Assembly (NCBI GenBank): GCA_026418905.1
Contig: JAOAAK010000032.1
Location: 1-64,000 of the forward strand
Origin: Bacteroidales bacterium
Lineage (GTDB): Bacteria > Bacteroidota > Bacteroidia > Bacteroidales > DTU049
Direction of reading: 5' to 3'
DNA: 64,000 nt
The notes under the pieces were generated by a model. That model was not told the origin of the DNA. It did not search any database and saw only the letters and a list, made by a program, of their open reading frames with translations. Positions 1 to 64,000 of this stretch are shown in pieces. Numbering within the stretch: the stretch's first letter is position 1; every line of letters begins with the position of its first letter. A program made the position numbers and the translations under genes.

Positions 1-3000
1 AGGACTTCGAAAGTGCGGTCTCCATCTTCACTTTCGTAGAGTCCGTAATAAATATTTTCGGCATTGTTGGCATAATACCACCTCTTATGCTCATGTGGAG
101 ATGGATAAGTTTGTTGTTTGATGACCAAGGGATTTTCAAAATGCTGTATGCAACGCACATGTCTAATGCGAATTGTCCTACCAGTGATGGGATTGGTGTA
201 TATGAGTCCTCCATCTTTTTCAGCATTTTTCAACATCTGTTCTAATGCTTTTTTATTATCGGAGATTCCTAGTTCATTTGCTAATTTACTTGCTTCATCC
301 TCAAATATTTTTTTGATAGCTGGATCGACGATTTGCTTTATATCGAGGTTGCGATCAACAGGTTCGCGTTTGACAATCTGGTACTCAAAATAACCATTCC
401 CATTTTCATCTCGTTTAAAAACTTTGATCTTCCCATAAAAAGTTTCTTTATGCAATTGCCCACGAACGGTATCACCGATCATATACTTGCCCTTATGAGG
501 TCCTTTTCTGATTCGTTTCTTGGTAAAAAGGAAAATTTTATGCCGCACAGGATGCACTACAAGGGTTTCCTTCTCGATCTTATTTCTTATCTGATTCAGT
601 ATTGTTTCGTTTGGTATTCGCGCAGAACTGAGAAGTCTTTTTAGTTCATGTTCATATTGCATTAGCATTGTATAATTTTCATCTGTCTCGTTTGCTGCAT
701 GAGTAATTAGCTTTCCTATTTCTTTGCATTTGGCGTAAGCTTCTAATATTTTCTTGAGCTGAGGTGGACTAGGAATAAGAGATAAAACAAGAGCATCAAT
801 GGCATGATGAGTGTGTTTGGTCCGATCTTTTGGGGATTTCTCCACACGAAGCTTTAGAATTTTGGCAAAATCGGCAACCACGGAACCCTTTTGAACTCTT
901 ACATCGTCGAACACCGTTTTAAGATAATGGAATGCGTATTTACTAATAAGTTGGGTTTCAGTAAGTTGTGCGTTCACAAACTGGGAGGAAACTTCTTCCA
1001 TTTCAAACCGACTTACTTTATTAGTCCAATAGTCCAATTCCATTTTCCAAAGATGTTTCTCAACAATACACTTGTTTTTTTCTTCGATGCTTCGGGCCCG
1101 TTTCGATTTGTTTTCCCAATATATGAGATGATGTCTGATTTCTTCAATCTTTTCTTTCCATGGTTTGATACGTTCAAGAATTTCGTCATGGTCCTTGCAT
1201 TGAGCAGGGATGCGGTTTTTCTTTATATTTCGATTGTAATCTTTAAAGCATACAGTCTTGTTGGCCAGACTGTCATCAAACGAAAGGGAATAAGGTATGG
1301 TATGTTCTATGTCAATTTTATCTTCGGAAAAAAGCTGAGTTAAAGAAATAGGTCTTCCTGTGTAAATACATATGGCTTGTTGTTCGAGCCAAAGTCTATA
1401 TTTCTCCAACACATTATCTTTTGCTTCTTTCAATTTATACCATAAAGATGGTCTAATTTTTTCAAAACTATTTTCTTTCCAAGAGAAATATGTAACTTCA
1501 GCATCTTTATTTTTGTCTTTCCGTGCTTGAGATTGTTTTTCATTAGGCTTATTCAAGCCAGTGAATTCCTCCCCTATGAGGGAAAAACACTGTTCGTACC
1601 ACAGGCGAAATTTATCTATGTCGTCATCATTATGGGGATTAGCTTTCAGGTGTTGATTCTCATTGATTAATTCATAAATAGCATGAGAAAATTCTTTGTT
1701 TTCTTCTTCGCGACGTTCCTGCCAAATTTTATATGCTTTTCGACGGTTAGCATCATTGAGTTCGCGAGGCACCTCGACGACAACGCGAGTATTACGATCC
1801 AGTTGGTCAGTCTTAATGAGATAATTGACCAGTTGCCTGAGTTCTTGCAATACTCTCAGAGCCATAGGGTTCCGCCAATATCCTGTTTTGGGACTTTGCA
1901 AGTAACACTTAGCATCTGGACCGGGTTGAACAGCCGGATAAATCTCACCTTGCGAATGATGATACATCTTATTCAATTGTCTATCGCTGAGGTTGAAATG
2001 TATCCTCAGATATTCTTTGATTTTATCCGTCAAGTTCGGACGAGCAAAGAACTGATGAGACGAGGTTTTTGAATAATCGTAAAGCAACTTCCCTACCTTT
2101 ACGACATAGTCATACTTGTTGTGATCATCTAAATTCTCCCATGTTTTTTCACCAAAATGCCTTTTGCAGTATTCTTCAACTTTTTCTCTTGCAAAAAAAT
2201 CGACAGTACTGGTCTGAATACGGTGTGGATAATCCGATATTAAAGCATTGGCAATGTTGTAAACGTGAAGATCCTTCTGATAATCTCCGAGCAAATTGCT
2301 TATCTCCTTTAAAAGCAAATCTTCATTTTGTTGATTGTATTGTTTTCCTAGAACGTAAGGTATGTTAGCTAAGAGTACAGATCTGTCGTATTCCCATCCT
2401 TTGGTGAGAAAATAATTTATTTTTCTTATGGCTTTGAGGCTAAAAGAAGCATAACCATCCTCCAATTCATGGAACCACTTGAGATAATGTTTAATTTGCT
2501 CATCGTTGAATTGGAATTTTTCTCTAGCAATTCTTTTGATTTCATCTTCATCATCCAGTTGAAAGATGACATGCCAAAGATCTTCCCAGGTATAATAGTT
2601 CTTACTGGACTGATAAGTTACATAGGATGAATTTTGTTTTTTGAGCCGTTTGATTGGCTCATGATATATTTTGTGAGTTTGCCAATCCTCACCAATAATT
2701 TTGGTGAGATAATAAATTGAAGGACAACCTGGCACGTCTTTATTTACATCATAATTCAACGTTATTTCTGCCTTGAATTCATTTTCGATGATTTTCTTGA
2801 CCTTTGCCAAAGACACTAAATTAGGTGTGATGAAAAGCTCATTGAAAATTTTTTCTTTGAGGTTCAAAGGCACGTCCACCCAAGAAGTACTATCAGTTTT
2901 ATAACGAATGTTGTTGAGAACTTGCCAGGCTCTGAAAATTTCGAATTCTGGACGACTTTTAGGGCACCGAGGTTTGTTTTTTTCCAGTAAACATTTACCG

Positions 3001-3902
3001 ACAAGTCCTTTTTGAGAACGTAGGGGTCGTTGCCAGAAAATCGTACATTTGGAAACATCAGTTGTGCCAAATATGTTCTTAAACTTCTCTTCCCATTCAC
3101 CTTTAAATTGGAACTCGAAAATCTTCTCAACTTCTTTGACCAACATCTTGCGTGTGACAAAAGGATGCAGATCATTTCGTATCCGTTTATATTTCAGATC
3201 TTTAAATTCCTGATGATTTTTTTCAGCATTAAAATACAGATGTAAATTATCTTCTGCTTCAGCCAGCAATTGCCCAACAGTCTTTTCTGTATCTCCTTCA
3301 ATTCCTAAACGTTTGAAAAGTTCTGATTTTTTTTCTTCCTCCGAACGAATTTTAAGATCCTCATCGGTTGCCTGGGCTGTTTTCTTACTGCTTTTAAAAG
3401 CACGGTGCTGTGCTATGTGATATAGAGCTCTACCTAGCATGTAACGATTTGAACTAATGCTAAAATCTAATTCATTTTCGACCAAAAATTTTCTTAGTTG
3501 ATAAGGGCTTCTGAAATCTGGCTTACCGTCACCATTAAAATCTAACTTTATCCATTTGTCAAAAGCTTCGTCATCGACTGGAAAGGTTCGTTTGAGATTC
3601 CCTTTTTTATCGTACGTGCACCAGGAAACAATACTTTCTTGCTTAATGGGACAATAGTTTGCTGCATGAAGCTTTTTGAGAGTTTCCCACAATCGGTATT
3701 TTCTAGCTTGGTATAGCCTACGCATAGATCGATATTTAGTTCGTTCAGCTGCTAAAGAATATTCTACGTTTTTATTTTCGTCAACCCCTTTTTCAAAAAC
3801 GATGACACCAAATTTTTCAAATTGCTCATGATTTTCTTTTTCATCGTTTCTGATTACCCATCCGATGGATGACTGGCCCAAATCTAGAGCAAAGGTTTTC
3901 AT
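1..3902 (-). CDS. cas9: Cas9 endonuclease, type II-C-like (C-terminus beyond window edge)
   Basis: RNA-guided DNA endonuclease of a CRISPR-Cas system. I translated the minus strand from the ATG at 3902 to base 3: 1300 codons are open without a stop, and the frame runs off the left edge. RuvC-I is at residues 1-17 (MKTFALDLGQSSIGW, Asp7), followed by an Arg-rich bridge helix near 52-78. RuvC-II is VVVEVPREL with Glu710. The HNH domain has IDIEHTIP with His867, then Asn881 and Asn890. RuvC-III is HHAID with His1032 and Asp1036. A late RGQLHKETFYG motif (1147-1157) marks the start of the WED/PAM-interacting part. All catalytic residues are present, so the protein looks active. From memory, family members of this group are about 1400-1500 residues, so perhaps 100-200 residues are missing. 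cas1 and cas2 are not visible; they would be expected to the left. Confidence 0.97.
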   Translation of the reverse strand, partial: MKTFALDLGQSSIGWVIRNDEKENHEQFEKFGVIVFEKGVDENKNVEYSLAAERTKYRSMRRLYQARKYRLWETLKKLHAANYCPIKQESIVSWCTYDKKGNLKRTFPVDDEAFDKWIKLDFNGDGKPDFRSPYQLRKFLVENELDFSISSNRYMLGRALYHIAQHRAFKSSKKTAQATDEDLKIRSEEEKKSELFKRLGIEGDTEKTVGQLLAEAEDNLHLYFNAEKNHQEFKDLKYKRIRNDLHPFVTRKMLVKEVEKIFEFQFKGEWEEKFKNIFGTTDVSKCTIFWQRPLRSQKGLVGKCLLEKNKPRCPKSRPEFEIFRAWQVLNNIRYKTDSTSWVDVPLNLKEKIFNELFITPNLVSLAKVKKIIENEFKAEITLNYDVNKDVPGCPSIYYLTKIIGEDWQTHKIYHEPIKRLKKQNSSYVTYQSSKNYYTWEDLWHVIFQLDDEDEIKRIAREKFQFNDEQIKHYLKWFHELEDGYASFSLKAIRKINYFLTKGWEYDRSVLLANIPYVLGKQYNQQNEDLLLKEISNLLGDYQKDLHVYNIANALISDYPHRIQTSTVDFFAREKVEEYCKRHFGEKTWENLDDHNKYDYVVKVGKLLYDYSKTSSHQFFARPNLTDKIKEYLRIHFNLSDRQLNKMYHHSQGEIYPAVQPGPDAKCYLQSPKTGYWRNPMALRVLQELRQLVNYLIKTDQLDRNTRVVVEVPRELNDANRRKAYKIWQERREEENKEFSHAIYELINENQHLKANPHNDDDIDKFRLWYEQCFSLIGEEFTGLNKPNEKQSQARKDKNKDAEVTYFSWKENSFEKIRPSLWYKLKEAKDNVLEKYRLWLEQQAICIYTGRPISLTQLFSEDKIDIEHTIPYSLSFDDSLANKTVCFKDYNRNIKKNRIPAQCKDHDEILERIKPWKEKIEEIRHHLIYWENKSKRARSIEEKNKCIVEKHLWKMELDYWTNKVSRFEMEEVSSQFVNAQLTETQLISKYAFHYLKTVFDDVRVQKGSVVADFAKILKLRVEKSPKDRTKHTHHAIDALVLSLIPSPPQLKKILEAYAKCKEIGKLITHAANETDENYTMLMQYEHELKRLLSSARIPNETILNQIRNKIEKETLVVHPVRHKIFLFTKKRIRKGPHKGKYMIGDTVRGQLHKETFYGKIKVFKRDENGNGYFEYQIVKREPVDRNLDIKQIVDPAIKKIFEDEASKLANELGISDNKKALEQMLKNAEKDGGLIYTNPITGRTIRIRHVRCIQHFENPLVIKQQTYPSPHEHKRWYYANNAENIYYGLYESEDGDRTFEV

Positions 3903-3918
3903 CTTACTAAAATTTTAA

Positions 3919-3926
3919 CAAAATTA
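3919..3926 (-). promoter_or_regulatory. possible -7 element of cas9
   Basis: The minus strand reads TAATTTTG here, matching the Bacteroidota -7 consensus TAnnTTTG, about 17 bases before the cas9 ATG at 3902. I see no TTG at the expected -33 distance in the very AT-rich DNA upstream, so this is a weak call. It would give a leader of only about ten bases. Confidence 0.3.
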
Positions 3927-3964
3927 AGAAATAAAGCTTTTTAAAAAAAATTTTTTATAAATAG

Positions 3965-3994
3965 TTGTTGCTATTAAAAATTTTATTATATTTG
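3965..3994 (+). promoter_or_regulatory. promoter of the tracrRNA-like transcript
   Basis: TTG at 3965-3967 is followed after 19 bases by TATATTTG at 3987-3994, a full match to the Bacteroidota -33/-7 promoter. Transcription would start near 3999-4003, directly at the anti-repeat-like sequence, and run away from cas9. The inverted repeat TGTTGC (3966-3971) and GCAACA (3994-3999) brackets the promoter core. Confidence 0.65.
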
Positions 3995-3999
3995 CAACA

Positions 4000-4064
4000 G
4001 CGAATCACAATAAGGCTATAAGCCGAAGGATTCTTGCCCTTGCGCCTTGCGTGAGGGCTTTTTT
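4000..4064 (+). ncRNA. putative tracrRNA, divergent from cas9
   Basis: This is a short, promoter-to-terminator unit of about 65 nt on the strand opposite cas9. The 5' part GCGAATCACAA (4000-4010) is the reverse complement of TTGTGATTCGC, which resembles the conserved start (GTTGTGATTTGC, from memory) of type II-C repeats in Bacteroidota, so it is the likely anti-repeat. Then comes a nexus-like hairpin GGCT-ATA-AGCC (4014-4024), preceded by CACAATAAG as in the Neisseria II-C tracrRNA, and a 10-bp terminator hairpin with a T6 run. Position next to cas9, size and element order all fit a tracrRNA. No repeat array is in the window, so base pairing to the real repeat cannot be tested here. Transcript ends are inferred. 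Confidence 0.75.
4036..4064 (+). terminator. intrinsic terminator of the tracrRNA-like transcript
   Basis: Arms GCCCTTGCGC (4036-4045) and GCGTGAGGGC (4049-4058) pair over ten positions, two of them G-U, around the loop CTT, and are followed by six T on the plus strand. There is no T run on the minus strand, so it serves the plus-strand transcript and not mutS2, whose stop is at 4068. Confidence 0.8.
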
Positions 4065-4067
4065 ATT

Positions 4068-6443
4068 TTACTTAAAATGTACCATCGTAAAACCATCCTC
4101 GTTTGCATCGGAAGGAAAAGAAATATCTAGGATGTCCTGATATTGTCGGAGATAATCGCGGATGGCTTTTTTCAAAATACCGTAACCTTTTCCATGTATA
4201 ATTTGAAGAAATGGGACACGGTTAAGAAGAGCCCTATCAATTTTTCGGTCAACTTCCTGGAGAGCTTCTTCAACACGCATGCCTCTTACATCGACCTGTG
4301 TATCGATAAATGCAACGACATGAGAAGTAGATGTTACCGACGATCTTCTAACGTTGGGTTCGTCGATCTTTTCAAGTTCTTTGATGGAAACTTCCATGAT
4401 AAAACCGTTCATTTCGACATGAGCGACGTTCTTTTCAATGGAAATGATTTCACCTCTGTGTTGGGTTTCTTTGATTCTGACACGATCACCTGGATGGAAT
4501 TCTATTTGAAGGAGTTGTTCTTGCTCAAGAGGTCGTAGTGGTTCGTGAACGAGCTGCATGGGAGGTTTTTCAAACAATCGAGACTTTTCCTGCTCAAAAT
4601 TTTTTCGAATAGATTTTGTTTTCTCTTTGTTGAGGGCATTTTCTTTAACTTCTCGAATGGTCCTTTCTATTAGCCTTTGAGCATTGGCCAATAAGCGCTG
4701 AGCTTCACGTTCGGCTTGATGGATAATCAGCTCTTTTCTTTCTTGCAACTTTCTGTTCAATTCCTGATACTCTTTGATTAAATCGGCGACCATTTGTTCA
4801 GCTACTTCTATTTGTTTTTTTCGTTGTTCAAGATCTTTTTGCCATGCAATAAGCTGCTGAAACATGTCGGTGTAAACATCTTGCTGAGGATTCGTTTTAC
4901 TTCTAGCTAACTGAATTATTTCGGTGGGAAACTCAATTTTTGATGCAATTTCGAGACCATAAGATGAGCCGGGAAGCCCAATAAAAAACTCATAAGTAGG
5001 CTCCAGTTTTTCATGATCGAAAAGCATGGTCGCATTGATAGCACCTTGCTGGCTTGATGCCCACATTTTAAGATGTTCGAAATGAGTTGTTACTATGATA
5101 AGTGGATCTTTTTTAAGTAAGATTTCCAGGTATGCTTCAGCCAGCTTAGCTCCAATTTCTGGCTCGGTTCCCGTAGCTACCTCATCAATAAGAACGAGAG
5201 TGTCCTGATCGGAATGCTCATAAATTTCCTTCATTCTAATCAAACGTGACGTAAACGTACTAAGATCGTTTTCAATGGATTGGCGATCACCTATATCGAC
5301 AAGTATTTGACTGAACAAAGGAAATTGGCTATCTCCATCACAAGGAACAAGCAATCCGCATTGAAGCATCAGTTGTAGGAGTCCGACCGTTTTGATAACG
5401 ACCGATTTTCCCCCAGCATTAGGACCACTGATCACAAGAAGTTTGTAATTCTCACCTAAGGTCAACGTAAGAGGAACTATAGTTTTGCCTTTTTGTTTTA
5501 AAACCATTTCAAGCAGAGGATGTCGAGCATTTTTGATCGAAAGTATTTTTTCATGCGAAATTTGCGGAAGCACAGCCTTTTGCTCAAAAGCCATGCGTGC
5601 AGCGGCAAAAAAGAAATCGATCCATGAGATATCGAGAATAAGAGTCTCTAAAGCACTCCTTTCCTTCCTTACGTACGAAGTTAGTTCGGAAAGTATTTTG
5701 ATCATTTCTTTTCTTTCTTCACTTTCTAACATCTGAAGTTGATTATTCAATTGATAGATTGCCTGCGGCTCGACAAAAAGTGTCTGGCCAGTAGCGGAAA
5801 CATCTATGACTATACTTCGGGTGAGAGACTTTTTGTGAGGTGGAACAGGAATCACCATCCTGCCTTTTCGAAGAGTCGGTTGGACGTTCTCCTCGATGAT
5901 TTGACGGTCCTTCCAATATTTGAGAACTTCAAATAGTTTTTTTTCTATGTTTGAAACGAGATTGGCTTTTTGCTGACGAATGTGTTGAAGTTGAGTACTT
6001 GCCTTGTCTAAAATTTCTCCTTTCTCGTTTAAATGCCTGCCAATAATGTCCTGAAGATGAAAAGGTATCTTGTTCGGACTGAGCCATTGCTTAAAATTCT
6101 CACATTGATGTTTTTTAATCCACTCTAGGACGTCGCGATAAAAAATGAGGTGTTCGATTAAATTTAAAAAAGTTTCACCTTCCCAATAATGCAGTAAATC
6201 TTCAAGCTTTTGCAATTCGCCACTAAGGTCACTTCCATGAAAAGCCGGGAGTTGAAAACCTTTCGTGAGAATTTGATTTATTTCGTCTACGATCTTGAGT
6301 CGCCTCAGAAGTATTTTTTCCTCCGCGATAAGTTGCAATTCTTCAATATGGTTAATTCCGTATGGAGTACTTAAGTAAAATTTCAGACGATCTTTGATTT
6401 GATCAAAATGCAACAAGTTTTCCGTTTCTTTTACATTAAGCAT
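4068..6443 (-). CDS. mutS2: endonuclease MutS2
   Basis: DNA-binding ATPase of the MutS2 family, 791 residues, a usual length. The N-terminal core is followed by the ATPase with Walker A GPNAGGKS and a Walker B/signature region LVLIDEVATGTEPE; the signature is slightly altered from the common DELGSGTDP. A long charged coiled-coil linker leads to the C-terminal Smr domain (VDVRGMRVEEAL and HGKGYGILKKA), which carries the nuclease or RNA-binding function in relatives. MutS2 proteins act on branched DNA or collided ribosomes, depending on species, and not in classic mismatch repair. The gene is four bases downstream of the glycosyltransferase at 6448 and may be cotranscribed with it. Confidence 0.93.
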   Translation of the reverse strand: MLNVKETENLLHFDQIKDRLKFYLSTPYGINHIEELQLIAEEKILLRRLKIVDEINQILTKGFQLPAFHGSDLSGELQKLEDLLHYWEGETFLNLIEHLIFYRDVLEWIKKHQCENFKQWLSPNKIPFHLQDIIGRHLNEKGEILDKASTQLQHIRQQKANLVSNIEKKLFEVLKYWKDRQIIEENVQPTLRKGRMVIPVPPHKKSLTRSIVIDVSATGQTLFVEPQAIYQLNNQLQMLESEERKEMIKILSELTSYVRKERSALETLILDISWIDFFFAAARMAFEQKAVLPQISHEKILSIKNARHPLLEMVLKQKGKTIVPLTLTLGENYKLLVISGPNAGGKSVVIKTVGLLQLMLQCGLLVPCDGDSQFPLFSQILVDIGDRQSIENDLSTFTSRLIRMKEIYEHSDQDTLVLIDEVATGTEPEIGAKLAEAYLEILLKKDPLIIVTTHFEHLKMWASSQQGAINATMLFDHEKLEPTYEFFIGLPGSSYGLEIASKIEFPTEIIQLARSKTNPQQDVYTDMFQQLIAWQKDLEQRKKQIEVAEQMVADLIKEYQELNRKLQERKELIIHQAEREAQRLLANAQRLIERTIREVKENALNKEKTKSIRKNFEQEKSRLFEKPPMQLVHEPLRPLEQEQLLQIEFHPGDRVRIKETQHRGEIISIEKNVAHVEMNGFIMEVSIKELEKIDEPNVRRSSVTSTSHVVAFIDTQVDVRGMRVEEALQEVDRKIDRALLNRVPFLQIIHGKGYGILKKAIRDYLRQYQDILDISFPSDANEDGFTMVHFK

Positions 6444-6447
6444 AATT

Positions 6448-7605
6448 TCATCTTTTAGATGGCTCCCATATAGCTTTATCTATTCTTTCGAACATCCAAC
6501 GAAAACAACCGGTTACTAAAGCCAGGTTCATGGTCAAAAAATGAGTTATTAGCCTCAAGACATATACATAAATACCAAATTTGTTGAGTATCCAATCTAA
6601 AATTGGAATTATTATGATAAAAATAAAGACAGCAAGAAAGAACCTGTAAAATAACTGATGAGAAAGCAAAAGCGTGAGAATAAACCATGCCACCAAAAAG
6701 AAAGGAACTAGCCAACGCAGTACTTTATGGCAAATAAAAAACAGTGAAGCTTTCTTCCAAGGAGTTAAAATCCACCGCCAGAAGATTCGCAAGTTTTGAA
6801 AATTGCCTGTTGCAATTCTATCCTTACGCCTAAATTCTTCTTTCAAATGCAGAGGTAGTTTCTGATTTGCTTTAGCTTCAGGATCGATGATTACTCGAAA
6901 TCCTCTCTCTATAACTCGCAACGTGATATAAAAATCATCCACCATTAGGTAAGGAGGAACTTCAGGAAAAAGTTCTTTGCGAATTGCAAATAAAGCTCCG
7001 TAAACTCCCATGACATATCCACCTGCCAGGCCTTCGTAATATTTGAGTTTCATTTCATTGTCCATGTAAAATTGTTCCTGTCGAACGATGCCTGCATTGA
7101 CCTGAATGGGATTGAGCAATACACCACCTACTATGCCAATGGAAGGATCTGAAAACCACCTTACAAGATGCGAGATAGTATCTGGAAATAGCATCGCTTT
7201 AGCATCGGACGATATAATGATCTGACCATGAGCCTGACGAACGAGATCGTTGATCACCGAGATTTTACCTCGTCTTTCTTTAAAAAGAAAAACACGTAAA
7301 TGAGGATCACGCTTTGCCCACGATGTTAATATTTCCGTAGTTCTATCGGTTGATCCATCCGAACCAATCAAAACTTCCATTTTATCTGCTGGATAATCAG
7401 ATGCAAAAATCGATCTTAGTTTCTCATCCAACACATTTTCCTCATTATACACAGACATCACGAGAGATACAAAAGGCATGTTGTTCGATTCTTCTCTTTT
7501 AGCAATCAAATACTTTTTTCTGTAAACCCATTTCATGAAAGATGGATAGAGTAAATAAGGTATCAAAATGAGGCCAAGAAGCAACCACCACAAAACTTCC
7601 ATCAT
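6448..7605 (-). CDS. membrane glycosyltransferase family 2
   Basis: A processive-type GT2 enzyme of 385 residues. One N-terminal membrane helix is followed by the GT-A domain: FVSLVMSVYNEENVL, SDGSTDRT, a DxD-like SSDAKAM, and MVDDFYITLRVIERG, which corresponds to the acceptor-binding ED motif. Near residues 265-275 lies KDRIATGNFQNLR, a variant of the QxxRW-like region. Three or more membrane helices end the protein (LVPFFLVAWFILTLLL and later). It likely transfers sugars onto a lipid-linked or surface polysaccharide at the inner membrane. It overlaps the upstream glycosyltransferase gene by four bases, indicating coupled translation. The donor and product sugars cannot be told. Confidence 0.88.
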   Translation of the reverse strand: MMEVLWWLLLGLILIPYLLYPSFMKWVYRKKYLIAKREESNNMPFVSLVMSVYNEENVLDEKLRSIFASDYPADKMEVLIGSDGSTDRTTEILTSWAKRDPHLRVFLFKERRGKISVINDLVRQAHGQIIISSDAKAMLFPDTISHLVRWFSDPSIGIVGGVLLNPIQVNAGIVRQEQFYMDNEMKLKYYEGLAGGYVMGVYGALFAIRKELFPEVPPYLMVDDFYITLRVIERGFRVIIDPEAKANQKLPLHLKEEFRRKDRIATGNFQNLRIFWRWILTPWKKASLFFICHKVLRWLVPFFLVAWFILTLLLSHQLFYRFFLAVFIFIIIIPILDWILNKFGIYVYVLRLITHFLTMNLALVTGCFRWMFERIDKAIWEPSKR

Positions 7606-8804
7606 TTCGTTAGTATTTGGCTATAGGCTTTTTCCAAATCTTGAACAAGAGCATGAATCGAAAAATTTGACTTGATGAAGGAACGAGCCTGAATTTGAAT
7701 TTGCTTGTGTAATTCATCGTCAGACAATAAACGTACGATATAATCGGCCATTTGTTGCGGATCCTGGCTAATGAGAATATGTTTTTCATTTTCGACAGGT
7801 ATGCCTTCTGCAGCAATAGGTGTAGCAACAACGGCCTTTCCATGAGCCATGGCTTCGATAATCTTCACACGAATTCCACTACCAGCAAAGAGAGGAACCA
7901 CCATCACACCATGCTCTTGCATAAAAACACTCGCATTTTCAATTTCTCCTACACAACGAATACCCCACTTCATTAATTCATCTTTTAGACCTTCTCGAGG
8001 ATTTCTACCAGCAACCCAAAACTCACACCCGGGTAATTTCTCTTTGATCAAAGGAAAAACCTTATCTGCAAACCACCTCAATCCTTCCAAATTGGGTATC
8101 CAATCCAAAGCTCCTAAAAAGAATATATCTTTCTTTATGTCGGTTTTAATAAGAATAGATTCAACATCAATACCATAAGGAACTACTTGCATAGGCTTGT
8201 TGTTACCTGCTTTTCTAAAAAAATGCGCATCTTCTTCTGAAATAGGAATAAGCAAATCATATTGATTAATCACCTTTTTTTCATACTCTTCTAGACGATG
8301 AGCAAAACGTTTGAAATATATTTTTTTAAACACATTTTTTTCCTGCAAAGCTAGCCTTCTCCAAATAAGATGTTCGATGTTATGAGGGCGGAAAACGATT
8401 TTCGACGAACACGCTTTCCGAATGACCCCCACGTATGCAATACCGTACAGTCCTTCTATTTGAATAATATCATATTTTTTACTCCGAAGCAGATCTTCAA
8501 GTTTTTTAGCAAAAACCGGATGAGTAAATCTTTCGACAGAATAAGGTAAAGATGAAAAAAAATAATTTCTCATAAGAGGCCATACACGAATAGAAGTATC
8601 AACATTCACCAAAAACCATTGAAAAGTACTTAAGATTTCAGCGGGAAATTCCTCCATTCGAACATGATGTTTAGGGGTATTCATACATAAAAAGTCGACG
8701 ACGTGACCTTGTTTTGAGAGACCTAGAGCAAGATCCAAAGTTGCTCTAGCACCACCATCTTTGGGTGGGTAAGGAACCTTGGTCGTTAACATCAAAATGT
8801 TCAT
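7602..8804 (-). CDS. glycosyltransferase family 4
   Basis: GT-B fold sugar transferase of 400 residues. It begins MNILMLTTKVPYPPKDGGA, the typical N-terminal Rossmann strand with a glycine loop. The C-terminal half has FLGALDWIPNLEG, VAGRNP and the conserved segment FAGSGIRVKIIEAMAHGKAVVATPIAAEGIP, where the EAMAxGKPVV element binds the nucleotide sugar. I chose the ATG at 8804 and not the 36-codon extension to 8912, because the family starts at MNIL and the extension would overlap the divergent cyclophilin gene. It overlaps the next gene by four bases. Likely role: surface polysaccharide assembly. Confidence 0.88.
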   Translation of the reverse strand: MNILMLTTKVPYPPKDGGARATLDLALGLSKQGHVVDFLCMNTPKHHVRMEEFPAEILSTFQWFLVNVDTSIRVWPLMRNYFFSSLPYSVERFTHPVFAKKLEDLLRSKKYDIIQIEGLYGIAYVGVIRKACSSKIVFRPHNIEHLIWRRLALQEKNVFKKIYFKRFAHRLEEYEKKVINQYDLLIPISEEDAHFFRKAGNNKPMQVVPYGIDVESILIKTDIKKDIFFLGALDWIPNLEGLRWFADKVFPLIKEKLPGCEFWVAGRNPREGLKDELMKWGIRCVGEIENASVFMQEHGVMVVPLFAGSGIRVKIIEAMAHGKAVVATPIAAEGIPVENEKHILISQDPQQMADYIVRLLSDDELHKQIQIQARSFIKSNFSIHALVQDLEKAYSQILTK

Positions 8805-8885
8805 TCTATTCAAATTCTTCACACAAAAATACTGAAAAACAACGAGGAATACGGACCAGCAATTTTTTAAGCTTGCAAACTTTTT

Positions 8886-8893
8886 TATTTTTG
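8886..8893 (+). promoter_or_regulatory. -7 element of the cyclophilin gene
   Basis: TATTTTTG matches TAnnTTTG and ends ten bases before the ATG at 8903. No TTG sits at the usual -33 distance. It lies between divergent genes and supports 8903 as the start codon, since the longer in-frame start at 8765 would lie upstream of this promoter. Confidence 0.45.
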
Positions 8894-8902
8894 CAAAAAA
8901 AA

Positions 8903-9559
8903 ATGAAATCAATCAGTTTAGTTTTTTTGATGGTTTTCTTCGTTTTTTGCTTTTCCCAAAACGATATACCCGATGTAATTATTCAAACTTCATACGGAGA
9001 AATCAAAATTAAATTATACGACAAAACACCCAAGCATCGAGAAAATTTTCTAAAACTAGCTCGCGAAGGTTATTACAATGGAACATTGTTCCATAGAGTC
9101 ATTCCTGGTTTTATGATTCAAGGCGGAGATCCCGAAAGCAAAAATGCCCCAGAAGGAAAGAGACTTGGGAATGGTGGTCCGGGCTACACTATTCCATTTG
9201 AATATGTTCCGGAGTTTTTTCATAAACGTGGTGCTGTGGCAGCTGCTCGCCTCCCCGACGACATCAATCCAGAGCGAGAAAGTAGTGGATCTCAATTCTA
9301 TATCGTGCAAGGAAGAACTTTTACCGACGAAGAACTCAATAAAATTGAAAAGAAAATAGGTCGTACTATCCCTCCCAATCAACGTGAAGTCTATAAAACC
9401 ATCGGAGGTGCTCCACACTTGGACGGTTCCTATACTGTATTTGGCGAAGTCATTGCTGGAATGGATGTAGTCGACAAAATTGCCCAATTACCTCGAGATA
9501 AATACGATCGACCCTTAACCAACGTTCCGATGAAAGTCATCGCTATCGAAAAAAAATAA
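8903..9559 (+). CDS. secreted cyclophilin-type peptidyl-prolyl isomerase
   Basis: Catalyses cis-trans isomerisation of X-Pro bonds, here outside the cytoplasm. The 218-residue protein starts with a signal peptide (MKSISLVFLMVFFVFCFSQ). The cyclophilin core follows: VIIQTSYGEIKIKLYDKTP, the active-site segment FHRVIPGFMIQGGDPE with the catalytic Arg and Phe, GSQFYIVQG, and FGEVIAGMDVVDKIA. An insert between these, with a Glu/Lys-rich helix and IPPNQREVYKTIGG, is common in Bacteroidota cyclophilins. The ATG at 8903 was preferred to an upstream frame start because it puts the signal peptide at the N-terminus. pheS starts seven bases downstream. Confidence 0.93.
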   Translation: MKSISLVFLMVFFVFCFSQNDIPDVIIQTSYGEIKIKLYDKTPKHRENFLKLAREGYYNGTLFHRVIPGFMIQGGDPESKNAPEGKRLGNGGPGYTIPFEYVPEFFHKRGAVAAARLPDDINPERESSGSQFYIVQGRTFTDEELNKIEKKIGRTIPPNQREVYKTIGGAPHLDGSYTVFGEVIAGMDVVDKIAQLPRDKYDRPLTNVPMKVIAIEKK

Positions 9560-9565
9560 AACCCC

Positions 9566-10591
9566 ATGGACATCGAAACTGGTACATTACTAAAAAAAAT
9601 TGAATCTTTTGTTCCTTCGAACGAACAAGATCTCGAACAATTTAAGAGCGAATATTTGGGCAAGAAAGGCATTGTCCAGCAGTTACTCGATAGCATCAAA
9701 ACCCTCCCTCCAGAACAAAAGAAAGAAGTTGGAAAGATAGCCAATCAACTCAAAGAGGCTGTTTTAACGAAATACCAAACATATAAAGAAAAATTTAAAT
9801 ACGAAAAGCAAATCCATAAGCCAGACGATCTAACTAGACCTACAGCCCCATTGATGGGTGGTTATCACCCCATCACTTTAGTGATGTTTAAAATCATTGA
9901 CGTTTTTCGTCAAATGGGTTTTGCCGTTGCAGAAGGACCAGAAGTCGAAGATGATTGGCATAACTTTTCAGCACTGAATTTTCCACCAGATCACCCTGCG
10001 CGTGAAATGCAAGACACGTTTTTCATAAACCAATCCAAAGGGATTTTGCTTCGCACACATACAAGTTCAGTTCAAATTCGAGTCATGGAGGCAACCCGGC
10101 CCCCATTGCGATATATATTCCCAGGCAGAGTCTATCGTAACGAAGCCATATCTGCTCGTTCTCACTGCTTTTTTCACCAAATAGAAGGTTTGTATGTAGA
10201 TCATCAAGTATCTTTTGCTGATTTAAAAGCAACTTTACTTCATTTTGCTCGTAGCATTTTCTCCCCCGAGACTCAGATACGTTTTCGTCCTTCCTTTTTT
10301 CCTTTCACTGAACCATCGGCCGAAATGGATATATCTTGTAACCTTTGTCAAGGTTCTGGATGTTCGTTTTGCAAATACACAGGCTGGGTAGAAATTTTAG
10401 GTTGTGGGATGGTGGATCCCGAAGTTTTAAAAAATTGCAATATTTCTCCCGACGAGTTCACAGGCTTTGCTTTCGGACTTGGTGTCGAACGAATCACCAA
10501 CCTGCTTTTCGGTGTCAACGATATTAGACTCTTTTCTCAAAATGACATGAGGTTTCTGCAAAACTTCATTTCCGGAAAACTTGTCTTTTAA
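9566..10591 (+). CDS. pheS: phenylalanyl-tRNA synthetase alpha subunit
   Basis: Catalytic subunit of the class II enzyme that charges tRNA-Phe; 341 residues, full length. The N-terminal coiled coil (EQDLEQFKSEYLGKKGIVQ) binds tRNA. The core shows class II motif 2 (GRVYRNEAISARSHCFFHQ) and motif 3 (GFAFGLGVERITNLLFG). A CNLCQGSGCSFCKYTGW insert with four cysteines is usual in this subunit in the phylum. pheT is not adjacent, so the two subunits are encoded apart. The 3' end overlaps the convergent flippase gene by four bases. Confidence 0.97.
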   Translation: MDIETGTLLKKIESFVPSNEQDLEQFKSEYLGKKGIVQQLLDSIKTLPPEQKKEVGKIANQLKEAVLTKYQTYKEKFKYEKQIHKPDDLTRPTAPLMGGYHPITLVMFKIIDVFRQMGFAVAEGPEVEDDWHNFSALNFPPDHPAREMQDTFFINQSKGILLRTHTSSVQIRVMEATRPPLRYIFPGRVYRNEAISARSHCFFHQIEGLYVDHQVSFADLKATLLHFARSIFSPETQIRFRPSFFPFTEPSAEMDISCNLCQGSGCSFCKYTGWVEILGCGMVDPEVLKNCNISPDEFTGFAFGLGVERITNLLFGVNDIRLFSQNDMRFLQNFISGKLVF

Positions 10592-12042
10592 ATCTTGCGT
10601 TCTTTTATAAAGGACCAAAGTAATCTACCAGCCTTCAAGTGATACATAAAGAATGCAGCTTCAAAAGCAAGACTAAGAACTGAAATGCTAATTCCAACAA
10701 ATATTTCATTTAACCCCCATAGAAGCAATTCTTTTCCAATAAGTCCCATGACGCCAAAAAAAACAACAATAATTCCAATCCACTTGAAAAAAGAATAAGT
10801 TCGAGCATATTTTCCAGAGAGCCAAACCATCATCAAAGCAGAAAATGCCTGCGTAGACAAACTGGCCAACGCAGCTCCCAACACATCAAAATGTGGAATT
10901 AACCACATGTTCAATAAAACATTGAGAACAAGCGCCGCAAATGTCACTATATTCAGCCAATACAGGCGACCAGCAGCCGTGAGGTATGTACCAAAAATAT
11001 AAATTAAAGCCACGAAAAAGAAATCGCCCATAAGGATAGGCAACAAAGAACTAGCTAATGACACATCATGATGATACAGCCAATCAATAGCCTGGGATGG
11101 CCAAAGAGCGGACAAGATCCATATAAACGCCGCAAACGACACCAATATAAACGTGCTGCTTTTTAAAACTTCACGTACATCTTGGTGGGAGGCAATCATT
11201 CTCGAAAGCAAAGGTAGCAAAATGACACCAAACAAAGCAGCAAACATATTGAAAGCATCCAATATTCGGAACACCATAGCATATACACCCGCCGAATACT
11301 CACCTCCAGGAAGTAAACGCTCTAACATCACAGCATCGATACGCGTGTAAAGATTCATCCACAAAGCAAGCAAAGCAAATGGCAAACCCTCCTTAATGTA
11401 GCTTTTGATTCTTGCGAACGAAATTTTATGAAAGCTAATAGATATGTGACCGTAAGTAAAATAAAAACCTGCTAGAAAAACCAAAAGCAACGAAAAAGTT
11501 TGAACATATACAAAAGTGTAAACGGAAACCTCCAAGGGAATCCAGTTGGTCCATAACAATAAACCCATGAACAAAATAACAAGTGCTTTATCGAGAACGG
11601 AAAAAATACTATCCACGACAAATCTTTGCATGCCAGAGATGAAAGAACGAAAAAAAGTAATGAAGGATGCTAATATCTGATTTAAAGCTACCCAGAATAA
11701 AAGGCCCATTTGTTTCCACGTGTATCCAATTGAAAAAGCTAAAACAAAAACTAGAACTACGTAGAAAAGCGAAAGTAAGAATTTAAGCCAAAAAACATCA
11801 CGTGCATAATCTTCATTGAATTGAAAATCATAAGCAACTTTTCTATTGTTATAATTCGTCAAGCCAATATCCAACAAAAAATTAAATAACAAGGAAAAGC
11901 TTAAAATTGCAAAATAAAATCCATACTCTTCTGAACCAACCATATTTTGTACTACCCGATCAATCCCAAAAATCCAAAATGGCTTGATGAGTAAATTGAC
12001 AAACAAAAGAAAAAATAAGTTAAGCAAAAACTTTTTCTGCAT
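10588..12042 (-). CDS. polysaccharide flippase (Wzx/MATE-like)
   Basis: Integral inner-membrane protein of 484 residues with about 12-14 hydrophobic helices spread along its length. It starts MQKKFLLNLFFLLFVNLLIKP, as in polysaccharide biosynthesis proteins of the MOP superfamily. The pattern of paired helices with short loops and residues such as GVILLPLLSR near the middle fits lipid-linked oligosaccharide flippases. It probably moves a repeat unit built by the neighbouring glycosyltransferases across the membrane. It stands divergent from the glycosyltransferase at 12080. The substrate is unknown. Confidence 0.85.
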   Translation of the reverse strand: MQKKFLLNLFFLLFVNLLIKPFWIFGIDRVVQNMVGSEEYGFYFAILSFSLLFNFLLDIGLTNYNNRKVAYDFQFNEDYARDVFWLKFLLSLFYVVLVFVLAFSIGYTWKQMGLLFWVALNQILASFITFFRSFISGMQRFVVDSIFSVLDKALVILFMGLLLWTNWIPLEVSVYTFVYVQTFSLLLVFLAGFYFTYGHISISFHKISFARIKSYIKEGLPFALLALWMNLYTRIDAVMLERLLPGGEYSAGVYAMVFRILDAFNMFAALFGVILLPLLSRMIASHQDVREVLKSSTFILVSFAAFIWILSALWPSQAIDWLYHHDVSLASSLLPILMGDFFFVALIYIFGTYLTAAGRLYWLNIVTFAALVLNVLLNMWLIPHFDVLGAALASLSTQAFSALMMVWLSGKYARTYSFFKWIGIIVVFFGVMGLIGKELLLWGLNEIFVGISISVLSLAFEAAFFMYHLKAGRLLWSFIKERKI

Positions 12043-12079
12043 GGAGTAGAAAATGATAATTTTGCTGCTAAGTTACAAA

Positions 12080-13222
12080 ATGAAAAACGACCATTTTAAA
12101 ATTGCCATCAATTGCCGACACTGGCTTCCAGGAAAAATGGAAGGGTTCGGACGCTATGTAAGTGAAATTGCTCCACGCCTTGCTGTCACTATGCCTGAGG
12201 TGAAATTTTACTGGCTTTTTGATCGTAAACCTTCATCGTCAATTCCAGATTTTTCGAATGTGCAGAAAATTATTTTGCCACCACCTGCACGCACCATTGA
12301 ACTTATTCGATGTTGGAACGATCTTTCGGTGAGATTATTTTTAAAAAAAAAGTCCATTTCCCTTTTTTTTTCTCCCGATAACCATTTATCCCTGACTACT
12401 CAAGTGCCTCAAGTAGTTACGATACATGATATCAATTTTATGGTTTTTCCACACGCTTTACCTCCATTGGCAACTCGCTTCTACCAAAAAAGAACACCAT
12501 CTTATCTTCGAAAATCAACACACATCTTGACCGTCTCTGAATTTAGCAAAAAAGAAATTTTACGCTTTTTCCCTTTTGTTGCAGAGGAAAAAATAAGTGT
12601 AGTGTACAATGGAATTTCCTCAGTTTTTAAGCCTCTTACACCCAAACAACAACAAGAAACAAGAAACAAATATACTTCTGGACAACCATACTTCTTCGTT
12701 CTAGGCTCTTTACATCAAAGAAAAAATATTCAAAACACAATAGAGGCTTTTCAAATGTTCAAACAGAAAATAAATTCTCCATGGTACCTTGTCATAACAG
12801 GCCGACCACTTTGGAAGAATGTGAACTTGAATATTGCCAACGACATTCGAGCAGACATCATTTTTACAGGTTATGTTAGCGATGAAGAAGTAGCACGTTT
12901 AATGGGTGCAGCTCATGCCTTGGTTTTTTGTTCGTTATACGAAGGATTTGGCTTGCCTTTGGCAGAAGCTTTTGCTTGTCATATTCCAGCTATCACTTCA
13001 AGCAATTCTGCCCTTGCTGAAATAGGTTCCCGTGGAGCTTTGCTTGTTAATCCCAATTCCCCAAGCGACATTGCCCATGCGATGGTAGAAATAGCAACCA
13101 ATACGTCACTTTACCAGAAGCTCATTGAAGAAACTATGATGCAAAAACAATTTTTCAATTGGGACAAAACAGTTGAACGTATTAGCCAAATTTTTTTAAA
13201 AATTTTAAATCAAACAATATGA
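12080..13222 (+). CDS. glycosyltransferase family 4
   Basis: Sugar transferase of 380 residues with GT-B fold. The N-terminal half has INCRHWLPGKMEGFGRYVSE, a typical donor/acceptor loop, and VTIHDINFMVFP. The C-terminal half has FFVLGSLHQRKNI, the linker seen in mannosyltransferase-like enzymes, and CSLYEGFGLPLAEAFACHIPAI, the E(x)7E nucleotide-sugar motif. An in-frame start lies nine codons upstream at 12053; I prefer 12080, where the conserved part begins. It overlaps msrBA by four bases (ATGA), so both genes are translated together. Likely role: surface polysaccharide. Confidence 0.88.
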   Translation: MKNDHFKIAINCRHWLPGKMEGFGRYVSEIAPRLAVTMPEVKFYWLFDRKPSSSIPDFSNVQKIILPPPARTIELIRCWNDLSVRLFLKKKSISLFFSPDNHLSLTTQVPQVVTIHDINFMVFPHALPPLATRFYQKRTPSYLRKSTHILTVSEFSKKEILRFFPFVAEEKISVVYNGISSVFKPLTPKQQQETRNKYTSGQPYFFVLGSLHQRKNIQNTIEAFQMFKQKINSPWYLVITGRPLWKNVNLNIANDIRADIIFTGYVSDEEVARLMGAAHALVFCSLYEGFGLPLAEAFACHIPAITSSNSALAEIGSRGALLVNPNSPSDIAHAMVEIATNTSLYQKLIEETMMQKQFFNWDKTVERISQIFLKILNQTI

Positions 13223-14070
13223 CATACAATCCCCTTCACAAGTTCGAGCAAGAGGTAATATTACACAAAGCTACAGAAAAGCCCTTTAGTAGCTCGTTAT
13301 TAAAAATAAAAGAGCCAGGGACATTTTTGTGCAAACAATGCAATCAGCCTCTTTTTTACACTCGCTGGAAATTTGATTCCGGAACCGGATGGCCTTCGTT
13401 CGACGATGTTTTGAAGGAAGCTGTTATTTTGCAACAGGAATCCGACGGTAGAACCGAGGTTCAATGTTCACGCTGCCATGCCCATCTCGGCCATCTTTTT
13501 GTAGGCGAAGGCTTTACTTCTAAAATGAATCGTTATTGTATCAATGGGATAGCCCTGCGTTTTATACCAAAAGAGATCAACTACGTACCAGAAAGAGCTA
13601 TTTTTGCAGCTGGTTGTTTTTGGGGAGTAGAATATTTCTTTCGAAAAGCACCAGGTGTGATTTCAGCCATTTCAGGATATACGGGAGGTCAATTGGACTT
13701 TCCTACTTACGAAGATGTTAAGACTGGTAAAACAGGTCATTTCGAGTCCGTCGAAGTATTTTTCAATCCCAATGAAACAACTTTTGAAAACTTGATCCAA
13801 CTATTTTTCGAAATTCATGATTTTTCACAAGAAGACGGACAAGGTCCAGACATTGGCGAACAATACCGATCTGCCATTTTCTATTTATCTAATGCTCAAA
13901 AAAGCATTGCCGAAAATTACGTTAACATTCTCAAAGAAAAGGGTTACCATGTTGCCACGCAGCTAATTCCTGCCTCTGTTTTTTGGGAAGCTGAAAATTA
14001 CCATCAAAACTATTATTATAAAATTGCTTCTACTCCTTATTGCCACTTTAGAAGAAAAATTTTCGGCTGA
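13219..14070 (+). CDS. msrBA: bifunctional methionine sulfoxide reductase, MsrB-MsrA order
   Basis: Repairs both methionine-R- and -S-sulfoxide in proteins. Residues about 1-115 form MsrB with zinc ligands CKQC and CSRC, WPSF, and the catalytic Cys in NRYCING. Residues about 125-283 form MsrA with the catalytic AAGCFWGVEYFF, YTGG, GHFESVEV and the DxxxQxNDxGxQYR-type segment (DGQGPDIGEQYRSAIFY). No signal peptide, so it is cytoplasmic. The domain order MsrB-MsrA is reversed relative to the well-known MsrA-MsrB fusions of Neisseria and Haemophilus. Translation is coupled to a glycosyltransferase by a four-base overlap. Confidence 0.95.
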   Translation: MTYNPLHKFEQEVILHKATEKPFSSSLLKIKEPGTFLCKQCNQPLFYTRWKFDSGTGWPSFDDVLKEAVILQQESDGRTEVQCSRCHAHLGHLFVGEGFTSKMNRYCINGIALRFIPKEINYVPERAIFAAGCFWGVEYFFRKAPGVISAISGYTGGQLDFPTYEDVKTGKTGHFESVEVFFNPNETTFENLIQLFFEIHDFSQEDGQGPDIGEQYRSAIFYLSNAQKSIAENYVNILKEKGYHVATQLIPASVFWEAENYHQNYYYKIASTPYCHFRRKIFG

Positions 14071-14162
14071 ATAACTTTTTGATACTTAACTAACAAATAA
14101 AAATATCGTCTATAATTATGTAAAACATTGTGTGAAGTTACGAAATCATAAATGAATGGAAT

Positions 14163-15563
14163 ATGCTACGAAAAAAAATAAAAATATATTTTTTTGATTT
14201 AATTATGCATAGATTATCGAATGCTCATAGTACTTACATTCCCAGCCTCACTGAAATAAAAAAATACTCAGTACTGCTTGTGTTATGGATATTGCTATTG
14301 TTTTTTATTACTTTCTATCCCACGGTTAGAGTTCTCGTAATAGGTCATCGTTCTTATTTAACAACATACGAACTTTTTTTCTCACTTTTACCTGACATAT
14401 TCATATTACTATTTGGGATTGCTGCTGTTTTTCTTAGTGAAACTAATCCTTTAAAATTGATTAAACAAAAGAAAATTAAACTCGAAATAGCTGATATCAT
14501 CCTAATTTTTTATATCCTCATTTACATAGCTTTAGGTTTGATTCATTTAGCTTATCCTATTGCCTTTTTTCATGCTATCCGCATAACCTTTTTGCCCCTC
14601 GTTTTTTATGTTATTTTCCGGTTCTTATCGGAAAAGGAAACAAAGTTTTTATTGATGATCCTCATGTGGTGGTTGTTTGGGCTGAGTTTTTTAGCCAGTG
14701 GGTTGTATCTTTTTTCTCATGAAATTTTCCTAAAAATCTACGAGTTACTTGACATTCCTACGTGGGAATATATCATTCCCCGCCTATCTTTTCTTATTTG
14801 GAGTCCTGTAGTTTTTGGTAGTTGCATGGCTTTGGGCTTGTTTCTTTCTCAACTTTTTATCAAAAAAACTCTGCTTCGATTCTTGATCGCAGTTGTTTTT
14901 TCCATCTCCCTGGTACTTACTATGAGCAGAGGTGCCATACTGAGCACATTACTGACCCTCATATTTGTTTTTATTGTTTCCAAAGATTTTAGATTCTCTT
15001 CCCTAGCTTACCTTGCTACTTTTCTATTCATATTTTTTTCTCTTTCATTTATCTTAACAAAATCAACAGACCTTGCCTTCTGGACTTTTCAATCTACTGA
15101 AAAAGTAATTCAAGGAACTTCAGAAGAATCAAGAGATATTTCATATTCTCAAATTATTCATGATGTTCACCATGCTATATGCAAGCAAAAGGATACTACT
15201 TTTTTTCCCCCAGAAAAACTAGTTTTGGGCTCTGGTTTAGGAACAGCTGGTCATGTTGGTATGAAATATAGTCAAAAGTTTGATTTTCCTTTTTACCCAG
15301 CTACTTTGGACGGATATTACTTGAAAATTTTTATAGAAACAGGATTAATTGGTCTTTTTATTTTTCTTTTAATCATGGGTTCTTTGTTCATGTGGTATTT
15401 AATTCAATTCATCAAAAGAAAACAGCCAATGCTTCTTTTGCCCACATTGCTTCTTTTTTACACACTTATTCAAAACGCAGTAAGCAATGCCATGGATTTC
15501 TATTTTTATTCTTATGTATTCTGGGCAATTTTAGCTTCCTTTAAAATACAGTCATATGAATAA
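14163..15563 (+). CDS. O-antigen ligase/polymerase-like membrane protein
   Basis: Very hydrophobic protein of 466 residues with about ten or more membrane helices. A large loop near residues 310-370 contains GSGLGTAGHVGMKYSQKFDFP, and is followed by DGYYLKIFIETGLIGLFIFLL, the arrangement typical of the Wzy/WaaL family periplasmic loop. LVLTMSRGAILSTLL further fits this family. It would ligate or polymerise glycan units in the periplasm. The ATG at 14163 has a second ATG 14 codons in. It overlaps the downstream GT2 gene by eight bases. Ligase and polymerase cannot be told apart from sequence alone. Confidence 0.85.
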   Translation: MLRKKIKIYFFDLIMHRLSNAHSTYIPSLTEIKKYSVLLVLWILLLFFITFYPTVRVLVIGHRSYLTTYELFFSLLPDIFILLFGIAAVFLSETNPLKLIKQKKIKLEIADIILIFYILIYIALGLIHLAYPIAFFHAIRITFLPLVFYVIFRFLSEKETKFLLMILMWWLFGLSFLASGLYLFSHEIFLKIYELLDIPTWEYIIPRLSFLIWSPVVFGSCMALGLFLSQLFIKKTLLRFLIAVVFSISLVLTMSRGAILSTLLTLIFVFIVSKDFRFSSLAYLATFLFIFFSLSFILTKSTDLAFWTFQSTEKVIQGTSEESRDISYSQIIHDVHHAICKQKDTTFFPPEKLVLGSGLGTAGHVGMKYSQKFDFPFYPATLDGYYLKIFIETGLIGLFIFLLIMGSLFMWYLIQFIKRKQPMLLLPTLLLFYTLIQNAVSNAMDFYFYSYVFWAILASFKIQSYE

Positions 15564-16479
15564 ACCTCTTGTAAGTATTGTTATTGTTAACTATAACGCA
15601 GGCACATATTTACAGGCATGTATAAAAAGCCTAAAAACTTATGGAATACAGCAAATGGAGATCATTTTGGTTGATAATCATTCTTGCGATGGTAGTCTTA
15701 TAATGGTCGAGAAAAATTACCCTGATCTCATCGTAATCCGTAACGATAAAAACCTTGGGTTTCCAGCAGCTAACAATCAGGGGTTCTCTATTGCCAAAGG
15801 GAAGTATATTTTTATGCTTAATCCCGACGCAGAAGTAACTCCCAATGCGATTTCCAATATGCTTGAATTCATGGAGCAGAATCCTCTCGTAGGTCTTCTT
15901 GCCCCCAGAACGATAAATCAACAACAGATTCCAGTACAAAACATTTGGCATCAACCAACCTTATGGTCAACGTTGCTCAATCTATGGCATATTGGCTTTC
16001 TACTTCCCCGTCATAACTATCAGATTAACAATCAGCAAACTATCTTTGAAATTGAAGCCGCATCTGGAGCAGCCATGTTTTTTCGAAAATCATTGCTCGA
16101 ACAAGTTCAGGGTCTGGATGAAACACTTTTTTGGATTGAAGATATAGATTTTTGCAAAAGAATTCTTCAGGCAGGATTTCAAATCGTTTATTTTCCATTC
16201 GCCACTGTTATTCATCATGTCTCCGTGACAGCTCGAAAAAATTATCGTGTTTCCATTTCAAATCAAATATTTAGCAAAGTCAAGTTTTTCAAGAAACATC
16301 ATTCTTCCTTAGCAGTAGCTTTTGTATATACTCAATGTTGGCTTCATGTTTTAGCTAAAATAGGTTGGTTTTCTTTTCTAGCACCATTTAGCTCTATTGC
16401 CCGAAAGAAACTGGATGCATACATCTACACCCTTTCTCGTTTGCACCGCATTCCTCAAAAATTTGAATCCTTAGAATAA
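15556..16479 (+). CDS. glycosyltransferase family 2 (rhamnosyltransferase-like)
   Basis: GT-A fold transferase of 307 residues. It has VSIVIVNYNAGTYLQACIKSL, VDNHSCDGSL, NLGFPAANNQGFSIAKGKYIFMLNPDAE (with the DxD-like NPDAE), SGAAMFFRKSLLEQVQGLDE and IEDIDFCKRILQAGF. This order is characteristic of the WbbL-like rhamnosyltransferase group, though the sugar cannot be assigned. Hydrophobic stretches near the C-terminus may attach it to the membrane. It overlaps the O-antigen ligase-like gene by eight bases and belongs to the polysaccharide cluster. Confidence 0.9.
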   Translation: MNKPLVSIVIVNYNAGTYLQACIKSLKTYGIQQMEIILVDNHSCDGSLIMVEKNYPDLIVIRNDKNLGFPAANNQGFSIAKGKYIFMLNPDAEVTPNAISNMLEFMEQNPLVGLLAPRTINQQQIPVQNIWHQPTLWSTLLNLWHIGFLLPRHNYQINNQQTIFEIEAASGAAMFFRKSLLEQVQGLDETLFWIEDIDFCKRILQAGFQIVYFPFATVIHHVSVTARKNYRVSISNQIFSKVKFFKKHHSSLAVAFVYTQCWLHVLAKIGWFSFLAPFSSIARKKLDAYIYTLSRLHRIPQKFESLE

Positions 16480-16490
16480 TTGTAACTTTG
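16463..16490 (+). promoter_or_regulatory. promoter within the end of the GT2 gene
   Basis: TTG at 16463-16465 is followed after 17 bases by TAACTTTG at 16483-16490, matching the Bacteroidota form. Transcription would start near 16497 and cover the short open frame at 16516 and the glycosyltransferases from 16748. Confidence 0.5.
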
Positions 16491-16515
16491 TAAATCTACC
16501 CGCTTTGATTATCAA

Positions 16516-16785
16516 ATGATTGTTGAAAATTCGTACTTCGTTATAGCCTCAGTTAGTAATATTCATGAGCGTAATAATCTTTTCTTGGAAGAATCTAACC
16601 TTTTATCGAAATCGTGCTTTGATGAAAATTTTATAACATTCATACGGTGTTTTTTCTCTTTCCTCAAAGAAAGCATTTTTTTCAATTTTTTTCTTTTAAT
16701 TTTATTTGGCTTTATGCTAACATCATTGTTTTCCAAAAACAACTTTTATGAAGCAAGATTCATTTACCCTTTGCATACTCGGTGA
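16516..16785 (+). CDS. doubtful small membrane protein
   Basis: An open frame of 89 codons fills most of the 268-base gap between two glycosyltransferase genes. It begins with ATG about 25 bases after a good promoter and carries one hydrophobic stretch near its C-terminus (FFNFFLLILFGFMLTSLF). It overlaps the next gene by 38 bases and resembles nothing I know. The alternative is an untranslated leader for the gene at 16748. Kept only because it fills the gap and has a promoter. Confidence 0.22.
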   Translation: MIVENSYFVIASVSNIHERNNLFLEESNLLSKSCFDENFITFIRCFFSFLKESIFFNFFLLILFGFMLTSLFSKNNFYEARFIYPLHTR

Positions 16786-17836
16786 TGGTCAAAGTATTTT
16801 CGTGCAGCACATTTGTAATTTCTTCGTCCAAAAAAATGTAAAAGTCCACCTCATAACATTCCGAAATGCCTATATTCCTCATGTCACCATTCATCATCTG
16901 CTTTCAAAAAAAATCAATCCTCAGGGGAACAATTTTCATCTTCTATTACATACGTTCAAGATCAGAAAGTTAATTCGGTCTATTAAACCTGATATTCTCT
17001 ATGCTCTTTATGCTACAAGCTACGGTTTTATGGCAGCTTTTTCTGGAGTTAGTCCTTTATTTCTTCACGCTATTGGAAGCGATGTTTTAATAAGTCCTCG
17101 CAAAAATTTTTTATACAGGTTAATTTTAAAATTCGTTTTTAACCGTAGTACTCGCATTTATGCTGTTTCCGAACAAATAATTGAAAAAATTCAAAAAATG
17201 GGAATCTCCTCGTCTCGCATCCAGCATGCTATTTTGGGAGTCCAATCTGATATTTTTCGCCCTTTTTTCAACGAGAAGATTCCTTTTTCTATCATAAGCA
17301 CTCGGAATTTTGAAAAAATATATAGAATTGAAGCTCTTATTCCTGCTATTGCCCTACTCCGTCAGCACTACCCCCTTCTTCAAGTATTTTTAGCAGGAAA
17401 AGGTTCACAAGAAGTAATCATTCGAAACCTCGTTAAAAATTACCAATTGGATGATGTGGTAACTTTCCTTGGTTACCTTTCTCCTGAAAAACTTGCTTCG
17501 TACCTTCAAAAAACTATGATATATGTGTCGCTTTCATCATCAGACGGAGCAAGCATATCTTTGTTAGAAGCCATGTCTTGTAGCTGCATACCTGTAGTGA
17601 CAAATATTCCAGCTAATACTTATTGGATCCAAGATGGGAAGAACGGTTTTTTACTCCATTCCCTCGAACCAACTTCTATTGCTTCTACCATCGAAAAAGT
17701 TTTTTCTCTCAGCTTGAAAGAAATGAATGACATGCAACAAATAAATTATCAGCTGGTTGCAGAAAAAGGTGATTTCAAGAAAATCATGGATAAAATTTAC
17801 CTTTCTTTTCTCTCTCATCTAAAGCAAACACCATGA
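16748..17836 (+). CDS. glycosyltransferase family 4
   Basis: Sugar transferase of 362 residues. The N-terminal half is diverged: CILGDGQSIFVQHICNFFVQKN, then IKPDILYALYATSYGFMAAF and LHAIGSDVL, as in group 1 enzymes. The C-terminal half has IISTRNFEKIYRIEAL, VFLAGKGSQ, VTFLGYL and SSSDGASISLLEAMSCSCIPVVTNI with the E(x)7-type motif partly replaced. The ATG at 16748 is followed at once by conserved sequence. It overlaps the next gene by four bases (ATGA). Likely part of surface glycan synthesis. Confidence 0.88.
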   Translation: MKQDSFTLCILGDGQSIFVQHICNFFVQKNVKVHLITFRNAYIPHVTIHHLLSKKINPQGNNFHLLLHTFKIRKLIRSIKPDILYALYATSYGFMAAFSGVSPLFLHAIGSDVLISPRKNFLYRLILKFVFNRSTRIYAVSEQIIEKIQKMGISSSRIQHAILGVQSDIFRPFFNEKIPFSIISTRNFEKIYRIEALIPAIALLRQHYPLLQVFLAGKGSQEVIIRNLVKNYQLDDVVTFLGYLSPEKLASYLQKTMIYVSLSSSDGASISLLEAMSCSCIPVVTNIPANTYWIQDGKNGFLLHSLEPTSIASTIEKVFSLSLKEMNDMQQINYQLVAEKGDFKKIMDKIYLSFLSHLKQTP

Positions 17837-19053
17837 AAACAAAGCATCTCTGGATAATCAACGAATATGCCGGAACACCTTATCATGGTATGGAATTCCG
17901 ACACTATTACATGGCTAAACACCTTCTTCCTTTGGGAATTACTACCACTATCATTACGGCTTCTCATTCTCACCTATTTCATCATAAACCGGTAGTAAAA
18001 AGTTGTTTCACGTTTCAAAACATCGACCACATTCATTACGTATGGGTTAAGGTTCCTTCTTACCGACATTCTTATTCATTTCGAAGAGTAATCAAATGGT
18101 TTGTTTTTACCATTAAATTGTTTTTCCTTCCCGTTCGAAAATTAACAAAACCCGACTATATTATTTTATCACCCATGCAAACTATGCCGATACTGCCAGC
18201 CCTTTATCTTCGAAAAAAAATGAAATGCCCGCTAGCTTTTGAAGTAAAAGATATTTGGCCACTTTCCATTGTTGAACTTGGAAATTTCTCACCAAATAAT
18301 CCTTTTATTATTTGGCTATCATGGCTCGAAAAACTTGCCCTTGAAAAATGCAACCCTATTATTTCGGTCTTACCTGCTTATCAAACTTATCTAGATGAAA
18401 AAAAAATTTCAAAAAAATTTGTTTACATTCCCAACGGAGTGGAAATTAATGAAAATACGGATCTATTAGACTTACCTGCGAAAATCAAACACCTCGTTCC
18501 TAGCGGAAAATTCATCGTCATGTACACAGGAACTTTAGGAATAGCTAATGCTCTTGAAAGTTTCATAGAAGCAGCCGAAGTATTTCGAGATCATACCGAC
18601 ATTTTTTTTGTAATTGTTGGTGATGGTCCTGAAAAAGAAAGACTCATGAACCTTGCCAAAGGGAATCCTAACATTATTTTTACAGGTTTCATAGAAAAAA
18701 AATACATTCCTGCCCTTTTAAATCTAGCTCACGTAGCATACATAGGACTTCGAAAGAAAAGAGTTTTTTATTACGGTGTGTCTCCTAATAAGCTTTTTGA
18801 TTACATGATAGCACGAAAATCAATTCTCTTTGCCATTGACACCTCGATCAGTCTTGTTGATTTAGCTCAATGTGGCTTCACGGTTAGTGCTGAAAATCCT
18901 CATGAAATAGCTGATGCCGTTCGCAAATTCTATTCAATGGATAAGGAAGACTTTCTTCAAATGGGCAACAATGCTTATCGGTTTGTTTGCGAACATCATA
19001 ACTATAAAGTTTTATCGCTTAAGTTAAAGAAAACACTATTTGAAGACTTTTAG
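17833..19053 (+). CDS. glycosyltransferase family 4, WbuB/WcaI-like
   Basis: Sugar transferase of 406 residues. It starts HLWIINEYAGTPYHGMEFRHYYMA, resembling the WbuB-type fucosyl- or mannosaminyl-transferase group. Further features are FEVKDIWPLSIVELG, FVYIPNGVE, FIVMYTGTLGIANALESFI, IVGDGPEKERL and YYGVSPNKLFDYMIARKSILF, the C-terminal nucleotide-sugar site. It is the last gene of the polysaccharide run; a promoter for the next gene follows about 95 bases downstream. The sugar specificity is not readable. Confidence 0.9.
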   Translation: MKTKHLWIINEYAGTPYHGMEFRHYYMAKHLLPLGITTTIITASHSHLFHHKPVVKSCFTFQNIDHIHYVWVKVPSYRHSYSFRRVIKWFVFTIKLFFLPVRKLTKPDYIILSPMQTMPILPALYLRKKMKCPLAFEVKDIWPLSIVELGNFSPNNPFIIWLSWLEKLALEKCNPIISVLPAYQTYLDEKKISKKFVYIPNGVEINENTDLLDLPAKIKHLVPSGKFIVMYTGTLGIANALESFIEAAEVFRDHTDIFFVIVGDGPEKERLMNLAKGNPNIIFTGFIEKKYIPALLNLAHVAYIGLRKKRVFYYGVSPNKLFDYMIARKSILFAIDTSISLVDLAQCGFTVSAENPHEIADAVRKFYSMDKEDFLQMGNNAYRFVCEHHNYKVLSLKLKKTLFEDF

Positions 19054-19147
19054 ACTCAAAGCGTTTTTTTTATGTCGAAAAAGGCAAAAAATTATACTAA
19101 ATGTTAAATTTTTAATTTTTTTATAGAATTCTTTGAGCAAAAAAAAT

Positions 19148-19176
19148 TTGGATATGCTTGGAAAAAATTAACTTTG
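19148..19176 (+). promoter_or_regulatory. promoter of the cDPG synthetase-like gene
   Basis: TTG at 19148-19150, 18 bases, then TAACTTTG at 19169-19176. The predicted start of transcription near 19182 lies just before the ATG at 19194, which excludes the in-frame TTG start at 19158. Confidence 0.65.
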
Positions 19177-19193
19177 TCGGTAAAATCAGTTTT

Positions 19194-20555
19194 ATGAGAA
19201 AAACAAGAGTCATTATTATCGGCGCAGCCGGACGAGATTTTCATAACTTTAATGTTTTCTTTCGCGACAATTCATCTTTTGAAGTAGTAGCTTTTACTGC
19301 AGCCCAAATTCCAGACATCGCAGGTAGGAAATATCCTGCAGAATTGGCTGGTTCTCTATACCCAGATGGAATCCCCATTTATGACGAAAATGATCTTCCC
19401 TCTTTGATTAAAGATCTCAAAGTTGATCTATGTGTTTTCGCTTACAGCGATGTATCATATCAGCATGTCATGCGATTAGCTGCAATAACTAATGCATCTG
19501 GCGCTAGTTTTATGCTTCTTGGACCCAACGATACCATGCTAAAGTCCTCCAAGCCAGTTATTGCAATTGGTGCTACCAGAACCGGTTGTGGTAAAAGTCA
19601 GACATCTCGTCGTGTCATTGAAATACTCATGAAAAAAGGTCTTCGTGTGGTTGCTGTTCGCCACCCCATGCCTTATGGAGATCTTGTTGCTCAGAGAGTT
19701 CAGCGCTTTGCTACCCTCGAGGATTTTCAGAAAAATAATTGTACTATTGAAGAAATGGAAGAATTCGAACCTCATATCCGACGAGGTAATGTCATTTATG
19801 CCGGTGTTGACTACGAAGCCATTCTCCGAGCAGCTGAAAACGATCCTCTTGGATGTGACGTCATCGTATGGGATGGTGGCAACAATGATTTTCCATTCTT
19901 TAAACCGGATCTGATGATTGGAGTTGCCGATCCCTTACGACCTGGTGCTGAAGTTAATTACTACCCTGGCGAAATTGTTGCTCGCCTTGCTCATGTCATT
20001 GTGATCAATAAAATAGATAGTGCAAGCCTTGAAAATATCAATATTGTTCGCGAAAATATTCTCAAAATCAATCCGAATGCTACAGTCATCGAAGCAGCAT
20101 CACCCATAAAAATAGAAAACCCTTCACATATCAAAGGGAAAAAAGTCCTCGTCATAGAGGACGGACCAACTTTAACTCATGGTGAGATGAAAATTGGAGC
20201 AGGAATTGTAGCTGCCATGAAATATGGAGCTGCTGAAATTATAGATCCCAGACCCTACTTGGTAGGCAGACTTATCGAAACCTTCAAAACTTATCCCAAC
20301 ATTGGAACGCTTCTTCCTGCTATGGGATACGGCCAACAACAAATGAAAGACCTTGAAGCTACCATCAACAGTACTCCTTGCGATACGGTGATTATTGCTA
20401 CACCTATCGATTTGAACCGCATCATCAAAATTAACAAGCCTACCGTCAGAGTGGAATATGAACTTCAAGAAATTGGCCATCCAACTATGGAAGACGTATT
20501 GAATGAATTTATGATTAAAGTGAAAACGAATCAATTTCAAAAAGCGACTGTTTAA
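19194..20555 (+). CDS. cyclic 2,3-diphosphoglycerate synthetase-like P-loop protein
   Basis: A 453-residue cytoplasmic protein of the family named after the archaeal cyclic 2,3-diphosphoglycerate synthetase. The N-terminal half is Rossmann-like: VIIIGAAGRDFHNFNVFFRD, then IPDIAGRKYPAELAG. The middle has the P-loop GATRTGCGKSQTSRRV near residues 128-143, a nucleotide-binding site. The C-terminal half includes VINKIDSASL and DGPTLTHGEMKIGAG. Bacterial members are often found beside carbamoyl-transfer genes; here pyrBI follows after a terminator. The actual reaction in bacteria is, to my knowledge, unproven. The start was set by the promoter at 19148-19176. Confidence 0.8.
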   Translation: MRKTRVIIIGAAGRDFHNFNVFFRDNSSFEVVAFTAAQIPDIAGRKYPAELAGSLYPDGIPIYDENDLPSLIKDLKVDLCVFAYSDVSYQHVMRLAAITNASGASFMLLGPNDTMLKSSKPVIAIGATRTGCGKSQTSRRVIEILMKKGLRVVAVRHPMPYGDLVAQRVQRFATLEDFQKNNCTIEEMEEFEPHIRRGNVIYAGVDYEAILRAAENDPLGCDVIVWDGGNNDFPFFKPDLMIGVADPLRPGAEVNYYPGEIVARLAHVIVINKIDSASLENINIVRENILKINPNATVIEAASPIKIENPSHIKGKKVLVIEDGPTLTHGEMKIGAGIVAAMKYGAAEIIDPRPYLVGRLIETFKTYPNIGTLLPAMGYGQQQMKDLEATINSTPCDTVIIATPIDLNRIIKINKPTVRVEYELQEIGHPTMEDVLNEFMIKVKTNQFQKATV

Positions 20556-20567
20556 GTCGCTTTTTTT
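20544..20567 (+). terminator. intrinsic terminator after the cDPG synthetase-like gene
   Basis: GCGACT (20544-20549), loop GTTTA, AGTCGC (20555-20560), flanked by an A5 tract before and a T7 tract after. The stop codon TAA at 20553-20555 lies in the loop. Only 17 bases separate it from the pyrB start, so some readthrough may feed pyrBI. Confidence 0.85.
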
Positions 20568-20584
20568 ATATATAAACATTTCCT

Positions 20585-21496
20585 ATGAAAAGAAAAAGCC
20601 TTATTTCCATTAATGATTTCAGTAAAGAAGAAATTTTGGAAATTCTTGAGCTTGCTAAAGAATTTGAAAAAAAACCTAACCAGTCCTTGTTAAAAGATGT
20701 AGTAGTTGGTGTATTATTTTTTGAGCCTTCTACTCGCACAAGGCTTAGTTTTGAAGCTGCTATACAGCGCCTTGGTGGTAAAGTAATAGGTTTCTCAGAT
20801 GCTTCTAATAGTAGTGTCCAAAAAGGTGAGTCACTTAAAGATACCATCTTAACAGTAGCTCAGTATGCTGATCTTATCATTATGCGACATCCTATTGAAG
20901 GAAGTGCCCGTTTTGCGAGTGAAATATCACCTGTACCTATCATCAATGCTGGAGATGGAGCAAATCAACATCCCACTCAATGTCTTCTTGATCTTTATAC
21001 CATTTTACAAACGCAACATACCCTTGATAAGCTAAACATCAGTTTTGTGGGAGATTTAAAATATGGACGAACTGTTCATAGCCTTGTCATTGCTTTGACC
21101 ATGTTTGATACCACCTTCCACCTCGTTTCACCGGTGGAACTTAAACTCCCAAGTGCGGTAAAAATACACATTAAAGAAAAGCAACTTGCCTACTACCAAT
21201 ATACAGAGATACAACCAGTCATAAGCATTTCAGATATCATCTACATGACCCGAATTCAAGCTGAACGTTTTTCTGATCCGATGGAATATGAAAAGGTTAA
21301 AAACAGCTATTGTCTTACTGCCGATATGCTTCAGAACACTAAACCTAATCTGAAAATCCTCCACCCACTTCCTCGTGTTAACGAAATTGATACAAGTGTT
21401 GATAGCCTACCTCAAGCTTACTACTTCCAGCAAGCTCGGAATGGAATGTACGTCAGACAAGCATTGATTTGTTACCTTCTCGGTATAAATGTGTAA
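20585..21496 (+). CDS. pyrB: aspartate carbamoyltransferase catalytic chain
   Basis: Second step of pyrimidine synthesis: carbamoyl phosphate plus aspartate to carbamoyl aspartate. The 303-residue chain has the carbamoyl phosphate site FFEPSTRTRLSFEAA, SVQKGESLKDT, MRHPIEGS, the HPTQ motif in GANQHPTQCLLDLYTI, and ILHPLPRVNEID for aspartate binding. Length is normal. pyrI follows three bases downstream, so both chains of the ATCase holoenzyme are made together. Confidence 0.98.
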   Translation: MKRKSLISINDFSKEEILEILELAKEFEKKPNQSLLKDVVVGVLFFEPSTRTRLSFEAAIQRLGGKVIGFSDASNSSVQKGESLKDTILTVAQYADLIIMRHPIEGSARFASEISPVPIINAGDGANQHPTQCLLDLYTILQTQHTLDKLNISFVGDLKYGRTVHSLVIALTMFDTTFHLVSPVELKLPSAVKIHIKEKQLAYYQYTEIQPVISISDIIYMTRIQAERFSDPMEYEKVKNSYCLTADMLQNTKPNLKILHPLPRVNEIDTSVDSLPQAYYFQQARNGMYVRQALICYLLGINV

Positions 21497-21499
21497 ATT

Positions 21500-21958
21500 A
21501 TGGAAAATAAAAAAAAGCTACAGGTTTCTGCCATTGAAAATGGCACTGTTATAGATCACATCCCACAAGGAGTAGTGCAAAAGGTTTTGAAAATCTTAGG
21601 ACTTGAAGACTGCATCGAACCTATTTATTTAGGAGCTAACTTGGAAAGTAAGAAAATGGGCAAAAAAGGTCTCATTAAAGTATCCAATCGATACTTTGCC
21701 GATAACGAAATAAACAAAATTGCTTTGATAGCTCCAACTGCTACCATTATAGAGATCCGAAATTTTGAAATTATCAAAAAACAAAAAGTTGCTATACCGG
21801 ATGAAATCATTAACATCCTTAAATGTGCTAATCCTAAGTGTATCACCAATTATGAAAAAGTGAAAACCCATTTCTACGTAATTGATAAGGAAGATATTAA
21901 GCTACGTTGCCATTACTGTGAGAAAATAATCAAAAAGGAAAATTTAATTTATTTCTAA
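21500..21958 (+). CDS. pyrI: aspartate carbamoyltransferase regulatory chain
   Basis: Allosteric chain of ATCase, 152 residues. The N-terminal nucleotide-binding domain begins with LQVSAIENGTVIDHIPQG. The C-terminal zinc domain has the four cysteines in CANPKC (with spacing C-x4-C) and CHYC, which link it to PyrB. Its presence implies control of pyrimidine synthesis by ATP and CTP. It sits three bases after pyrB. The SRP RNA promoter starts 16 bases downstream. Confidence 0.97.
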   Translation: MENKKKLQVSAIENGTVIDHIPQGVVQKVLKILGLEDCIEPIYLGANLESKKMGKKGLIKVSNRYFADNEINKIALIAPTATIIEIRNFEIIKKQKVAIPDEIINILKCANPKCITNYEKVKTHFYVIDKEDIKLRCHYCEKIIKKENLIYF

Positions 21959-21974
21959 TTAACGAAAAAAATGT

Positions 21975-21982
21975 TAATTTTG
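21975..21982 (+). promoter_or_regulatory. -7 element of the SRP RNA gene
   Basis: TAATTTTG matches TAnnTTTG just before the mature SRP RNA 5' end. No TTG at the expected -33 distance is visible. Confidence 0.5.
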
Positions 21983-21983
21983 C

Positions 21984-22083
21984 ATTGGGTAAGACCTATG
22001 CAACCAGCTCCCACCAATCCCCCCAGGTCCGAAAGGAAGCAAGGGTCCGTGGTCGTAGCGGTGTGATGTAGGTATCTTACCCA
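21984..22083 (+). ncRNA. ffs: signal recognition particle RNA (4.5S type)
   Basis: RNA component of the SRP that targets membrane and secreted proteins. The apical domain carries the universal signature CCAGGTCCGAAAGGAAGCA (22023-22041), with the GGAA tetraloop-type loop and asymmetric internal loop. The ends TTGGGTAAG near 21985 and CTTACCCA near 22075 pair to close a hairpin of about 100 nt, the length of bacterial 4.5S RNA. A -7 element precedes it. Confidence 0.95.
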
Positions 22084-22099
22084 TTTTATTTTTACAAAA

Positions 22100-22732
22100 A
22101 TGATGATTTACAAAATTCACCCTCTCAATCCCCAGGAAAGATTGATTAGAAAAGTTTGCGATCATTTTTTAAACGACGAAATCGGTATCATTCCAACGGA
22201 TACGGTTTATGCCATAGCTTGCCGTTTGTACGACCTCAAATCTATTGAACGAATTGCATTACTCAAAGGAATTGATCCGGAAAAAGCAAATTTTTCGATC
22301 TTGGTAAAGAATCTAAGTCACTTAAGCGAATTTGCACGTCCTATTTCTAATGAAATTTTTCGCATCATAAACAAACTCGTACCTGGTCCATATACTTTTA
22401 TCCTTAATGCTAATCATCAGGTCCCTAAGATTTTTCACCGTAAGAAAAAATCCATTGGATTACGAGTGCCAGATCACCCCATCATCCAAGCCATCTTGGC
22501 AGAATTACCTTGCCCTCTTGTCTCGACATCACTTAAGTTAAATTTTGACGACATCGTTTACGAGGAGGATGCTTACCCAGTTGACCCTGATGAAATAAAG
22601 AAAAAATACCAAAAACTGGTCGACTTTATGATCGATGCAGGAGAGGGAAAAAAAATCCCCTCTACAGTGCTCGATTGTAGAGGAGATGAAATCATAGTTA
22701 TTCGCGAAGGTCTGGGACCCGTAGATTTTTAA
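22100..22732 (+). CDS. Sua5/YciO/YrdC family protein
   Basis: A 210-residue protein with the YrdC fold: GIIPTDTVYAIACRLYDL, NFSILVKNLSHLSEFA, LVPGPYTFIL, SIGLRVPDHPIIQAI, STVLDC near the C-terminus. Relatives make threonylcarbamoyl-AMP for tRNA t6A; the short form lacking the C-terminal Sua5 domain resembles YciO, whose activity is weak in tests known to me. TsaE, the ATPase of the same pathway, is encoded at 49777. A start at the second Met (22103) is equally possible. Its 3' end overlaps the convergent gene by four bases. Confidence 0.85.
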   Translation: MMIYKIHPLNPQERLIRKVCDHFLNDEIGIIPTDTVYAIACRLYDLKSIERIALLKGIDPEKANFSILVKNLSHLSEFARPISNEIFRIINKLVPGPYTFILNANHQVPKIFHRKKKSIGLRVPDHPIIQAILAELPCPLVSTSLKLNFDDIVYEEDAYPVDPDEIKKKYQKLVDFMIDAGEGKKIPSTVLDCRGDEIIVIREGLGPVDF

Positions 22733-23145
22733 TTGTTCGCCATAAAATATTCTAGTACTACTTCTGCCTTTGGAGCTCGAGATATCTCTAAAACATAAGT
22801 TCCGGGCATAAGTTTAACATCTTGAATGGGTTTTGATTCGCTTTTATCTCCATTAGGTTTTACGGTCATTTTGTAATATATAGTGGGCTTTACTTTAGGA
22901 TTGGTTGACTTGGAAACCACTTGTGCATAAACTTGAACAGGAGCAGGTTCCGATTGATTGCACGAAGCCCAGCTCGGTACAATAATATCCATTTTTGTCA
23001 ATTTAATAGTTTTCCCATCGGGCACAACAAATTCTTTGGAACCACCAGTGCAATCCAAACTATTGGCTGCAACTACCTTGAAATTTTGACCCATCATAAG
23101 GGTCATGACAAAAAATAAACTTGTTAAAAAAGAAATTACTTTCAT
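22729..23145 (-). CDS. small secreted protein of unknown function
   Basis: I do not recognise this 138-residue protein. It starts with a signal peptide (MKVISFLTSLFFVMTLMMG). The mature part has two cysteines (DCTGG and SCNQS), possibly a disulfide, and beta-rich sequence such as VPDGKTIKLTKMDIIV and LMPGTYVLEISRAPKAEV, suggesting a small beta-sandwich. No lipobox or T9SS sorting tail. It is convergent with the Sua5-like gene and separated by 64 bases from the lipoprotein genes downstream. Confidence 0.7.
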   Translation of the reverse strand: MKVISFLTSLFFVMTLMMGQNFKVVAANSLDCTGGSKEFVVPDGKTIKLTKMDIIVPSWASCNQSEPAPVQVYAQVVSKSTNPKVKPTIYYKMTVKPNGDKSESKPIQDVKLMPGTYVLEISRAPKAEVVLEYFMANN

Positions 23146-23209
23146 GGCAGTAAAATTTTAAATTCGTTAACATCACACAAAACTTATGCCAAAAAAACAA
23201 CTAGAAAAA

Positions 23210-23860
23210 TTAATACAAGATTGTCCACCAAACCGTATCTTTAGCTACCGAAAGAATACTGTCGACCGAAACGAACATCTGTTGATTTTTTTCTACCACT
23301 TTGTGAATAATCACCGGAACATATCTGACAGATAAGCAATGAATTATTGTATCAATGGTTTTTCCAAAAAATTGATAGGACTGATTTCCACAACAATTCG
23401 CTTCACTGCGCAGCTTATCAAACATGATAGTTATTTTATCACTATCATCTACAGGCTGTACATTTTTAACTTGGACGTATACGTTCATGATTTGTTCCAT
23501 ATCTTTCGTAAAAGATAAAGAGTTGTTCGAAACTTGAGTAGCATTAAAAATAGAGTACTCTCTATAAAAGCCACTTTTAAAAAACTCTATTTTTAAGTTG
23601 TCGTATTTCCCTTCTTCAATTTCGATAGCAAACGTACCATCTGATAAGCTGTAAGTGCTATTTAAAAATGCATAATTAGCTTGATAAACCCCCTGTATAA
23701 ACCCATTTGCCCATATAGTTACTTTTACTTGTTCAATTGGTTTTCCAGTATGCTTTTCTCTCACCTGACCAGTAATGGAAATTTGCTCGTCATTTTTTTT
23801 ACATGAAAAAAACAAACTACATAAAAGAACGACTCTAAAACACCTAGAACCAATATTCAT
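23210..23860 (-). CDS. lipoprotein with carboxypeptidase-regulatory-like domain
   Basis: A 216-residue protein with lipobox VVLLCSLFFSCKKND; the Cys near residue 20 would be lipidated. ITGQVREKHTGKPIEQVKVTIWA is the start of a CarboxypepD_reg-like beta domain, widespread in Bacteroidota surface proteins, and GTFAIEIEEGKYDNLKIEFFKSGF continues it. I chose the ATG at 23860, which places the lipobox correctly and gives a 17-base overlap with the upstream gene, instead of 23899. Function unknown; the pair of overlapping lipoprotein genes suggests a common role. Confidence 0.75.
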   Translation of the reverse strand: MNIGSRCFRVVLLCSLFFSCKKNDEQISITGQVREKHTGKPIEQVKVTIWANGFIQGVYQANYAFLNSTYSLSDGTFAIEIEEGKYDNLKIEFFKSGFYREYSIFNATQVSNNSLSFTKDMEQIMNVYVQVKNVQPVDDSDKITIMFDKLRSEANCCGNQSYQFFGKTIDTIIHCLSVRYVPVIIHKVVEKNQQMFVSVDSILSVAKDTVWWTILY

Positions 23861-24818
23861 TTTCGGAAGCCTTTTTGAGAACAGATGTATCTTGAACAAC
23901 CCAAAAAAGAGGTTTATAACCTTTTACTATATCGTATGGGAGTTCGAATATCATCTGAGAAGGCGCGTAAGCTAGAATAGTCTTTCGAAAAACAAAAGGG
24001 TTAAAAGAAATTTCCCAATTTTCAATAAACTTTATTCGAGCAAAAAAAGATGGATGCAAAAAATTCTGAACTCCTTCGCTAGTCTTTAAAGTTTCCTTCA
24101 AAAGGAAATAATGTTCATATTCAGCTTTGGAAAAAGGTTGAAACATCATGTTATAAAAGGGAAGTTGTTTTTTTTCAAAAGCTTTTAATAGACGTTCAAA
24201 TAAACTATCGCGAGCATTTCGAGGTAAATTGCAAAACCACGGAGACATCTTATCATAAGTATTCATCACATCTTCTACGTCATTTCTTACAAATGCATAA
24301 GTAGGTAACATTTCAAACTTTTTATCAAATTCAGCATTCCTCTCTTTCACAGGTATCCACCAAAGCGTCATCCATCTATCTGATGTTGCACGCAACGAAT
24401 CAAATGGAGCAGGAATAACTATTCCGGGAGAAACAGCTAGAACCTGTTTATAAAAATAAAAAGTTTTGGGGTCATATTCCCATTTTTCTCTAAAACGAAG
24501 AAAAACTATCCGTTTTTTTAAAAATTCTGTCAAATTATCTTTCTTAATTGCTGTATCAATGTTGTTCTGTATCAAATATTGAATGAGATTTGTAGATGTA
24601 ACAGGCATATCATTTTCATCCAAGGCAATGCCAAGATCAAGGGTTTTAATGATTTCATCCAAAAATTGTTGTCTTTGTAAATCATTCCATTGCAAGGTGT
24701 TCTCTTCACCAATCCAGACATCATACTCTATTCGACTGGTCAAGAGCTTTCTTTCGCTGGACGTACAACTTGTCAAAAAAATCACAATCCATAATAAAAA
24801 AACTCTTTTTTTATGCAT
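23844..24818 (-). CDS. lipoprotein of unknown function
   Basis: A 324-residue protein beginning with a lipoprotein signal (KKRVFLLWIVIFLTSCTSS; lipid Cys near residue 18). The mature part is rich in aromatic residues (KWEYDPKTFYFYKQV, RWMTLWWIPVKERN, MMFQPFSKAEYEHYF). No known domain is recognisable. It overlaps the upstream acyl-CoA synthetase gene by eight bases and the downstream lipoprotein gene by 17, so the three are one transcription unit. Probably anchored in the outer or inner membrane facing the periplasm. Confidence 0.7.
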   Translation of the reverse strand: MHKKRVFLLWIVIFLTSCTSSERKLLTSRIEYDVWIGEENTLQWNDLQRQQFLDEIIKTLDLGIALDENDMPVTSTNLIQYLIQNNIDTAIKKDNLTEFLKKRIVFLRFREKWEYDPKTFYFYKQVLAVSPGIVIPAPFDSLRATSDRWMTLWWIPVKERNAEFDKKFEMLPTYAFVRNDVEDVMNTYDKMSPWFCNLPRNARDSLFERLLKAFEKKQLPFYNMMFQPFSKAEYEHYFLLKETLKTSEGVQNFLHPSFFARIKFIENWEISFNPFVFRKTILAYAPSQMIFELPYDIVKGYKPLFWVVQDTSVLKKASENEYWF

Positions 24819-26571
24819 ATATTTTTTCTATCAAATTTCTGTACTTTTCAAGAATGATTCTTCTCTTGAGTTTGAGCGTTGGTGTAAGTTCACCAGTTGA
24901 AACACTCCATGTGGGTGTAAGTTCGTATTTTATTATTTTTTCATGATCGGCCAATTTTTGATTGATCTTTTCAATTTCTTTTCCAATCCGCCCGACAACC
25001 ACAGGGTGTTTTCGCATTTCCTCCTCATTTGTGAATGTAATACCTTTTATTTTACACCACGACTCGATATGTTGGTAGTTAGGTGAGATCAAAGCTGCGG
25101 GAAATTTTTGGTTATCACCAATGACCATTGCATTTTCGATAAAAGGCGATTCTTTAAGTAAATTTTCAATCATCTGGGGTATGATATATTTGCCAGCAGC
25201 AGTTTTAAAAATTTCTTTTTTACGATCAGTTATCTTCAATTGTCCTAAAGGGGTAAGATAACCAATATCTCCAGTTTTAAACCAACCATCTTCTGTAAAA
25301 ACCTCTCGTGTGAGTTCGGGCTCTTTATAATAGCCTTTCATAACGTTCGGACCCTTACACAAAATTTCTCCGTCTTCAGCAATTTTTACCTGTACTCCTC
25401 GCAAAGGTGGTCCGACGGTTCCAATAGCTATTCCATTGGTTTCAAAATTGCTAACTGCAATAACAGGACTAGTTTCAGTTAATCCATATCCTTCCATAAC
25501 GCGAAAACCAGCTGCCCAAAAAAGTCTGCCAAGTCTTTCCTGCAACTTGGCACCACCACTAACTATCAAATCCAGATTTCCTCCAAGAGCATGTTTCCAT
25601 TTTGAAAATACTAAACGCCTTGCTACAGCTAATCTTAAGCGATACCACCAGTTACGATCAAAATCAAACTGATAACCCAATTGTACAGCCCAGAAAAAAA
25701 TCAATTTTTTCAAACCCCGAAGCTTTCTTCCCTTGGCTAGAATCTTGTCATGCATACTTTCTAATACGCGAGGGACTGAAGTCATTATATGGGCTTTGCT
25801 TTCAACCAATGCATCGGCAATTGCAGCTATATTTTCTAGATAGTAAATGGTGTAGCCGTTATACTGATACATGTAATTCATCATTCTCTCGTAAATATGA
25901 CAAAGAGGAAGAAAACTCAACACAACCATAGAAGGATCCTGGGGCGGAATTACGTAAACACCCCATACATTGCTCAGAATATTTTTATGCGTCAGCATCA
26001 CCCCTTTAGGATTACCTGTCGTTCCACTCGTATAAATGATTGTCACAACATCGTCTTCTTGAATTGATGATTTAATAGACTTTAATTGTTCGTGTAAAGG
26101 ATACTTTCTTCCCTTTTCAATCAAGGAAAACAAATGATCAAAGCCGTGAAGGTCTTTAAATGTAAATATTTTTTTTATGGTTGGTATACGAGTAGCTATT
26201 TCGCTGACTCTTTGATATAGTTCTTCACCTCGAACAAAAATAAATTTAGCTTCTGAATGTTGAAAGATGTACTCGTAGTCTTTATTGGTCATGTTAGGGT
26301 AGACAGGAACATGGATAGCCCCAGCCATCATAAGTGCCATATCCAAAAAGTTCCATTCAGGAATGTTATAAGTAATACTAATGACCTTATCTCCTGGTTG
26401 GAGTCCCTCATGTATCAAACCATATGCTAAGTGATGTGAGTTCCAATAATAATCTTCGGTGCTGTAAAACTCCCAAACACTCTCGGCCTTACCAGCAAGG
26501 AGTTTTTCTTTTGAAAAGTTTACTATAAGTCTGTCCAAAATATCAAATAAACGTTTTTCTTTTTCAAACAT
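24811..26571 (-). CDS. long-chain acyl-CoA synthetase (AMP-dependent)
   Basis: Activates a fatty acid to acyl-AMP and then acyl-CoA. The 586-residue protein has the adenylate-forming motifs: VTIIYTSGTTGNPKGVMLTH (P-loop), GYGLTETSP, GWFKTGDIGYLTPLG and LKITDRKKEIFKTAAGKYI. LCHIYERM is typical of the long-chain FadD/FACL group in Bacteroidota. Two lipoprotein genes overlap its 3' end. Substrate length cannot be told from the sequence. Confidence 0.93.
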   Translation of the reverse strand: MFEKEKRLFDILDRLIVNFSKEKLLAGKAESVWEFYSTEDYYWNSHHLAYGLIHEGLQPGDKVISITYNIPEWNFLDMALMMAGAIHVPVYPNMTNKDYEYIFQHSEAKFIFVRGEELYQRVSEIATRIPTIKKIFTFKDLHGFDHLFSLIEKGRKYPLHEQLKSIKSSIQEDDVVTIIYTSGTTGNPKGVMLTHKNILSNVWGVYVIPPQDPSMVVLSFLPLCHIYERMMNYMYQYNGYTIYYLENIAAIADALVESKAHIMTSVPRVLESMHDKILAKGRKLRGLKKLIFFWAVQLGYQFDFDRNWWYRLRLAVARRLVFSKWKHALGGNLDLIVSGGAKLQERLGRLFWAAGFRVMEGYGLTETSPVIAVSNFETNGIAIGTVGPPLRGVQVKIAEDGEILCKGPNVMKGYYKEPELTREVFTEDGWFKTGDIGYLTPLGQLKITDRKKEIFKTAAGKYIIPQMIENLLKESPFIENAMVIGDNQKFPAALISPNYQHIESWCKIKGITFTNEEEMRKHPVVVGRIGKEIEKINQKLADHEKIIKYELTPTWSVSTGELTPTLKLKRRIILEKYRNLIEKIYA

Positions 26572-26597
26572 ATTGAAGCATTTTTTAAAAAGTAAAT

Positions 26598-28322
26598 TTA
26601 CATTTTTTTCTCAGTAACAAGCAAATATTGCAATTTTCTTTTGATTTCAGCATCTTTGATGACCTTAATCCTCTCTCCCGTATATGGGTCTACTTCGGAG
26701 TAAAACATAACGGAGGAGAGGGTCAATGGAGTAGGAGTAAAATCCTGTACTTGTTCAGGAAATATGCGGAGTTGCTCCAATTCCTTTTTCAACCTCAAAT
26801 GACTTTGTTCATCACTGCCCGGATGAGAAGAAATGAGATATGGGTTGATTTGAAAATGTCTATGATTAACTTTTCGAAATTCCTTAACAAGTTTCTTAAA
26901 CAATTCAAACGATGGTTTTCTCATCAATTTTAGTGTCTTCTCGTCACTAAACTCAGGTGCTACTTTAAGTCGCCCCGACGTATGACGTTCTACTAGCTGT
27001 TCGAAATATTTTTTTCCACCCTTTACAAAGCCGTCACGATGTAAGAAAAGATCATAGCGAATACCAGATGAAATGAACACATGCTTAACGCCTGGAATGG
27101 ATGAGACTGCCCCATACAAATCCAACAATTCATTCATATTATTAGATAAATTTTGACATACTTTAGGATGAATGCAAGAAACCCGCTTACATTTTTTGCA
27201 AAGCTCAATATTATTCGGATGCATCTGATACATGTTGGCTGAAGGCCCTCCCAGATCAGTAATAGTACCTTTGAAATAAGGCATTTGAATGAGCTTATTA
27301 ACCTCTTCAATAACAGAATCTTTGCTTCGACTTTGAATAAATTTTCCCTGATGCATAGCTATGCTACAAAAACTGCATCCACCAAAACATCCACGATGTA
27401 AGGTAATGCTATTTTTGATCATCTCAAAAGCAGGAATAGGTGGTTTCTTTTTATATCGAGGATGAGGTTGACGTTGAAATGGTAAGCTATAAATATAATC
27501 CATTTCCTTTTCAGTAAGAGGAGTCATTGGTGGATGGGTCACAACGTACTTCTCACCATAAGGCTCCACCAATCCTTTTTTCGACCACGTACTTGTGTGT
27601 TGTTCTATCTTTAAAAAGTGCGCCACAAATTTTCTAGGATCATTTACGCAATCTTCATAAGAAGGCAAAACTTCATAATTCGTTGGGTAACTGTTTGCCA
27701 ATATTGTTGTTCCGGGAATAGCTAACGTCTCAGGCCGTTTTCCTTCCAAAAATGCTTGCGTCACAAACCAAAGTGATTTCTCAGCCATCCCGTAAATGAG
27801 TAGATCAGCACCGGTTTCAACCATAATAGATGGTTTTAGCATATCACTCCAGTAATCATAATGAATAAATCTTCTACAAGAAGCTTCGATGCCACCCAAA
27901 ATCACATATGAATCAGGGTAAAAAGTTTTTATTTTTTTCACATACACGTAACTTGCATAATCAGGTCGTAAACCTTTTCTTCCTCCTGGAGTATAATCAT
28001 CATTAGAACGTATGCGTTTTCTAGCCGTGTAATGATTCACCATTGAATCAACATTTCCAGCTGTTACTCCAAAAAAAAGTCTAGGTTTACCTAGCTTCTT
28101 AAAATCACGCCCATCATCTTGCCAGTTAGGCTGAGGAATAACCCCTACTTTTAGACCCCATGCATCCAATAATCTTGCTATAATAGCTACGCCAAATGAT
28201 GGATGGTCAACGTATGCATCGCCAGTTATTAAAATTACATCCACCTCATGCCACCCAAGACGTTTCATTTCATCTCTTGTGGTGGGGAGCCACGGGGTAA
28301 ATTGTTTCTTAATCGTCCACAT
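26598..28322 (-). CDS. YgiQ family radical SAM protein
   Basis: A 574-residue protein of the UPF0313/YgiQ family. An N-terminal domain (DVILITGDAYVDHPSFGVAII, cobalamin-binding-like) precedes the radical SAM core with the 4Fe-4S motif CFGGCSFC in TLHRGCFGGCSFCSIAMHQ. Further signatures are ITDLGGPSANMYQM, CKKCKRVSCIHPKVCQNL, and FQINPYLISSHPG. The reaction is not known for any member to my knowledge. It starts 14 bases before the end of the upstream GIN-domain gene, overlapping it. Confidence 0.93.
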   Translation of the reverse strand: MWTIKKQFTPWLPTTRDEMKRLGWHEVDVILITGDAYVDHPSFGVAIIARLLDAWGLKVGVIPQPNWQDDGRDFKKLGKPRLFFGVTAGNVDSMVNHYTARKRIRSNDDYTPGGRKGLRPDYASYVYVKKIKTFYPDSYVILGGIEASCRRFIHYDYWSDMLKPSIMVETGADLLIYGMAEKSLWFVTQAFLEGKRPETLAIPGTTILANSYPTNYEVLPSYEDCVNDPRKFVAHFLKIEQHTSTWSKKGLVEPYGEKYVVTHPPMTPLTEKEMDYIYSLPFQRQPHPRYKKKPPIPAFEMIKNSITLHRGCFGGCSFCSIAMHQGKFIQSRSKDSVIEEVNKLIQMPYFKGTITDLGGPSANMYQMHPNNIELCKKCKRVSCIHPKVCQNLSNNMNELLDLYGAVSSIPGVKHVFISSGIRYDLFLHRDGFVKGGKKYFEQLVERHTSGRLKVAPEFSDEKTLKLMRKPSFELFKKLVKEFRKVNHRHFQINPYLISSHPGSDEQSHLRLKKELEQLRIFPEQVQDFTPTPLTLSSVMFYSEVDPYTGERIKVIKDAEIKRKLQYLLVTEKKM

Positions 28323-29055
28323 AAATTAACTTACCACTTCCGACTTGATGAAGATAAAGATACAAAGGTACATTCGTATAATAAATATTTCCCGTATAGT
28401 GAATTGAAGCAATTAATGCATATTTGGCTGTTACAAACACATCGTTGTTGCTTCGGTTATCTACCATCAAAGTATCAGCTTCTACTTGCCTGAAAAAAAG
28501 CTTTGACGTGCCACAGTGGTAAATGTATAATTTCTTTGTTTTACCTTTTGCAACAAAACATCCTCCACCAGCATTAACATAAAAATTCATTGTCTGTGAT
28601 TTTCCTCGAAAGTACGTTATACCTCTTCCTATCCAGTAATCTATAGAAATTGAATCTCCCTGAAAATCATTGAGAAAAACATTGTCCATGTAGTTATCCG
28701 GTCTAAAATATCGAAAGTGAGAATAATAGACATAAACTACTGGATAATAAGATAAATTTCGAGTCCAATGACAACTGTTTTTTTCCTCGATAAATAAAGA
28801 TTTCCCTTTTTGCAAACAGCTGACGTCTTCAATCAACGACCGAGCAGCAATAATCTTGACATAATTCGTATCGGGTGTATATATTAAATACAAGGCGATT
28901 CTTCCTTTGACAAAAAGTGAATCAAATTTTCTCAAAGGTAGAATGAGGCTATCCAAAGGCTTCGATGATTTAAAACAATCAAAATCCTTTTCCTCTTGGC
29001 ATGAAAAGAGAAATAATACAATTAGTACATAAGCAAATTTCTTTACAAGCGACAT
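28309..29055 (-). CDS. GIN-domain (DUF2807) lipoprotein
   Basis: A 248-residue protein with lipobox YVLIVLFLFSCQEE. The mature part matches the putative auto-transporter adhesin head/GIN domain (DUF2807): LRKFDSLFVKGRIALYLIY, then beta-helix turns IDYWIGRGITYFRG, KTKKLYIYHCGTSKLFF and DTLMVDNRSNNDVFV. Such proteins are common in Bacteroidota with unknown function. The ATG at 29055 is preferred to 29067 because of signal peptide length. It overlaps the PagL-like gene upstream by 13 bases. Confidence 0.82.
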   Translation of the reverse strand: MSLVKKFAYVLIVLFLFSCQEEKDFDCFKSSKPLDSLILPLRKFDSLFVKGRIALYLIYTPDTNYVKIIAARSLIEDVSCLQKGKSLFIEEKNSCHWTRNLSYYPVVYVYYSHFRYFRPDNYMDNVFLNDFQGDSISIDYWIGRGITYFRGKSQTMNFYVNAGGGCFVAKGKTKKLYIYHCGTSKLFFRQVEADTLMVDNRSNNDVFVTAKYALIASIHYTGNIYYTNVPLYLYLHQVGSGKLIYVDD

Positions 29056-30083
29056 ATTACACCCCATTCAATGACATCAGCTTTGAAATAATGTGCCCTT
29101 AAAGCTGCATATATACCAAAACGCTCGCTAAAAAAATAACGGTACGACAAACGTTCAAAAAGTTGTTCTTTTTTGAAGAAAAAATTTTTTACATATGAGC
29201 CAAGTTCGAGTGTAATTTCTAGCCATCCGACAGGATACGTCCATCCAAGATGATATCCTATCTTGAGTTTATCCCACGATTGAACCATGGTGTCTTTAAA
29301 CAACATTAGATTATCGTAAATACTCTGATCATAAACAAAATCTAATCCCCCACTCCATCGGGAGAGCTGAGTAAAAGCAAATGTTTTATTTAAAGTCAGT
29401 GTAAAAACAGGGCTATGAGGACCTTCATACTTTCTTTGCTTGATCGATCCAGAAATGGAAATATCGATAAGATTAGGTACTCTAACATTTTGACCATATA
29501 CCAGCGAGTCAGGTTTTTGATTAAATGTATAAACTATTCCAACTCCAAGAATAGGAATATTGAGACCAAGGTTTGGCATCGTGACTGCACCATTAGAATA
29601 GTGATTCCAAGATAGATGAACGAAAGGTTCCCATCTATAAAAGGAAAATCTTCCTAACAATCCAATGCAAATCAAGGCATTTAAATGTGTTCCTAAAGCA
29701 TTGAACATGAAACTTTCTTCGGTATATTTAATGGTATTATATTCGATTCCAACTCTTGTTTCTAGGAAAAAAATTTTTTTCCGCTCTAATGGGAATCTGA
29801 GATTATATGCTAAACCAAACGAACTCCCAACCAAATCTTTCTCGCCAGCTTTGATATATTGTAGGCTTAAGCCTTTGAAAATATTATTACCTTGGTTAAG
29901 CATGGACGACCTTTTCACTATGTAATTCATTGAAAAACGAAATGAGTGATCTTTTAAGTAATACCACATATCTGCATGATGTGGAACAACAAAACCATAT
30001 CCCCCATCCACTTCAACATATTTTTGTGGAGTCAATGATAAGCAATAAAATATTAAAACACCTAAATTTACTATGTGTTTCAT
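29043..30083 (-). CDS. acyloxyacyl hydrolase / PagL-like lipid A deacylase
   Basis: An outer-membrane beta-barrel protein of 346 residues. The signal peptide is MKHIVNLGVLIFYCLSL. The barrel strands alternate aromatic and polar residues and end in an aromatic-rich C-terminal half. The segment FVHLSWNHYSNGA followed by PNLGLN matches the PagL catalytic His-x-Ser motif and the conserved PN.G turn. PagL removes a 3-O acyl chain from lipid A. The C-terminal third (about 120 residues) is longer than in short PagL proteins but is usual for Bacteroidota homologues. The Met at residue 13 of the longest frame was taken as start. Confidence 0.75.
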   Translation of the reverse strand: MKHIVNLGVLIFYCLSLTPQKYVEVDGGYGFVVPHHADMWYYLKDHSFRFSMNYIVKRSSMLNQGNNIFKGLSLQYIKAGEKDLVGSSFGLAYNLRFPLERKKIFFLETRVGIEYNTIKYTEESFMFNALGTHLNALICIGLLGRFSFYRWEPFVHLSWNHYSNGAVTMPNLGLNIPILGVGIVYTFNQKPDSLVYGQNVRVPNLIDISISGSIKQRKYEGPHSPVFTLTLNKTFAFTQLSRWSGGLDFVYDQSIYDNLMLFKDTMVQSWDKLKIGYHLGWTYPVGWLEITLELGSYVKNFFFKKEQLFERLSYRYFFSERFGIYAALRAHYFKADVIEWGVICRL

Positions 30084-30156
30084 TGATGCCAAATTACTAA
30101 AGATTTTAAAAATATTCATTTTCGTAAATTCACATTAATATCTTCAAAAAAAATTA

Positions 30157-30164
30157 TATATTTG
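30157..30164 (+). promoter_or_regulatory. -7 element of the gene at 30179
   Basis: TATATTTG lies 15 bases before the ATG at 30179, in the divergent intergenic region. There is no clear -33 TTG. Confidence 0.45.
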
Positions 30165-30178
30165 TCAAAACAATCAAC

Positions 30179-30967
30179 ATGCGTATTACTGCAATAATAG
30201 TTTTCTTCTTAGTTCCATTCGTTTTCCTTGTCTCAGCTATTGATAAAATATCTGTTCATGGTTTTTACAATGGAGAAAACATCATCATCGTAAATCCATA
30301 TAGCAACCAACGTTTTGCCATTGAAAAAATTGAAATTAACTCAAAAGTATGGCAGGGTGATCTTGCCTCAAGTGCTATAGAAATTGAATTACAAAATATG
30401 AATTTTCGTTTAGGAGAATTTCTGACCATTACCATATATTATCACGACGATTTTCCGCAACCTTATGTTTTCAATTCAGATGCTCTTCGTGAATTAAAAT
30501 ATTTTGAATTTAAGGAAATTACAATCGACAAAAAAACTGAAAAATTTTCATGGAAAGTGAATATTACTCATTCTAAAGGAAAATTTTTAATTGAACAATA
30601 CTGGGGGACTCAATGGTTAAAAATAGGCGAAGTCAAAGTAGAAGATAGCATTTCTTATAATTCATATTCTTTTGTCTTTAATTCCAACAGTGGAAAAAAT
30701 TTATTCCGCATTACTTACTTAAGCCCTTTAAACTCCATTTCCATTTCTCCTCATATCAAATACACTTCTAAAAAGCAACCCGTTAGCATTATTAAAAACA
30801 CAGGCAATGAAATTTCTTTTTCAACAACGTCTCGTTTTATGGTCTACAACACCAGAGCACAAATGGTAAAGGATGGTACTGCTGAAAAAGTTGATATGTC
30901 TGATCTCCCCTCTGGTAGATATTTCTTACTATACGACGGCAATCTTACAGAATTCAGAAAAAAATAA
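30179..30967 (+). CDS. secreted protein, probable T9SS cargo with C-terminal sorting domain
   Basis: A 262-residue protein starting with a signal peptide (MRITAIIVFFLVPFVFLVSA). The middle is unrecognised beta-rich sequence. The last 45 residues (SFSTTSRFMVYNTRAQMV, then VDMSDLPSGRYFLLYDG and a basic end FRKK) follow the pattern of the type A T9SS sorting domain: VYN..G..V, DVS.LP.G.Y.L, ending in Lys. That makes it a candidate substrate of the secretion system encoded at 31848-42787. The N-terminal function is unknown. Confidence 0.68.
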   Translation: MRITAIIVFFLVPFVFLVSAIDKISVHGFYNGENIIIVNPYSNQRFAIEKIEINSKVWQGDLASSAIEIELQNMNFRLGEFLTITIYYHDDFPQPYVFNSDALRELKYFEFKEITIDKKTEKFSWKVNITHSKGKFLIEQYWGTQWLKIGEVKVEDSISYNSYSFVFNSNSGKNLFRITYLSPLNSISISPHIKYTSKKQPVSIIKNTGNEISFSTTSRFMVYNTRAQMVKDGTAEKVDMSDLPSGRYFLLYDGNLTEFRKK

Positions 30968-31003
30968 GTAGTTCATAGCCTATATGAATATTAGAAATAT
31001 TCT

Positions 31004-31759
31004 TTGGAGGGTAAAGCATTTTACGTTTTTTTTTTACTTCCTTCTCCAAGTGGAAAAAATTATAAATGGTTAAATGATTTGTATTTTTTTTTAAAAAATA
31101 AGTGCAAAAAAACGTCGGTTCCTAAAAATATTTATCGGTTTTGGAAATGTAATAACACTAAAATTTCATTTCAAGACCCAGGCTCATATGGTAAAATAGT
31201 TAGAAGCAAGGTTAAAGAAATTTTCAGAAGAACATCTAAATCCTCAAAACAAGCATGTAAATTAGCCCATATAGCACGATTCATTCAAGCAAAAGAAATT
31301 CTCGAACTGGGAACAGGTTTTGGAACTACTTCTCTTGTTCTTAAGCTTGTAAATCCTCATAGCAAAGTCATTACTGTAGAAGGTGTGAAAGAAATTGCCA
31401 ATATGGCTAAAGAAACTTTCAGTATGATCGGAGTTGAAATAGAACTATTACCCATGAATTTTACAGATGCTTTAAGAAAATTTGAGGATGAAAAACGTGT
31501 TTTTAATTTCATATTTCTTGATGGTCATCATGAACCTTGCTCGTCGGAAATGTACATTAACCATCTTTTACCACACATGTCGAGCAAATCTATTTTGATC
31601 ATTGATGATATTTTCTATAATAAAGCCATGAATTCATGGTGGATGTCTTTCTTTCCTGATGCTTTCTCAATCAAAATTACCACATGGGATGCTGGGATAC
31701 TCATTAAAAACCCAGACTTTAAAAAAAAGGAATATTTTACATGGAAAATTTTATTGTAG
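31004..31759 (+). CDS. class I SAM-dependent methyltransferase (possible frameshift at 5' end)
   Basis: Rossmann-fold methyltransferase of the O-methyltransferase type. Motif I is ILELGTGFGTTSLVLKL, followed by VITVEG (acidic ribose ligand), FNFIFLDGHHEP and SILIIDDIFYNKAM. Upstream FQDPGSYGKIVRSKVKE matches the Bacteroidota subfamily. The frame starts only with TTG at 31004. An ATG at 30984 in another frame gives MNIRNILWRVKHFTFFF, a more natural N-terminus, and one extra T in the T10 run (31026-31035) would join the two. Either a sequencing error, a slippery tract or a real TTG start could explain this. Confidence 0.8.
   Translation: MEGKAFYVFFLLPSPSGKNYKWLNDLYFFLKNKCKKTSVPKNIYRFWKCNNTKISFQDPGSYGKIVRSKVKEIFRRTSKSSKQACKLAHIARFIQAKEILELGTGFGTTSLVLKLVNPHSKVITVEGVKEIANMAKETFSMIGVEIELLPMNFTDALRKFEDEKRVFNFIFLDGHHEPCSSEMYINHLLPHMSSKSILIIDDIFYNKAMNSWWMSFFPDAFSIKITTWDAGILIKNPDFKKKEYFTWKILL
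31026..31035 (+). repeat. T10 homopolymer in the 5' part of the methyltransferase gene
   Basis: Ten consecutive T at the point where two reading frames would join. One added T fuses the ATG at 30984 with the methyltransferase frame. Such tracts can change length by slippage and are prone to sequencing error. Confidence 0.6.
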
Positions 31760-31800
31760 CTGCAACCTTTTAACAACATTTACAGTATAAATAAAAAAAG

Positions 31801-31830
31801 TTGGAAGTTATAAAAAACATATTATTTTTG
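31801..31830 (+). promoter_or_regulatory. promoter of the porP-gldJ operon
   Basis: TTG at 31801-31803, exactly 19 bases, then TATTTTTG at 31823-31830: a complete match to the Bacteroidota promoter. Transcription would begin about ten bases before the ATG at 31848. Confidence 0.75.
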
Positions 31831-31847
31831 TAGTAAATTCAGGGAAA

Positions 31848-32825
31848 ATGGGAAAATATATATTATTCGCAGGCATGATGATGTTGATGTTTACTGCTTA
31901 TGGACAAGATCCTCATTTCTCTCAATACTATGCTAATCCTTTGTATTTAAATCCTGCACTTGCTGGGGCTCCTATCTGTCCTCGGCTTGTGATGAATTTC
32001 CGAAATCAATGGCCTTCCATTAGTGGACAATATGTAACTTACAATGCAAGTTTTGATATGCATATTGATGCTATTTCTGGTGGTGTAGGGGTTTTGGTTA
32101 ATGTAGACAGAGCAGGGGAAGGCGCTTTAAGTACTACTATGGCAAGTGGAATTTATTCATATAGGTTAAATCTTAATGATAAATTTTCCCTAAAAACTGG
32201 AATACAGGCAACTTTCTTGCAAAAATCACTGGATTGGACAAAACTCACTTTTCCCGATCAGATTGATCCAAGGCATGGTTTTGTTTATAATACCAACGAA
32301 ACTTATCCTGAAGAATTGACAAAGACCATTGCAGATTTTTCTGCAGGCATGGTACTTTATAGTGATAGATTTTATTTCGGGTTTGCTTCACATCACCTTA
32401 CAACTCCCAACGAAGGTTTTATCAGTGTATCCGAGATGCCTATTAAGTGGACATTACATACAGGAGCTATCATCAGCATTGAAGGAACACCAGCCCGCAA
32501 AAGAACGATCGAAGAAACATCCATCTCACCCAACTTGCTTTTCATGAAGCAAGGAAAATTTGAGCAATTAAATTATGGATTCTATTTCAACAAATATCCA
32601 TTTGTTGCTGGTTTGTGGTTCAGACATAATTTTGACAATCCTGACGCCGTTATTTTACTAATAGGCTTTCTTAACCCCAGTTTTCGAGTCGGCTATAGTT
32701 ATGATCTAACCGTATCTAAATTAACTAATGCAACAGGTGGTGCTCATGAATTTTCATTAACACTACAATTTCCTTGTCCTCCCAAAATTAAACGAATTCG
32801 TGCAATACAATGTCCATCATTTTAA
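31848..32825 (+). CDS. porP: PorP/SprF family outer-membrane protein
   Basis: Beta-barrel component of the type IX secretion/gliding system, 325 residues. The signal peptide ends near TAYGQDPHFSQYYANPLYLNPALAG, the hallmark N-terminus of the family. Strand motifs include NFRNQWPSISGQY, FSAGMVLYSDRFYFGFASHHL and the C-terminal RVGYSYDLTVSKL with a preceding FLNPSF. PorP/SprF proteins help export or anchor specific cargo at the cell surface. The gene forms an operon with gldJ, 21 bases downstream; a second paralogue lies at 41834. Confidence 0.92.
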   Translation: MGKYILFAGMMMLMFTAYGQDPHFSQYYANPLYLNPALAGAPICPRLVMNFRNQWPSISGQYVTYNASFDMHIDAISGGVGVLVNVDRAGEGALSTTMASGIYSYRLNLNDKFSLKTGIQATFLQKSLDWTKLTFPDQIDPRHGFVYNTNETYPEELTKTIADFSAGMVLYSDRFYFGFASHHLTTPNEGFISVSEMPIKWTLHTGAIISIEGTPARKRTIEETSISPNLLFMKQGKFEQLNYGFYFNKYPFVAGLWFRHNFDNPDAVILLIGFLNPSFRVGYSYDLTVSKLTNATGGAHEFSLTLQFPCPPKIKRIRAIQCPSF

Positions 32826-32846
32826 TGAAATTTTAAAAAACATCAT

Positions 32847-34346
32847 ATGACAAGAAAAGTTTTTCAATTAGGGCAATTGCTAGTTTTGATGGCAACAGTT
32901 TTTTTGCTATCCGGATGCTATAAGGAACGTTCCCGAACAACTGCTTGGTTTTATAATACTTCCAAATGGGGTGGTTTTGAAGTAGTTCCCTATGAAGAAC
33001 AAGAAACCGGACCTGGCTTGGTTCTTATTGAAGGTGGAACTTTTGTAATGGGACGTACCGAACAGGATGTAGTTTTTCAATGGAATAACGTTCCAAGAAG
33101 GGTAACCGTATCCTCTTTTTACATGGATATGGCTGAAATAGCTAACGTGGATTATCGCGAATATATATACTGGCTATCTAGAGTTTTTGGCACAGATTAT
33201 CCTCAGGTAGTTAAAGAAGCATTACCCGACACTCTCGTATGGCGTTCAAGGCTGGCTTACAATGAGCCTTATGTCGAATATTACTTCAGACATCCGGCCT
33301 ATCAATATTACCCTGTTGTAGGCGTAAGTTGGACAAAAGCCACGCGCTATGCAGAATGGAGAACAGACCGTGTCAACGAGTATATTCTAATCCGTGAAGG
33401 TATTCTAAAAGTCGACCCAAACCAAACAGGTGAAGAAAACTTTAATACCGATGCATATCTTGCAGGTCAGTATGAAGGAATGGTAAAAAATGATCTTTAT
33501 GATTTAAATCCCAGTGGAAGTGGAACTCGTAAAGTTCGTATGGAAGATGGTATTTTACTACCCAAATATCGCCTTCCTACTGAAGCTGAGTGGGAATTTG
33601 CTGCACTTGGTTTGATTGGCAATACTATTTTCGAACGTGTTATTGAAAGAAGAATTTATCCATGGAACGGGCATATACTGCGAACCGATTACCAAAAAAA
33701 CATGGGTGATTTTGTAGTTAACTTCAAGCGGGGTAGAGGCGATAATATGGGTGTTGCAGGATATCTTAATGATGCAGCAGACATTACTGCTCCTGTTTAT
33801 TCATACTGGCCCAATGATTATGGTTTGTACAACATGGGTGGAAATGTGTCTGAATGGGTTATGGATGTTTATCGCCCTCTTTCATTTGAAGATGTTGATG
33901 ATTTCAGGCCTTTCCGTGGTAATCAGTTTATGACTAAAGTAACCGACGAAGAAGGTGCTATAGCAGAAAAAGATTCTTTGGGCCGTATTCGTTGGCGCCC
34001 TGTCACTCCTGAAGAATCTGCTGGGCGCAGAAATTATAGGTATTCTGACAATAGAGATTATTTAGATGGTGATTTTGTTTCCTCCATCTACTTTGACAAT
34101 GAAGAAATGGCTGCAGAAGAAAATAAAAACCGCCTTATGTACGAATACGGAAGAACTTCTATGATTAACAATAATGCTCGTGTTTACAAAGGTGGTTCAT
34201 GGAAAGATAGAGCTTATTGGGTCAGTCCTGGAACTCGTCGCTTCCTCGACCAAGACCTTGCAACCGATTATATTGGATTTAGATGTGCAATGACACGAGT
34301 AGGTAGTCCCGTTGGTCTTGGAAGAGGAACTGGAGGTAGACGTTAA
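32847..34346 (+). CDS. gldJ: gliding motility lipoprotein GldJ
   Basis: Outer-membrane lipoprotein of 499 residues needed for gliding and T9SS stability in flavobacteria. The lipobox is VFLLSGCYKE. A formylglycine-generating-enzyme-type domain follows: GLVLIEGGTFVMGRTEQDV, YYPVVGVSWTKATRYAEWRTDRVNE, YRLPTEAEWEFAALGL, NDYGLYNMGGNVSEWV and VYKGGSWKDRAYWVSPGTRR. The motifs WRTDRVNE, RRF.DQDLATDYIGFRCAM and the long insert before RMEDGILLP match GldJ more than GldK as I recall them. The active-site cysteines of true FGE are absent, as usual for Gld proteins. A strong terminator follows. Confidence 0.85.
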   Translation: MTRKVFQLGQLLVLMATVFLLSGCYKERSRTTAWFYNTSKWGGFEVVPYEEQETGPGLVLIEGGTFVMGRTEQDVVFQWNNVPRRVTVSSFYMDMAEIANVDYREYIYWLSRVFGTDYPQVVKEALPDTLVWRSRLAYNEPYVEYYFRHPAYQYYPVVGVSWTKATRYAEWRTDRVNEYILIREGILKVDPNQTGEENFNTDAYLAGQYEGMVKNDLYDLNPSGSGTRKVRMEDGILLPKYRLPTEAEWEFAALGLIGNTIFERVIERRIYPWNGHILRTDYQKNMGDFVVNFKRGRGDNMGVAGYLNDAADITAPVYSYWPNDYGLYNMGGNVSEWVMDVYRPLSFEDVDDFRPFRGNQFMTKVTDEEGAIAEKDSLGRIRWRPVTPEESAGRRNYRYSDNRDYLDGDFVSSIYFDNEEMAAEENKNRLMYEYGRTSMINNNARVYKGGSWKDRAYWVSPGTRRFLDQDLATDYIGFRCAMTRVGSPVGLGRGTGGRR

Positions 34347-34374
34347 AAAATTATGTAATAAATTCTTAATTTTA

Positions 34375-34399
34375 ATCCCGCTCATATGCGGGATTTTTT
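34375..34399 (+). terminator. intrinsic terminator of porP-gldJ
   Basis: Arms ATCCCGC (34375-34381) and GCGGGAT (34388-34394), loop TCATAT, followed by six T. It ends 12 bases before the murF start codon, so murF may need readthrough or a promoter I cannot see. Confidence 0.85.
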
Positions 34400-34411
34400 A
34401 ATTTTAGGACC

Positions 34412-35707
34412 ATGAAGAATTTATATGAAGCTTTTCTCAAAAGTAAAGGTATTCAAACCGACACCAGAAGGCTCAAAAAGGGTGAAATTTTTATTGCTCT
34501 CAAAGGACAAAATTTTGACGCTAACACCTTAGTAGATGAAGCTTTACAAAAAGGTGCTGTTAAAGTGATTACATCCAATCCCACATTTTCTCATCATCCT
34601 GACTGTTTTTTTGTAAAAGATACTCTTGCTACTCTCCAGGATCTGGCAAATTATCACAGAAAGCAATTTAACCTCCCAATCATAGGAATTACTGGTACCA
34701 ATGGCAAAACAACAACCAAAGAACTCATAGCTCACGTGCTTAGCCAAAAATACAAGTGTCTCTATACAACCTCAAACTTGAACAATCATATTGGTGTACC
34801 TCTCACATTATTACAACTCTCAAACATACATGAAATAGCTGTTATAGAAATGGGAGCAAATCATCCAGGTGATATAGCACAACTTTGTGAAATTGCCGAA
34901 CCCACCTACGGTATTATTACAAACATCGGTAAAGCTCATCTGGAAGGATTTCTGACTTATGAGAATATTATTAAAACTAAGAATGAACTTTATCAATACA
35001 TTAAAAATACCGATGGTACAGTTTTCGTCAATCAAGATGATGAGCTCCTCGTTTCTATTTCCACATCAATTAGTAAAAAAATTTATTACTCCATCTCAAC
35101 TTTTCAAGTTCATATTCATGATAGATTTCCCCTAGTCTTTACATGGTCCTTCGAAAACAAATCGTATTTCTTAAAATCTAATTTCTTCGGAGAATATAAT
35201 CTTCCCAACTTTCTTGCAGCTATCTGTGTGGGACTATATTTCAATATACCACCAGATACGATTAATAAAGCCTTGTCCGACTACGTTCCTCAAAACATGC
35301 GATCTCAAATAATCAAAACTTCTAACAATACTGTTATTTTAGACGCATACAATGCTAATCCTACATCGTTGCACAAGGTTTTAACTGAATTTCTGAATCA
35401 AGAAACACCCCTGCAAAGAGGACTCATTTTAGGTGAAATGCTCGAACTTGGAGAATACACAGCTGACGAACATGCTAAAATACTTAATTTTCTTGCACAT
35501 CACGTGAAACAACATCAAAATATTCAACTTGTTATATTAGTTGGTAATAGCTTTTATCAATTCAAAGACGCATTTCCTTCGTTTATTTTTTTCCCAACTG
35601 CGGGAGAAGCTCATACATATTTAGAACAAAATCCTCCTTACCAATATCTTTTATTAATTAAGGGAAGTCGAGGAAATAAACTGGAAAATCTCATTCCTTT
35701 ATTATGA
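34412..35707 (+). CDS. murF: UDP-MurNAc-tripeptide--D-Ala-D-Ala ligase
   Basis: Adds D-Ala-D-Ala to the peptidoglycan precursor in the cytoplasm. The 431-residue protein begins with a substrate domain (IQTDTRRLKKGEIFIALKG), then the Mur-ligase P-loop IGITGTNGKTTTKELI, NNHIGVPLTLLQL, IEMGANHPGDI, GKAHLEGFLTYENI, and VILDAYNANPTSL, ending with LILGEMLELG. All are MurF features. It overlaps anmK by four bases. A second MurF domain is fused to alanine racemase at 58445, so the genome has at least two. Confidence 0.95.
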   Translation: MKNLYEAFLKSKGIQTDTRRLKKGEIFIALKGQNFDANTLVDEALQKGAVKVITSNPTFSHHPDCFFVKDTLATLQDLANYHRKQFNLPIIGITGTNGKTTTKELIAHVLSQKYKCLYTTSNLNNHIGVPLTLLQLSNIHEIAVIEMGANHPGDIAQLCEIAEPTYGIITNIGKAHLEGFLTYENIIKTKNELYQYIKNTDGTVFVNQDDELLVSISTSISKKIYYSISTFQVHIHDRFPLVFTWSFENKSYFLKSNFFGEYNLPNFLAAICVGLYFNIPPDTINKALSDYVPQNMRSQIIKTSNNTVILDAYNANPTSLHKVLTEFLNQETPLQRGLILGEMLELGEYTADEHAKILNFLAHHVKQHQNIQLVILVGNSFYQFKDAFPSFIFFPTAGEAHTYLEQNPPYQYLLLIKGSRGNKLENLIPLL

Positions 35708-36756
35708 AAAAATATATGGTCTTAGGTGTGATGTCTGGATCTTCTATGGATGGAATAGATATGGCTTTATGTGAGTTTGAATTAAAAAAAAATCAATGGA
35801 CGTATAAAATAATCCATACCCAAACCACTCCCTATTCATGTAGCGAAATGGAACTACTTAAAAGCATGCATCACCTTCCTTCTGATAGATTCATAGAAGC
35901 AGATAGGCAAATAAGCAAAATTTACGCTGAAAAAATTATCGATTTTTTATCCACATACCGAACCACGCCCCAACTAATTGGTTTCCATGGTCATACTGTC
36001 TTTCATAACCCTTTTCGTGGTTACACTTATCAAGCAGGTCACGGTGGTATTATTGCTTCTTTAACTAGAATACCCGTTGTCAGTGATTTCCGTTCTCAAG
36101 ATGTTGCTTTGGGAGGAGAGGGAGCACCTTTGGTTCCCCTAGGAGACGAAATTTTTTTTTCTGAATACGATGCTGTATTAAATCTTGGAGGAATTGCTAA
36201 TGTTTCTTTCAAAGAAGGAGGTGTTCGCAAAGGTTTTGATATAGTGCCTGTTAACCAGGTCTTTAATTATTTGGCTAATTATAAAGGTCTCCCTTACGAT
36301 TTCGATGGCAAATTGGCGCAAAGCGGTATCCTTATTCCTGAACTACTTATAGACATCTTAAAAATTAACAAGTTAAAGAACGAATCTTTGGGAAGGGAAT
36401 TTGTCGAATCATTCTGGATTCCTTTATTAACAAAATATACAAATATTGCCCCTATAGAAAATATTTTACGAACAGTTGCAGAGGCAATAGCCGAAATTTT
36501 GAGCCAGAAGTTAAAAAATTTTAGAAATATTTTAGTTACTGGTGGTGGAGCATATAATTTATTTTTGATTAAACTCATTCAAGAAAAAATACCTAAAACA
36601 CAGATTTTCATACCAAACGAACAAATCATTCAATTCAAGGAAGCGCTAATTTTTGCTTTTCTCGCCTTACTTAGATTCCTTAATAAGGAGAATACCTTAA
36701 CTTCTGTAACAGGTGCAAATCGACCGTGCATAGCAGGTGCTCTTTGGATGCCATAA
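35704..36756 (+). CDS. anmK: anhydro-N-acetylmuramic acid kinase
   Basis: Cleaves and phosphorylates 1,6-anhydro-MurNAc in peptidoglycan recycling. The 350-residue protein shows VMSGSSMDGIDMALCEF, the ATP-binding start of the family, GFHGHTVFHNP, GEGAPLVPLGDE, NLGGIANVSF and GGGAYN (ASKHA fold). Its overlap with murF by four bases couples recycling and synthesis of the wall. A bidirectional terminator follows at once. Confidence 0.96.
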   Translation: MKKYMVLGVMSGSSMDGIDMALCEFELKKNQWTYKIIHTQTTPYSCSEMELLKSMHHLPSDRFIEADRQISKIYAEKIIDFLSTYRTTPQLIGFHGHTVFHNPFRGYTYQAGHGGIIASLTRIPVVSDFRSQDVALGGEGAPLVPLGDEIFFSEYDAVLNLGGIANVSFKEGGVRKGFDIVPVNQVFNYLANYKGLPYDFDGKLAQSGILIPELLIDILKINKLKNESLGREFVESFWIPLLTKYTNIAPIENILRTVAEAIAEILSQKLKNFRNILVTGGGAYNLFLIKLIQEKIPKTQIFIPNEQIIQFKEALIFAFLALLRFLNKENTLTSVTGANRPCIAGALWMP

Positions 36757-36759
36757 AAA

Positions 36760-36783
36760 AAGCCGCTTTCTAAGCGGCTTTTT
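36760..36783. terminator. bidirectional terminator between anmK and gldN
   Basis: AAGCCGCTT (36760-36768), loop TCT, AAGCGGCTT (36772-36780) is a perfect hairpin, with an A run on the left and a T run on the right. It serves both the plus-strand murF-anmK and the minus-strand gldKLMN operon, whose last stop is at 36803. Confidence 0.9.
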
Positions 36784-36802
36784 CGCATTAATTGCAGTTT
36801 TT

Positions 36803-37630
36803 TTAATATTCCCACAAATCTTGTTCAAAATCGAAAATTTTGGCTTCAATTTCTTCACTCTTCAAGAGTGCATCTAACCCTGTCCAGGTTGGTGAAATAT
36901 AGCGATCATAGACATTAGACGCTTTTATCACATAGCTACTGAAGAAACGTTTAAGAAAAAAGTCATCGTAACTCATACGCTGACCGTCATTAAATCGATT
37001 ATACACTTCATATTTAGCAAGTATAGTACGTGCTTCCGGAAAATAAATCCAAAAATCCACTCTCGTTCCTTTCAAATTACCTTCTGCATCGTATTCTTCT
37101 CGTACAGGGCAAATTCCAAGAATTCGAACATCAAGTACGGACCGTTGCTTATCGAAAAACCAATCTTCTTTTATTCTAAACTGAATAACTGAAGCAGGAT
37201 CATATTTCACTTCTATAACCGTATCAGGAAGAGGTTCATTAGTAATTGGGTGAGTACGACCTTTAATGGTATCCCATCGAACAAGTTTTTTCTTTAACTC
37301 AGCAGGAGATAGAGGGATCGTAAATTCGTCATTATCAGCACTATAGGCAGTTATTGTTCCTTCCTCCAAACCTTTAAGTAAAACCGAAATAAGGTTTATT
37401 CGATTATTGGTGGGTTTAGTTGGATAATAAAGAGGTTGATTAATTTTTTCACGCATATCAATTACCCTCCACACTCTTTCTGCCCAGAAAACATCAGCCT
37501 TTCTTAGCCATGGTAGGTTTACAGGTTTTCTATCTGGTGTATATTCTTTGTCCCATACTCTATCTGGTGGTATTTGGGCAACTAATATTTGCCCCACCAG
37601 GATCAATAAAAAAAATTGGGTGTATTTCAT
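36803..37630 (-). CDS. gldN: T9SS/gliding protein GldN (PorN)
   Basis: Periplasmic component of the type IX secretion core, forming a ring with GldK under the outer membrane. The 275-residue protein has a signal peptide (MKYTQFFLLILVGQILVAQ), AERVWRVIDMREKINQPLYYPT, the family's conserved opening block, LISVLLKGLEEGTITAYS, and the C-terminal domain VLDVRILGICPVREEYD with RTILAKYEVYNRFNDGQRMSYDDFF. It ends the topA-to-gldN transcription unit and lies ten bases after gldM. Confidence 0.96.
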   Translation of the reverse strand: MKYTQFFLLILVGQILVAQIPPDRVWDKEYTPDRKPVNLPWLRKADVFWAERVWRVIDMREKINQPLYYPTKPTNNRINLISVLLKGLEEGTITAYSADNDEFTIPLSPAELKKKLVRWDTIKGRTHPITNEPLPDTVIEVKYDPASVIQFRIKEDWFFDKQRSVLDVRILGICPVREEYDAEGNLKGTRVDFWIYFPEARTILAKYEVYNRFNDGQRMSYDDFFLKRFFSSYVIKASNVYDRYISPTWTGLDALLKSEEIEAKIFDFEQDLWEY

Positions 37631-37640
37631 AACTTTTTCA

Positions 37641-39290
37641 TTAATTCGTAATTCGTATTATAACTGAACCTAAATTTTTAGTTCCATCAGGACCTTTAGC
37701 AGTTATGTTGTCAAACCAAAAACGTTCACCCTTCTTAGCATTCTGTATTTTAGTTTTCATGTCAGATGTCATTTGATATCCTACTCCCTGAATATCAATC
37801 AGGTCTCCAGCTGGATTTTTGTAAGTAAAAGTATACGAAATCACATCATAACGTATATCAAAATCAAAATTTTCCATGACAGCAGTTACATAAGGAGAGG
37901 CCAATACTTCTGCTTTTGAATAATTTCCACCTGGCTTGCCAGCAATATAAGGTTTTGGAGTGGGTAATTTTTTAACTCTAAATTTTGCAACACCCATTTG
38001 CCTCACGGTTCCACTTCCTAATTCGGCAGAAACAGTGATTACAGATTCAGTTCCGCCTGAAACTCGTACGATATACTTGCCACTTCCCTGAGATATCATG
38101 CTTCCGTTAGAAATACTTACTCTTACCTTTTCATTCGGTACACCGGGAACTGACACTGAAACCGGATTATCAACTCCAATGTAAAAAACATTCATCTTTT
38201 CTGGAGATACTGTAGCAGATGGAGCAGCCACAAAATAAGAGGATCGGAAAGGATATTTCATCACTTGTCCATTCTTGCTGATGATCTCGATAATTCCGCC
38301 GTATTTTCTTTCTCCCAAACCCGCAGCTTGCACTTCATATATCCCATAACCATCTTTACCTTCAATTACTTGCTGATCACCAATTACTTGTAAGTTTACA
38401 GTATCAACATCAGACCCAATAATTATCTTTGGTTGTTGTCTCGAATCATATGCAGCAACAAAAATTTCTGCACGATATTTTTCACCCTGTAATACATAAT
38501 TACTTTGGGCTATAACTTTTGCTCCAACCTTATCAAATGAAAATCCTTCAAGATCCACAGAAGCATAAAGCATCCCAACTACATCTGCTTCTGCATTACG
38601 CACCTCGAGAATCAATTTGTTGAGCAACACCACATTAGCAGCTAAAATAGTATGGTAAAAATTGGTAATTTGCCAACTGGCCGTTCTATCACCTTCTACA
38701 GTTGGAAATTCTTTTTCAACATTTAGTCCTAGGCTTACCCGATCCTTATACTTCCCCAAGAGTTCTTCCATCTTTTTCTTGAAGTTTATAATTGCAGTTT
38801 TTAGTTGAAAAACTTTACAATTACCTTCTCCTTTTACTTCATCACAACCTTTGAAAAAATAATGCGTTGGTGTATCATAATTATCCTTACTAGAGATTTC
38901 AGCTAAAAAAGGTTTATTACTTTTTAACATCTCTTCTTCCATTTTCTTCACCTCCTCCGGGGTCAGTCCTTCACATTCAGCAACCACTTCATATTTCATA
39001 GTCTCTATAAGTGCTACCAGTTTGTCAGCCTCTTGTTTCACTATTTTTGCCTTTTCATAAGCATCCCTCACTTTATCTGGCATTATAGCCATAGCTTGTT
39101 CAAAAGTTTTGTAGTTGGACTCTACCTTACCTTTGAAAATTCGATTAGTTTCCATGATGCTATCGTTCACTATGACAAACGCATTAAGTATATCTTTGGA
39201 TACATTTAAGGCTAATAAAGCAGTTAAAACCAGATACATCATGGCTATCATTTTCTGGCGTGGCGTTTCAGGACAGTTTTTTGCTCCCAT
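37641..39290 (-). CDS. gldM: T9SS motor protein GldM (PorM)
   Basis: Spans the inner membrane and periplasm and transmits proton-driven rotation from GldL to the outer-membrane ring. The 549-residue protein starts with the signature ETPRQKMIAMMYLVLTALLALNVSKDILNAF, the single membrane helix carrying the family signature. Periplasmic domains follow: a helical D1 with FKGKVESNY, then three beta domains rich in Ser/Gly and ending with VGYQMTSDMKTKIQN. Length is slightly above the roughly 515 residues of relatives. It lies 18 bases after gldL and ten before gldN. Confidence 0.96.
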   Translation of the reverse strand: MGAKNCPETPRQKMIAMMYLVLTALLALNVSKDILNAFVIVNDSIMETNRIFKGKVESNYKTFEQAMAIMPDKVRDAYEKAKIVKQEADKLVALIETMKYEVVAECEGLTPEEVKKMEEEMLKSNKPFLAEISSKDNYDTPTHYFFKGCDEVKGEGNCKVFQLKTAIINFKKKMEELLGKYKDRVSLGLNVEKEFPTVEGDRTASWQITNFYHTILAANVVLLNKLILEVRNAEADVVGMLYASVDLEGFSFDKVGAKVIAQSNYVLQGEKYRAEIFVAAYDSRQQPKIIIGSDVDTVNLQVIGDQQVIEGKDGYGIYEVQAAGLGERKYGGIIEIISKNGQVMKYPFRSSYFVAAPSATVSPEKMNVFYIGVDNPVSVSVPGVPNEKVRVSISNGSMISQGSGKYIVRVSGGTESVITVSAELGSGTVRQMGVAKFRVKKLPTPKPYIAGKPGGNYSKAEVLASPYVTAVMENFDFDIRYDVISYTFTYKNPAGDLIDIQGVGYQMTSDMKTKIQNAKKGERFWFDNITAKGPDGTKNLGSVIIRITN

Positions 39291-39308
39291 TGTTTTCTAA
39301 CCTTTAAT

Positions 39309-40361
39309 TTATGAACGATTAATATTCATGGCTGCCAGCATGTTACCATACACCGTATTAAGAGCTGCTAAGTTCCTTGTTAGCAAATTAGCTTGTTCTT
39401 TGTATGCATTAATTGCTCCCATTGTTTCTTCAATACTTTTTGTAAAAGCATCTACATTTTGAGAGAGAACTTTTGCCTTTTCAACCTGCTGTTGCACTTG
39501 CTGATTGTGAGACTCATAAATTGTATTTAAGGCCGAAAGATTTCTTATTACTTTGTCTAATTGTTCAGCAAATGCTGATGGATTTAGCTTAGAAAAATCA
39601 ACAGCTTCTGTTGCCTTGGATAATACTTCAGCACTCACTTGATATTTCTGAGATAACAGTTGAGCAGATTGAGAAGCAGATTTTATGCTGCTGAGTAATT
39701 CATCGTTCGCAGAAATATCATGCTGAAAAGCTTTTGACAGATTGTTAAAAGACTGACCTGCAAGATTTAAATTCTCGACAGTCTTTTCAGCTGATTCATT
39801 GAGCTTCTCGCCAAGTTGAGAAGTTTTCTGAAAAGAAGCAGCAGTTTGCTGATAAACATTGGCCAAAGAACTCACACTTTCGCTTGCTTTGTTTAGATTT
39901 GCAACATAGTTATCAGTTGCAGAAACAGCACTAGCGATGCTAGATAATTTATTTGCATTATCACTAAGATTTCTCATACCATCAGCCAGTGATTGAACAA
40001 GCTCTGGTCCTATTTTTGCATCCTCCAACATTTTATCAAGTTTCTCAGAAATACTTTCCCCAGTTGCCTTTTTGGGCTGAGGCTTCCATCCTTCTTTTTC
40101 AGCTTCTTCTGGATGATAAAGTCCCCACAATTCTGGGTATACTAGACTCCAGTCAGGTTCAACATGTAATGGTTCAAAAGCTGATAGAAAAAAGATGATG
40201 GCTTCAGTGGTCATCCCAATAGTAAGCATTGTTCCAGCACCTGGCCAGTGCATAATTTTGAACAATGCTCCCAAAATAACAGCTGAAGCACCCCAGCCAT
40301 AAACATAAGCCATCGTTCTTTTGAAACCTCTACTTTCAAAAATTCTGGTAAATTTACTCAT
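39309..40361 (-). CDS. gldL: T9SS motor protein GldL (PorL)
   Basis: Inner-membrane ring protein of the T9SS motor. Two membrane helices lie at residues about 15-60: YVYGWGASAVILGALFKIMHWPG and MLTIGMTTEAIIFFLSAF, with the conserved Glu in TTEA. FEPLHVEPDWSLVYPEL follows, then a long cytoplasmic tail (residues about 110-350) rich in Ala, Ser, Gln and coiled-coil repeats. At 350 residues it is closer in length to the PorL of Porphyromonas than to the short GldL of Flavobacterium. It sits between gldK and gldM. Confidence 0.95.
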   Translation of the reverse strand: MSKFTRIFESRGFKRTMAYVYGWGASAVILGALFKIMHWPGAGTMLTIGMTTEAIIFFLSAFEPLHVEPDWSLVYPELWGLYHPEEAEKEGWKPQPKKATGESISEKLDKMLEDAKIGPELVQSLADGMRNLSDNANKLSSIASAVSATDNYVANLNKASESVSSLANVYQQTAASFQKTSQLGEKLNESAEKTVENLNLAGQSFNNLSKAFQHDISANDELLSSIKSASQSAQLLSQKYQVSAEVLSKATEAVDFSKLNPSAFAEQLDKVIRNLSALNTIYESHNQQVQQQVEKAKVLSQNVDAFTKSIEETMGAINAYKEQANLLTRNLAALNTVYGNMLAAMNINRS

Positions 40362-40392
40362 ATGGATTCTTCTTTAGAATTATGCCTGCGGT

Positions 40393-41781
40393 TTATCTGT
40401 ACACATTGGATGAAAGAGGTCCATCCCCTTTCATACGACCTAAATAGGTTTGAACATTTCTAAACCCTATATAAGATTTGGCCGTATCTTGAAATTCATA
40501 TGTTCTACTACTTACTTGCATGAAAAAGCCTATATCCTTCCACGAACCTCCTCTTACAACTTTTCTTTTCAAAACTTCGGGATCCGTATCCTTGGCTTCG
40601 TATTGATAATCCATATTTAAATCATGTGCAAACTGATAGGCTGACTCATCGAAAGCATTACTTGTCCATTCCGCAACGTTGCCAGCCATATCGTACAATC
40701 CATAATCGTTGGGAGCATAATGAGCTACTATCACTGTATGGAATCCACCGTCATCTGGATAATTACCACGCAAAGGCTTGTAGTTACCAAGGAAGCATCC
40801 ATTAGAATTACGAATGTACGGGCCACCCCACGGATATGGACTTAAATCTAGCCCTCCACGAGCTGCCCACTCCCACTCACTCTCTGTTGGCAAGCGAAAA
40901 TCATTAACAATCACCTGACCTATGTGAATCAGGTAAGAGTTCATATATTGAGTCCTCCAAATACTGAATGCTCTAGCCTGTTTCCAATTAATACCTACTA
41001 CTGGATAATGATCATAAGCTGGATGCCAGAAATAATTCTTTGTCATAGGCTCATTAAAAGAGTAGGTAAAGTCATGTACCCAACACAAAGTATCAGGGTA
41101 CACGTTGATGACATCCTGTCGAATATATACCGAACGATTTTTATATCCTTGAGGACGATTTATGAGTGAAGCTGGGTTTTCTTGATATTTTCTATCACTT
41201 TCCATGATTGGGTTTTGCATTTCTTTTTTGGCAGCTGCTTTGTAATCAATCCACCAATATCTAAAATTTAACTTTCTAGGATCTATTTCTTTTCTACGAT
41301 AGAAGCGCTCATCCTCTGGCATATACAATTCCTCCAGAACCTGTCGTACTGTCTCATCATCTGAGTTCCAGTCAAGACGCTTTCGCCAATTTAGATATGG
41401 TTCATCAAATGTTTGACCAAATTGATCCTCAGTAATTAAATAATCCTCGATTTGCTCACCCAGCATTTTCCTTGCAATGGAATCTCTTACCCAATATACA
41501 AATTGCCTATATTCGTTGTTAGTAATTTCAGTTTCGTCCATATAAAATGCTTGCACAGAAACAGTTTTTGCTGTCTGTAATTGATTATATGGTACATCCT
41601 GATCATTCTGACCCATTACATAGCTACCTAGTGGAATGAAAACCATACCATAAGGATCTGGCTGAAAGAAAGGTTCACGTCCACGCACACCCACCAGATT
41701 TCCTTTGTCGCTTGTTGTACAAGAATACAACAAAAGGATTAAGGAAACTAGGGCCAGGAAATTTTCTTTTCTGGATTTCAT
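40393..41781 (-). CDS. gldK: T9SS lipoprotein GldK (PorK)
   Basis: Outer-membrane lipoprotein forming the periplasmic ring with GldN. The 462-residue protein has the lipobox SLILLLYSCTTSD, then an FGE-sulfatase-like domain: GMVFIPLGSYVMGQNDQDV, MDETEITNNEYRQFVYWV, YPVVGINWKQARAFSIWRT, FRLPTESEWEWAARGG, YPWGGPYI, NDYGLYDMAGNVAEW, and VVRGGSWKDIGFFMQVSSR. I set the start at the ATG at 41781; the longer frame to 41847 would overlap the upstream porP stop. It shares fold with gldJ at 32847 but has the GldK-specific insert with FRYWWIDYKAAAKKEMQ. Confidence 0.95.
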   Translation of the reverse strand: MKSRKENFLALVSLILLLYSCTTSDKGNLVGVRGREPFFQPDPYGMVFIPLGSYVMGQNDQDVPYNQLQTAKTVSVQAFYMDETEITNNEYRQFVYWVRDSIARKMLGEQIEDYLITEDQFGQTFDEPYLNWRKRLDWNSDDETVRQVLEELYMPEDERFYRRKEIDPRKLNFRYWWIDYKAAAKKEMQNPIMESDRKYQENPASLINRPQGYKNRSVYIRQDVINVYPDTLCWVHDFTYSFNEPMTKNYFWHPAYDHYPVVGINWKQARAFSIWRTQYMNSYLIHIGQVIVNDFRLPTESEWEWAARGGLDLSPYPWGGPYIRNSNGCFLGNYKPLRGNYPDDGGFHTVIVAHYAPNDYGLYDMAGNVAEWTSNAFDESAYQFAHDLNMDYQYEAKDTDPEVLKRKVVRGGSWKDIGFFMQVSSRTYEFQDTAKSYIGFRNVQTYLGRMKGDGPLSSNVYR

Positions 41782-41833
41782 AAATTTTAACTTAATTTTT
41801 TTGTTTTTACGTAACATTTTCAGAATTGTTTCA

Positions 41834-42787
41834 TTAAAAACGTACATTTCTGTAGCTTTCAGGTATTTTTACCACTTTAATTTTAAAACAGTATTGTAAA
41901 AATACCTCATGACTACCACTACTTCTGCCATCCTTACCCATTTGACTTGTGGTCAAATCATAACTATATCCAACGCTAAGATTTTCCAAAAATTGACCTC
42001 CTAGATTAATTGCAATGGCATCCTGTACTCTATAACTTAAACCGCCCCAGAACTTTTCATTGTAAACAATGCCGGCGTGAATATCATACTGAGCAGAAGA
42101 AAAATCAGTTTTAACAAGCAAAGAAGGAGTAATAACAAAAGAAGGATTGGACGGTAATGCATATTCATAGCCACCAACAAAGTAATAATGTCTTTTTAGT
42201 TGTGGAGCAACATTGGAGCTAAAGGAGGCTTTGGATTGAAGTAGCTGAGAAGCTGAAAAACCGACATAAAACTTCTGTGGTATTCTGTAGTAAGCCCCCA
42301 TGGCAATATCTGTAACCATAGAACTTTGAACCCCTTGTGCCGTCAGTAGAGGATCTCCATTATCTAATGGATTAAATTTTGAGAAATCAATCTTTTTATT
42401 TAAAAAACCAATCATTAAACCTATACCCAAATATCCACCCTGAAGTGGACGCCGATAAGCATAACCAAGTTTTACTCCAATGTTACTCTCATAGCCTAAC
42501 TTATCATTGAACAAAAACAAACCTAAACCTCCTCTGATTGGATTTACATTAGAATGTAGTGAAAAAGTATATGTAACAGGATTAACAGCGTTGTCGTTTT
42601 CTTTAAAACCAACCCATTGATTTCTGTACATAGAACTAATGCAAATCTTTTCAAGACTACCTATATATCCAGGATTAAAAGAAAGTATGTTTGCCCAAAA
42701 TTGAGTAAATTGCATTTCCTGCTGAGAATGACCTATCAATACATACAAGACTACGAACAAAACCGTTAAGGTTTTCTTAATATTCAT
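41834..42787 (-). CDS. porP: PorP/SprF family outer-membrane protein, second copy
   Basis: Beta-barrel of 317 residues, first gene of the T9SS set porP-gldK-gldL-gldM-gldN. The signal peptide is followed by QQEMQFTQFWANILSFNPGYIGS, the family signature, then MYRNQWVGF, RGGLGLFLFNDKLG, and VGYSYDLTTSQMG near the end. Start at the ATG 42787 instead of 42805, giving a standard signal peptide. It differs widely from the copy at 31848, so the two are old paralogues with separate partners (gldK here, gldJ there). Confidence 0.92.
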   Translation of the reverse strand: MNIKKTLTVLFVVLYVLIGHSQQEMQFTQFWANILSFNPGYIGSLEKICISSMYRNQWVGFKENDNAVNPVTYTFSLHSNVNPIRGGLGLFLFNDKLGYESNIGVKLGYAYRRPLQGGYLGIGLMIGFLNKKIDFSKFNPLDNGDPLLTAQGVQSSMVTDIAMGAYYRIPQKFYVGFSASQLLQSKASFSSNVAPQLKRHYYFVGGYEYALPSNPSFVITPSLLVKTDFSSAQYDIHAGIVYNEKFWGGLSYRVQDAIAINLGGQFLENLSVGYSYDLTTSQMGKDGRSSGSHEVFLQYCFKIKVVKIPESYRNVRF

Positions 42788-42824
42788 AATTTTAAAATTT
42801 GACAATTAACAATAAGACTACTTG

Positions 42825-42832
42825 CAAAAATA
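42825..42832 (-). promoter_or_regulatory. -7 element of the porP-gldKLMN operon
   Basis: The minus strand reads TATTTTTG 37 bases before the porP start at 42787. A TTG lies 16 bases upstream of it (42849-42851), slightly closer than usual. Confidence 0.5.
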
Positions 42833-42868
42833 ATTTTTTTTTGAAAAACAAAAATAAAAATTTATTTT

Positions 42869-44038
42869 TTATAAAAGTTTCTGGTATGTTTTCCACCATC
42901 TAGCTGGAATTATATTATTGAGAGCTTCTTGATAATCATCGTACGTACAAGGAATCAGGAGATGTCTCTCCAAGTTAGGTTTGCTTTTAGATGAAAAAGG
43001 TACTTCCATCCACCATCGGTTGGAAATATTACTTTTGTAGAAAACAAACTCCGTTTTAAGTTCGCTATTAGCAACAATGTATTTTAAAAAACCTTCTTTA
43101 TCAACATAGGGATTTTCATGTGGACGGTTATAGTAGCCATGAACAAAATACCACAACATTTGAGCAATTAATGAGTATGATACGCGTGTTAGTGTCTCAT
43201 TATGAGATTGTGTCGAAATTACATCACCAAAAACAGCAAGAGCTGAAAGATTTTCGTTCATACCTGCAATTCTCATGATCTGACATATTTCTTCGCCCGT
43301 AAGGCCATTAGGAGATAAAAAAGTAGTAGCAGGAAAGTCAGCAAAACGAACAGAGTTAAGATCCACTGAGACAATATCTGATGAACGAATGACAGGTTCT
43401 ACTTCATGAATAAGGTTCTGATGAATTTTTCCAACCCTTACCAAATCAAAATGCAATTTTTCAAATAAATCAAGTATTTGCTCCTGCACATAATAAGACT
43501 GGAATGCGAGTGCTGAAAAATTAAATAAATAATTCGGTTCCCTATTGATTAAATAAGTTACCCAATTAATTTCATCAACTTGATCTCTCTGATGATCAGC
43601 ATCTATTAAGGCATCAATGGTAGCAATATTCACAATTTTTTTCATCTTTTCGTAAGCGTTATATATGCCAAGCATCTCGTGATGCTTAAAACCTAAATAA
43701 ACAGGCAAAGCATGATTTGAAATACAATAAGACACAATTGTTGATAAAACTTCGCATGTATCCTCAAAAGTTTTTCCTTCGACAACATCTCCAATATCGA
43801 TCAAGTTTACTTCAGTAAAATGAGAAATTAATGGATAAAAAAACAAACGTACGTTTTTTGAAAAAGAAAACTTATCATCGGAAGAACTAAGACCGAAAAA
43901 TACTATGCTACCCTCCTTGATTTCAGGAAAACTTGATTTATTATCATATTTCAATACTTGTGAACCAATTTGATAAGGTAAATAATTTTTAGTCGTTAAC
44001 CAATCTGGTATGGGGATTAAAAGATCTTCTAATTCCAT
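42869..44038 (-). CDS. arginase/formimidoylglutamase-fold protein with altered metal site
   Basis: A 389-residue ureohydrolase-family protein commonly annotated as formimidoylglutamase in this phylum. The metal-binding motifs are degraded: GFKHHE (116-121) stands for GGxHE, DALID (142-146) for DAHxD with the His replaced by Leu, and VDLNSVRFAD (225-234) for DxDxxDP. The C-terminal part is well kept (FLSPNGLTGEEICQIMRIAG, WWMEVPFSSK, LIPCTYDDYQEALNN, RWWKTYQKL). Hydrolase activity is therefore doubtful. It is directly adjacent to topA and upstream of porP-gldKLMN, an arrangement I know from other Bacteroidota. Confidence 0.82.
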   Translation of the reverse strand: MELEDLLIPIPDWLTTKNYLPYQIGSQVLKYDNKSSFPEIKEGSIVFFGLSSSDDKFSFSKNVRLFFYPLISHFTEVNLIDIGDVVEGKTFEDTCEVLSTIVSYCISNHALPVYLGFKHHEMLGIYNAYEKMKKIVNIATIDALIDADHQRDQVDEINWVTYLINREPNYLFNFSALAFQSYYVQEQILDLFEKLHFDLVRVGKIHQNLIHEVEPVIRSSDIVSVDLNSVRFADFPATTFLSPNGLTGEEICQIMRIAGMNENLSALAVFGDVISTQSHNETLTRVSYSLIAQMLWYFVHGYYNRPHENPYVDKEGFLKYIVANSELKTEFVFYKSNISNRWWMEVPFSSKSKPNLERHLLIPCTYDDYQEALNNIIPARWWKTYQKLL

Positions 44039-46381
44039 TTACTTTTTCTTTTTAATGTTTTTTGATCTTTGCCGTTGGTTGTTTTTTGGATCCTCAGGCC
44101 CTTTAGTTTTTAAATATTCTTCCACAATTTTCTCCAAATCATGTTTGGACAATTTTTCAAAATCTTGAACATGTCGAAGAGGGATGTTATGTTGTTTGTA
44201 TTTAATGTAAGGACCAAATTTACCTTTGACAATAAGAATATCTTTATCAAACTCTTTCAAAACTCGGATTCCTTCATTATGATTTTTTTCTATAATACGC
44301 TGAGCATCTAATAGCGTTAACTTAGTCGGGTCGATACCTGGCGGTATTGAAAAATACTTTCCATCGTAATGTATAAAATAACCATATTTGCTAGAACCTA
44401 CTGTAACTTCACCTTTTTCCAATCTTCCTAGTTTTTTTGGAAACTCAAACAAAGATAGGGCTTCTTCCAATGTTATCTCTTCGACAGATTGATGCGCAAG
44501 CAAACTAGCAAATCTGGGTTTTTCCTCATCTGCAGCATCTCCAAGTTGAGCCATGGATCCATAAGGACCTACCTTCACGTAAACTTTTTTTCCTGTTTTA
44601 GGATCGATTCCTAATAAACGCTGTCCTTGAAATTTACCTGATAAATGCTCAACTTCGGATAATTTCCGACTAAACTGTTTATAAAACTCATCTACGACAA
44701 CTTGCCATGTTGTTTTACCTTCAGCAACTTCGTCGAATTGCTGCTCGAGGCTAGCTGTGAAACCATAATCAACAATATCAGCAAAATAATGAGTTAAAAA
44801 CTTATTGACGACAATTCCTAGATCTGTTGGAACTAGTTTATTTTTTTCACCTCCAAACTTTTCACTGATTATTTTTTTAGTGATTTCACTTCCCTCGAGT
44901 ACAAAATGAATCACTTTTCTTGTTTGAGGAGGAAATGATTTTTTTTCTACATATTTCCTTTTCTGGATGGTTTCGATGATAGGAGCATAAGTACTTGGTC
45001 TGCCAATACCTAATTCTTCTAAGCTTTTTACAAGTTGGGCTTCGCTGTATCGGTAAGGAGGATGTGTGAATTTCTGTTCGGCTGTTATTTTCTCATAATT
45101 TAATAAATCGTTCAGAGAAAGAGAAGGCAAGTGAAATGAACCGTCCATTGAATCTTCATCTTCATGGCTTTCCTCGTACAAATGTAAAAAACCATCAAAC
45201 ACAATTATTTCCCCTTTGGCTATGAAGTAAAAATTCTGCAAAACAGGAGAAGATATATGAATAATTGTTCGCTTAAGTTTAGCTTCGGTCATCTGTGATG
45301 CCACGGCCCGTTTCCAAATAAGCTCATATAGTTTTTGTTGTTTTGTATTTCCTTCGATAGAAAGCCGGTCTATGTATGTAGGTCGAATTGCTTCGTGAGC
45401 TTCTTGTGCACCCTTGGTCTGAGTCTCAAACTGACGTGGTTTACTATAAACTTCACCAAATTTTGAAAACACAATTTTTTTTATTGCTTGAATAGCTAGA
45501 TTCGATAAGTGAACACTATCCGTTCTCATATAGGTAATCCATCCTTCTTCATACAACTGCTGAGCAATGTACATGGTTTGAGAAACACTAAAACCAAGCT
45601 TACGAGATGCTTCCTGTTGTAAAGTAGATGTTGTAAAAGGAGGAGGAGGCACACGTAACCCTGGTTTTTCTTCAATATGAGAAACAAAAAAAGACGCATT
45701 TTTAAGATGCTCAAGCACCATCAAGGCTTCTTTTTCGGAATTGAATTTTTCGTTCAATTCTGCATGGAATTTCTTTCCATCAGCAGTAAGAAAAATTCCT
45801 GTTATTTTGAAAAATTCTTCTGGTTGAAAATGTCTAATTTGTTCTTCACGTTCAACTAACAGACGAACTGCTACCGACTGAACTCGGCCTGCACTAATAG
45901 CAGGTTTAACTTTTTTCCATAACAATGGTGAAAGTTTATAACCTACAAGCCTATCTATGACACGTCTAGCTTGTTGTGCATTGATCAAGTTAAAATTTAA
46001 AAAACGTGGATTAGCCACAGCCTCTAAGATGGCTGGTTTTGTGATTTCGTGAAAAACAATTCGCTTTGTCTTTTCAGCAGCTAATTGGAGAGTTTCGTAT
46101 AAATGCCATGCAATGGCCTCGCCTTCACGGTCCTCATCCGTTGCTAGCCAAACGACATCAGATGTAGAAATACTTTTTTTGAGCTCTTCAATGATCTTTT
46201 TCTTTTCAGGTAGAATAACATATGTAGGTTTATAGTTGTTCTGAATATCAATGCTCAATTTATCTTTGGGGAGATCCCTAACATGACCATAACTTGATTT
46301 GACTTCAAATTCCTTTCCCAGAAAACGAGCTATAGTTTTAGCTTTCGCAGGAGATTCAACAATAACCAAATTTTTAGCCAT
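44039..46381 (-). CDS. topA: DNA topoisomerase I
   Basis: Type IA topoisomerase relaxing negative supercoils, 780 residues. TOPRIM domain: LVIVESPAKAKTIARFLG and VWLATDEDREGEAIAWHLYETL. The active-site Tyr is in EEGWITYMRTDSVHLS. VGYKLSPLLWKKVKPAISAGRVQSVAVRLL is family-typical. Instead of classic four-Cys zinc fingers, the C-terminus has repeats such as LGIDPKTGKKVYVKVGPYG and a Lys/Arg-rich end. It abuts the arginase-fold gene and is divergent from yraN. Confidence 0.97.
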   Translation of the reverse strand: MAKNLVIVESPAKAKTIARFLGKEFEVKSSYGHVRDLPKDKLSIDIQNNYKPTYVILPEKKKIIEELKKSISTSDVVWLATDEDREGEAIAWHLYETLQLAAEKTKRIVFHEITKPAILEAVANPRFLNFNLINAQQARRVIDRLVGYKLSPLLWKKVKPAISAGRVQSVAVRLLVEREEQIRHFQPEEFFKITGIFLTADGKKFHAELNEKFNSEKEALMVLEHLKNASFFVSHIEEKPGLRVPPPPFTTSTLQQEASRKLGFSVSQTMYIAQQLYEEGWITYMRTDSVHLSNLAIQAIKKIVFSKFGEVYSKPRQFETQTKGAQEAHEAIRPTYIDRLSIEGNTKQQKLYELIWKRAVASQMTEAKLKRTIIHISSPVLQNFYFIAKGEIIVFDGFLHLYEESHEDEDSMDGSFHLPSLSLNDLLNYEKITAEQKFTHPPYRYSEAQLVKSLEELGIGRPSTYAPIIETIQKRKYVEKKSFPPQTRKVIHFVLEGSEITKKIISEKFGGEKNKLVPTDLGIVVNKFLTHYFADIVDYGFTASLEQQFDEVAEGKTTWQVVVDEFYKQFSRKLSEVEHLSGKFQGQRLLGIDPKTGKKVYVKVGPYGSMAQLGDAADEEKPRFASLLAHQSVEEITLEEALSLFEFPKKLGRLEKGEVTVGSSKYGYFIHYDGKYFSIPPGIDPTKLTLLDAQRIIEKNHNEGIRVLKEFDKDILIVKGKFGPYIKYKQHNIPLRHVQDFEKLSKHDLEKIVEEYLKTKGPEDPKNNQRQRSKNIKKKK

Positions 46382-46453
46382 TCAGTTAAATTTGTTGGCA
46401 AATAAAATAATTTTTGGAAAAATTTTGTCATTTAATTATGGAGGCAAGATCAG

Positions 46454-46804
46454 ATGCAGATAAGAAAGGGTAAAGTGTACGAAGAAATAGCAGTTGACTA
46501 TTTAAAGCAGAAAGGTTATATTATACGAGAAGTTAATTGGCGATGGAGAAACAAAGAAATTGATATCATAGCAGAAACAAAAGACTGGCTTATTATTGTC
46601 GAAGTAAAAGGGAGAACTAATTTGACATATGGTAAGCCTCATGAATTTATTAATGAAGCTAAAAAAAAGTTCCTTACTGAAGCTGCAGAAGCTTATATTA
46701 ATCTAAATCAAATCTCTTTCAATATACGTTTTGATGCTATTTCCGTATACGAATGCAACAATCAATTTGTAGTCGAACATTTCGAAAATATTTTTATGCT
46801 GTAA
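46454..46804 (+). CDS. YraN family putative nuclease (UPF0102)
   Basis: A 116-residue protein with the restriction-endonuclease-like fold: GKVYEEIAVDYLKQKGY, then NWRWRNKEIDIIAETKDWLIIVEVKGR, containing the E..D..ExK catalytic set. Length is normal. Natural substrates are not known; relatives are linked with DNA recombination or repair. It is divergent from topA. It starts about 15 bases after a region without a clear promoter. Confidence 0.9.
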   Translation: MQIRKGKVYEEIAVDYLKQKGYIIREVNWRWRNKEIDIIAETKDWLIIVEVKGRTNLTYGKPHEFINEAKKKFLTEAAEAYINLNQISFNIRFDAISVYECNNQFVVEHFENIFML

Positions 46805-46845
46805 TAATTGAACGTTGTTATTTTATGAAAATATGCTAAATTCGT

Positions 46846-47457
46846 ATGATGAAATTTTTAGGTTTATTACTGGTATGTAGTGTTTCTTTATTAGCTGCTC
46901 AGGATTTTCAAGCATTTATTAAAGGAGGCATCATTGCTTCCCAAGTACATGGTGATCAATTATCTGGTTTTAATAAAATGGGACTTACCGGTGGATTGGG
47001 TGTGGAGTATCCTTTTCCTAAATTTAATGCGCGATTGGAAATTCTTTTTTCCCAAAAAGGAAGCAGGAAAAATCCCACCAACGAAGACCCAACAAAATAT
47101 CTTATGCGTCTAAATTACGTAGAAGTTCCCTTACTCATATGTAAATTTTTTAACTCTACCATTGGTGTTGAACTAGGAACATCTAGTGGTATTCTTTTGA
47201 AAACAGACAATGTCGAATGGGATATCAATGGACAAATCGTGGCTCGACAACCCTTTCGCCGGTTTGAATGGGCTGGACATGTGGGTTTAATATACATGAT
47301 CAATGAGCATTCACAAATTCACATGCGTTACAGCAACTCAATATTACCTATCAGACCTTATCCCTCTGGAACCTCATCGTATTATTTTTATGATAGAGGC
47401 CAATACAACATTGTTATTTATTTTACTTATGAACACTACTTTAAAAGAAAAAAGTAA
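46846..47457 (+). CDS. outer-membrane beta-barrel protein
   Basis: A 203-residue protein with a signal peptide (MKFLGLLLVCSVSLLAAQ). The rest is a small porin-like barrel of the type widespread in the phylum (PF13568-like): FIKGGIIASQVHGDQLSGFNK, LTGGLGVEYPF, ARLEILFSQKGSR, LNYVEVPLLICKFF, VGLIYMINEHSQIHMRYS and the terminal YNIVIYFTYEHYFK. PorT has the same general design, but I cannot assign it. The 3' end overlaps ubiX by 29 bases. Confidence 0.78.
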   Translation: MMKFLGLLLVCSVSLLAAQDFQAFIKGGIIASQVHGDQLSGFNKMGLTGGLGVEYPFPKFNARLEILFSQKGSRKNPTNEDPTKYLMRLNYVEVPLLICKFFNSTIGVELGTSSGILLKTDNVEWDINGQIVARQPFRRFEWAGHVGLIYMINEHSQIHMRYSNSILPIRPYPSGTSSYYFYDRGQYNIVIYFTYEHYFKRKK

Positions 47458-48004
47458 AAAAATTATCATAGCTGTAACTGGTGCTTCAGGAAGCATTTAT
47501 GCTTATGAGGCAATTCGAATGTCGATCAAATCTGAGGCTGTAAAAGAAATTGCTCTAATTTTTTCATCATACGGAGAAAAGGTCTGGAAGTATGAAAATA
47601 TGACTATTCCTGTAAGTGAGAAATTAACATTTTTTTCCAACGAAGATTTATTCGCGCCTCCCTCTTCGGGTTCAGCACTTTACGATATCATGTTCATTAT
47701 TCCTTGCTCTATGGGTACGCTTGGTAAAATCGCTAACGGCATAGCAGACAACCTTATTACTAGAGCAGCTGACGTGATGCTTAAAGAAAAACGACAACTT
47801 TGGCTTGCAATACGGGAAACCCCTTACAATTCCATTCATCTAAAAAACATGAAAACTGTGGTGGATGCTGGCGGTGGAATATTTCCTCTTTCACCATTTT
47901 TTTATCATCATCCTCAAGAAATTGCGGATCTTATTCAACCCCTCGTATCACGATTACTGCATCTTGCTGGTATCGTTGAACCTATCATACAATGGAAAAA
48001 ATGA
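47429..48004 (+). CDS. ubiX: UbiX family flavin prenyltransferase
   Basis: Makes prenylated FMN, the cofactor of UbiD-type decarboxylases. The 191-residue protein has the FMN-binding start IIIAVTGASGSIYAYEAIR, DIMFIIPCSMGTLGKIANGIADNLITRAADVMLKE, the middle signature, and LAIRETPYNSIHLKNM. The ATG at 47429 was preferred to the frame start at 47303, since the family begins with the glycine loop. It overlaps its neighbours by 29 and 13 bases, so the three genes are cotranscribed. No ubiD is seen in the window. Confidence 0.92.
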   Translation: MNTTLKEKSKKIIIAVTGASGSIYAYEAIRMSIKSEAVKEIALIFSSYGEKVWKYENMTIPVSEKLTFFSNEDLFAPPSSGSALYDIMFIIPCSMGTLGKIANGIADNLITRAADVMLKEKRQLWLAIRETPYNSIHLKNMKTVVDAGGGIFPLSPFFYHHPQEIADLIQPLVSRLLHLAGIVEPIIQWKK

Positions 48005-48426
48005 AAAGAAAACCGTTTTTGTATGAGTATGATGTTAAAATTTTGCTTGTATTCGAACAGGCCATAGCCGGAAAATCTGATTATTTTTATTTTTTACTTG
48101 AAAATGGTTATCCAGAATTAGCTGCTTTGGCCAATTCCATTCGAGGAGACCAAAAAGCTTTCAAATGGCTACTCGAACATCATTATCCCGAACTAGCTGC
48201 ATTGAGTGATGCTATAGATTCAGAAGAATCAGCCATGGCCTGGCTCTTGAAACACAACTACCTTTTTTACGGGATTTTTGCCGATGCCTGCAGAGGTGTT
48301 CAGCCAGCGCGGGAATGGCTCAAAAAAAATGGTGGTGAAATCTTCTTAAGAATAGCGACGACTGTATATGATTTGCTCATCGAACAACAAGATATGTCGT
48401 GGGATTACCATAAGTTACGTTTGTAA
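47992..48426 (+). CDS. 25-residue-repeat protein of unknown function
   Basis: A 144-residue cytoplasmic protein that I do not recognise. Four tandem units of 25 residues fill residues about 28-127: unit 1 ends FYFLLENGYPELAALANSIR and its tail, unit 2 has WLLEHHYPELAALSDAI, unit 3 WLLKHNYLFYGIFADAC, unit 4 WLKKNGGEIFLRIATTV. The first two are nearly alike, the last two are worn. The repeats should form paired helices of an alpha solenoid. A start at 48001 (fourth codon) is possible. It overlaps ubiX by 13 bases. A tRNA promoter follows. Confidence 0.78.
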   Translation: MEKMKRKPFLYEYDVKILLVFEQAIAGKSDYFYFLLENGYPELAALANSIRGDQKAFKWLLEHHYPELAALSDAIDSEESAMAWLLKHNYLFYGIFADACRGVQPAREWLKKNGGEIFLRIATTVYDLLIEQQDMSWDYHKLRL

Positions 48427-48440
48427 AAAGAAATATTTTT

Positions 48441-48468
48441 TTGCATTTTAAAAAAATGTATAACTTTG
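48441..48468 (+). promoter_or_regulatory. promoter of tRNA-Lys
   Basis: TTG at 48441-48443, 17 bases, then TAACTTTG at 48461-48468. Transcription would start near 48475, ten bases before the tRNA. Confidence 0.6.
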
Positions 48469-48484
48469 CAAGCGTTTTTTAATT

Positions 48485-48557
48485 GACTCAGTAGCTCAGC
48501 AGGTAGAGCACATCCCTTTTAAGGATGGGGTCTTGGGTTCGAATCCCAACTGGGTCA
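48485..48557 (+). tRNA. tRNA-Lys (anticodon TTT)
   Basis: 73 nt forming a full cloverleaf: acceptor arm GACTCAG with CTGGGTC (one G-U), D arm GCTC/GAGC, anticodon arm CATCC-CTTTTAA-GGATG, variable loop, T arm TTGGG-TTCGAAT-CCCAA, discriminator A. The anticodon TTT decodes lysine AAA/AAG. CCA is not encoded in full. Confidence 0.97.
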
Positions 48558-48575
48558 CATTTTTGAGCAATTTTT

Positions 48576-49784
48576 TTAATATAAAACAATATCCAGTGGC
48601 TGATGAGGTAAGCCAAAAAAATCTGTGATCATAGAACTGACGAGCTTACCTTTGTATAAGTAAACACCATTTCTAAACCCAACTGAAGCTTTAAGATATT
48701 CTTCAATTCCTCCTTCATCCGCTATGTCTACCATCAAAGGTGTAAAAAAATTACTTAAAGCATAGGATGCGGTTTGTGGGTACTTGGATGGAATGTTAGG
48801 CACACAGTAATGGATAACATCATAATAAACATAATAAGGCTCGTTGTGATTAGTTAAACGAGAAGTCTCAGAACATCCTCCCTGATCTATACTGACGTCA
48901 ATAATCACAGATCCGGCTTTCATTTCCCTAACCATTTCTTCTGTAATCACGATAGGTACTCGACCTTTATCAGAATGCAATGCACCAAAAACCACATCTG
49001 CTGATTTCAATGCCTTAGTGAGCACTTTTGGATGAATGATAGATGTAAAAACCGATCTTCCTAGTGCCATCTGAAGACGACGTAATTTATACATCTGATT
49101 ATCAAAAACTTTTACCTCAGCTCCAAAACCAAGTGCAGCTTTAGCAATATAGGTACCTACTGTTCCAGCACCAATGATTACCACCTCACAAGGACTAATT
49201 CCGGAAACAGCACCAAACAATTTACCTTTACCAATGTCGTTTCTGCTAAGCAGCTCAGAGGCTATTTGGACAGCAGCCATTCCGGTTATTTCACTCATAG
49301 CAACCAAGACAGGAAAGAAACCACTGTTATCCTTAATAAATTCCAATGCAATAGCTGTTACCTTATGCTGAATGAGCTTTTTAAAATAATCCACATTTTG
49401 CATCGTAACATGAAGAGCAGAGAAAATCATTTGATTTTCACGAAGTTTATCAATTTCCTCATGCAACATGGGAGCAACCTTAAGAATAACATCACACTGA
49501 TAAACTTCATCTGCTGTCTCTACAATTGTGGCACCAGCCTCTATATATTCATGATCAAAAAAATGGGCATTTTTCCCAGCATTACTTTGAACTATGACAT
49601 CAATTCCATTTTGTACAAGAATTCCCACACCGTCAGGTGAAAGTGAAACTCGATTCTCTTGAAATGCAATTTCACGAGGAACTCCCAAGGTAAAGGTTTT
49701 CTTTTTACGAGGCAGTTCAATTTTTTCTTCCACTGGCAAAAGCTGCCCCGCAGGACCTAAATAATATTTTGATTTTTCACTCAT
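48576..49784 (-). CDS. alanine dehydrogenase
   Basis: NAD-dependent interconversion of alanine and pyruvate, 402 residues. LGVPREIAFQENRVSLSPDGV is the substrate-binding start; EVVIIGAGTVGTYIAKAALGFGAEVKVFD is the NAD site; VIIDVSIDQGGCSETS completes the signature. The region ALHVTMQNVDYFKKL differs from the Bacillus type but is usual in Bacteroidota. I chose the ATG at 49784; another ATG at 49796 exists. The gene overlaps tsaE by about eight bases. Alternatively it could be an NAD(P) transhydrogenase alpha-like protein, but length and C-terminus speak for the dehydrogenase. Confidence 0.9.
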   Translation of the reverse strand: MSEKSKYYLGPAGQLLPVEEKIELPRKKKTFTLGVPREIAFQENRVSLSPDGVGILVQNGIDVIVQSNAGKNAHFFDHEYIEAGATIVETADEVYQCDVILKVAPMLHEEIDKLRENQMIFSALHVTMQNVDYFKKLIQHKVTAIALEFIKDNSGFFPVLVAMSEITGMAAVQIASELLSRNDIGKGKLFGAVSGISPCEVVIIGAGTVGTYIAKAALGFGAEVKVFDNQMYKLRRLQMALGRSVFTSIIHPKVLTKALKSADVVFGALHSDKGRVPIVITEEMVREMKAGSVIIDVSIDQGGCSETSRLTNHNEPYYVYYDVIHYCVPNIPSKYPQTASYALSNFFTPLMVDIADEGGIEEYLKASVGFRNGVYLYKGKLVSSMITDFFGLPHQPLDIVLY

Positions 49785-50214
49785 GTGGTAATTCAATTAT
49801 AATTTTACGCTCAAGGGGATCTAAGGTGTCTTTGATACGAACATTAATTTTTTTTACATCAGCTAATATGCCCTCGAGCTTCTCTGCCCATTCTATAAGA
49901 ACTATTGAATCATCTTCCAAGATTTCATGCAAACCAATTTCTAATGCTTCTTTCTCATTCGATAATCGGTAGGCATCAACGTGATAGATTTTCTTATCCT
50001 TGCTTTCATATTGATGAATAATAGCAAATGTAGGACTTCCTATGTTTGCTTCACCTCCACCCAGTGCTTCAACAAGATGACAAATCAAGGTCGTTTTGCC
50101 TGCCCCTAATTGTCCATAAAAAGCCATAACGGGATGCTTCTGAACAAGAACCCCCATAATTCTAGCCACCCATGGAATATCGGTTAAATACACTTTCTCG
50201 AATTGAATAATCAT
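49777..50214 (-). CDS. tsaE: tRNA threonylcarbamoyladenosine ATPase TsaE
   Basis: ATPase of the complex that installs t6A on tRNAs reading ANN codons. The 145-residue protein has the P-loop FYGQLGAGKTTLICHLVEAL, then SPTFAIIHQY, and HVDAYRLSNEKEALEIGLHEIL with VLIEWAEKL, all diagnostic. It lies between porX (seven bases upstream) and the alanine dehydrogenase gene, which it overlaps. Confidence 0.97.
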   Translation of the reverse strand: MIIQFEKVYLTDIPWVARIMGVLVQKHPVMAFYGQLGAGKTTLICHLVEALGGGEANIGSPTFAIIHQYESKDKKIYHVDAYRLSNEKEALEIGLHEILEDDSIVLIEWAEKLEGILADVKKINVRIKDTLDPLERKIIIELPHE

Positions 50215-50221
50215 ATCTGAT

Positions 50222-51769
50222 TTATTTTGGTTTCATAAAAACATAAGGAACCAAGATTTCCTCCATAGAAATCCCTCCGTGCTGAAAGGTGTTCAGAAAA
50301 TAACGCTCAAATTCACCTTGCCTCGTGGGGTAGACAAAATAATCGGATGACGTACAAAACATGTATGAAGTAGTAACATCAGGCTTAGGCAGATAAAATG
50401 CCTCGGGATTCTTAATTTGATAAACCTTACGTTCATCACATTTTAGATTTCTTCCATACTTGAAACGAATATTTACGTTTGTTTCTCTATCAGCTAGAAT
50501 ACGTACTGGTTTTTTCACCCTGATATTGCCATGATCGGTTGTGAAAAAAACATGATATCCCTTTTGTCCTGCTAACTGAAGAAATTTAAAAAGTAAACTA
50601 TGTTCAAACCAAGATCGAGTAGTTGCACGATAAGCACGCTCATCTATAGCCAATTCTTTAACGAGCTCAACATTGGTTTTGGCATGTGAAAACGTGTCTA
50701 CAAAATTGTATATTACAACCAAGAGTGGATATTTTAGAAGTTCGTTGGCTTTTTCAAACATCTGTCTTGCCCCGTTAGCATTTAATATTTTTACAAATTC
50801 ATGCTTAAGGGTCAAACCAAAACGTTTGAGATATTGTTCAAAAAGTTCAGGTTCATATTTGTTTCGAGAAATTTCTTCTTCATCATCAACCCAATAGAGG
50901 GGATATTTTTGTTTGATCTGCAAGGGCATAAGCCCGCTAAATAACGCATTACGTGCATATTGAGTAGCAGTTGGTATAATGCTCAAATATTTTTCCTCTA
51001 GATCTATGTAGAAGTACTCTTCCATTAAGCCCTTTATCGCAAGCCACTGGTCTAACCTGACATTATCGATCACTAAAAGCAAGTTTTTTTCATTTTGTCC
51101 AAGAAGAGGAAAAAATCTCTTTGCTAATATGTTGTGAGACATGATTATTTCAGAATCCATTATGAAAGAAAGGTAATTGTCCATGTAAAACTTAGCAAAA
51201 CTCCTATTTGCATCGTCTTTTAGGGCCCATAAGGTTTCCTGTAATTCATGAGAAACGTCATCCATAGAAATTTCCCTCATGACCAGATCATAATAAAAAT
51301 TTTCCCAATCTTCTAGTGATCGAAGGAACTGCAAGCGTTGTTGAAATTCGTTGAATTCAGCTGGGAAAGAACGCACAGTTTTTTCTTTAATAAGCTCTTG
51401 TTTGTCAAAATGTTTCTTGAGTACAGCTAACAACTGATGAAGATTGATGGGTTTGATTAAATAGTCAGAAATGCGAGCTGCAATAGCTTGATTCATCAAA
51501 CTTTCTTCTTCACTTTGTGTAATCATCACCACAGGAACAAAAACATGTATTTTTTTCAAATCCTCCAGGAATTCCATCCCCGTTTTGCCAGGCATGCGCT
51601 CATCTAGAAAAATGATATCAAATTTCTCCCGTCTTAGCAAATCAATGGCATCGACACCATTAGTCACAGAAGTAACTTCGTAATTTCTGGCCTCAAGAAA
51701 TTGTATGTGAGTTAAAAGAGTTTCAATTTCATCATCAACCCAAAGTATACGATATCTTGATTTCGACAT
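50222..51769 (-). CDS. porX: T9SS response regulator PorX (receiver + PglZ domain)
   Basis: Response regulator controlling type IX secretion, 515 residues. The receiver domain (1-120) has LWVDDE, the phosphate acceptor Asp in IIFLDERMPG, and DYLIKPI with the conserved Lys. A helical linker leads to a PglZ domain of the alkaline phosphatase superfamily: LLLVIDNVRLDQW, IPTATQYARNALFSGLMPL, VVIYNFVDTFSHA and VFFTTDHGNIRVKKP, including metal-binding Asp/His residues. PorX works with the kinase PorY and sigma factor SigP in Porphyromonas, neither of which is seen here. It likely governs the T9SS genes at 31848-42787. Confidence 0.95.
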   Translation of the reverse strand: MSKSRYRILWVDDEIETLLTHIQFLEARNYEVTSVTNGVDAIDLLRREKFDIIFLDERMPGKTGMEFLEDLKKIHVFVPVVMITQSEEESLMNQAIAARISDYLIKPINLHQLLAVLKKHFDKQELIKEKTVRSFPAEFNEFQQRLQFLRSLEDWENFYYDLVMREISMDDVSHELQETLWALKDDANRSFAKFYMDNYLSFIMDSEIIMSHNILAKRFFPLLGQNEKNLLLVIDNVRLDQWLAIKGLMEEYFYIDLEEKYLSIIPTATQYARNALFSGLMPLQIKQKYPLYWVDDEEEISRNKYEPELFEQYLKRFGLTLKHEFVKILNANGARQMFEKANELLKYPLLVVIYNFVDTFSHAKTNVELVKELAIDERAYRATTRSWFEHSLLFKFLQLAGQKGYHVFFTTDHGNIRVKKPVRILADRETNVNIRFKYGRNLKCDERKVYQIKNPEAFYLPKPDVTTSYMFCTSSDYFVYPTRQGEFERYFLNTFQHGGISMEEILVPYVFMKPK

Positions 51770-51775
51770 AAAGTA

Positions 51776-51783
51776 TATTTTTG
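51776..51783 (+). promoter_or_regulatory. -7 element of the HD-domain gene
   Basis: TATTTTTG on the plus strand, 43 bases before the ATG at 51826, in the porX/HD divergent region. No -33 TTG is evident. Confidence 0.4.
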
Positions 51784-51801
51784 CTACAAATCATTGTTTT
51801 A

Positions 51802-51809
51802 CAAAATTA
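51802..51809 (-). promoter_or_regulatory. -7 element of porX
   Basis: The minus strand reads TAATTTTG about 33 bases before the porX ATG at 51769. No TTG is seen at the -33 distance. Confidence 0.4.
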
Positions 51810-51825
51810 ATGAAAATAACGTTTC

Positions 51826-53049
51826 ATGAAAAGTAAAATTGTAAATGATCCAGTGTATGGATTTATTACTATTCCAGGAGGTGTAATAGCCGAAATTATA
51901 GATTCGCCTTGTGTTCAAAGACTTAATCGTATTCATCAATTGGGTTTTTCGTATTTGGTCTACCCCGGAGCAACTCATACACGCCTGGGGCATACCATAG
52001 GTGCCATGCATCTGCTACAACAGGCTATTCATATTCTTGAACACAAAGGTGTTTCCATCACTCCAGAAGAAAAGACAGCAGCACTTATTGCCATAGTCTT
52101 GCACGACACAGGACATGGACCTTTTTCGCATGCTCTCGAAAGGCAATTTTTTACTCATCACGAACAGATTTCAAAAGCCTTTTTCAATCAACTTAAAATC
52201 AAATACCCATCCGAGGTATCTTTAGCTCTTGAAATATTCAACAATACTTACTCCAAGCCATTTCTCCATCAACTTATTTCCAGTCAGCTAGATGTTGATA
52301 GGCTTGACTACCTTACTCGCGATAGCTTTTTCACTGGAGTATCTGAAGGAGTTATTGGAACAGATCGTATCATACACATGCTTTGCCTTGCAGGTCAAGA
52401 TCTAGCTATAGAAGAAAAAGGAATCTATTCAATTGAAAAATTTATTGTGGCCCGAAGACTTATGTACTGGCAAGTTTACTATCACAAAACCGTTGTTTCA
52501 GCTGAAAAAATGATTAACTCTGTGATTAGTAGAGCTAGAGATTTGTTAGTTTCTAACAGGAATGTATTTGCATCACCACATTTACTTTATTTTTTACAAT
52601 CAAGACCATTTCAAGAAAACATTGACGAAGAATTTTTATTGCACTTTACATATCTTGATGATAGTGATATTTTATCTGCTCTAAAAGTTTGGCAAACCGA
52701 TGACGACCCCGTTCTTTCATACCTTGCAAAATCTATGATTCATAGGCAACTTTTTAAAACTCAATTTTTCAAAGAAAACATTCCTTTCGAATGGTTAGAA
52801 AAAATTAAAAACCTTATTCGCACCTATTTTAAAGTACAGGAAAACGAAACCAACTACTTCATGTCTTACGGCAAAATCGAAAACAATGCATACAATTCCT
52901 TTCAAGATAAAATCTGGATTTTGATGAATAGTGGAGAAAAAGCCGACATAGCAGAAGTTTCTGAGCAAATGAATAAATTTATTAAAGAATACACAAGTGT
53001 TAAATATTATCTGACCCTCCCAAAAGAAATTTGGAAGTTCTTAACATAA
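51826..53049 (+). CDS. HD-domain phosphohydrolase (dGTPase-like)
   Basis: A 407-residue protein. FITIPGGVIAEIIDSPCVQRLNRIHQLG with YPGATHTRLGHTIGAMHL carries the first metal His, VLHDTGHGPFSHALE the HD pair, and LDVDRLDYLTRDSF the distal Asp. This layout is that of the HD family related to dNTP triphosphohydrolases and SAMHD1, common in Bacteroidota. No membrane helices. The substrate is unknown. It is divergent from porX, and a peptidase gene follows after six bases. Confidence 0.9.
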   Translation: MKSKIVNDPVYGFITIPGGVIAEIIDSPCVQRLNRIHQLGFSYLVYPGATHTRLGHTIGAMHLLQQAIHILEHKGVSITPEEKTAALIAIVLHDTGHGPFSHALERQFFTHHEQISKAFFNQLKIKYPSEVSLALEIFNNTYSKPFLHQLISSQLDVDRLDYLTRDSFFTGVSEGVIGTDRIIHMLCLAGQDLAIEEKGIYSIEKFIVARRLMYWQVYYHKTVVSAEKMINSVISRARDLLVSNRNVFASPHLLYFLQSRPFQENIDEEFLLHFTYLDDSDILSALKVWQTDDDPVLSYLAKSMIHRQLFKTQFFKENIPFEWLEKIKNLIRTYFKVQENETNYFMSYGKIENNAYNSFQDKIWILMNSGEKADIAEVSEQMNKFIKEYTSVKYYLTLPKEIWKFLT

Positions 53050-53055
53050 ATTTTG

Positions 53056-54165
53056 ATGAAAACACCATATGAATTTGCACTTCATGCTTATTATTTGTTG
53101 CATCAAATTCCTGAAGCCTCAGGTAATGAAAAAAAAACAGCTAGCACATTACTTCAATTGATTGAAGAGCTAAAGCCCGATATCCTTTTATCACAAGTAG
53201 GCGGCAATGGTATTTTAGCATTGTGGAAAGGAAATAGTTCGCTAAATCCAATCATTTTGCGATGCGAAATGGATGCTGTCTATTCCCTAGAAGAGGAAAA
53301 ATACTTACACCTTTGTGGTCATGATGGACATATGGCTACTATGCTTGGAGTAGCTTGTTACTTTCGTAGCAATAGCACTACGTTCAAGAGACCGTGGGGT
53401 ATATTATTTCAACCATCCGAAGAAAATGGAAAAGGAGCTCAACTTATTATACAAAGCGGTATTTTAGAACAATACAAACCTCACTGCATGATTGGTTTTC
53501 ATAATATTCCCGAATATCCACTTGGGCAAATTATTTCTAAACCTAATTATTTCAGTGCCACGGTCAAAAGCTTTTCAATCCAGTTAAATTGCTTTGCCAC
53601 ACATGCATCCCAATCACCAAAACAAACATTGCTTGATGCTATCTTTTATCTTCATGAGGGTTTAAAAGGATTATGCTACGAAGATAATTTCAATTTCTTT
53701 AATTATACGCCAATTTGCATTGAAATGGGATCGTTGCATTATGGTGTAGTTCCTTCGAAAGCGTTTTACCATATTACACTACGAGGATCTTCACCCGAAC
53801 TGCTTGAAAATAAATTAAATGCATTTTATGGTCTATTACAAAGTGCATCTAATAGTTTTGGTTTTCATATCAACTATGAGGTTGTAGAGTACTTTCCTCC
53901 AATATCTAATGATTTATCATTATATCGTTTGCTAAAAGAAACAGCAAAAGAAATGAATTATCAGTTTATCGAGTCTCATAAACCTTTTCCGTGGGGAGAA
54001 GATATGGGCTATTTTGCTCAATATTTTCCAACTTGCTTTTTTTGTTTAGGTAGCGGAACGGATAAATCTTTACACACGAAGGAATTTTACTATCCTGAGC
54101 TTCTTCTTCACAAAGGAATCATTTTTTTGGTGTCTTTGATAAAGAAAATGGAAAAAGAATTATAA
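53056..54165 (+). CDS. M20 family amidohydrolase
   Basis: Metal-dependent hydrolase of N-acyl amino acids or peptides, 369 residues. Metal ligands: RCEMDAVY and HLCGHDGHMATML (CGHDGH), EENGKGAQLI, GFHNIPEYPLGQI, and a C-terminal His in SLHTKEF. The dimerisation domain lies between. This pattern fits the IAA-amino acid hydrolase/hippurate hydrolase group. The ATG at 53056 is preceded by a TTG one codon upstream, which I reject as start. Substrate unknown. Confidence 0.92.
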   Translation: MKTPYEFALHAYYLLHQIPEASGNEKKTASTLLQLIEELKPDILLSQVGGNGILALWKGNSSLNPIILRCEMDAVYSLEEEKYLHLCGHDGHMATMLGVACYFRSNSTTFKRPWGILFQPSEENGKGAQLIIQSGILEQYKPHCMIGFHNIPEYPLGQIISKPNYFSATVKSFSIQLNCFATHASQSPKQTLLDAIFYLHEGLKGLCYEDNFNFFNYTPICIEMGSLHYGVVPSKAFYHITLRGSSPELLENKLNAFYGLLQSASNSFGFHINYEVVEYFPPISNDLSLYRLLKETAKEMNYQFIESHKPFPWGEDMGYFAQYFPTCFFCLGSGTDKSLHTKEFYYPELLLHKGIIFLVSLIKKMEKEL

Positions 54166-54170
54166 AAACC

Positions 54171-54743
54171 TCAATTGAGTTGTGGATCAGAGGGTAGAAA
54201 AGTCCAAAAAAGATAGTCCTTACCAAGATGATATATCATCCTTTTCCATAAATCATGAGGAGGAATCGAAAGAAGCTGATCAAGATTGGGAGGGATGACA
54301 ACTGCCCATGTATTTTCTTGTAATTCTCTTTCTAATTGCCCTGGTCCCCAACCACTATAACCCATAAAAAAGCGATATTCATTCTCTTTTAACTTTCCCC
54401 CCTCTAGAGCATCAAAAAAATCATTGACATTACCGCCCCAGTAGAGAGAACCTCCTATATTCATTCCTCCACGTATGATGTCAGGTCTCCTATGAATAAA
54501 AAAGATACTTTTCGGATCAACCGGCCCGCCAAAATAAATATCAAGTTTTATTCCAAGAGCATCAAATAAATCACTCTGAACACCTTTAAGCATTTTATTT
54601 AAAATAACACCAAAACTTCCTTCATCGTTATGTTCGATCAATAAAACAGTTGTGCGATGAAAGTATTTGTCTTGCAAAAGTGGTTCTGCAACCAAAATTC
54701 TCCCTGTTAAAGGTTTGATGGAGTTGAACTTGATTTCGAACAT
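54171..54743 (-). CDS. YqgE/AlgH family protein (UPF0301)
   Basis: A 190-residue protein with GRILVAEPLLQDKYFHRTTVLLIEHNDEGSFGVILNK split over the family's first block, then VYFGGPVDP-like DIYFGGPVDPKSIFFIHR, and MGYSGWGPGQLERELQENTWAVV. All are hallmarks of YqgE. The family has no firmly established function; AlgH was named for effects on alginate regulation. It is convergent with the M20 gene. Confidence 0.93.
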   Translation of the reverse strand: MFEIKFNSIKPLTGRILVAEPLLQDKYFHRTTVLLIEHNDEGSFGVILNKMLKGVQSDLFDALGIKLDIYFGGPVDPKSIFFIHRRPDIIRGGMNIGGSLYWGGNVNDFFDALEGGKLKENEYRFFMGYSGWGPGQLERELQENTWAVVIPPNLDQLLSIPPHDLWKRMIYHLGKDYLFWTFLPSDPQLN

Positions 54744-54759
54744 TTCAGCGTTTCTTTTA

Positions 54760-54767
54760 TATATTTG
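54760..54767 (+). promoter_or_regulatory. -7 element of the murL-like gene
   Basis: TATATTTG ends 39 bases before the ATG at 54807. The frame's upstream TTG at 54765 lies inside this element, so it is not the start codon. Confidence 0.5.
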
Positions 54768-54806
54768 ACGTTAAAAATTAACAAAAGTTATTCCAATCAC
54801 AAAAAA

Positions 54807-56183
54807 ATGAAAAATTTTACATTTCTCGCCCTACGTAACAAGTATCCAGATTTTTACTTCACTGATTTTTCTTTTTCTTGGACTAATAAAAAAACTCTAC
54901 AACTTAAATATAGTTATGCCATTCCACCTGACTGGGAGTTTAACCCGGAAGTCCGAATTACTTTCGGCGACAATCTAAGCATGCAAGATATCCACTTGGA
55001 GGTTTTTGTTAAAGCTATTGGGATGATAGAACTTATAAGTTACTGGAAAGCTACCTGTTCACCCAATGTCTACTTGGCTCCATTAAAACTTCTGCCTGAA
55101 GAAATAGATTTTTGGTTAACCGTCTTCTATTATGGTCTGGGTGAGTTTTTTTACAAAAACAACATAACCACATCCCAAGAGGATTTCTTGAATTTTAAAG
55201 TATCTACTCTCAAAAAAAAACATATTTTCGAGTACCCATTTGAGGATAATAAAATAATTGTTCCTATAGGTGGAGGAAAAGATTCCATTGTAACATTGTC
55301 CATTCTTAAAAAACATGGTTATGAAGTCATACCATTTGTTGTAAATCCATCTGAAACAACTAAAAATATTCTTCGTCTAGCAGGTTACTCTGAAAAGGAT
55401 AGTGTTTTCGTTCACAGAGAAATTGACCATCGTCTCTATATCATGAACGAACGTGGATATCTCAATGGTCACATTCCATTTAGTGCTGTTCTGGCCTTTT
55501 ATTCTATCATGATTGCAGCAATGGTTAAAGCACGTCATATTGCTCTCTCCAACGAAAGTAGTGCCAATGAAAGTACCATCCCCGGCACTCTCATTAACCA
55601 CCAGTATTCAAAAACGTTTCATTTTGAGAAGATATTTAGAACATATGTCCATAACCACATGTCTCCTACCTCAAATTACTTTTCTTTTTTAAGACCTTTG
55701 AATGAATTACAAATTGCAGCACTATTTTCACAAATGCCGGAGTTTCATGCAGTCTTTAGAAGTTGCAATGCCGGAAGCAAGAAAGGTATTTGGTGTAATG
55801 AATGTCCGAAATGTCTCTTCACACATATCATTCTCTCTCCCTTTTTAGAACCTTCATACATACGCAATAATATAGGATTACACACCTTTGACAATGAAAA
55901 TCTAAGCCAAGAATTACTTCAACTGATAGGTCAAACCGAAGAAAAACCTTTTGAATGCGTAGGCACCATGGACGAAGTCAAAACTGCTTTAGCTTTTATT
56001 TTACAATATCGATTTGATGGAAAACAATTACCTGTTCTACTTGATAAAGTCGCTAGATTTATATCTTTTGAAAAATCCCAAGATATTAATCATTTTTTGA
56101 AGCAATTCAACCCTGAACATTTTTTAGAGAAACCATTTGAAAACATTCTTCGTCATGAATTGGAACAACTTTCAATTTACTGA
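54807..56183 (+). CDS. murL: MurL-like UDP-MurNAc-L-Ala-L-Glu epimerase
   Basis: A 458-residue protein that fits MurL, the enzyme of Xanthomonas that epimerises the L-Glu of UDP-MurNAc-L-Ala-L-Glu to D-Glu using ATP. The N-terminal part has FTFLALRNKYPDFYF. The nucleotide site is IVPIGGGKDSIVTL (GGGKDS at 155-160), as in the PP-loop/alpha-hydrolase fold. SNESSANESTIPG and a triple-Cys cluster C330-x2-C333-x2-C336 (WCNECPKCLF) follow, as in MurL. The strongest support is the overlap by 29 bases with a MurD-type ligase. The identification is from memory of the family; function in this organism is untested. Confidence 0.78.
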   Translation: MKNFTFLALRNKYPDFYFTDFSFSWTNKKTLQLKYSYAIPPDWEFNPEVRITFGDNLSMQDIHLEVFVKAIGMIELISYWKATCSPNVYLAPLKLLPEEIDFWLTVFYYGLGEFFYKNNITTSQEDFLNFKVSTLKKKHIFEYPFEDNKIIVPIGGGKDSIVTLSILKKHGYEVIPFVVNPSETTKNILRLAGYSEKDSVFVHREIDHRLYIMNERGYLNGHIPFSAVLAFYSIMIAAMVKARHIALSNESSANESTIPGTLINHQYSKTFHFEKIFRTYVHNHMSPTSNYFSFLRPLNELQIAALFSQMPEFHAVFRSCNAGSKKGIWCNECPKCLFTHIILSPFLEPSYIRNNIGLHTFDNENLSQELLQLIGQTEEKPFECVGTMDEVKTALAFILQYRFDGKQLPVLLDKVARFISFEKSQDINHFLKQFNPEHFLEKPFENILRHELEQLSIY

Positions 56184-57522
56184 AACTTTTAATCACGTTC
56201 GTATTCTTATTGCAGGTTTTGGTAAGGAAGGTATAAGTACTTATCATTTTTTAACAAAATATTGCAAACCCAAAAATATTTTTATCACCGACGACAATCC
56301 ATCCATAACAAAAGGATTTAATATTCCTTATATTCCCTTTTCGGAATTTTCGAACATATCATCGAACATTGATCTGATCATCAAATCTCCTGGTTATCCA
56401 TTAAGACAACTCCATGTTTTTCCGCCAGAAAAAATAACATCACAGACCGATTTATTCCTTCGATGGTTCCACTCAAAAACCATCGGAATTACTGGAACTA
56501 AAGGTAAAAGTACTATAAGCTCCTTGATCTATCACATTATCAACGGAAACGGTAAATCGGTCTTGCTTGCTGGAAACATAGGTATTCCTGTGTTTGATTT
56601 GTTTGAAAAAGATGAGCCTGAATGGGTTGTATTAGAACTTTCAGCCAATCAACTTGAAATCATTCATCGTTCACCCCATATTGCTTTGCTCAATAATATT
56701 TACGAAGAGCATTTAGATTATTTTGGAAGTTTTGAAAGCTATGCTAAAGCTAAAAGTAACATTTTGCTTTATCAGAGTTCTATGGATTATGCCCTTATTC
56801 ATTACTCACTCAAAAATTTTTCCGTTGTACCCATGATTCAAAGCAATCTTTTGGCATATGGGTATCCTTGTTGTTTTAGTTCTACACCAGGTATAGCTTT
56901 GGATGAGAAAAATTTTATTTTTTATAACAATCTCTTAAGCAAAAAAATTATTCCTTTCCAAAAAGACATCATTCCTTTGGTTGGAAAACACAACCTCGAA
57001 AACATAAGTGGTGCATTACTGGCTTGTCACTTAGTTGGAATTTCGTTTGAAACGGCTATTGAATCCATCTATACCTTTAAACCCTTACCACACAGACTTG
57101 AAAAAGTTGGAACTTTTCGTGGCATTACCTTCATCAATGACTCCATTTCCACCATTCCTCAAGCAACCATCCATGCACTGACATCACTTCATAACGTCCA
57201 TACTCTTATCTTGGGCGGATACGATCGTGGTATTGATTATCACATTCTAATTGATTATTTTTTGCAATATCCCAATCAACCTGCAACTATTATTCTCTTA
57301 GGTCAGGTAGGAATTAAACTGCAAGAATACTTTAAAAAATTTATGATTCCGCAATCATATTACTTTGCAAACAATATGGAGGAAGCTGTGAAGCTTGCTT
57401 ACGAACACACGCCCGCAGGAAAAGTTTGTCTATTATCCCCCGCTGCTTCATCGTATGATCAATTCAAGAACTTTGAAGACAGAGGCAACCAATTTAAAGA
57501 ATGGTGCATAAAACTTATGTAA
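56155..57522 (+). CDS. UDP-MurNAc-L-Ala glutamate ligase (MurD, probably MurD2 type)
   Basis: Adds glutamate to UDP-MurNAc-L-Ala; next to MurL it is probably the L-Glu-using MurD2 form. The 455-residue ligase has an N-terminal Rossmann domain (VRILIAGFGKEGISTYHFL), the P-loop IGITGTKGKSTISSLIYHI (residues 110-128), LAGNIGIPVFDLF, VLELSANQLE, NIYEEHLDYFGSFESYAKAK, LPHRLEKVGTFRGITFINDSIST and LLSPAASSYDQFKNFEDRG. All Mur ligase motifs are present. I took the ATG at 56155; an alternative TTG lies six codons upstream. L- or D-Glu specificity cannot be read from sequence. Confidence 0.85.
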   Translation: MNWNNFQFTETFNHVRILIAGFGKEGISTYHFLTKYCKPKNIFITDDNPSITKGFNIPYIPFSEFSNISSNIDLIIKSPGYPLRQLHVFPPEKITSQTDLFLRWFHSKTIGITGTKGKSTISSLIYHIINGNGKSVLLAGNIGIPVFDLFEKDEPEWVVLELSANQLEIIHRSPHIALLNNIYEEHLDYFGSFESYAKAKSNILLYQSSMDYALIHYSLKNFSVVPMIQSNLLAYGYPCCFSSTPGIALDEKNFIFYNNLLSKKIIPFQKDIIPLVGKHNLENISGALLACHLVGISFETAIESIYTFKPLPHRLEKVGTFRGITFINDSISTIPQATIHALTSLHNVHTLILGGYDRGIDYHILIDYFLQYPNQPATIILLGQVGIKLQEYFKKFMIPQSYYFANNMEEAVKLAYEHTPAGKVCLLSPAASSYDQFKNFEDRGNQFKEWCIKLM

Positions 57523-57589
57523 AATATTTAAAACTAATTTGCTTTTTGTTTTTTAATGTTGTATATTTACCAAAAAAATTTTTAGTCAT

Positions 57590-58438
57590 ATGAAAAAATA
57601 TCTATTTTTATTCATTTTAGTAGTTTTTTGTAAACCTCATCCCTTTTTTGCTATTGATTCATTACGTGTTCTTTACAGAAACTTTTACCAGCTTCAGGTC
57701 AAACAAAAAGAACTCCAAGAACAAATAAAAAATTTAAATAAGCTGACAGATTCAATGATGACCAATGATGAAAAACAATTTAACATAATCCAGCAGGAAC
57801 TAAATGCTCAAAAAAAACAAACGGAAGAATTCAACGCACTTATCAATCAGAACAAAGCAAATGACAAAACTCTTCAACTGATGTGGATACTGACACTTTT
57901 AGCACTCCTTCTTTTTATTGTTTTGATGGTAATAATCTTTTTGAGTTTTCGCAAAAGAAACAAGGAACTAAAAAATGATTTAAAAGCTGCGATAGAGGAA
58001 TTTCAGAAAAAATTTACTTCACTTTCTTCAAGCGTAAACGAGGATTTGCAAAAAATTCAGCAAAATTTAACTGCCGAACTCACTACAGCAAAAAATTTCT
58101 TTGAAGAATTCAAAGCTAAAATAGTAACCGATATACATCAACTCACAGAAAAACATGTCCAGGATATTGAAAAACTGCAAAGCGAACTTCTTCGTTTACA
58201 AAACGAAGGAAAAGAACAATGGAATGCACTGAAAAATGAAATCGAACTGTGGCAAGCAGGATTCAAAAAAGAGCTCCAACAATACGAAGCCTCATTAACA
58301 AACTTGCAAGAAGAGTCTCGAAATGGTTTGAATAAAATTGAGTCTTTTGTTCATCAAACTAAAAATTACCTTGAAGATGAATTGAAAAAACTTTTAAATC
58401 AATTTGAGAAATTCAACACTGAGGAAAAAAAGTCATAA
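57590..58438 (+). CDS. membrane-anchored coiled-coil protein of unknown function
   Basis: A 282-residue protein. A signal peptide or first helix (KKYLFLFILVVFCKPHPFFA) is followed by a periplasmic coiled coil (FYQLQVKQKELQEQIKNLNK), one strong membrane helix near residues 98-118 (LMWILTLLALLLFIVLMVI), and a long Lys/Glu/Gln-rich coiled coil to the end (cytoplasmic). No enzyme motif. The placement between mur genes suggests, without proof, a link to the cell envelope. Lys/Glu repeats make it difficult to assign to a family. Confidence 0.72.
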   Translation: MKKYLFLFILVVFCKPHPFFAIDSLRVLYRNFYQLQVKQKELQEQIKNLNKLTDSMMTNDEKQFNIIQQELNAQKKQTEEFNALINQNKANDKTLQLMWILTLLALLLFIVLMVIIFLSFRKRNKELKNDLKAAIEEFQKKFTSLSSSVNEDLQKIQQNLTAELTTAKNFFEEFKAKIVTDIHQLTEKHVQDIEKLQSELLRLQNEGKEQWNALKNEIELWQAGFKKELQQYEASLTNLQEESRNGLNKIESFVHQTKNYLEDELKKLLNQFEKFNTEEKKS

Positions 58439-58444
58439 GAAACA

Positions 58445-60937
58445 TCATTCGATATACACTCGTTTAACGCGTCGACTGATAGTAGTGAAAATTTCATAAG
58501 GTATTGTTCCTAGAATTTGAGACAATTCGATGACAGAACGATGGGTACCAAAGATTTCTGCTTCATCTCCCGGGGCAACATGAGGAAGATGTGTGACATC
58601 GATGAATGTTGTATCCATGCAAATATCTCCAATAATAGGTGCTTCTTTTCCATGTATGTAAACCTTCCATTGTTCATTTCCAAGCTTTCTGTTCAATCCA
58701 TCTGCATACCCTATAGAGAGAATGGCAATTTTACGAAGTTTGTTCGATATTGCACGTCTATTATATCCGATAGATTCACCTGGTGGAATATTTTTGATTT
58801 GTACAATAGGAGCTTTCAACACAAGAACTGGCTGCAGATCATTATAGACATCTTTCACCAGCGTAACGCCAAGCAAGGAGATGCCAAGTCGCACCATATC
58901 CATCGACATTTCGGGAAAACGAATGGAAGCAGCCGAATTGCATATATGTTTTAGAAACGGATAACCTAATGTTTTCTCCAATCGCTCCACAATATTTTGA
59001 AAAACGCCATATTGTTGTCTTGTAAAATCATCATGCTGAGGATCGTCGGCTGCAGAAAAATGAGAAAATACAGAAGCAACTTTCAGTTGAGGATTTGAAA
59101 CTAGTAATTTTAAAAGTTCTGAAAGTTGATCTTGAGTAAAACCCAAGCGATGCATTCCTGTATCAAATTTTAAATGTATTGAAATGGATTTATCTAACTC
59201 TATCATTTGATTTCGAGTAAAATTGATTAAAGCATGTAAAATGTGAAAATCGTAGATTTCAACCTCCAAATCATGCTGTAATATATCGAAAAAGTCATTT
59301 TCAGCAGGTTCCATGATCATAATGGGTAATTTAATTCCAGCCCTTCTTAACTCAATTCCCTCATCAGTATAAGCTACTGCAATGTAATGTACGTTACGCT
59401 TCGAGAGAAAACGAGCTATTTCGATACTTCCACCTCCATACCCAAAGGCTTTCATCATAGCCATAATCCGTACACCAGCTGGTAATTTTTTTCTTATTAT
59501 TTCCAAATTATGAGCAATGGCCTGTAAATGGATTTCCAATCTAGTCTTTAAAAGCTTTTCTTCAAGCAAAGCACTTATGCGTTCAAATCCGAAAGAACGA
59601 GCAGCCTTGAGCAAAATAACTTCATCGTGAAAAGAATCTCGGCAAATTGTTTTAAGAAAGTCTTCCGTACGTCCATAATGTTCAAAAAAACAATCATGAA
59701 TGGGTTTAAATTGTTGTAATTGTTCTCCGATGGCAATAAGTCTATGAACTCCAGCTTTTTGAAGATGCCTTTGCAAAAATTCATGAAACTCTTTGATTTC
59801 AATACCTGTTTGAAAAATATCTGAAATAATTACTGTTTTTTTTCTATTTTCAAATCTAGAGAGTACATCAAATGCTATAGTCATCGAATTCAAATCGGCG
59901 TTATACGTATCGTTGATGATAATGCAGTTGTTTCTTCCTTCTTTAACCTCCAAGCGCATCTCCACAGGTTCTAGCTTGAATATTTCTTCTTGCAACTGCT
60001 CGTGAGAAAATCCCAGTTTCCTGAGCAACACGTAAACATGAAAAATGTTTTCAAATGAACCTTGATCGGAAAAAGGAATAGACAACGTATGAACATTATT
60101 TTCAAACCTGAATAAAACCTTGCACCTAAATGCTTCAGTACTAATGCTTAAAATTTCACATATGTCGGATTCTTTATGTCCCCACGAAACACGTCTATCA
60201 TTTTCAATTCCTAACCAATCTAATGCATTTTCAATTTCTTTATATGAAGATCGGTAAACAATCAAATGTGCATCTTTGAAAAGAAAAGCTTTTTCACGTG
60301 CTTTTTCTTCAAGTGAAGTAAAGTTAGCCTGATGAGCCGTTCCGATATTGGTAAAAATACCAATTTGAGGTTCTAGAATTTTTTGAAGTTTCTGCATCTC
60401 TCCAGGTTGAGAAATACCGGCCTCAAAAATACCATAGGTATAGTTCTTACCATGAGCCATCAATACCGATAATGGTACTCCAATTTGGCTGTTATAGCTT
60501 GCCGGACTTCGAAAAATATGCTTCTTTGTGATAGAGCCCAGAATTTGAAAAAGCCATTCTTTGACTACTGTTTTGCCATTGCTGCCAGTGATGGCGACGA
60601 TAGGGAAATCAAATCGAGAACGAAAATAGATAGCTAATTCCTGTAAAGCTTCGATAGTATCAGAAACGACAAAAAAATTAATATCCTCAAACGATGATGA
60701 TGGGATCTCTTTCTCCACTAAAAATGTTCTGACACCTTTTCGATAAGCTTCATCAATGAAATTATGACCATCATGATGTGGGCCTCGAAGAGCTACAAAT
60801 AAAACGTGAGTAGATTTTTCAGGCAAAGAACGAGTGTCCCACGCTAAATACCGAACTGAGCAATCATGAAGTATTCGATAAGAAATCGGTTTAAGAATGT
60901 TGACTATATCTTCGTGGGCCAAAGTAATTTCGATCAT
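58445..60937 (-). CDS. bifunctional MurF ligase / alanine racemase
   Basis: An 830-residue fusion typical of Bacteroidota. The N-terminal half (about 1-445) is MurF-like: TRSLPEKSTHVLFVALRG, IVAITGSNGKTVVKEWLF, NSQIGVPLSVLMAH, FEAGISQPGEM and CIIINDTYNADLNSMTIAF. The C-terminal half is alanine racemase with the PLP Lys in IMAMMKAFGYGGGSIEIARFL, KFDTGMHRLGF, CNSAASIRFPEM and SIGYADGLNRKLGN. The fused enzyme would make D-Ala and use D-Ala-D-Ala. A separate murF at 34412 makes this fusion the second MurF domain. It overlaps pdxA by four bases. Confidence 0.95.
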   Translation of the reverse strand: MIEITLAHEDIVNILKPISYRILHDCSVRYLAWDTRSLPEKSTHVLFVALRGPHHDGHNFIDEAYRKGVRTFLVEKEIPSSSFEDINFFVVSDTIEALQELAIYFRSRFDFPIVAITGSNGKTVVKEWLFQILGSITKKHIFRSPASYNSQIGVPLSVLMAHGKNYTYGIFEAGISQPGEMQKLQKILEPQIGIFTNIGTAHQANFTSLEEKAREKAFLFKDAHLIVYRSSYKEIENALDWLGIENDRRVSWGHKESDICEILSISTEAFRCKVLFRFENNVHTLSIPFSDQGSFENIFHVYVLLRKLGFSHEQLQEEIFKLEPVEMRLEVKEGRNNCIIINDTYNADLNSMTIAFDVLSRFENRKKTVIISDIFQTGIEIKEFHEFLQRHLQKAGVHRLIAIGEQLQQFKPIHDCFFEHYGRTEDFLKTICRDSFHDEVILLKAARSFGFERISALLEEKLLKTRLEIHLQAIAHNLEIIRKKLPAGVRIMAMMKAFGYGGGSIEIARFLSKRNVHYIAVAYTDEGIELRRAGIKLPIMIMEPAENDFFDILQHDLEVEIYDFHILHALINFTRNQMIELDKSISIHLKFDTGMHRLGFTQDQLSELLKLLVSNPQLKVASVFSHFSAADDPQHDDFTRQQYGVFQNIVERLEKTLGYPFLKHICNSAASIRFPEMSMDMVRLGISLLGVTLVKDVYNDLQPVLVLKAPIVQIKNIPPGESIGYNRRAISNKLRKIAILSIGYADGLNRKLGNEQWKVYIHGKEAPIIGDICMDTTFIDVTHLPHVAPGDEAEIFGTHRSVIELSQILGTIPYEIFTTISRRVKRVYIE

Positions 60938-61962
60938 GACAATTCTGAAGCATTAAGTCTGCGTTGAAAAATTTCTATTCCGAGTAAAATGGCCTTTGTC
61001 AGAGAACGCTCGGAAGCTTTGTTCTGACCAGCTATGTCATAAGCAACTCCATGAGCTGGAGAAGTTCTCACAATAGGTAATCCCATGGTGTAATTAACGC
61101 CTTCCTCCCAACCCAATAATTTAAAAGGAATAAGAGCCTGATCGTGATACATGGCAAGTAAACCATCAAATTGCTTATGACGATAGGAACCAAAAAAACC
61201 ATCTGCTGGGTATGGCCCAAAAACATTCAATTTTGAACTTACAAAGGCAGATTGGATGGCAGGAATGATGATCTCTTTTTCTTCTTGTCCAATAACACCT
61301 CCATCCCCAGCATGGGGATTTAATGAAAGAACTGCTATGTTGGGATTAATAATTCCAAAATCATATAATAGTGATTGGTAAAGTAAATTGATTTTGCTCA
61401 ATATTCTATCAATCGTAATGTGAGAGGAAACCTCTGAAATTGGGACATGTTCAGTTACCAACCCCACCTTCATATGTTCGGATACCATTATCATAAGGTG
61501 ATCTAACACTGAGAATTTCTGGGCAAGATAACCCGTATGCCCACTAAATTCTTTTGAATAAATCTGACATGTTTTTTTATTAAGGGGTGCAGTTATTAAA
61601 ATATCGATTAAGCCTTTCTTGGCATCTTCGATTGCTTGATCTAAAGCCAACAATGCATACTTGCCGGCAATCTCGGTAGCATTTCCTACATCAATTTTAA
61701 TTTATTATTGTGTTAGGTTATATATGTAAATTTTTCCGGGACGAATGGATGATATATCTTTTGTAATATTAATTACATACTCTGGCAAATTGAGTAGTTT
61801 TCTATAGTAAGAAATGGCTCTAGAACTCCCATAAATAACGGGAGTACACAACTCAAGTAACGCAGGATTGGCCAAGGATTTTAGAATAATTTCATAACTG
61901 ATCCCATTAATGTCACCATGGGTGATACCAACAACAGGCAAAGTTTTATTTTTGTTCAACAT
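60934..61962 (-). pseudogene. pdxA: 4-hydroxythreonine-4-phosphate dehydrogenase interrupted by two in-frame TAA codons
   Basis: PdxA makes the aminoacetone precursor of vitamin B6. Residues from the ATG at 61962 read LPVVGITHGDINGISYEIILK and RPGKIYIYNLTQ, then TAA TAA at 61707-61702, then, in the same frame, IKIDVGNATEIAGKYALLALDQ, LITAPLNKKT, GHTGYLAQKF, NPHAGDGG, PADGFFG and YHDQALIPFK, with GLPIVRTSPAHGVAYDIAG near the end. Apart from the two stops the gene is intact over all motifs. From memory, relatives have acidic residues at this place, so GAA to TAA changes at both codons would suffice. It may be a young pseudogene, a sequence error, or two separately translated parts. Confidence 0.85.
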
Positions 61963-62007
61963 ATGGAATTTAATCTCAGGCAAAGGTAGAAAATAAATCT
62001 TTACGGT

Positions 62008-62556
62008 ATGATACGTAAGAAAAAGCCAGAAGAACTAAACCGCCTTAGCATAGATGAATACAAAAGAAAAACGAAAGTTCCTTTTGAAGTTGTGCTGGAT
62101 CAAGTTCGGAGCGAACACAATGTTGGTTCAGTTTTCCGAACATGCGACGCATTTCTTATAGAAAAAATTTACCTTTGCGGTATAACCCCAGTACCTCCTT
62201 CTTCTGGAATCCATAAAACTGCCCTTGGGGCTACAGAATCTGTTGATTACGAATATCACTCTTCAACCAGGAATCTTCTTTTAGAATTACGTAATAAGAA
62301 AAAAATGATTGTAGGTCTTGAACAAGTCAACGATAAAAGTCTTCTTCTCGATCACACTTTTTCTTTTAGATCACCTGAATTGATACTTGTGATTGGTAAT
62401 GAAATGTTTGGTTTATCTGAAGATATTTTGGATCTTTGCGATTATTTTATCGAGATACCACAATTTGGAACAAAGCATTCTCTGAATGTTAGCGTCGCTT
62501 TTGGTATTGTCGCATATGCTTATTTTACAGAATTCTATACCCTATATAAGAAATAA
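62008..62556 (+). CDS. TrmH/SpoU family RNA methyltransferase
   Basis: 2'-O-methyltransferase of the SPOUT class acting on tRNA or rRNA, 182 residues. VLDQVRSEHNVGSVFRTCDAF is motif 1, ILVIGNEMFGLSEDILDLCD motif 2, and IEIPQFGTKHSLNVSVAFGIVAY motif 3 with the knot residues. The short length with no added domain resembles single-domain TrmH-like enzymes. Which RNA it modifies is not known. It is divergent from pdxA, 45 bases away. Confidence 0.93.
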   Translation: MIRKKKPEELNRLSIDEYKRKTKVPFEVVLDQVRSEHNVGSVFRTCDAFLIEKIYLCGITPVPPSSGIHKTALGATESVDYEYHSSTRNLLLELRNKKKMIVGLEQVNDKSLLLDHTFSFRSPELILVIGNEMFGLSEDILDLCDYFIEIPQFGTKHSLNVSVAFGIVAYAYFTEFYTLYKK

Positions 62557-62561
62557 TTTTT

Positions 62562-62591
62562 TTGGGTGAATAAAAAAAAATATTATTTTTG
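62562..62591 (+). promoter_or_regulatory. promoter of the OmpA/TPR lipoprotein gene
   Basis: TTG at 62562-62564, exactly 19 bases, then TATTTTTG at 62584-62591, 13 bases before the ATG at 62605. A full match to the Bacteroidota consensus. Confidence 0.75.
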
Positions 62592-62604
62592 CCAACAATA
62601 AAAC

Positions 62605-64000
62605 ATGAAAATTATGAAGAAATATTTTTTAAGGTTGGGTGTAGCAATAATCACGCTTTCCTTTATTGCAGCAGGTTGTGGCCTCAAGAAAATGCAAAAG
62701 AAGTACCACACTGTAAAGTACGAAACCAAACCCCAAGTTTTAGAAACACATGGAGGCAAAATTAATGTTTCTGTTAAGGGTGCCTTCCCAGCAAAATATT
62801 TCAATAAAAAAGCAACTGTTGAATTTACCCCGGTACTCAAGTGGAACGGTGGAAGTCACACATGTAAATCCATCATTCTTGCTGGAGAAAAAGTAAAAGG
62901 TGGTAGTGGTACCATCATTAAGTATAAAGAAGGTAGTACTTTCGAATGGACAGATGTGATTCCATACAAGCCTGAAATGAATGCTTCTGAACTGGTTGTT
63001 AACGCTGTTGCTAAAAAAGGCAAAAAAACAGTTGCTCTGGGTGAAGTCAAACTTGCTGATGGTGTTATCTACACCAGTGAACGAGTCGGTAAAGACGAAG
63101 ATGTATTTTTAGCTGATCATGGTTATAAGAAAGAAGTTATTATATCAGAAAAATCGGTGTTATATTTTGATTACAACAGCTCCAATCTATCCATGAATCA
63201 AAAATTAAATAAACTAGCAGAAAATCAAGCTATTCGCAAAAAAGCTGAAGATTTTATTGCTAAAGGATGGAAAATCAAATCTATTGATATTCAAGCATGG
63301 GCTTCCCCAGAAGGAGAAGAATCTTACAATGCTGATCTATCAAAAAAACGTGGTGACGAAGCTAAAAAGTATATTGAAAACTACATTAAAGATCTAGATA
63401 CTAAAATAGCAAAACAACAGAAGAAAAAATATGAAGAAGTCAAACGTCCTTACGTCATTAATACAGATGCTAAAGGTGAAGATTTTGATGGATTCATGAA
63501 GCAAATTGAAAAATCAAATATCAAGGACAAACAAGCTATCATCAATGTTATTCGCTCGCAACCTGATAAAGCTCGTCGTGAACAAGAAATTAAGAATATG
63601 GCTATTGTTTATGCTGAAGTAGAAGCCATTCTAGAACCCTTACGTCGTGCTGAAATTTCTATCAATTGTTATGAACCTAAATACACAGACGAAAAAATTG
63701 CCCAGTTAGCTCTTACCAACCCCGACAGTCTTAAACCTGAAGAATTGCTTTATGCTGCAACATTAACGGACGATTTGAATAAGAAACTCACTATCTACAA
63801 AACTGGAACTAAAATATACGCTGATAACTGGAAATTCTGGAATAATGCTGGTTACATTCTCCTCAAACAACAGAACCTCAAGGAAGCAACTCCTTTCATT
63901 GAAAAAGCAAACGCTCTTTCACCCAACAACCCCATTGTTACTGCCAATATGGGTGTCATAGCCAGTTGGAACAAACAGTATGATCAAGCAAAATCACTTT
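62605..64000 (+). CDS. OmpA-like/TPR lipoprotein (3' end beyond window edge)
   Basis: The open frame runs from ATG 62605 off the right edge, 465 codons visible. The lipobox is IITLSFIAAGCGLKK with the lipid Cys near residue 25. An N-terminal beta domain follows (GKINVSVKGAFPAKYFNKKA), then an OmpA/MotB-like peptidoglycan-binding domain (VLYFDYNSSNLSMNQKLN, DIQAWASPEGEESYNADLSKKRG), and tetratricopeptide-like repeats from about residue 405 (WKFWNNAGYILLKQQNLKEA, PNNPIVTANMGVIASW). An outer-membrane lipoprotein binding peptidoglycan is likely. The mix recalls PorE of the T9SS but the domain order differs, so I do not use that name. Confidence 0.85.
   Translation, partial: MKIMKKYFLRLGVAIITLSFIAAGCGLKKMQKKYHTVKYETKPQVLETHGGKINVSVKGAFPAKYFNKKATVEFTPVLKWNGGSHTCKSIILAGEKVKGGSGTIIKYKEGSTFEWTDVIPYKPEMNASELVVNAVAKKGKKTVALGEVKLADGVIYTSERVGKDEDVFLADHGYKKEVIISEKSVLYFDYNSSNLSMNQKLNKLAENQAIRKKAEDFIAKGWKIKSIDIQAWASPEGEESYNADLSKKRGDEAKKYIENYIKDLDTKIAKQQKKKYEEVKRPYVINTDAKGEDFDGFMKQIEKSNIKDKQAIINVIRSQPDKARREQEIKNMAIVYAEVEAILEPLRRAEISINCYEPKYTDEKIAQLALTNPDSLKPEELLYAATLTDDLNKKLTIYKTGTKIYADNWKFWNNAGYILLKQQNLKEATPFIEKANALSPNNPIVTANMGVIASWNKQYDQAKSL

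What the first reader, a model, noticed from the sequence alone, without database searches (positions are those of the whole stretch)
1..3902. Complete catalytic set of a Cas9 in a frame that runs off the window
The minus strand from 3902 to 3 is open for 1300 codons and has all RuvC and HNH residues (Asp7, Glu710, His867, His1032, Asp1036). The gene is unbroken, so this is a functional-looking type II effector. A truncated-looking region with many overlapping short frames would be missed by a start-to-stop gene caller.
Basis: partly seen in the sequence, partly recalled or inferred. Interest (0 to 1): 0.78.

Follow-up and report, generated by a model that had tools for sequence, protein, structure and literature searches.

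The report
Ordinary Bacteroidota type II-C Cas9 locus
The window's left edge holds most of a normal bacterial CRISPR-Cas9 gene, with its guide-RNA partner (tracrRNA) gene beside it and its matching CRISPR array at the end of another contig of the same genome; it is a distant but ordinary member of a well-known immune system, cut by the end of an assembled contig.

Summary
Window 3902..3 (minus strand) is open for 1300 codons, matches the Cas9 model TIGR01865 (E 4.5e-118), and has D7, E710, H867, H1032 and D1036 at the stated positions, invariant in 14 relatives. Base 1 is the physical end of contig C32, so the missing C-terminus (126-217 residues in relatives) cannot be read.

The surroundings make it a type II-C locus of the Bacteroidota kind. 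The CRISPR array lies at the end of another contig, C23: 47-nt repeats, 30-nt spacers. The 12-nt antirepeat AGCGAATCACAA, followed by C or T, occurs only three times in 2.1 Mb: once in the tracrRNA and twice in the C23 repeats. cas1 and cas2 are not in the assembly; relatives encode them between cas9 and the array, that is, in the gap. Nearest Cas9s are 42-44% identical.

Verdict: real, functional-looking in what can be read, ordinary; a deep-branching new member of a known kind.

The parts
3..3902 (-). cas9, 1300 codons, 3' end cut by the contig end (about 126-217 codons missing by comparison with relatives)
   Evidence: TIGR01865 4.5e-118; HNH_4 and Cas9_a; catalytic residues D7, E710, H867, H1032/H1033, D1036; contig end
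3999..4064 (+). predicted tracrRNA gene: antirepeat AGCGAATCACAA (3999-4010), nexus AAGGCTATAAGCCGAAG, terminator hairpin GCCCTTGCGCCTTGCGTGAGGGC followed by six Ts
   Evidence: 24-nt core found once in the window, 0 expected; same element at the same place in 14 of 14 relatives; folding z = -3.77; terminator pairs co-vary; duplex with the C23 repeat -25.7 kcal/mol, shuffles mean -10.8, best -19.0
3987..4000 (+). TATATTTGCAACAG: Bacteroidota -7 box (TAnnTTTG) just upstream of the tracrRNA, shared as a 14-nt block with the spacer-side end of the C23 repeat in crRNA sense; overlaps the antirepeat by 2 nt
   Evidence: only occurrence in the window; longest shared block of 14 nt. Promoter role is inferred
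4068..6443 (-). mutS2 (MutS_V + Smr), neighbour, not part of the system
   Evidence: Pfam MutS_V 3.9e-30, Smr 7e-18

Best explanation
This is the left part of a chromosomal type II-C CRISPR-Cas system of the Bacteroidota kind: tracrRNA gene (divergent), cas9, then (in an assembly gap) the rest of cas9, cas1, cas2 and most of an array with 47-nt repeats, whose far end is on contig C23. crRNAs would be transcribed towards the cas genes, each spacer followed by GUUGUGAUUCGCU... which pairs with the 12-nt antirepeat of the tracrRNA. Cas9 would be loaded with this dual guide, recognise a PAM through its unassembled C-terminal domain, and cut one strand with HNH (H867) and the other with RuvC (D7, E710, H1033, D1036). 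Shown here: gene, residues, tracrRNA sequence and predicted structure, array, repeat-antirepeat match, locus order in relatives. Inferred: transcription, cas1/cas2 in the gap, adjacency of C32 and C23, PAM recognition and cleavage.
For: Cas9 profile matches and residues. tracrRNA element in the same place and orientation in 14 of 14 relatives, with co-varying terminator. Array at the end of C23 with 47-nt repeats and 30-nt spacers. AGCGAATCACAAY occurs three times in the whole genome, all in this system. The relatives have cas1- and cas2-sized frames after cas9 and, in most, an array on the fetched stretch; confirmed by profile as type II Cas1 and Cas2 in L002, L003 and L006. Only one HNH_4 protein in the genome, so one candidate effector for the array. 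Tree: 100/100 support for the clade holding the window and 14 relatives.
Against: No Cas1, no Cas2 above cut-off and no Cas9 C-terminus in the contig ends. The first bases of C32 do not recur in the other contig ends, so its adjacency to C23 is inferred. The two readable spacers match nothing exactly in IMG/VR. No expression data.
Confidence: 0.93

Rival explanations
1. The locus has lost cas1 and cas2 (an effector-plus-array remnant that can no longer acquire spacers) or the 3' end of cas9 is broken, so the contig end hides a decayed locus.
For: Cas1 absent from a 97%-complete assembly; no Cas2 above cut-off; missing C-terminus not found at contig ends.
Against: The assembly stops inside cas9 and resumes inside the array, exactly the stretch where relatives encode the rest of cas9, cas1 and cas2; their absence is what a gap would give. 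The 1300 readable codons show no decay and the repeat-antirepeat match is kept.
Confidence: 0.06
2. The frame is a chance long open frame or a non-Cas9 RuvC/HNH protein such as IscB.
For: None found.
Against: TIGR01865 at 4.5e-118, Cas9 alpha-helical lobe match, at least 1300 aa, a tracrRNA gene and an array.
Confidence: 0.01

Closest known systems
Type II-C CRISPR-Cas of Riemerella anatipestifer (PMC5006608)
   Same: tracrRNA antirepeat (16 nt, TGAAAGCAATTCACAA) upstream of cas9; cas9, cas1, cas2 beside the array; 47-nt repeat
   Different: Antirepeat here is AGCGAATCACAA (12 nt contiguous); sequence-level comparison with Riemerella Cas9 not made here; cas1 and cas2 not assembled
Type II-C systems of Flavobacterium psychrophilum and F. 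columnare (PMC10309648, which also cites Hoikkala et al. 2021)
   Same: Type II-C; tracrRNA-cas9 arrangement; repeat-encoded promoter proposed; TAnnTTTG promoter named (for cas9)
   Different: There the repeat promoter motif named is TTG 35 bp upstream of the spacer; here a TATATTTG box lies 7 bp before the spacer
cas9 loci of Bacteroidales genomes G048, G216, G345 and Prolixibacteraceae L006
   Same: Same Cas9 clade, same tracrRNA core, position and orientation; cas9 followed by cas1- and cas2-sized frames (profile-confirmed in L006, L003, L002) and an array
   Different: Only 41-44% identical in Cas9; antirepeats are longer or carry an internal loop

Membership tests
Cas9 (type II effector) | Cas9 profile match over the curated cut-off | tested here: met
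   TIGR01865 396 bits, cut-off 100
Cas9 (type II effector) | RuvC I-III and HNH catalytic residues | tested here: met
   D7, E710, H867, N881/N890, H1032/H1033, D1036
Cas9 (type II effector) | Complete C-terminal PAM-interacting domain | not testable with these tools
   Contig ends at base 1; relatives extend 126-217 aa further
Type II-C CRISPR-Cas system | tracrRNA gene with antirepeat matching the repeat | tested here: met
Type II-C CRISPR-Cas system | CRISPR array | tested here: met
   C23 from about 3940 to 4151: three repeats, the outermost degenerate, two full spacers and a partial one
Type II-C CRISPR-Cas system | cas1 and cas2 next to cas9, no csn2 or cas4 | tested here: inconclusive
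   Not assembled here; in relatives L002, L003 and L006 type II Cas1 and Cas2 follow cas9. csn2 and cas4 were not searched in the own genome
Type II-C CRISPR-Cas system | RNA-guided DNA cleavage | not testable with these tools
   Needs a bench assay

The most novel reading that the evidence does not exclude
Each CRISPR repeat carries its own copy of the start region of the tracrRNA gene (shared 14-nt block TATATTTGCAACAG with a Bacteroidota -7 box), placed so that each crRNA would begin near the first base of its spacer and need no 5' trimming, and pairs with an unusually short 12-nt contiguous antirepeat. Repeat-encoded promoters are already described for other type II-C systems, so this would be a variant.
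Probability: 0.3. Interest if true: 0.3.

Novelty: new member of a known kind. Interest (0 to 1): 0.15.

Why it matters
Little beyond cataloguing. It adds a deep-branching Cas9 (at most 44% identical to anything found here) with its tracrRNA and repeat, enough to write down the guide RNA; the PAM domain is missing. It also shows how a locus split by an assembly gap can be rejoined by the repeat-antirepeat match.

Tried and rejected
A first array search with the relatives' repeat end (GCAAWTCACAAC) found nothing, because the own repeat reads GCGAATCACAAC; the looser TCACAAC pair found it. An array-like signal on C6 has two short similar stretches about 80 bp apart with no CRISPR-like repeat and was set aside as a probable repeat-bearing gene. 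Rfam gave no tracrRNA hit; the weak PyrR-leader match at 3947-4067 (29.8 bits, below its cut-off of 54) is probably owed to the hairpins. Both spacers were searched exactly in IMG/VR without a match. Cas9s on plasmids are only about 26% identical. Weak Cas2 matches on C3 and C9 (14-15 bits) lie in longer frames and were rejected.

Full report
Observation. The minus-strand frame 3902..3 is open for 1300 codons and is a Cas9: TIGR01865 at 4.5e-118, HNH_4 at 8.5e-19 and Cas9_a at 1.5e-7, PADLOC Cas9 models, and solved Cas9 structures over the HNH region.

The end of the frame. The window is bases 1-64000 of contig C32 (83,448 bp) of a 47-contig, 2.11-Mb, 97%-complete assembly. Base 1 is the contig end. 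Relatives run on for 126-217 residues. That C-terminus is not in the other contig ends, Cas1 is nowhere in the assembly and Cas2 gives only weak matches of 14-15 bits in longer frames.

Relatives. Cas9s of this kind (E up to 1e-60) occur in 20 of 393 sampled genomes of the same order, the window's own included, and in five named contigs. The best identity is 42-44%. In L002, L003 and L006 cas9 is followed by profile-confirmed type II cas1 and cas2, with a transposase-like gene between cas9 and cas1 in L006. In the 11 order-level relatives fetched, cas1- and cas2-sized frames follow cas9, and nine of them have an array on the fetched stretch. Repeats are 45-47 nt except in L051, which has 36 nt.

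tracrRNA. In all 14 relatives the sequence just upstream of cas9, read on the opposite strand, holds TCACAA(T/C)AAGGCTATAAGCCG(A/C)AG (L051 has one difference) followed by a terminator hairpin and a run of Ts. The window has the same at 3999-4064 plus. The 24-nt core occurs once in 64 kb with none expected. In the consensus structure six terminator pairs are kept through changes on both sides, and the element folds better than all 200 shuffles, z = -3.77.

Array. A search of the whole genome for two TCACAAC ends 50-80 bp apart gave one place, at the end of the 4,151-bp contig C23 (the reversed control pattern also matched once). Read in the cas direction it shows two full repeats of 47 nt (CCTGTTGCAAATATAGTCAAAGAACTTTCTTGATAGCGAATCACAAC; one copy with a single change), two 30-nt spacers, and a last degenerate repeat bordering unrelated genes, the nearest an S51 peptidase. 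The antirepeat AGCGAATCACAA followed by C or T occurs three times in the genome: twice in these repeats and once in the window's tracrRNA. The repeat-tracrRNA duplex is -25.7 kcal/mol; 300 shuffles average -10.8 with a best of -19.0, and the own repeat scores better than every relative's repeat against this tracrRNA. C32 and C23 are therefore very probably the two sides of one locus, with the cas9 end, cas1, cas2 and most of the array in the gap. This adjacency is inferred, not read.

Placement. A maximum-likelihood tree puts the window Cas9 on a long branch inside a clade with 14 Bacteroidota Cas9s (100/100), apart from the Cas9s of three genomes of its own family. That suggests these loci move between lineages, as is known for CRISPR systems; it was not tested further.

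Literature. The same layout is described for Riemerella anatipestifer type II-C (47-nt repeats, a 16-nt antirepeat upstream of cas9; PMC5006608), and repeat-encoded promoters are proposed for Flavobacterium type II-C arrays (PMC10309648). In the present locus the block TATATTTGCAACAG is shared between the tracrRNA start region and the spacer-side end of the repeat, which fits a repeat-encoded start but is only a sequence resemblance.

Mechanism. By established knowledge of type II-C systems, crRNA and tracrRNA would pair through the repeat and antirepeat, load Cas9, and direct HNH and RuvC to cut the two strands of DNA that matches the spacer next to a PAM. None of these steps was tested here beyond the sequence features that they need.

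Verdict. A real, functional-looking but ordinary type II-C locus, cut by an assembly gap; a new member of a known kind.

Noticed in passing
window 3987-4000 and L142 (C23) about 3940-4151: A 14-nt block TATATTTGCAACAG with a Bacteroidota -7 box is shared, in transcription sense, by the tracrRNA start region and the spacer-proximal end of the repeats.
   Followed up: partly
L146 (G010:C65:68000-77706): A genome of the same family has a Cas9-like frame of 1790 aa, unusually long for a Cas9; it sits on a very long branch in the tree.
   Followed up: no
L144, L145, L146: The three same-family genomes with Cas9 matches carry Cas9s from another clade than the window's, so the locus is probably exchanged between lineages.
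   Followed up: partly
L006 12658-13365: A REP-associated tyrosine transposase-like gene (below its curated cut-off) sits between cas9 and cas1; several other relatives also have an extra frame of about 130-380 aa there.
   Followed up: no
window 21980-22086 +: Bacteroidales small SRP RNA (90.6 bits), which supports the order-level origin of the window.
   Followed up: no
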